Shown here: piece by piece, positions 1 to 10,490 of the stretch
How the letters are laid out: every line of letters starts with the position of its first letter
Position numbering within the stretch: position 1 is the first letter of the stretch
Origin: an uncultured Eubacteriales bacterium
Lineage (GTDB): Bacteria; Bacillota; Clostridia; Oscillospirales; UMGS1783
Direction of reading: 5' to 3'
Assembly: GCA_900555065.1 (NCBI GenBank)
Contig: USJY01000024.1
Location: forward strand, 1-10,490
DNA: 10,490 nucleotides
Translations under genes and position numbers: made by a program
Notes under the pieces: generated by a model
What the model was told of the DNA's origin: nothing
Databases searched by the model: none
Seen by the model: the letters and a program-made list of their open reading frames with translations, nothing else

Positions 1-124
1 TCCCGGCGCGACGCACCGCCTGCGCCCGCCCCTTTGCGCCGCCGCGAGACGGGCGATCCGAAGCGTCCGGCCCGCATCCGATTGATTCCGGGCCCCGCGT
101 CCCGGCGCGGCACCGCCTGCGCCC
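1..124. repeat. Imperfect direct repeat in GC-rich spacer
   Basis: A 27-base stretch at 1-27 recurs at 100-124. The first ten bases (TCCCGGCGCG) and last fourteen (CACCGCCTGCGCCC) match exactly; the join is ACG in the first copy and G in the second. The whole stretch 1-190 is C-rich spacer with no credible gene: an open frame through it is arginine/proline-rich and lacks a ribosome binding site. No promoter is recognisable before the first gene. Confidence 0.55.
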
Positions 125-206
125 CGTCCGCCCCCATTCCGCGCCCCGTCCGGTCCCCTCTTTCCGCGCCGGGCCCGCCCGGTTCTATGTTAAAAGGAGT
201 CGTCCC

Positions 207-1064
207 ATGGAAATTGTGCACAGCTACCGGAACGATCCCGTGCTCCGGCACTCGTTCAACGCGCTTGCGCGCGAGACGTTCGGCCTGGACTTTGAGCCGT
301 TTTACCGGAGCGGGTACTGGGGAGATGCGTACAACCCCTGTTCTGTCGTGGAAGACGGCGCCGTCGTCGCCAACGTGTCGGTCAACGAGATCTGCGGCCT
401 GTTGTACGGCCGGCGTCGGCGCTATATTCAGCTTGGCACCGTCATGACCGCAAATGCCTGCCGCGGCAGGGGCCTCAGCCGCATGTTGATGGAAACTGTT
501 TTACGCGATTTTGCCGGGTGCGACGGATTTTTCCTCTTTGCGAACGACACTGTGCTCGGCTTCTATCCCAAATTCGGCTTTCAACCCGCGCAGGAACGCC
601 GATTTTTTACGGAAGTGCGTCAGGACGGCGCATGCCGCGCCGAATCAGTCCCCATGAATACGCCCAAAGACTGGTCCCGCTTTCTGAAAGAGAAGAACAG
701 ACGGGAAAGCTGCGGCGTGTTTCAGCTGGACGCAGACGGCCTGCTCATGTTTTACCTGACCGGATTTATGCGGGAGAACGTCTATTACCTGCGTCCGCTG
801 GACGTTTACGCAATCGCCGGCCTCGACCGCGGCTGCCTGACGCTGTACGACGTGTTTTCACCGGAGCCTGTCGCTATGGAGCGCGTTGTTCGCTGTTTCG
901 GCGCGGCGGTGAACCGGGCCGTATTCGCATTTACACCGCAGGACCAGACCGGTCTTACCGCATATGCCCACAAACAAGAAGACACGTCGTTTTTCCTGCG
1001 CGGCAACCCGTTGCTGGAGGACATGGGATCGATTCTCAGTTTTCCCGATCTGGCGCACGCCTAG
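207..1064 (+). CDS. GNAT family N-acetyltransferase
   Basis: 285-residue protein with an N-terminal GNAT fold, which transfers an acetyl group from acetyl-CoA to an amine; the substrate cannot be read from sequence. The core spans about residues 45-135. The acetyl-CoA-binding motif A is visible as CRGRGLSRMLM at 85-95, after a strand around QLGTVMT (75-81). FYPKFGF (119-125) matches the usual motif B 'FYxKxGF'. The C-terminal half (about 140-285) is longer than a minimal GNAT protein and I cannot assign it; it may be a second, degenerate GNAT-like or substrate-binding domain. The ATG start is supported by AAAAGGAG at 192-199, seven bases upstream. The rRNA methyltransferase gene follows after 39 bases with no terminator, so the two are probably co-transcribed. 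The family call is secure; the substrate is unknown. Confidence 0.88.
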   Translation: MEIVHSYRNDPVLRHSFNALARETFGLDFEPFYRSGYWGDAYNPCSVVEDGAVVANVSVNEICGLLYGRRRRYIQLGTVMTANACRGRGLSRMLMETVLRDFAGCDGFFLFANDTVLGFYPKFGFQPAQERRFFTEVRQDGACRAESVPMNTPKDWSRFLKEKNRRESCGVFQLDADGLLMFYLTGFMRENVYYLRPLDVYAIAGLDRGCLTLYDVFSPEPVAMERVVRCFGAAVNRAVFAFTPQDQTGLTAYAHKQEDTSFFLRGNPLLEDMGSILSFPDLAHA

Positions 1065-1103
1065 GCAGTTTTCATAAACGATTCCAAAAAGGAGGAGCAA
1101 CCC

Positions 1104-2444
1104 ATGCCGCAGCAAAATACAGTGGAGCTGGAGATCGTGGGCACAACGCACGACGGCAGGGGCGTTGCCCGGCTGGATGGCCTTGCCGTGTTTGTACCGT
1201 ATGCGCTTGAAGGCGAACGCGTGCGGGCAGAGCTATTGCAAAAAGGCGGGCGGTACGCCGTCGCCCGCGTTACAGAGCTGCTTGCGTCGTCGCCCGCCCG
1301 CATTGAACCCGATTGCCCCGTGTACGGCGAATGCGGCGGCTGCGGGTTCCGGCATATGACTTATGCGGAGGAACTGCGGGTCAAGCGCGCCCGCGTCGCG
1401 GACGCACTGCGGCGGATCGGCGGGCTTGCGGTTGAAGTGCCGCCCGTTCTGGGTGCGGACAGTATGGTCCGCAACAAGGCGACGCTGCCTTTCGGCGTAT
1501 TGGGCGGGCGCGTGACAACCGGCTTCTACGCGGGCGGCAGCCGCCGGCTCGTACCGCACCCTGCCGGGTGCGCGCTGTACCCGCCCGTATTTCGTGTTTT
1601 GGCGGACGCGGCCTGCTCCTATGCGCAGGCACACGGCCTGCGCGCTGGGGAGCGCGGCGTGCTGCGCCGGATTTCGCTGCGCCTGGCCGAAACGACGGGC
1701 GAAGTTTCAGCCGCTTTGTACTGTGCGCCGGGCGCGCAGGCTTCTCTGGCCGGCCTTGCGCGGGCCCTGCAGGCCGCCGCGCCCGAAACCGTATGCGTCT
1801 GCGCCGTGCCGGAACCGGACGGCCCGCCCCGCTTTTTTACTCCACGCCGCGAAATTGAGGATATGCTCTGCCAAAACCGGCTGCGGATCTCGCCGCTGTC
1901 TTTCTATCAGGTCAACCGCAGGCAGGCCGAGCGCCTGTATGAAACTGCGGCCGCAATGGCCGGCCTGTCCGTCCGGCAGAACCGTACGTATGCAGGCGAC
2001 GCGGTTTTCGACCTGTGCTGCGGGATCGGGTCGATTGCGCTGTTTCTTGCGCGCCTGTGCGGTCGCGTCTACGGCGCGGAAATCAATCCGCATGCCATAG
2101 AAAACGCGCGTATAAACGCAGGATTAAATAATATTAGGAACGTTTCCTGGAAATGTGGGGACGCGGCCGCCGCCCTGCGGGACTGGACAGACGCGGGCGT
2201 CCGTCCCCGCCTCGTCTGCGTCGATCCGCCCCGCGCCGGGCTTGACGGCCCGTTGCGGGCCGCCCTGCTGCGCACAGCGCCGCCGCAGATTCTCTATATC
2301 TCCTGCGACCCGGCGACCCTGGCGCGCGACTGCCGCGCGCTGTGCGGGGACGGCTATGCGCTGGCCGGCGTGCAGCCGGTGGACATGTTCGCGCGGACGG
2401 CGCATGTGGAGTGTGTGGTAATGCTGGAGAAGAAGAACAGGTAA
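1104..2444 (+). CDS. rlmD: 23S rRNA (uracil-C5)-methyltransferase, RlmD/RlmCD (RumA) family
   Basis: 446-residue SAM-dependent enzyme that methylates C5 of a uridine in 23S rRNA (U1939 in E. coli numbering; some Firmicute homologues also modify U747). An N-terminal TRAM RNA-binding domain covers about residues 3-60. Four cysteines fit the family's iron-sulfur ligands: C71, C77 and C80 (CPVYGECGGC) and C156. The SAM-binding loop is DLCCGIGS (303-310), followed by acidic E326 in GAEINPH. VDPPRAGL (373-380) precedes the catalytic nucleophile C401 in YISCDPATLARDC, and E436 in TAHVE fits the general base. The family's proline in 'MFPxTxHVE' is alanine here (MFARTAHVE). Length is normal and nothing is truncated. 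AAAAAGGAGG at 1086-1095 supports the ATG. The rlmC/rlmD/trmA choice rests on the cluster cysteines and TRAM domain; target position is inferred. Confidence 0.93.
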   Translation: MPQQNTVELEIVGTTHDGRGVARLDGLAVFVPYALEGERVRAELLQKGGRYAVARVTELLASSPARIEPDCPVYGECGGCGFRHMTYAEELRVKRARVADALRRIGGLAVEVPPVLGADSMVRNKATLPFGVLGGRVTTGFYAGGSRRLVPHPAGCALYPPVFRVLADAACSYAQAHGLRAGERGVLRRISLRLAETTGEVSAALYCAPGAQASLAGLARALQAAAPETVCVCAVPEPDGPPRFFTPRREIEDMLCQNRLRISPLSFYQVNRRQAERLYETAAAMAGLSVRQNRTYAGDAVFDLCCGIGSIALFLARLCGRVYGAEINPHAIENARINAGLNNIRNVSWKCGDAAAALRDWTDAGVRPRLVCVDPPRAGLDGPLRAALLRTAPPQILYISCDPATLARDCRALCGDGYALAGVQPVDMFARTAHVECVVMLEKKNR

Positions 2445-2554
2445 TTTGAACCGTATAACCTTGAAATTGCAGTCCTCAAAAGGCGTGTTATCGGAGTATC
2501 GAAGATTGGATATTTTATAAGGAATAATCGAAAATTCATGAAAGGTATAACGAT

Positions 2555-3028
2555 ATGTGGTTTGAAATCGATGCTAGCGGAATAAGCGTTAATTTACAGA
2601 TAAATGGTTACAAACCAACAAATAGAGATAACTGGTACAGAAATTGGTGTAACTGTGATTTCATGTTTTCATCAGGGGATTGGCTGAATTATCATAAAGA
2701 AAACGATGAGGTATTATTATCCAGCGAAGTAGAAGTAATGGAAGAAGCTTTTACCGAACTATTGGAGAATAAACTTTCAGCAGCAAAAGAGATCGCCTGT
2801 ATTGAGCCGGATTTTGTTTTTAAGTTATACCCACAGAGAGATTTAAGAGACGATCCTGAATATAGATTTGCTCAGTCAGGATACGTAATTCAAGATATAT
2901 ATCTTGAATGGAAGATATTCTTTTGGCATGAAGGTCTTACGGATAATTATCTTACGATAACACTTTATCGAGATGAGATTGTAAGATTAAGAGATTATTT
3001 GTCGGCGATCATGAGACGACAAATTTGA
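2555..3028 (+). CDS. WapI/DUF6228-like immunity-type hypothetical protein
   Basis: 157-residue soluble acidic protein with no signal peptide or membrane segment. The pattern of an early tryptophan-rich strand (NWYRNWCNCDF, about 26-36), a GDWLNY strand, a charged helix, then IEPDFVFKLYP (about 87-97), a DIYLEWKIFFW strand and a C-terminal DEIVRLRDYL helix resembles small WapI-type/DUF6228 immunity proteins that neutralise contact-dependent or polymorphic toxins. This is pattern recognition and not proof. No toxin gene is adjacent, so if it is an immunity protein it is an orphan. Base composition is sharply lower in GC than the preceding gene: three 60-base blocks (2581, 2701, 2941) have 18, 22 and 16 G+C, against 48 in the block at 2221. 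This suggests horizontal acquisition. AAAGG at 2541-2545 is a weak-to-fair ribosome binding site for the ATG. Confidence 0.68.
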   Translation: MWFEIDASGISVNLQINGYKPTNRDNWYRNWCNCDFMFSSGDWLNYHKENDEVLLSSEVEVMEEAFTELLENKLSAAKEIACIEPDFVFKLYPQRDLRDDPEYRFAQSGYVIQDIYLEWKIFFWHEGLTDNYLTITLYRDEIVRLRDYLSAIMRRQI

Positions 3029-3040
3029 AGATGCAGAACG

Positions 3041-3859
3041 ATGGATAAGTTTTCAACAACGGGCAATCAAAATGGACTTGTTTCCATCAACCGCAGTTAT
3101 CGCTGTCTTACAAGTTTTTATGCGGCGTTCTTGCTGAAAAATGCCGTAAGTATTAAATGGAAGGCGCTGGAGCGTACTGTGCAGAAGGAACACGAAAAAA
3201 TAAACAAAGAAAAGATTGTAAAAACGTGCGGATATTGTTTTAACAGTACGGTGCACGAAGTCCTGCATGAGAGCGTAGGCCGCCGGCTGTTTGAAGAAAT
3301 GGGCGGGGAAAAATACTATGAGCCCTTCAGGTTCGCCCTTTTAAAATGTACTACCTGCAACTGCGTCTCCCTGTACGGGGATTTTATATGGGATAAGGAT
3401 AAACCGGCGCAGCTCTTGCCGCTGCTGTACCCATCGTTCGGCGAGCTGGATGAAGCGATTCCGCAGGGCATACGCGAGGTGTACAGAGAAATAAGCCCGA
3501 TCCGCGACAAGGCGCCGAACGCCTTTGCGAATCAGATCAGGCTGTCGCTTGAATTGCTGTGTGCGGACAAAGCCGCCGTGGGCGGCAGTTTATACAGCAA
3601 GCTGGAAAACCTGGCGGACAGGGGCGTGTTCCCCGGCCAGCTTCTTCCCAAGATGGCGGACATTATACGCAAGGTCGGCAACCTCGGCTCCCATGCTTCC
3701 GGCATTCGGCTGGATATATGGGACGCGCAGCTTTTGGACGATATTTACCGGATGGTGCTGGACTATACCTATGTCTACCCTCAAAAGCTGTCCGACCTGA
3801 AACGCAGAATAGAATACAGTGAAGAAAAACAGCGGACCCTGAACGCGCGTCCGGTCTGA
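3041..3859 (+). CDS. DUF4145 domain-containing protein
   Basis: 272 residues from the first ATG. The C-terminal part has the DUF4145 signature: PNAFANQIRLSLELLC (159-174), SKLENLADRGVFPGQLLP (186-203), then IRKVGNLGSHA (209-219) with the conserved GN...H, and a final tyrosine-rich helix. Upstream, two cysteine pairs, CGYC (63-66) and CTTC (103-106), fit a zinc ribbon. DUF4145 is found alone and in restriction-type nucleases; its biochemical role is unsettled. The start is uncertain. ATG 3041 has only a poor GAAG upstream, and residues 1-46 resemble nothing I know. An in-frame GTG at 3179, six bases after GGAG (3169-3172), would give 226 residues beginning just before the first cysteine pair. 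The gene starts 12 bases after its neighbour and shares the low-GC patch at its 5' end, with GC rising toward the 3' end. Confidence 0.78.
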   Translation: MDKFSTTGNQNGLVSINRSYRCLTSFYAAFLLKNAVSIKWKALERTVQKEHEKINKEKIVKTCGYCFNSTVHEVLHESVGRRLFEEMGGEKYYEPFRFALLKCTTCNCVSLYGDFIWDKDKPAQLLPLLYPSFGELDEAIPQGIREVYREISPIRDKAPNAFANQIRLSLELLCADKAAVGGSLYSKLENLADRGVFPGQLLPKMADIIRKVGNLGSHASGIRLDIWDAQLLDDIYRMVLDYTYVYPQKLSDLKRRIEYSEEKQRTLNARPV

Positions 3860-4231
3860 ATCTGCCGATGGTGCGGCGCGCCGCGCGTCGCGGAATCGGA
3901 TCCGTTTCCGTATGCCGGCGAAAACGCCGGGGCGGCGGCGGAACTGTCCGGTGCCGCCGCATAAGTCGTGCGCTCCTCTGTCTACCGCCGCCGGTTCTTG
4001 CTCGCTTGCACGGCGGGACAGTTGCCCGCAAGGGTCTGTGCGCTTGCCGTCGGCGTGGATTCTTTACGTGCCGGCCCGTTTGCGCGCAGGCATGCGCGGA
4101 TGGCGGGAGACCGTGTTTTTTCAAGGTTAAGGAGGCAGGCTGCTTCGCAGTCTGCCCGTTTTTTTCTTTTGGTCTGCCTTTTGCGGCGGCCTTGCGGCCC
4201 GGGTGCGGTCCGCATTCGGCGGTATTGCTTG
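3860..4231. other. Gene-free GC-rich spacer with hairpins
   Basis: No credible gene on either strand; open frames here are arginine/cysteine-rich and lack ribosome binding sites. It contains two adjacent perfect hairpins: CCGGCG-AAAA-CGCCGG at 3915-3930, and an 8-bp stem GCGGCGGC/GCCGCCGC (3932-3939 with 3953-3960). Neither is followed by a T-tract, so they are not standard terminators. An intrinsic terminator at 4134-4165 lies inside this spacer. Confidence 0.6.
4134..4165 (+). terminator. Rho-independent terminator
   Basis: Ten-pair stem GGCAGGCTGC (4134-4143) with GCAGTCTGCC (4147-4156), one G-T wobble, TTC loop, then CG and a seven-T run. It lies about 275 bases downstream of the DUF4145 gene, so it ends either that transcript or a separate short RNA from the spacer. 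Confidence 0.85.
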
Positions 4232-4258
4232 TTGTCAATTTATAAAGTTCCGAATAAT
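4232..4258 (+). promoter_or_regulatory. Candidate promoter of the XRE gene
   Basis: TTGTCA (4232-4237) and AATAAT (4253-4258) resemble -35 and -10 boxes with a 15-base spacer, which is short. They mark the abrupt change from GC-rich spacer to AT-rich DNA. Transcription would start near 4265, before the inverted repeats. Exact boxes are uncertain. Confidence 0.45.
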
Positions 4259-4282
4259 TCTGAGTAATCTCCTCAAAATATT

Positions 4283-4317
4283 TTTATCTGAATTAAAGAT
4301 AAATCGCCACATCTTTA
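4283..4317. promoter_or_regulatory. Overlapping inverted repeats, candidate XRE operator
   Basis: Three half-sites form two overlapping perfect inverted repeats: TTTATCT (4283-4289) with AGATAAA (4297-4303), spacer 7; and TAAAGAT (4294-4300) with ATCTTTA (4311-4317), spacer 10. They lie between the candidate promoter and the XRE gene, where an autoregulatory operator would be expected. Binding by this repressor is an inference. Confidence 0.45.
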
Positions 4318-4351
4318 TGTCAGATCATCTATTCTAGAAGAGGTGATTACT

Positions 4352-4600
4352 ATGAAGTACGAAGTTCTGCTCTATCAACGAATACGGAATCTGCGTCAGG
4401 ACAGAGGCCTGACGCAGGCTGACATCGCAAAAGTACTGAACGTAAGACAAAACACCTATTCGCAATATGAGATCGGCGCGATCAAGTATCCTCTGGATGT
4501 TCTGATCAAACTTGCGCAGTTTTATGAAACGAGCATAGATTATCTGCTGGAGCTGACGGACTGTCCGACGCCCTATCCGCGCGCAGGCAAATACAAGTAG
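4352..4600 (+). CDS. Small XRE/Cro-type HTH transcriptional regulator
   Basis: 82-residue DNA-binding protein made almost entirely of one HTH_3 domain. Residues 9-66 contain IRNLRQDRGLTQADIAKVLN, then the recognition-helix region VRQNTYSQYEIG (31-42), and the typical closing helix LIKLAQFYETSIDYLLEL (51-68). There is no dimerisation or peptidase extension, so it is probably a simple dimeric repressor. An in-frame GTG at 4343 is not the start because it lies within the Shine-Dalgarno sequence AGAGGTGAT (4339-4347); ATG 4352 follows at ideal spacing. The gene is monocistronic: AT-rich leader with inverted repeats before it, perfect terminator after it. Its targets are unknown; autoregulation is the simplest guess. 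No phage or toxin partner is adjacent. Confidence 0.9.
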   Translation: MKYEVLLYQRIRNLRQDRGLTQADIAKVLNVRQNTYSQYEIGAIKYPLDVLIKLAQFYETSIDYLLELTDCPTPYPRAGKYK

Positions 4601-4626
4601 CCTGCGCGCCGCGGGTGCGGTCGGCA

Positions 4627-4657
4627 AAAAGGCGGGGAACGAGTTTCCCCGCCTTTT
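4627..4657 (+). terminator. Bidirectional intrinsic terminator
   Basis: Perfect 13-pair stem AAAAGGCGGGGAA (4627-4639) and TTCCCCGCCTTTT (4645-4657) around a five-base loop. A-tract on one side and T-tract on the other allow termination on both strands. It ends the XRE transcript 26 bases after the stop codon. Confidence 0.95.
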
Positions 4658-4660
4658 ACT

Positions 4661-4870
4661 TATGGTTCAATGTGGTTGAGCCGCGCCCAGCCCAGACCTG
4701 CGGTACGGCCATGCGCCCGTGCCAGCGCCGCGAACGGGGTCGCACGCCGACCGCCGTCTGCCAAAACTCGTCTCCGGCCCGGCGCTACCGACCCCCGCCC
4801 CGATTTTTCGGCGAAACGAACGCCTCCCGGCCCGCCATAAATGCCGATCCCGCGTTCCGTTTTAAGCTCG
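4661..4870. other. Gene-free spacer before the tandem repeats
   Basis: GC-rich DNA with no supported gene, RNA or promoter on either strand. The open frame through it on the + strand has no ribosome binding site and runs into the tandem-repeat array. Confidence 0.6.
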
Positions 4871-5150
4871 CCGCACCCGGTCTTAGCGCGCCGCACCCGG
4901 TCTTAGCGCGCCGCACCCACCCTTTACACGCCGCACCCGGTCTTAGCGCGCCGCACCCATCCTTAGTGCGCCGCACCCGGCCTGTGCGCCCCGCACCCGG
5001 CCTGTGCGCACTGCCCCCGGCCTTAGCGCACCGCGCTCGGTCTTAGCGCGCCGCACCCGGCCTGTGCGCCCTGCCCCCGGCCTCAGCGCGCCGCGCTCGG
5101 TCTTAGCGCGCCGCACCCATCCTTAACACGCCGCACCCGGTCTTTGCTCG
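4871..5150. repeat. Tandem array of fourteen 20-bp units
   Basis: Fourteen head-to-tail units of exactly 20 bases, without a single indel. Consensus is CCGCACCCGGTCTTAGCGCG, seen unchanged at 4871, 4891 and 4931. Variants fall into classes, for example second halves reading CCTGTGCGCC/A (4971, 4991, 5051) and first halves CTGCCCCCGG (5011, 5071) or CCGCGCTCGG (5031, 5091). Units 7-9 (4991-5050) and 10-12 (5051-5110) are 57/60 identical, so a 60-bp block was duplicated as a unit. A 20-base period is not a multiple of three, and the frames have no ribosome binding site, so coding is unlikely. There are no unique spacers, so it is not a CRISPR array. It sits between two transcription units. Confidence 0.97.
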
Positions 5151-5216
5151 TTTAAATCGCATTCCGCATATATTTTCCGGCGCGACAAAAAAGATTCAAA
5201 AAATGAATATTGGGGA

Positions 5217-5245
5217 TTGACAAAGTGAATCACTGTGCATATAAT
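5217..5245 (+). promoter_or_regulatory. Consensus sigma-70/SigA promoter of the metal operon
   Basis: TTGACA (5217-5222) and TATAAT (5240-5245) are both perfect consensus hexamers with the optimal 17-base spacer. Transcription should start near 5252, immediately before the operator. Such a strong promoter fits a gene set held off by a repressor. Confidence 0.95.
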
Positions 5246-5254
5246 AAAAATAGA

Positions 5255-5276
5255 CACATGAGCACATGTTCATATG
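5255..5276. promoter_or_regulatory. SmtB/CadC-type operator
   Basis: Inverted repeat with a 2-base centre: CACATGAGCA (5255-5264), CA, TGTTCATATG (5267-5276); eight of ten positions are symmetric. It matches the 'ATGAACA...TGTTCAT' core known for SmtB/CadC/ZiaR-type ArsR repressors. It begins at the predicted transcription start and precedes the regulator's own Shine-Dalgarno sequence, so binding would block transcription. Confidence 0.88.
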
Positions 5277-5291
5277 AGGAGGCGAACAGAT

Positions 5292-5657
5292 GTGAGGGCG
5301 GAGAAAGAGACGGTCGCGACCTGTGAGGTTACGCACGACCACAAAGACGCTGTGGAAAAGCTGGAAAACGATATGCCGGACGAGGAATTGCTGTACGACC
5401 TGGCGGAGCTGTTCAAGGTTTTTGGGGACAGTACGCGCATTAAAATTCTGTATGCGCTGCGCCAGTCCGAGATGTGCGTGTGCGACATTGCGGAGCTTCT
5501 GCACATGACGCAGTCCGCCATATCCCATCAGCTCCGGGTGCTCAAGCAGGCGCAGCTGGTCAAATTTCGGCGCGAAGGCAAGAGCGTGCTTTACTCCCTT
5601 GCCGACTCGCATGTGCACGCCATCATAGACCAGGGGATGGACCACGTGGGCGAATGA
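5292..5657 (+). CDS. ArsR/SmtB-family metal-sensing repressor (CadC/ZiaR-like)
   Basis: 121-residue winged-helix repressor that should release its operator on binding Zn, Cd or Pb. LFKVFGDSTRIKILYAL (40-56) is the typical ArsR entry; the recognition helix is MTQSAISHQLRVL (72-84), then the wing KFRREGKSVLYSL. Two metal sites are visible. The alpha3N-type site has C62 and C64 in EMCVCDIA plus N-terminal C11 and H15; staphylococcal CadC has cysteine at the equivalent of H15. The alpha5 site has D105, H107, H118 and E121, with the SmtB spacing (D-x-H, then +11 His and +14 Glu), E121 being the last residue. GTG 5292 is chosen because AGGAGG (5277-5282) lies nine bases upstream; the in-frame ATG 5274 has no ribosome binding site, overlaps the operator and would start before that AGGAGG. 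First gene of the metal operon. Confidence 0.93.
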   Translation: MRAEKETVATCEVTHDHKDAVEKLENDMPDEELLYDLAELFKVFGDSTRIKILYALRQSEMCVCDIAELLHMTQSAISHQLRVLKQAQLVKFRREGKSVLYSLADSHVHAIIDQGMDHVGE

Positions 5658-5754
5658 AGACCGCGGGCTGTCCCGCCTTTATCGCCCGCGCCGGGGATAT
5701 GGAAAAAGCCGGCCAGCGCCCGTGCGCAGAGGTTGGGAAAAGCGCGCGGGCAAT

Positions 5755-5773
5755 ACACATGAGAATATTCTAT
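5755..5773. promoter_or_regulatory. Second operator-like site upstream of the HMA gene
   Basis: ACACATGAG (5755-5763) repeats exactly the start of the first operator (5254-5262). It overlaps a perfect 10-base palindrome AGAATATTCT (5762-5771). Both sites sit 14-15 bases before an AGGAGG ribosome binding site. It could be a weak secondary repressor site or a diverged duplicate of the leader; symmetry beyond ten bases is poor. Confidence 0.35.
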
Positions 5774-5791
5774 CACAGGAGGAAAGCATCT

Positions 5792-6010
5792 ATGAAAAAG
5801 ACGTATAAGCTGGAAAATCTCGACTGCGCCAACTGCGCGGCCCGTATGGAAAACGCAATCCGCCGTCTGGACGGCGTGCAGAGCGCCGCGGTTAGCTTCA
5901 TGGCGCAGAAACTGGTGCTGGAGGCCGACGACACGCGTTTTGACGAAGTGTTCAAGCAGGTCGTGAAAGCCTGTAAAAAGGTGGAGCCTGACCTTGTGAT
6001 TCAGGCGTAG
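5792..6010 (+). CDS. Free-standing HMA-domain heavy-metal-binding protein
   Basis: 72-residue protein consisting of a single ferredoxin-like HMA domain, normally found in metallochaperones and at the N-terminus of P1B ATPases. The metal site is LDCANCAARME: C12 and C15 in CxxC, preceded by D11. An aspartate before CxxC is the pattern of ZntA-type Zn/Pb/Cd domains rather than copper chaperones (usually M-x-C). No signal peptide, so cytosolic. AGGAGG at 5777-5782 lies nine bases before the ATG and fixes the start; the frame stays open far upstream but overlaps the regulator gene. The ATPase gene begins 18 bases after its stop. Since that ATPase lacks its own HMA domain, this protein probably supplies the metal-binding function in trans. 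Confidence 0.92.
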   Translation: MKKTYKLENLDCANCAARMENAIRRLDGVQSAAVSFMAQKLVLEADDTRFDEVFKQVVKACKKVEPDLVIQA

Positions 6011-6028
6011 AAAGGGGAGGCGGCGGAT

Positions 6029-7906
6029 ATGTCGAAACGGCAGCTTCGTACGCTTGTGCGGATCCTGGTCGGCGCAGCCTTCTTTGTCCTTGCCGTGCTG
6101 CTGCCGGTCCAGGAATATGTCCCCGCGGCGTACGCGTTTTATGCAAAGCTCGCGCTGTTTTTGGTCCCCTATCTGATTATCGGGTACGATGTGCTGCTGA
6201 AGGCTGCGCGCAATATCGGACACGGTCAGGTGTTCGACGAGAACTTTTTAATGTGTATCGCAACAATCGGCGCGTTTTGCATTGACCAGTACCCGGAGGC
6301 CGTTGCCGTCATGCTCTTCTATCAGGTGGGCGAGCTGTTCCAGGCCTATGCCGTAGGCCGCTCGCGTCGTTCCATTGCGGCGCTGATGGATATCCGTCCG
6401 GATATTGCCAACCTGGAACGCGGCGGCGAAGTTGTGCAAGTCGATCCCGAAACCGTCCAGGTCGGGGATGTAATCGTCGTCAAGCCCGGCGAACGCGTCC
6501 CGCTCGACGGCACGGTCCTTGCGGGCGCGTCGGCGCTCGACACTTCGGCTCTTACGGGCGAATCCCTGCCGCGCGAGGTCGCGGCGGGCAGCGAGGTCGT
6601 CAGCGGCTGCATTAACCTGAGCGGTCTGCTGCGCATCCGGGTTGCAAAGGAGTTCGGTCAGTCGACAGTCTCCAAAATACTGGAGCTTGTGGAAAATGCG
6701 AGCGAGAAAAAGGCGCGCTCGGAAAACTTCATCACAAAATTCGCGCGCTATTATACGCCGGCCGTCGTCGTAGCCGCCGTCCTGCTCGCCGTCGTGCCGC
6801 CCTTGTTCACAGGCGCGTGGTCCGAATGGGTCCGGCGCGCGCTTATCTTCCTCGTCATCTCCTGTCCCTGCGCGCTCGTCATCTCGGTTCCGCTCAGTTT
6901 TTTCGGCGGCATCGGCGGCGCTTCGCGCTGCGGCATACTCGTCAAAGGCGCGGCCTATCTCGAGTCGCTCGCCCGGACGAAAACGGTCGTGTTTGACAAG
7001 ACCGGCACGCTCACCAAGGGCACGTTCCGCGTCACCGCCCTGCACCCCGGCTCTATTTCCGAACAGCAGCTGCTGGAGTACGCGGCGCTGGCCGAAAGCT
7101 ACTCCAAACACCCCATTTCCCAGTCCCTGCTGGCAGCCTATGGCAGGCAGCCCGACCCGGCCCGCGTCTCGGAAGTGGAGGAAATTGCCGGGCACGGCGT
7201 CGCCGCCACGGTCGACGGCCGGCGCATTTACGCGGGCAACGGCAAGCTCATGGCCCGCGTCGGTGCGAGTTATCGCGACTGCCATCTGCCCGGCACCATC
7301 GTCCATGTCGCCGTCGACGGCGTGTACGAAGGACATATCGTCATCTCCGACGAGATGAAGGAGGATGCGAAAGAGGCGGTCGCAGGCCTGAAGGCGGCCG
7401 GCGTGACAAAAACGCTTATGCTGACAGGCGACCGCCGCGCAGTCGGCGAACATGTCGCGGCCGAGCTGGGCCTGGACGGCGTCTATGCCGAACTGCTGCC
7501 CGCGGACAAGGTTGAGAAAGTGGAACAGCTTTTGCAGGAGGAACCGGCCGGCGGCGTGCTCGCCTTTGTCGGCGACGGTATCAACGACGCGCCCGTTCTC
7601 TCCCGTGCGGATATCGGCATCGCGATGGGCGCAATGGGCTCAGATGCGGCCATCGAAGCGGCCGACGTTGTGCTGATGGACGACAAGCCCTCCAAAATCG
7701 CGCTTGCAGTCCGCATCGCGCGCCGCACCCTGCGCATTGCGCGCCAGAACGTGGTGTTCGCGCTAGCGGTCAAGGGTATTATGCTGCTGATGGGCGCGTT
7801 TGGCGTTGCCAACCTGTGGGAGGCTGTCTTTGCGGATGTGGGCGTATCGGTTATCGCCATTCTCAATGCGATGCGCGCCCTCTCGATTCGTCCCTATCGG
7901 AAATAG
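6029..7906 (+). CDS. cadA: P1B-type heavy-metal (Zn/Cd/Pb) exporting ATPase
   Basis: 625-residue membrane pump that uses ATP to export divalent soft metals from the cytosol. Motifs in order: actuator TGES (176-179), metal-binding CPC in the sixth membrane helix (279-281), phosphorylation loop DKTGT with D323, HP (361-362) in the nucleotide-binding domain, MLTGD (464-468) and VGDGINDAP (514-522). In the last two helices, K582 and D603 (in FADVGVS) correspond to the lysine and aspartate typical of Zn/Cd/Pb (P1B-2) pumps. The N-terminus begins with membrane helices (about 10-25, 37-53) within a few residues of the start, so the usual N-terminal HMA domain(s) are absent; a single HMA protein is encoded just upstream. 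GGGGAGG (6014-6020) supports the ATG. Co-transcribed with the ArsR and HMA genes. Zn versus Cd preference cannot be told from sequence. Confidence 0.95.
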   Translation: MSKRQLRTLVRILVGAAFFVLAVLLPVQEYVPAAYAFYAKLALFLVPYLIIGYDVLLKAARNIGHGQVFDENFLMCIATIGAFCIDQYPEAVAVMLFYQVGELFQAYAVGRSRRSIAALMDIRPDIANLERGGEVVQVDPETVQVGDVIVVKPGERVPLDGTVLAGASALDTSALTGESLPREVAAGSEVVSGCINLSGLLRIRVAKEFGQSTVSKILELVENASEKKARSENFITKFARYYTPAVVVAAVLLAVVPPLFTGAWSEWVRRALIFLVISCPCALVISVPLSFFGGIGGASRCGILVKGAAYLESLARTKTVVFDKTGTLTKGTFRVTALHPGSISEQQLLEYAALAESYSKHPISQSLLAAYGRQPDPARVSEVEEIAGHGVAATVDGRRIYAGNGKLMARVGASYRDCHLPGTIVHVAVDGVYEGHIVISDEMKEDAKEAVAGLKAAGVTKTLMLTGDRRAVGEHVAAELGLDGVYAELLPADKVEKVEQLLQEEPAGGVLAFVGDGINDAPVLSRADIGIAMGAMGSDAAIEAADVVLMDDKPSKIALAVRIARRTLRIARQNVVFALAVKGIMLLMGAFGVANLWEAVFADVGVSVIAILNAMRALSIRPYRK

Positions 7907-7931
7907 CGCGTCGGCATACAGCCGGCCGCAG

Positions 7932-7970
7932 GCGCGGCGTGTGCGGTTATCCGTTCACGCCGCGCTTTTT
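7932..7970 (+). terminator. Rho-independent terminator of the metal operon
   Basis: Perfect ten-pair stem GCGCGGCGTG (7932-7941) with CACGCCGCGC (7956-7965), 14-base loop, then five T. It lies 26 bases after the ATPase stop codon. Confidence 0.92.
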
Positions 7971-8334
7971 ATCATGGAGCGTGCAGCGGTGTTTCCGTCT
8001 TTCCCGCCTGCCTCGCTTCCGCCGCGCATGGCGTTACGCGCCGCGCTTCAGTCCGCACGTTTCTGCGTCCGGCGCCCGCGTTTTACGCGTCCCGTCATGC
8101 CTTTGCCGCCTCCCGCCGCGCGTCGTACTCTGCACTCGCGCCCGCGCCTGCATCCGCGCCTGCACTTGCGCCCGCGCCCCGCGCCCTGCATCCGCGCCTG
8201 CACTTGCGCCCGCGCCCGCGCTTCGGATCTTACCCCGCCGCCCATTGCCCGTCTGATCCGCCGCGCGCTGCTCCGGCTCCGCGGCGTGCCGGCGACGTCC
8301 ACATACCCCTGCAAAAAATTTACGAAAAACACTC
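7971..8334. other. Gene-free C-rich spacer
   Basis: No supported gene on either strand; frames are arginine/proline/alanine-rich low-complexity sequence. The + strand is strongly C-biased: 8131-8220 has 48 C against 25 G counted by eye. It contains a near-tandem direct repeat at 8147-8217 and becomes AT-rich after about 8310, at the promoter of the next unit. Confidence 0.65.
8147..8217. repeat. 33-bp direct repeat, 38-bp period
   Basis: Bases 8147-8179 and 8185-8217 are identical over 33 positions, starting CCTGCATCCGCGCC and continuing TGCACTTGCGCCCGCGCCC, separated by five bases. Flanking DNA has further degenerate CGCGCC-rich copies. Confidence 0.9.
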
Positions 8335-8362
8335 TTGACAAACACGTAAAATCGAATATAAT
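8335..8362 (+). promoter_or_regulatory. Promoter of the T-box/ligase unit
   Basis: TTGACA (8335-8340) and TATAAT (8357-8362), both consensus, with a 16-base spacer. Predicted start is near 8369, about a dozen bases before Stem I of the T-box leader. Confidence 0.92.
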
Positions 8363-8381
8363 AAAATATAATCCAAATATT

Positions 8382-8628
8382 AAAGCGCGATGACAAAGAG
8401 TAGTAGATTCGCTATTTCCGCCATAGAGAGGGAGCGCCGCCGGCTGAAAGCCTCCCGCGGACACTGGCGTTTCGAACTCGCTTTTGAGCGGCTTTCGGGC
8501 GGCCCGCCGTTATACGGGCGGCGTTTCTTATGACGCGTAGAGCGGGCTGCGCCTTTTCTGCAGCCAATCCGGGTGGTACCGCGGAAGTGTATCTTTCGTC
8601 CCTGTGCAAATGAGCACAGGGATTTTTT
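8382..8628 (+). promoter_or_regulatory. T-box riboswitch, probable tRNA-Leu (CUC specifier)
   Basis: Leader RNA that reads through its terminator when a matching uncharged tRNA binds. Stem I base pairs 8382-8388 with 8488-8495, followed by a GATGACA/TTGA kink-turn region (8389-8395, 8484-8487), AAG/CTT (8396-8398 with 8481-8483) and the AGTA strand (8402-8405) facing GAA (8474-8476). Reading the triplet after GAA, as in the B. subtilis tyrS leader (GAA-UAC-A), gives CTC at 8477-8479 followed by G: a leucine codon. The distal arm has AGAGAGGGAG and CTGAAAGCCTCCC. Stem III pairs GGCTGC (8545-8550) with GCAGCC (8560-8565). The T-box core GGGTGGTACCGCG is at 8571-8583; its TGGT (8574-8577) suits a tRNA ending ACCA, consistent with A73 of tRNA-Leu. 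The T-box call is near certain; the specifier is a hand fold. Confidence 0.95.
8599..8628 (+). terminator. Regulated terminator of the T-box leader
   Basis: Perfect nine-pair stem TCCCTGTGC (8599-8607) and GCACAGGGA (8614-8622), six-base loop, six T. The TCCC of its left arm is also the partner of GGG in the T-box core, so the antiterminator and terminator are mutually exclusive. Confidence 0.95.
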
Positions 8629-8681
8629 CGTATTTGGAGAACTACAGTAAATCCCCCGGCGGGGAGAAGGAGCGATTGGAT

Positions 8682-10334
8682 ATGGACGAATTACTCAAAA
8701 TGACCTTGACCGAACTGCTGCAGGAGCGGGTGCGGCTGCACGGCGACCGGTTGGCCTACCGCTACACCGATCGCGACTACACACGCACCTATCGTGAATT
8801 TGACGCGGAGACGGATGAGATCGCCAAGGGATTTCTGGCCATGGGCCTAAAAAAAGGCGACCATATCGCGATCTGGGCGCCGAACATCCCGGAATGGGTT
8901 CTCACCCTGTTTGCGACGGCGAAAATCGGCGGTGTGCTCGTCACGGTCAATACAAACTACAAGGTGTTCGAGCTGGAATACCTGCTCAGGCAGTCGGATT
9001 CGGCCGCCCTTGTCATGGCGCAGTCGTATAAGGGCACGCGCTACGCCGATATTGTAAACGAACTGCTGCCCGGTCTCGCCGCGCACAATCCGTCAGAACC
9101 GCTGAACCGGGAAGAGCTGCCGTATCTGCGCCATATTTTTTATACCGGTGAAGAGGGCATGCCCGGCACCACGCCGTTCTGGTCGCTCAAAGAGCTGGGC
9201 CGGAGCGTCCCGGACGAGGTCCTCGAGGCGGCAAAGCGCGACCAGCACTACGACGACGTGGTGAATATGCAGTACACTTCGGGCACGACGGGCTTTCCCA
9301 AAGGTGTCATGCTCACCCATTATAACATCATTAACAACGGCAAGAATATAGGCGACTGCATGAAGTTTACGGAGAACGACAAACTCTGTATTCCCGTCCC
9401 CTTTTTCCACTGCTTCGGCCTGGTGCTGGCCACGCTCGCCTCTATCACGCACAGCACCGCCATGGTACCCATTGATGTGTTTGACGCGAAAAAGGTCATG
9501 GAAGCCATACACACCGAACGCTGTACCGCCGTGCACGGCGTGCCGACCATGTTTATCGCGATGCTGGAGCACCCCGACTTTTCCAAATATGATTTTACCT
9601 CTCTGCGCACGGGGATCATGGCGGGTTCTCCCTGCCCGATTAAGGTGATGCGCCAGGTCGTGGACCAGATGCATATGCCCGAAATCACCATTGCCTACGG
9701 CATGACGGAATCGTCCCCCGTGAGCGCCCAGACCACGACGGACGACCCGCTTGAGCTGCGCGTGGCCACCGTCGGCAGGGTACACCCGCACGTCGAGGTC
9801 AAGATTGTCGATATTGAGACGGGCGAACCCGTCGGTCCGGGTGTGGAGGGCGAATACTGCACGCGCGGCTACAGCGTCATGAAAGGCTATTACAAAATGC
9901 CTGAGGCGACGGCCCTTGCCATCGACAAGGACGGCTGGCTCCATTCAGGCGACGTTGCGAGCGTGGATGAAAACGGCTACTTCCGCATCACAGGCCGGAT
10001 CAAGGATATGATTATCCGCGGCGGCGAGAACATATACCCCAAGGAAATCGAAGATTTTCTCTATACCAACCCCAAGGTCAAGGACGTGCAGGTGATCGGC
10101 GTGCCCAGCCGGAAATACGGCGAAGAAGTCATGGCCGTCATCATCCCCAAAGAAGGGGTCGAAGTCACTGAGGAGGAAATCCGCCAGTTTGCACTGGAGC
10201 GGATTGCGCGTTATAAAACGCCGAAATACGTCCGGTTTGTGGACGCGTTCCCCATGAACGCGGCGGGCAAGATACTCAAATATAAAATGCGTGAAATGTA
10301 CGGTGCGGAGATCAGCGAGAAAGAAGCCATATAG
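8682..10334 (+). CDS. AMP-forming acyl-CoA synthetase, YngI-like
   Basis: 550-residue adenylate-forming ligase: activates a carboxylic acid with ATP to the acyl-AMP, then transfers it to CoA. Visible motifs: P-loop TSGTTGFPKG (199-208), YGMTE (339-343), HSGD with D424, the hinge GRIKDMIIRGGENIYP (438-453), and catalytic K530 in NAAGKILKYK near the C-terminus. The full length and the stretch IPVPFFHCFG (237-246) closely resemble B. subtilis YngI, which lies in a leucine/branched-chain catabolic cluster. Substrate cannot be read off; short or medium, perhaps branched, acids are plausible. ATG 8682 is preceded by AAGGAG (8667-8672). The frame is open back to a GTG at 8604, but that lies inside the T-box terminator stem and is rejected. 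It is the only gene in its unit, controlled by a leucine-type T-box and closed by its own terminator. Confidence 0.94.
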   Translation: MDELLKMTLTELLQERVRLHGDRLAYRYTDRDYTRTYREFDAETDEIAKGFLAMGLKKGDHIAIWAPNIPEWVLTLFATAKIGGVLVTVNTNYKVFELEYLLRQSDSAALVMAQSYKGTRYADIVNELLPGLAAHNPSEPLNREELPYLRHIFYTGEEGMPGTTPFWSLKELGRSVPDEVLEAAKRDQHYDDVVNMQYTSGTTGFPKGVMLTHYNIINNGKNIGDCMKFTENDKLCIPVPFFHCFGLVLATLASITHSTAMVPIDVFDAKKVMEAIHTERCTAVHGVPTMFIAMLEHPDFSKYDFTSLRTGIMAGSPCPIKVMRQVVDQMHMPEITIAYGMTESSPVSAQTTTDDPLELRVATVGRVHPHVEVKIVDIETGEPVGPGVEGEYCTRGYSVMKGYYKMPEATALAIDKDGWLHSGDVASVDENGYFRITGRIKDMIIRGGENIYPKEIEDFLYTNPKVKDVQVIGVPSRKYGEEVMAVIIPKEGVEVTEEEIRQFALERIARYKTPKYVRFVDAFPMNAAGKILKYKMREMYGAEISEKEAI

Positions 10335-10370
10335 CCGCGGCGGTCCATCCATTCCGCAATGGCGGATAGA

Positions 10371-10412
10371 AGCGCGGGGCGTGCCCTTTTGGGTGCGTCC
10401 CGCGCTTTTTTT
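10371..10412 (+). terminator. Rho-independent terminator of the ligase gene
   Basis: Sixteen-pair stem (10371-10386 with 10391-10406) including three G-T wobbles, TTTT loop, outer arms AGCGCGGG and CCCGCGCT, followed by a T-run to 10412. It lies 36 bases after the stop codon. Confidence 0.92.
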
Positions 10413-10439
10413 GCGCCGCGCAGAGCCGCTGCGTCTCAC

Positions 10440-10490
10440 GCCCGCGCCCCGCGCCCGCGCCCGCGCCTGCGCCCGCGCCCAACGCCCGCG
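10440..10490. repeat. C-rich CGCCCG low-complexity repeat at window edge
   Basis: Degenerate tandem hexamer-like sequence built from GCGCCC/CGCCCG, continuing past the window end. It resembles the spacers at 1-40 and 8131-8220 in composition. No gene visible. Confidence 0.7.

What the first reader, a model, noticed from the sequence alone, without database searches (positions are those of the whole stretch)
8382..10334. Leucine-type T-box controls an acyl-CoA ligase
T-boxes usually govern aminoacyl-tRNA synthetases, amino acid biosynthesis or transport. Here the only gene between the T-box and the next terminator is a YngI-like AMP-forming acyl-CoA ligase. The specifier reads as CTC (Leu) when the AGTA/GAA loop is aligned to tyrS, and the TGGT bulge fits tRNA-Leu A73. 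Hypothesis: on leucine starvation the cell activates isovalerate (or a related branched acid) to the CoA ester, which a ferredoxin-dependent 2-oxoacid oxidoreductase could reductively carboxylate to 2-oxoisocaproate and then leucine, a route described for some anaerobes. Seen: T-box, codon, ligase. Inferred: substrate and pathway.
Basis: partly seen in the sequence, partly recalled or inferred. Interest (0 to 1): 0.78.

Follow-up and report, generated by a model that had tools for sequence, protein, structure and literature searches.

The report
Leucine-sensing switch on acid-activating enzyme
An RNA switch that senses leucine shortage sits in front of an enzyme that probably activates isovaleric acid so that the cell can rebuild leucine from it, and related anaerobes carry matching switches on enzymes for the acids related to isoleucine, valine and phenylalanine.

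Summary
A full-length T-box leader (window 8381-8606; Rfam RF00230, 84.8 bits, E 1e-17, below the 93-bit gathering score) precedes a single acyl-CoA ligase gene (8682-10334). The specifier is CUC (8477-8479) and the bulge UGGU, so it should read tRNA-Leu. The pairing recurs: T-boxes precede the ligase in 22 of 80 fetched loci, and a Stem I lies upstream in 50 of 110 regions of a class-wide survey. The specifiers are CUC 22 and CUG 1 (first set with the window) and CUC 49 and CUG 1 (survey). In relatives' genomes other acid-CoA ligases carry other T-boxes: MACS/MbcS-like ligases Ile (10) or Val (4), PaaK ligases Phe (8). Each amino acid fits the acid one carbon shorter than its 2-oxoacid. VorB is over its cut-off in 21 of 21 of these genomes. 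Best reading: leucine starvation turns on an isovalerate-CoA ligase that feeds the isovalerate carboxylation route to leucine. Substrate and flux are inferred. The main rival is priming of iso-branched fatty acids. A TIM-barrel domain fused to the ligase in many relatives is unexplained. The window's own genome is not held.

The parts
8335..8362 (+). sigma-70-type promoter, TTGACA (8335-8340) and TATAAT (8357-8362), 16-bp spacer
   Evidence: sequence
8381..8606 (+). T-box leader (Stem I to antiterminator)
   Evidence: Rfam RF00230, 84.8 bits, E 1e-17
8477..8479 (+). specifier CUC (Leu), preceded by GAA 8474-8476, followed by G 8480
   Evidence: covariance-model alignment, coordinates, recurring in relatives
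8574..8577 (+). antiterminator bulge UGGU, expected to pair with a tRNA ending A73-CCA
   Evidence: pairing rule in PMC7778990 (passages)
8595..8602 (+). antiterminator 3' arm, overlapping the terminator 5' arm
8600..8630 (+). leader intrinsic terminator
   Evidence: -15.7 kcal/mol, z -5.7
8661..8672 (+). Shine-Dalgarno-like GGGGAGAAGGAG
   Evidence: sequence
8682..10334 (+). AMP-forming acyl-CoA ligase, 550 aa; predicted isovalerate-CoA ligase
   Evidence: NCBIfam PRK12583 773 bits, under its 832 cut-off; homologues
10372..10412 (+). intrinsic terminator after the ligase
   Evidence: -33.6 kcal/mol, z -7.6

Best explanation
A transcriptional T-box riboswitch specific for tRNA-Leu (reading CUC) controls an acyl-CoA ligase. 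When leucine is short, uncharged tRNA-Leu pairs with the specifier and with the UGGU bulge, the antiterminator forms and the ligase is made. The ligase most likely converts isovalerate (3-methylbutyrate) to isovaleryl-CoA. A ferredoxin-dependent branched-chain 2-oxoacid oxidoreductase (VorBAC type) then reductively carboxylates it to 2-oxoisocaproate, which is transaminated to leucine. Shown by sequence: the leader, the codon, the bulge, the terminator overlap and the single gene behind it; recurrence of the Leu T-box-ligase pair in many Clostridia; Ile, Val and Phe T-boxes on other acid-CoA ligases. Inferred: tRNA binding, the ligase's substrate, the direction of VOR, the flux to leucine, and the presence of VOR in the window's own genome.
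For: (1) T-box at the window. (2) Recurrence: 22 of 80 homologous loci have a T-box upstream of the ligase or of its fused form, 17 of them over Rfam's gathering score and 5 by pattern or Stem I model. In the class survey a Stem I lies upstream in 50 of 110 regions (23 of 31 stand-alone, 27 of 79 fused), and a search by T-box pattern alone found 46 of those 50 and no others. Specifiers: CUC 22 and CUG 1 with the window, CUC 49 and CUG 1 in the survey. (3) Parallel switches in the 21 genomes reached through T-box-ligase loci: of 27 MACS-ligase places 14 have a T-box, 10 AUC (Ile) and 4 GUA (Val); of 33 PaaK places examined (of 41 found) 8 have a T-box, all UUC (Phe). (4) Characterised kin of the MACS ligases fit their codons: MbcS takes 2-methylbutyrate and isobutyrate but isovalerate poorly (PMC10026030, abstract and passages); the nearest solved structure is 3ETC, Methanosarcina Macs, which prefers 2-methylbutyrate (PMC10455477, passages). 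A separate isovalerate ligase would then be needed. (5) In 6 of 80 loci, all deltaproteobacterial (Geobacter-type), the ligase homologue lies downstream of an HMG-CoA lyase gene, in 5 of the 6 with a biotin carboxylase too. (6) VorB over the cut-off in 21 of 21 genomes (3 of 14 controls); IOR in 19 of 21 (2 of 14 controls). (7) The isovalerate-to-leucine route is reported in the rumen (PMC7356843, passages citing Allison 1962 and 1966).
Against: The window's genome is not held, so VOR and leu genes were not tested there. leuA is over the cut-off in 17 of 21 T-box-ligase genomes. VorB is common in anaerobes (no T-box-free clostridial control was run), and no T-box was seen before the vor genes by pattern in the loci read. 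52 of 79 fused and 8 of 31 stand-alone ligases in the survey show no Stem I. The TIM barrel fused to or following the ligase has no place in this pathway. The base after the specifier, expected to be a purine, is C in L071 and L073 and C or T in 8 of 50 survey leaders. The pattern asked for CTC or CTG, so that count alone is not blind; the raw leaders are.
Confidence: 0.66

Rival explanations
1. The ligase serves membrane lipids: when leucine is short, imported isovalerate is activated to isovaleryl-CoA to prime iso-branched fatty acids, as MbcS does with 2-methylbutyrate and isobutyrate in Staphylococcus aureus. No leucine is made.
For: MbcS has this role for its acids (PMC10026030, abstract and passages) and is the best-scoring NCBIfam family of a MACS ligase from these genomes, though far under its cut-off (380 of 850 bits). 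The intermediate is the same, so both uses may coexist.
Against: The Phe T-box-PaaK units have no branched-fatty-acid logic. VOR genes lie next to a branched-chain amino acid operon (read by eye) in G021 and G018 and next to a MACS ligase in G012.
Confidence: 0.2
2. The ligase acts on another acid linked to leucine metabolism and to the xylose-isomerase-like TIM barrel that is fused to it or follows it in many relatives; isovalerate is incidental.
For: 79 of 110 survey ligases have 231-347 open codons in frame upstream; in the two fused loci annotated (L065, L069) the extra part is PF01261, and 7 fused and 7 separate copies were found among the 80 loci. The barrel keeps invariant E, D and H residues typical of this metal-binding fold (role recalled) and folds like sugar epimerases.
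Against: The window and 31 of 110 survey ligases have no such fusion. The Ile/Val/Phe parallels predict a simple branched or aryl acid. Some Geobacter-type homologues sit with isovaleryl-CoA degradation genes.
Confidence: 0.1
3. The specifier is UCG/UCA (Ser), one base downstream, and the switch senses serine.
For: GAA-C-UCG has the common one-base spacer after GAA.
Against: UGGU calls for A73, whereas tRNA-Ser has G73 (recalled). L004 reads GAA-CUG-A, which in the shifted frame would be UGA, a stop, and the survey has a second CUG. GAA-G-CUC and GAA-U-CUC relatives keep CUC with a one-base spacer.
Confidence: 0.02
4. A catabolic ligase of leucine or isovalerate breakdown that happens to lie behind a T-box.
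For: Homologues in six deltaproteobacterial loci lie with HMG-CoA lyase, five of them with a biotin carboxylase.
Against: A T-box turns genes on when the amino acid is scarce, the wrong sign for catabolism; no such catabolic genes were seen in the window.
Confidence: 0.04

Closest known systems
T-box riboswitch (RF00230), leucine type, as on leuA
   Same: Full-length leader, specifier CUC, UGGU bulge, antiterminator/terminator exclusion; the leuA leader in genome G021 reads CUC too (locus L115, by eye)
   Different: The controlled gene is an acyl-CoA ligase and not one of the usual leucine synthesis, transport or charging genes
Isovalerate carboxylation pathway of leucine synthesis in the rumen (Allison 1962, 1966; seen only as cited in PMC7356843)
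   Same: Same predicted reactions in anaerobes
   Different: Here a candidate ligase gene and its regulation are proposed; the original papers were not read
MbcS of Staphylococcus aureus / MacsMa (3ETC)
   Same: AMP-forming synthetases for short branched acids; relatives of the Ile/Val T-box ligases of these genomes
   Different: The window ligase is of another family (PRK12583 type), and MbcS uses isovalerate poorly
iorAB-paaK operon with a conserved upstream element in Geobacter (PMC2700814, passages)
   Same: Aryl-acid CoA ligase and ferredoxin oxidoreductase tied to an aromatic amino acid
   Different: There a conserved element labelled tryptophan; here Phe T-boxes before paaK in Clostridia

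Membership tests
T-box riboswitch (RF00230) | Match to the covariance model over its full length | tested here: met
   Positions 1-219 of 219, E 1e-17; the score of 84.8 lies under the 93 gathering score, so met by E-value only
T-box riboswitch (RF00230) | Conserved T-box sequence with UGGN bulge | tested here: met
   GGGUGGUACCGCGG at 8571-8584
T-box riboswitch (RF00230) | Antiterminator and terminator mutually exclusive | tested here: met
   The arms share 8600-8602
T-box riboswitch (RF00230) | Binding of the cognate tRNA and response to its charging | not testable with these tools
   Needs binding and transcription assays
Leucine T-box | Leu codon in the specifier, U at the bulge's fourth position | tested here: met
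   CUC and UGGU in the window; a Leu codon in the 22 relatives and the 50 survey leaders
Isovalerate carboxylation pathway | Isovalerate-CoA ligase activity | not testable with these tools
   Inferred only
Isovalerate carboxylation pathway | 2-oxoacid:ferredoxin oxidoreductase (VOR) in the same genome | tested here: inconclusive
   VorB in 21 of 21 relatives with the T-box-ligase; the window genome is not held
NCBIfam PRK12583 fatty acid CoA ligase | Score over the curated cut-off | tested here: not met
   773 against 832 bits; the nearest named family, not a member by its own cut-off

The most novel reading that the evidence does not exclude
Clostridia carry a T-box regulon of acid-salvage ligases: Leu-, Ile-, Val- and Phe-type T-boxes each control the CoA ligase for the acid one carbon shorter than that amino acid's 2-oxoacid (isovalerate, 2-methylbutyrate, isobutyrate, phenylacetate). 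These would be the missing genes, and the regulation, of the acid carboxylation route to amino acids, and the codon in the leader predicts each ligase's substrate.
Probability: 0.6. Interest if true: 0.75.

Novelty: new member of a known kind. Interest (0 to 1): 0.66.

Why it matters
The route from isovalerate, isobutyrate, 2-methylbutyrate and phenylacetate to amino acids in anaerobes is known from work of the 1960s (as cited in PMC7356843). If this reading is right, candidate genes for its activation step can be read off genomes, and the T-box codon tells which acid each ligase uses. That makes an old biochemical question directly testable.

Tried and rejected
Alternative specifiers (UCG Ser, CGA Arg, AAC Asn) were rejected by the bulge and the relatives. 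Replacement of leuABCD was rejected as a general rule, because leuA is over the cut-off in 17 of 21 genomes (9 of 14 controls); of the other four, G009 has it in two pieces on two contigs and G011, G013 and G014 give only weak hits. Only leuA was searched, not leuB, leuC or leuD.

The TIM barrel was aligned, profiled, folded and compared. The nearest structures are sugar epimerases and AsbF at 14-20% identity; no function could be assigned. A MACS survey with the query L130 returned 30 loci: the Stem I model found none, Rfam found none in the 15 given to it, and a loose pattern matched in 5 of 30, judged chance because the motif and Stem I did not fit. L130 itself belongs to a paralogue without a T-box. 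The survey was repeated with a T-box-bearing MACS: 17 of 291 genomes matched, and 8 of those 17 loci have a Stem I, all AUC; L351 has a T-box pattern but no Stem I hit, and the other 8 show neither.

The first T-box patterns were too narrow: the one missed L015 and L056 (so other loci of the 80 may be missed; Rfam was run on 35 of them), and the one was replaced. Model R1 has only 4 base pairs and was built from leaders with CUC or CUG, so it leans towards them; but it also found Ile-type (AUC) stems, and every T-box seen by pattern was also an R1 hit. A Lys/Ala-like reading of other T-boxes was by eye and was not pursued.

The tree holds 73 rows; eight loci (L007, L011, L023, L027, L046, L047, L055, L072) fell out because of the ORF choice, and L080, whose Stem I was found later, was still labelled as lacking a T-box. 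The label needs 9 changes against 18.5 in shuffles, so it is clustered but gained or lost repeatedly.

Literature searches in which no paper held all terms: T-box with acyl-CoA ligase, with phenylacetate-CoA ligase, with branched-chain and acyl-CoA synthetase; also reductive carboxylation with isovalerate and acyl-CoA synthetase. In the T-box survey PMC2494555 the word 'acyl' does not occur in the main text (12 passages read). The papers listed were judged from listings, and a few from passages. The library lacks most subscription papers, and two T-box papers asked for by id were not held, so 'not in print' is not claimed.

Full report
What is there. The window carries a promoter (TTGACA 8335-8340, TATAAT 8357-8362), a T-box leader (8381-8606), a leader terminator (8600-8630), a ribosome site (8661-8672), one gene of 550 codons (8682-10334) and a terminator (10372-10412). 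The gene product is an AMP-forming acyl-CoA ligase: its best NCBIfam family is PRK12583, 773 bits against a cut-off of 832. The closest protein listed from the large database is 92% identical, the next two 70%.

The switch reads leucine. In the covariance-model alignment the specifier columns hold CUC, after GAA and before G. Among relatives the spacer between the GAA element and the codon is 0 or 1 base, but the codon stays: with the window, 22 leaders read CUC and one (L004) reads CUG (that pattern asked for CTC or CTG, and the raw leaders are). L004 speaks against the shifted serine frame, which would read a stop there. The bulge is UGGU, which pairs with A73; tRNA-Leu has A73 and tRNA-Ser G73 (recalled).

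The pair recurs. Of 80 ligase loci fetched from named genomes, 22 have a T-box upstream of the ligase or of the gene that contains it: L001, L003-L006, L009, L010, L015, L029, L037, L038, L045, L046, L056, L065, L069-L074 and L077. Seventeen of these pass Rfam's gathering score; L046, L056, L065, L071 and L073 do not and rest on the T-box pattern and Stem I. L080 has a Stem I too and is not counted in the 22. Ten non-Bacillota and four Bacilli loci given to the Stem I model gave no hit. In a draw of 291 genomes of the class of G007, 117 have the ligase at E <= 1e-150; five of these were already in the first set. I had upstream DNA for 110 of the 117 (30 loci and 80 regions). A Stem I on the gene's strand was found in 50 of 110: 23 of 31 stand-alone ligases and 27 of 79 fused ones. 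The specifiers are CUC 49, CUG 1. A pattern search that does not use the model found T-boxes in 46 of the 110, all among those 50. The base after the codon is G 25, A 17, C 7, T 1.

Other ligases carry other T-boxes. In the 21 genomes reached through T-box-ligase loci (all of the 22 but L056) I looked upstream of two other ligase families. MACS type: 27 places in 18 of 21 genomes, 14 with a T-box on the gene's strand; 10 read AUC (G001, G002, G003, G005, G006, G009, G010, G011, G018, G021) and 4 read GUA (G002, G003, G009, G014). Of the 13 without one, two had little or no upstream DNA (L163, L166). PaaK type: 41 places, of which 33 were examined; 8 have a T-box (G001, G005, G006, G010, G011, G015, G017, G019), all UUC. 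In the class survey with a T-box-bearing MACS, 17 genomes matched and 8 of 17 loci have a Stem I, all AUC; two of those are genomes already counted. With another MACS paralogue as query none of 30 loci had one. Single genomes hold three such units: G006 has Leu, Ile and Phe; G002, G003 and G009 have Leu, Ile and Val.

Why this points to acids one carbon short. Isovalerate, 2-methylbutyrate, isobutyrate and phenylacetate are the acids that give, after CoA activation and reductive carboxylation, the 2-oxoacids of Leu, Ile, Val and Phe (established chemistry). The MACS family has characterised members. MbcS is selective for 2-methylbutyrate and isobutyrate and poor with isovalerate (KM over 500 uM; PMC10026030, abstract and passages); MbcS is the best-scoring family of one MACS ligase tested, under its cut-off. 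The nearest solved structure is 3ETC at 669 bits, which PMC10455477 (passages) names as Methanosarcina Macs with preference for 2-methylbutyrate. Thus the Ile and Val codons agree with known chemistry, and isovalerate would need a different ligase, which is what the Leu T-box marks.

Further context. In six of 80 loci, all deltaproteobacterial (L016, L018, L021, L025, L028, L031), the ligase homologue lies downstream of an HMG-CoA lyase gene, in five of them with a biotin carboxylase, that is, with what looks like isovaleryl-CoA breakdown; the other Geobacter-type loci did not show this within their flanks. Geobacter metallireducens uses isovalerate (PMC2700814, passage). VorB is over its cut-off in 21 of 21 T-box-ligase genomes and 3 of 14 controls, IOR in 19 of 21 and 2 of 14. 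In G018 and G021 VOR genes adjoin a branched-chain amino acid operon (genes named by eye); in G012 they adjoin a regulator and a MACS ligase. From the listed rows, the ligase and a MACS ligase lie within 8 kb on one contig in 11 genomes (G037, G072, G073, G081, G083, G108, G149, G157, G232, G277, G295); rows beyond the listing were not seen. VOR is widespread in anaerobes, so its presence alone is weak evidence.

What does not fit. leuA is present in most of these genomes (17 of 21), so leucine can be made otherwise. Many ligases, above all fused ones, lack the T-box (60 of 110). A xylose-isomerase-like TIM barrel is fused to the N-terminus of the ligase in L065, L067, L069, L071, L073, L075 and L080, and is a separate gene after it in L001, L003, L004, L006, L009, L014 and L037, with another gene between in L003 and L004; 79 of 110 survey ligases have an open frame upstream long enough for most or all of it. 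It keeps invariant residues of the metal site and folds like sugar epimerases, with no clear role here. The window's ligase has no such domain.

Rivals. The strongest is supply of isovaleryl-CoA for branched fatty acids, the role MbcS has for its acids. The Phe T-box-PaaK units and the VOR neighbourhoods favour amino acid synthesis, but both uses may coexist.

Novelty. The RNA is a T-box of the ordinary leucine type; the target is unusual. The carboxylation route is old biochemistry (PMC7356843, passages citing Allison). What seems new is the gene assignment and the amino-acid-matched set of switches. The searches showed me no report of it, in a library that lacks much of the T-box literature.

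Noticed in passing
L070 5793-5867; L074 5755-5829: A complete tRNA-Ala(GGC) gene lies inside the Leu T-box leader of the ligase, before the antiterminator, in two genera. Processing of that tRNA would cut the leader.
   Followed up: partly
L065, L067, L069, L071, L073, L075, L080; L001, L003, L004, L006, L009, L014, L037: A xylose-isomerase-like TIM barrel is fused to, or encoded after, the ligase; in L001, L006, L009 and L037 an amidohydrolase-like gene (PF04909 in L001) follows. Function unknown.
   Followed up: partly
L102 and L114 (genomes G016, G020): A T-box that reads like GCC (Ala) by eye stands ahead of what looks like an aminotransferase gene, with paaK about 3 kb and an IOR alpha gene about 4-5 kb further on the same contig.
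   Followed up: no
L095 1-600: Two antiterminator-like T-box motifs in tandem before a gene that looks like a substrate-binding protein.
   Followed up: no
rows with open frames of about 750-820 aa: Many MACS ligases of the class survey lie in frames about 200 codons longer than the ligase, so a fused domain is likely; not identified.
   Followed up: no
window 5274-7906: ArsR-type regulator, small metal-binding (HMA-like) protein and heavy-metal P-type ATPase in a row: an ordinary metal efflux cluster.
   Followed up: no
window 4860-5150: Array of imperfect GC-rich repeats (cgccgcacccggtcttagcg and variants) between genes.
   Followed up: no
L191 254-402 (genome G004): TwoAYGGAY RNA (RF01731, 47.1 bits) upstream of a paaK-type gene.
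   Followed up: no
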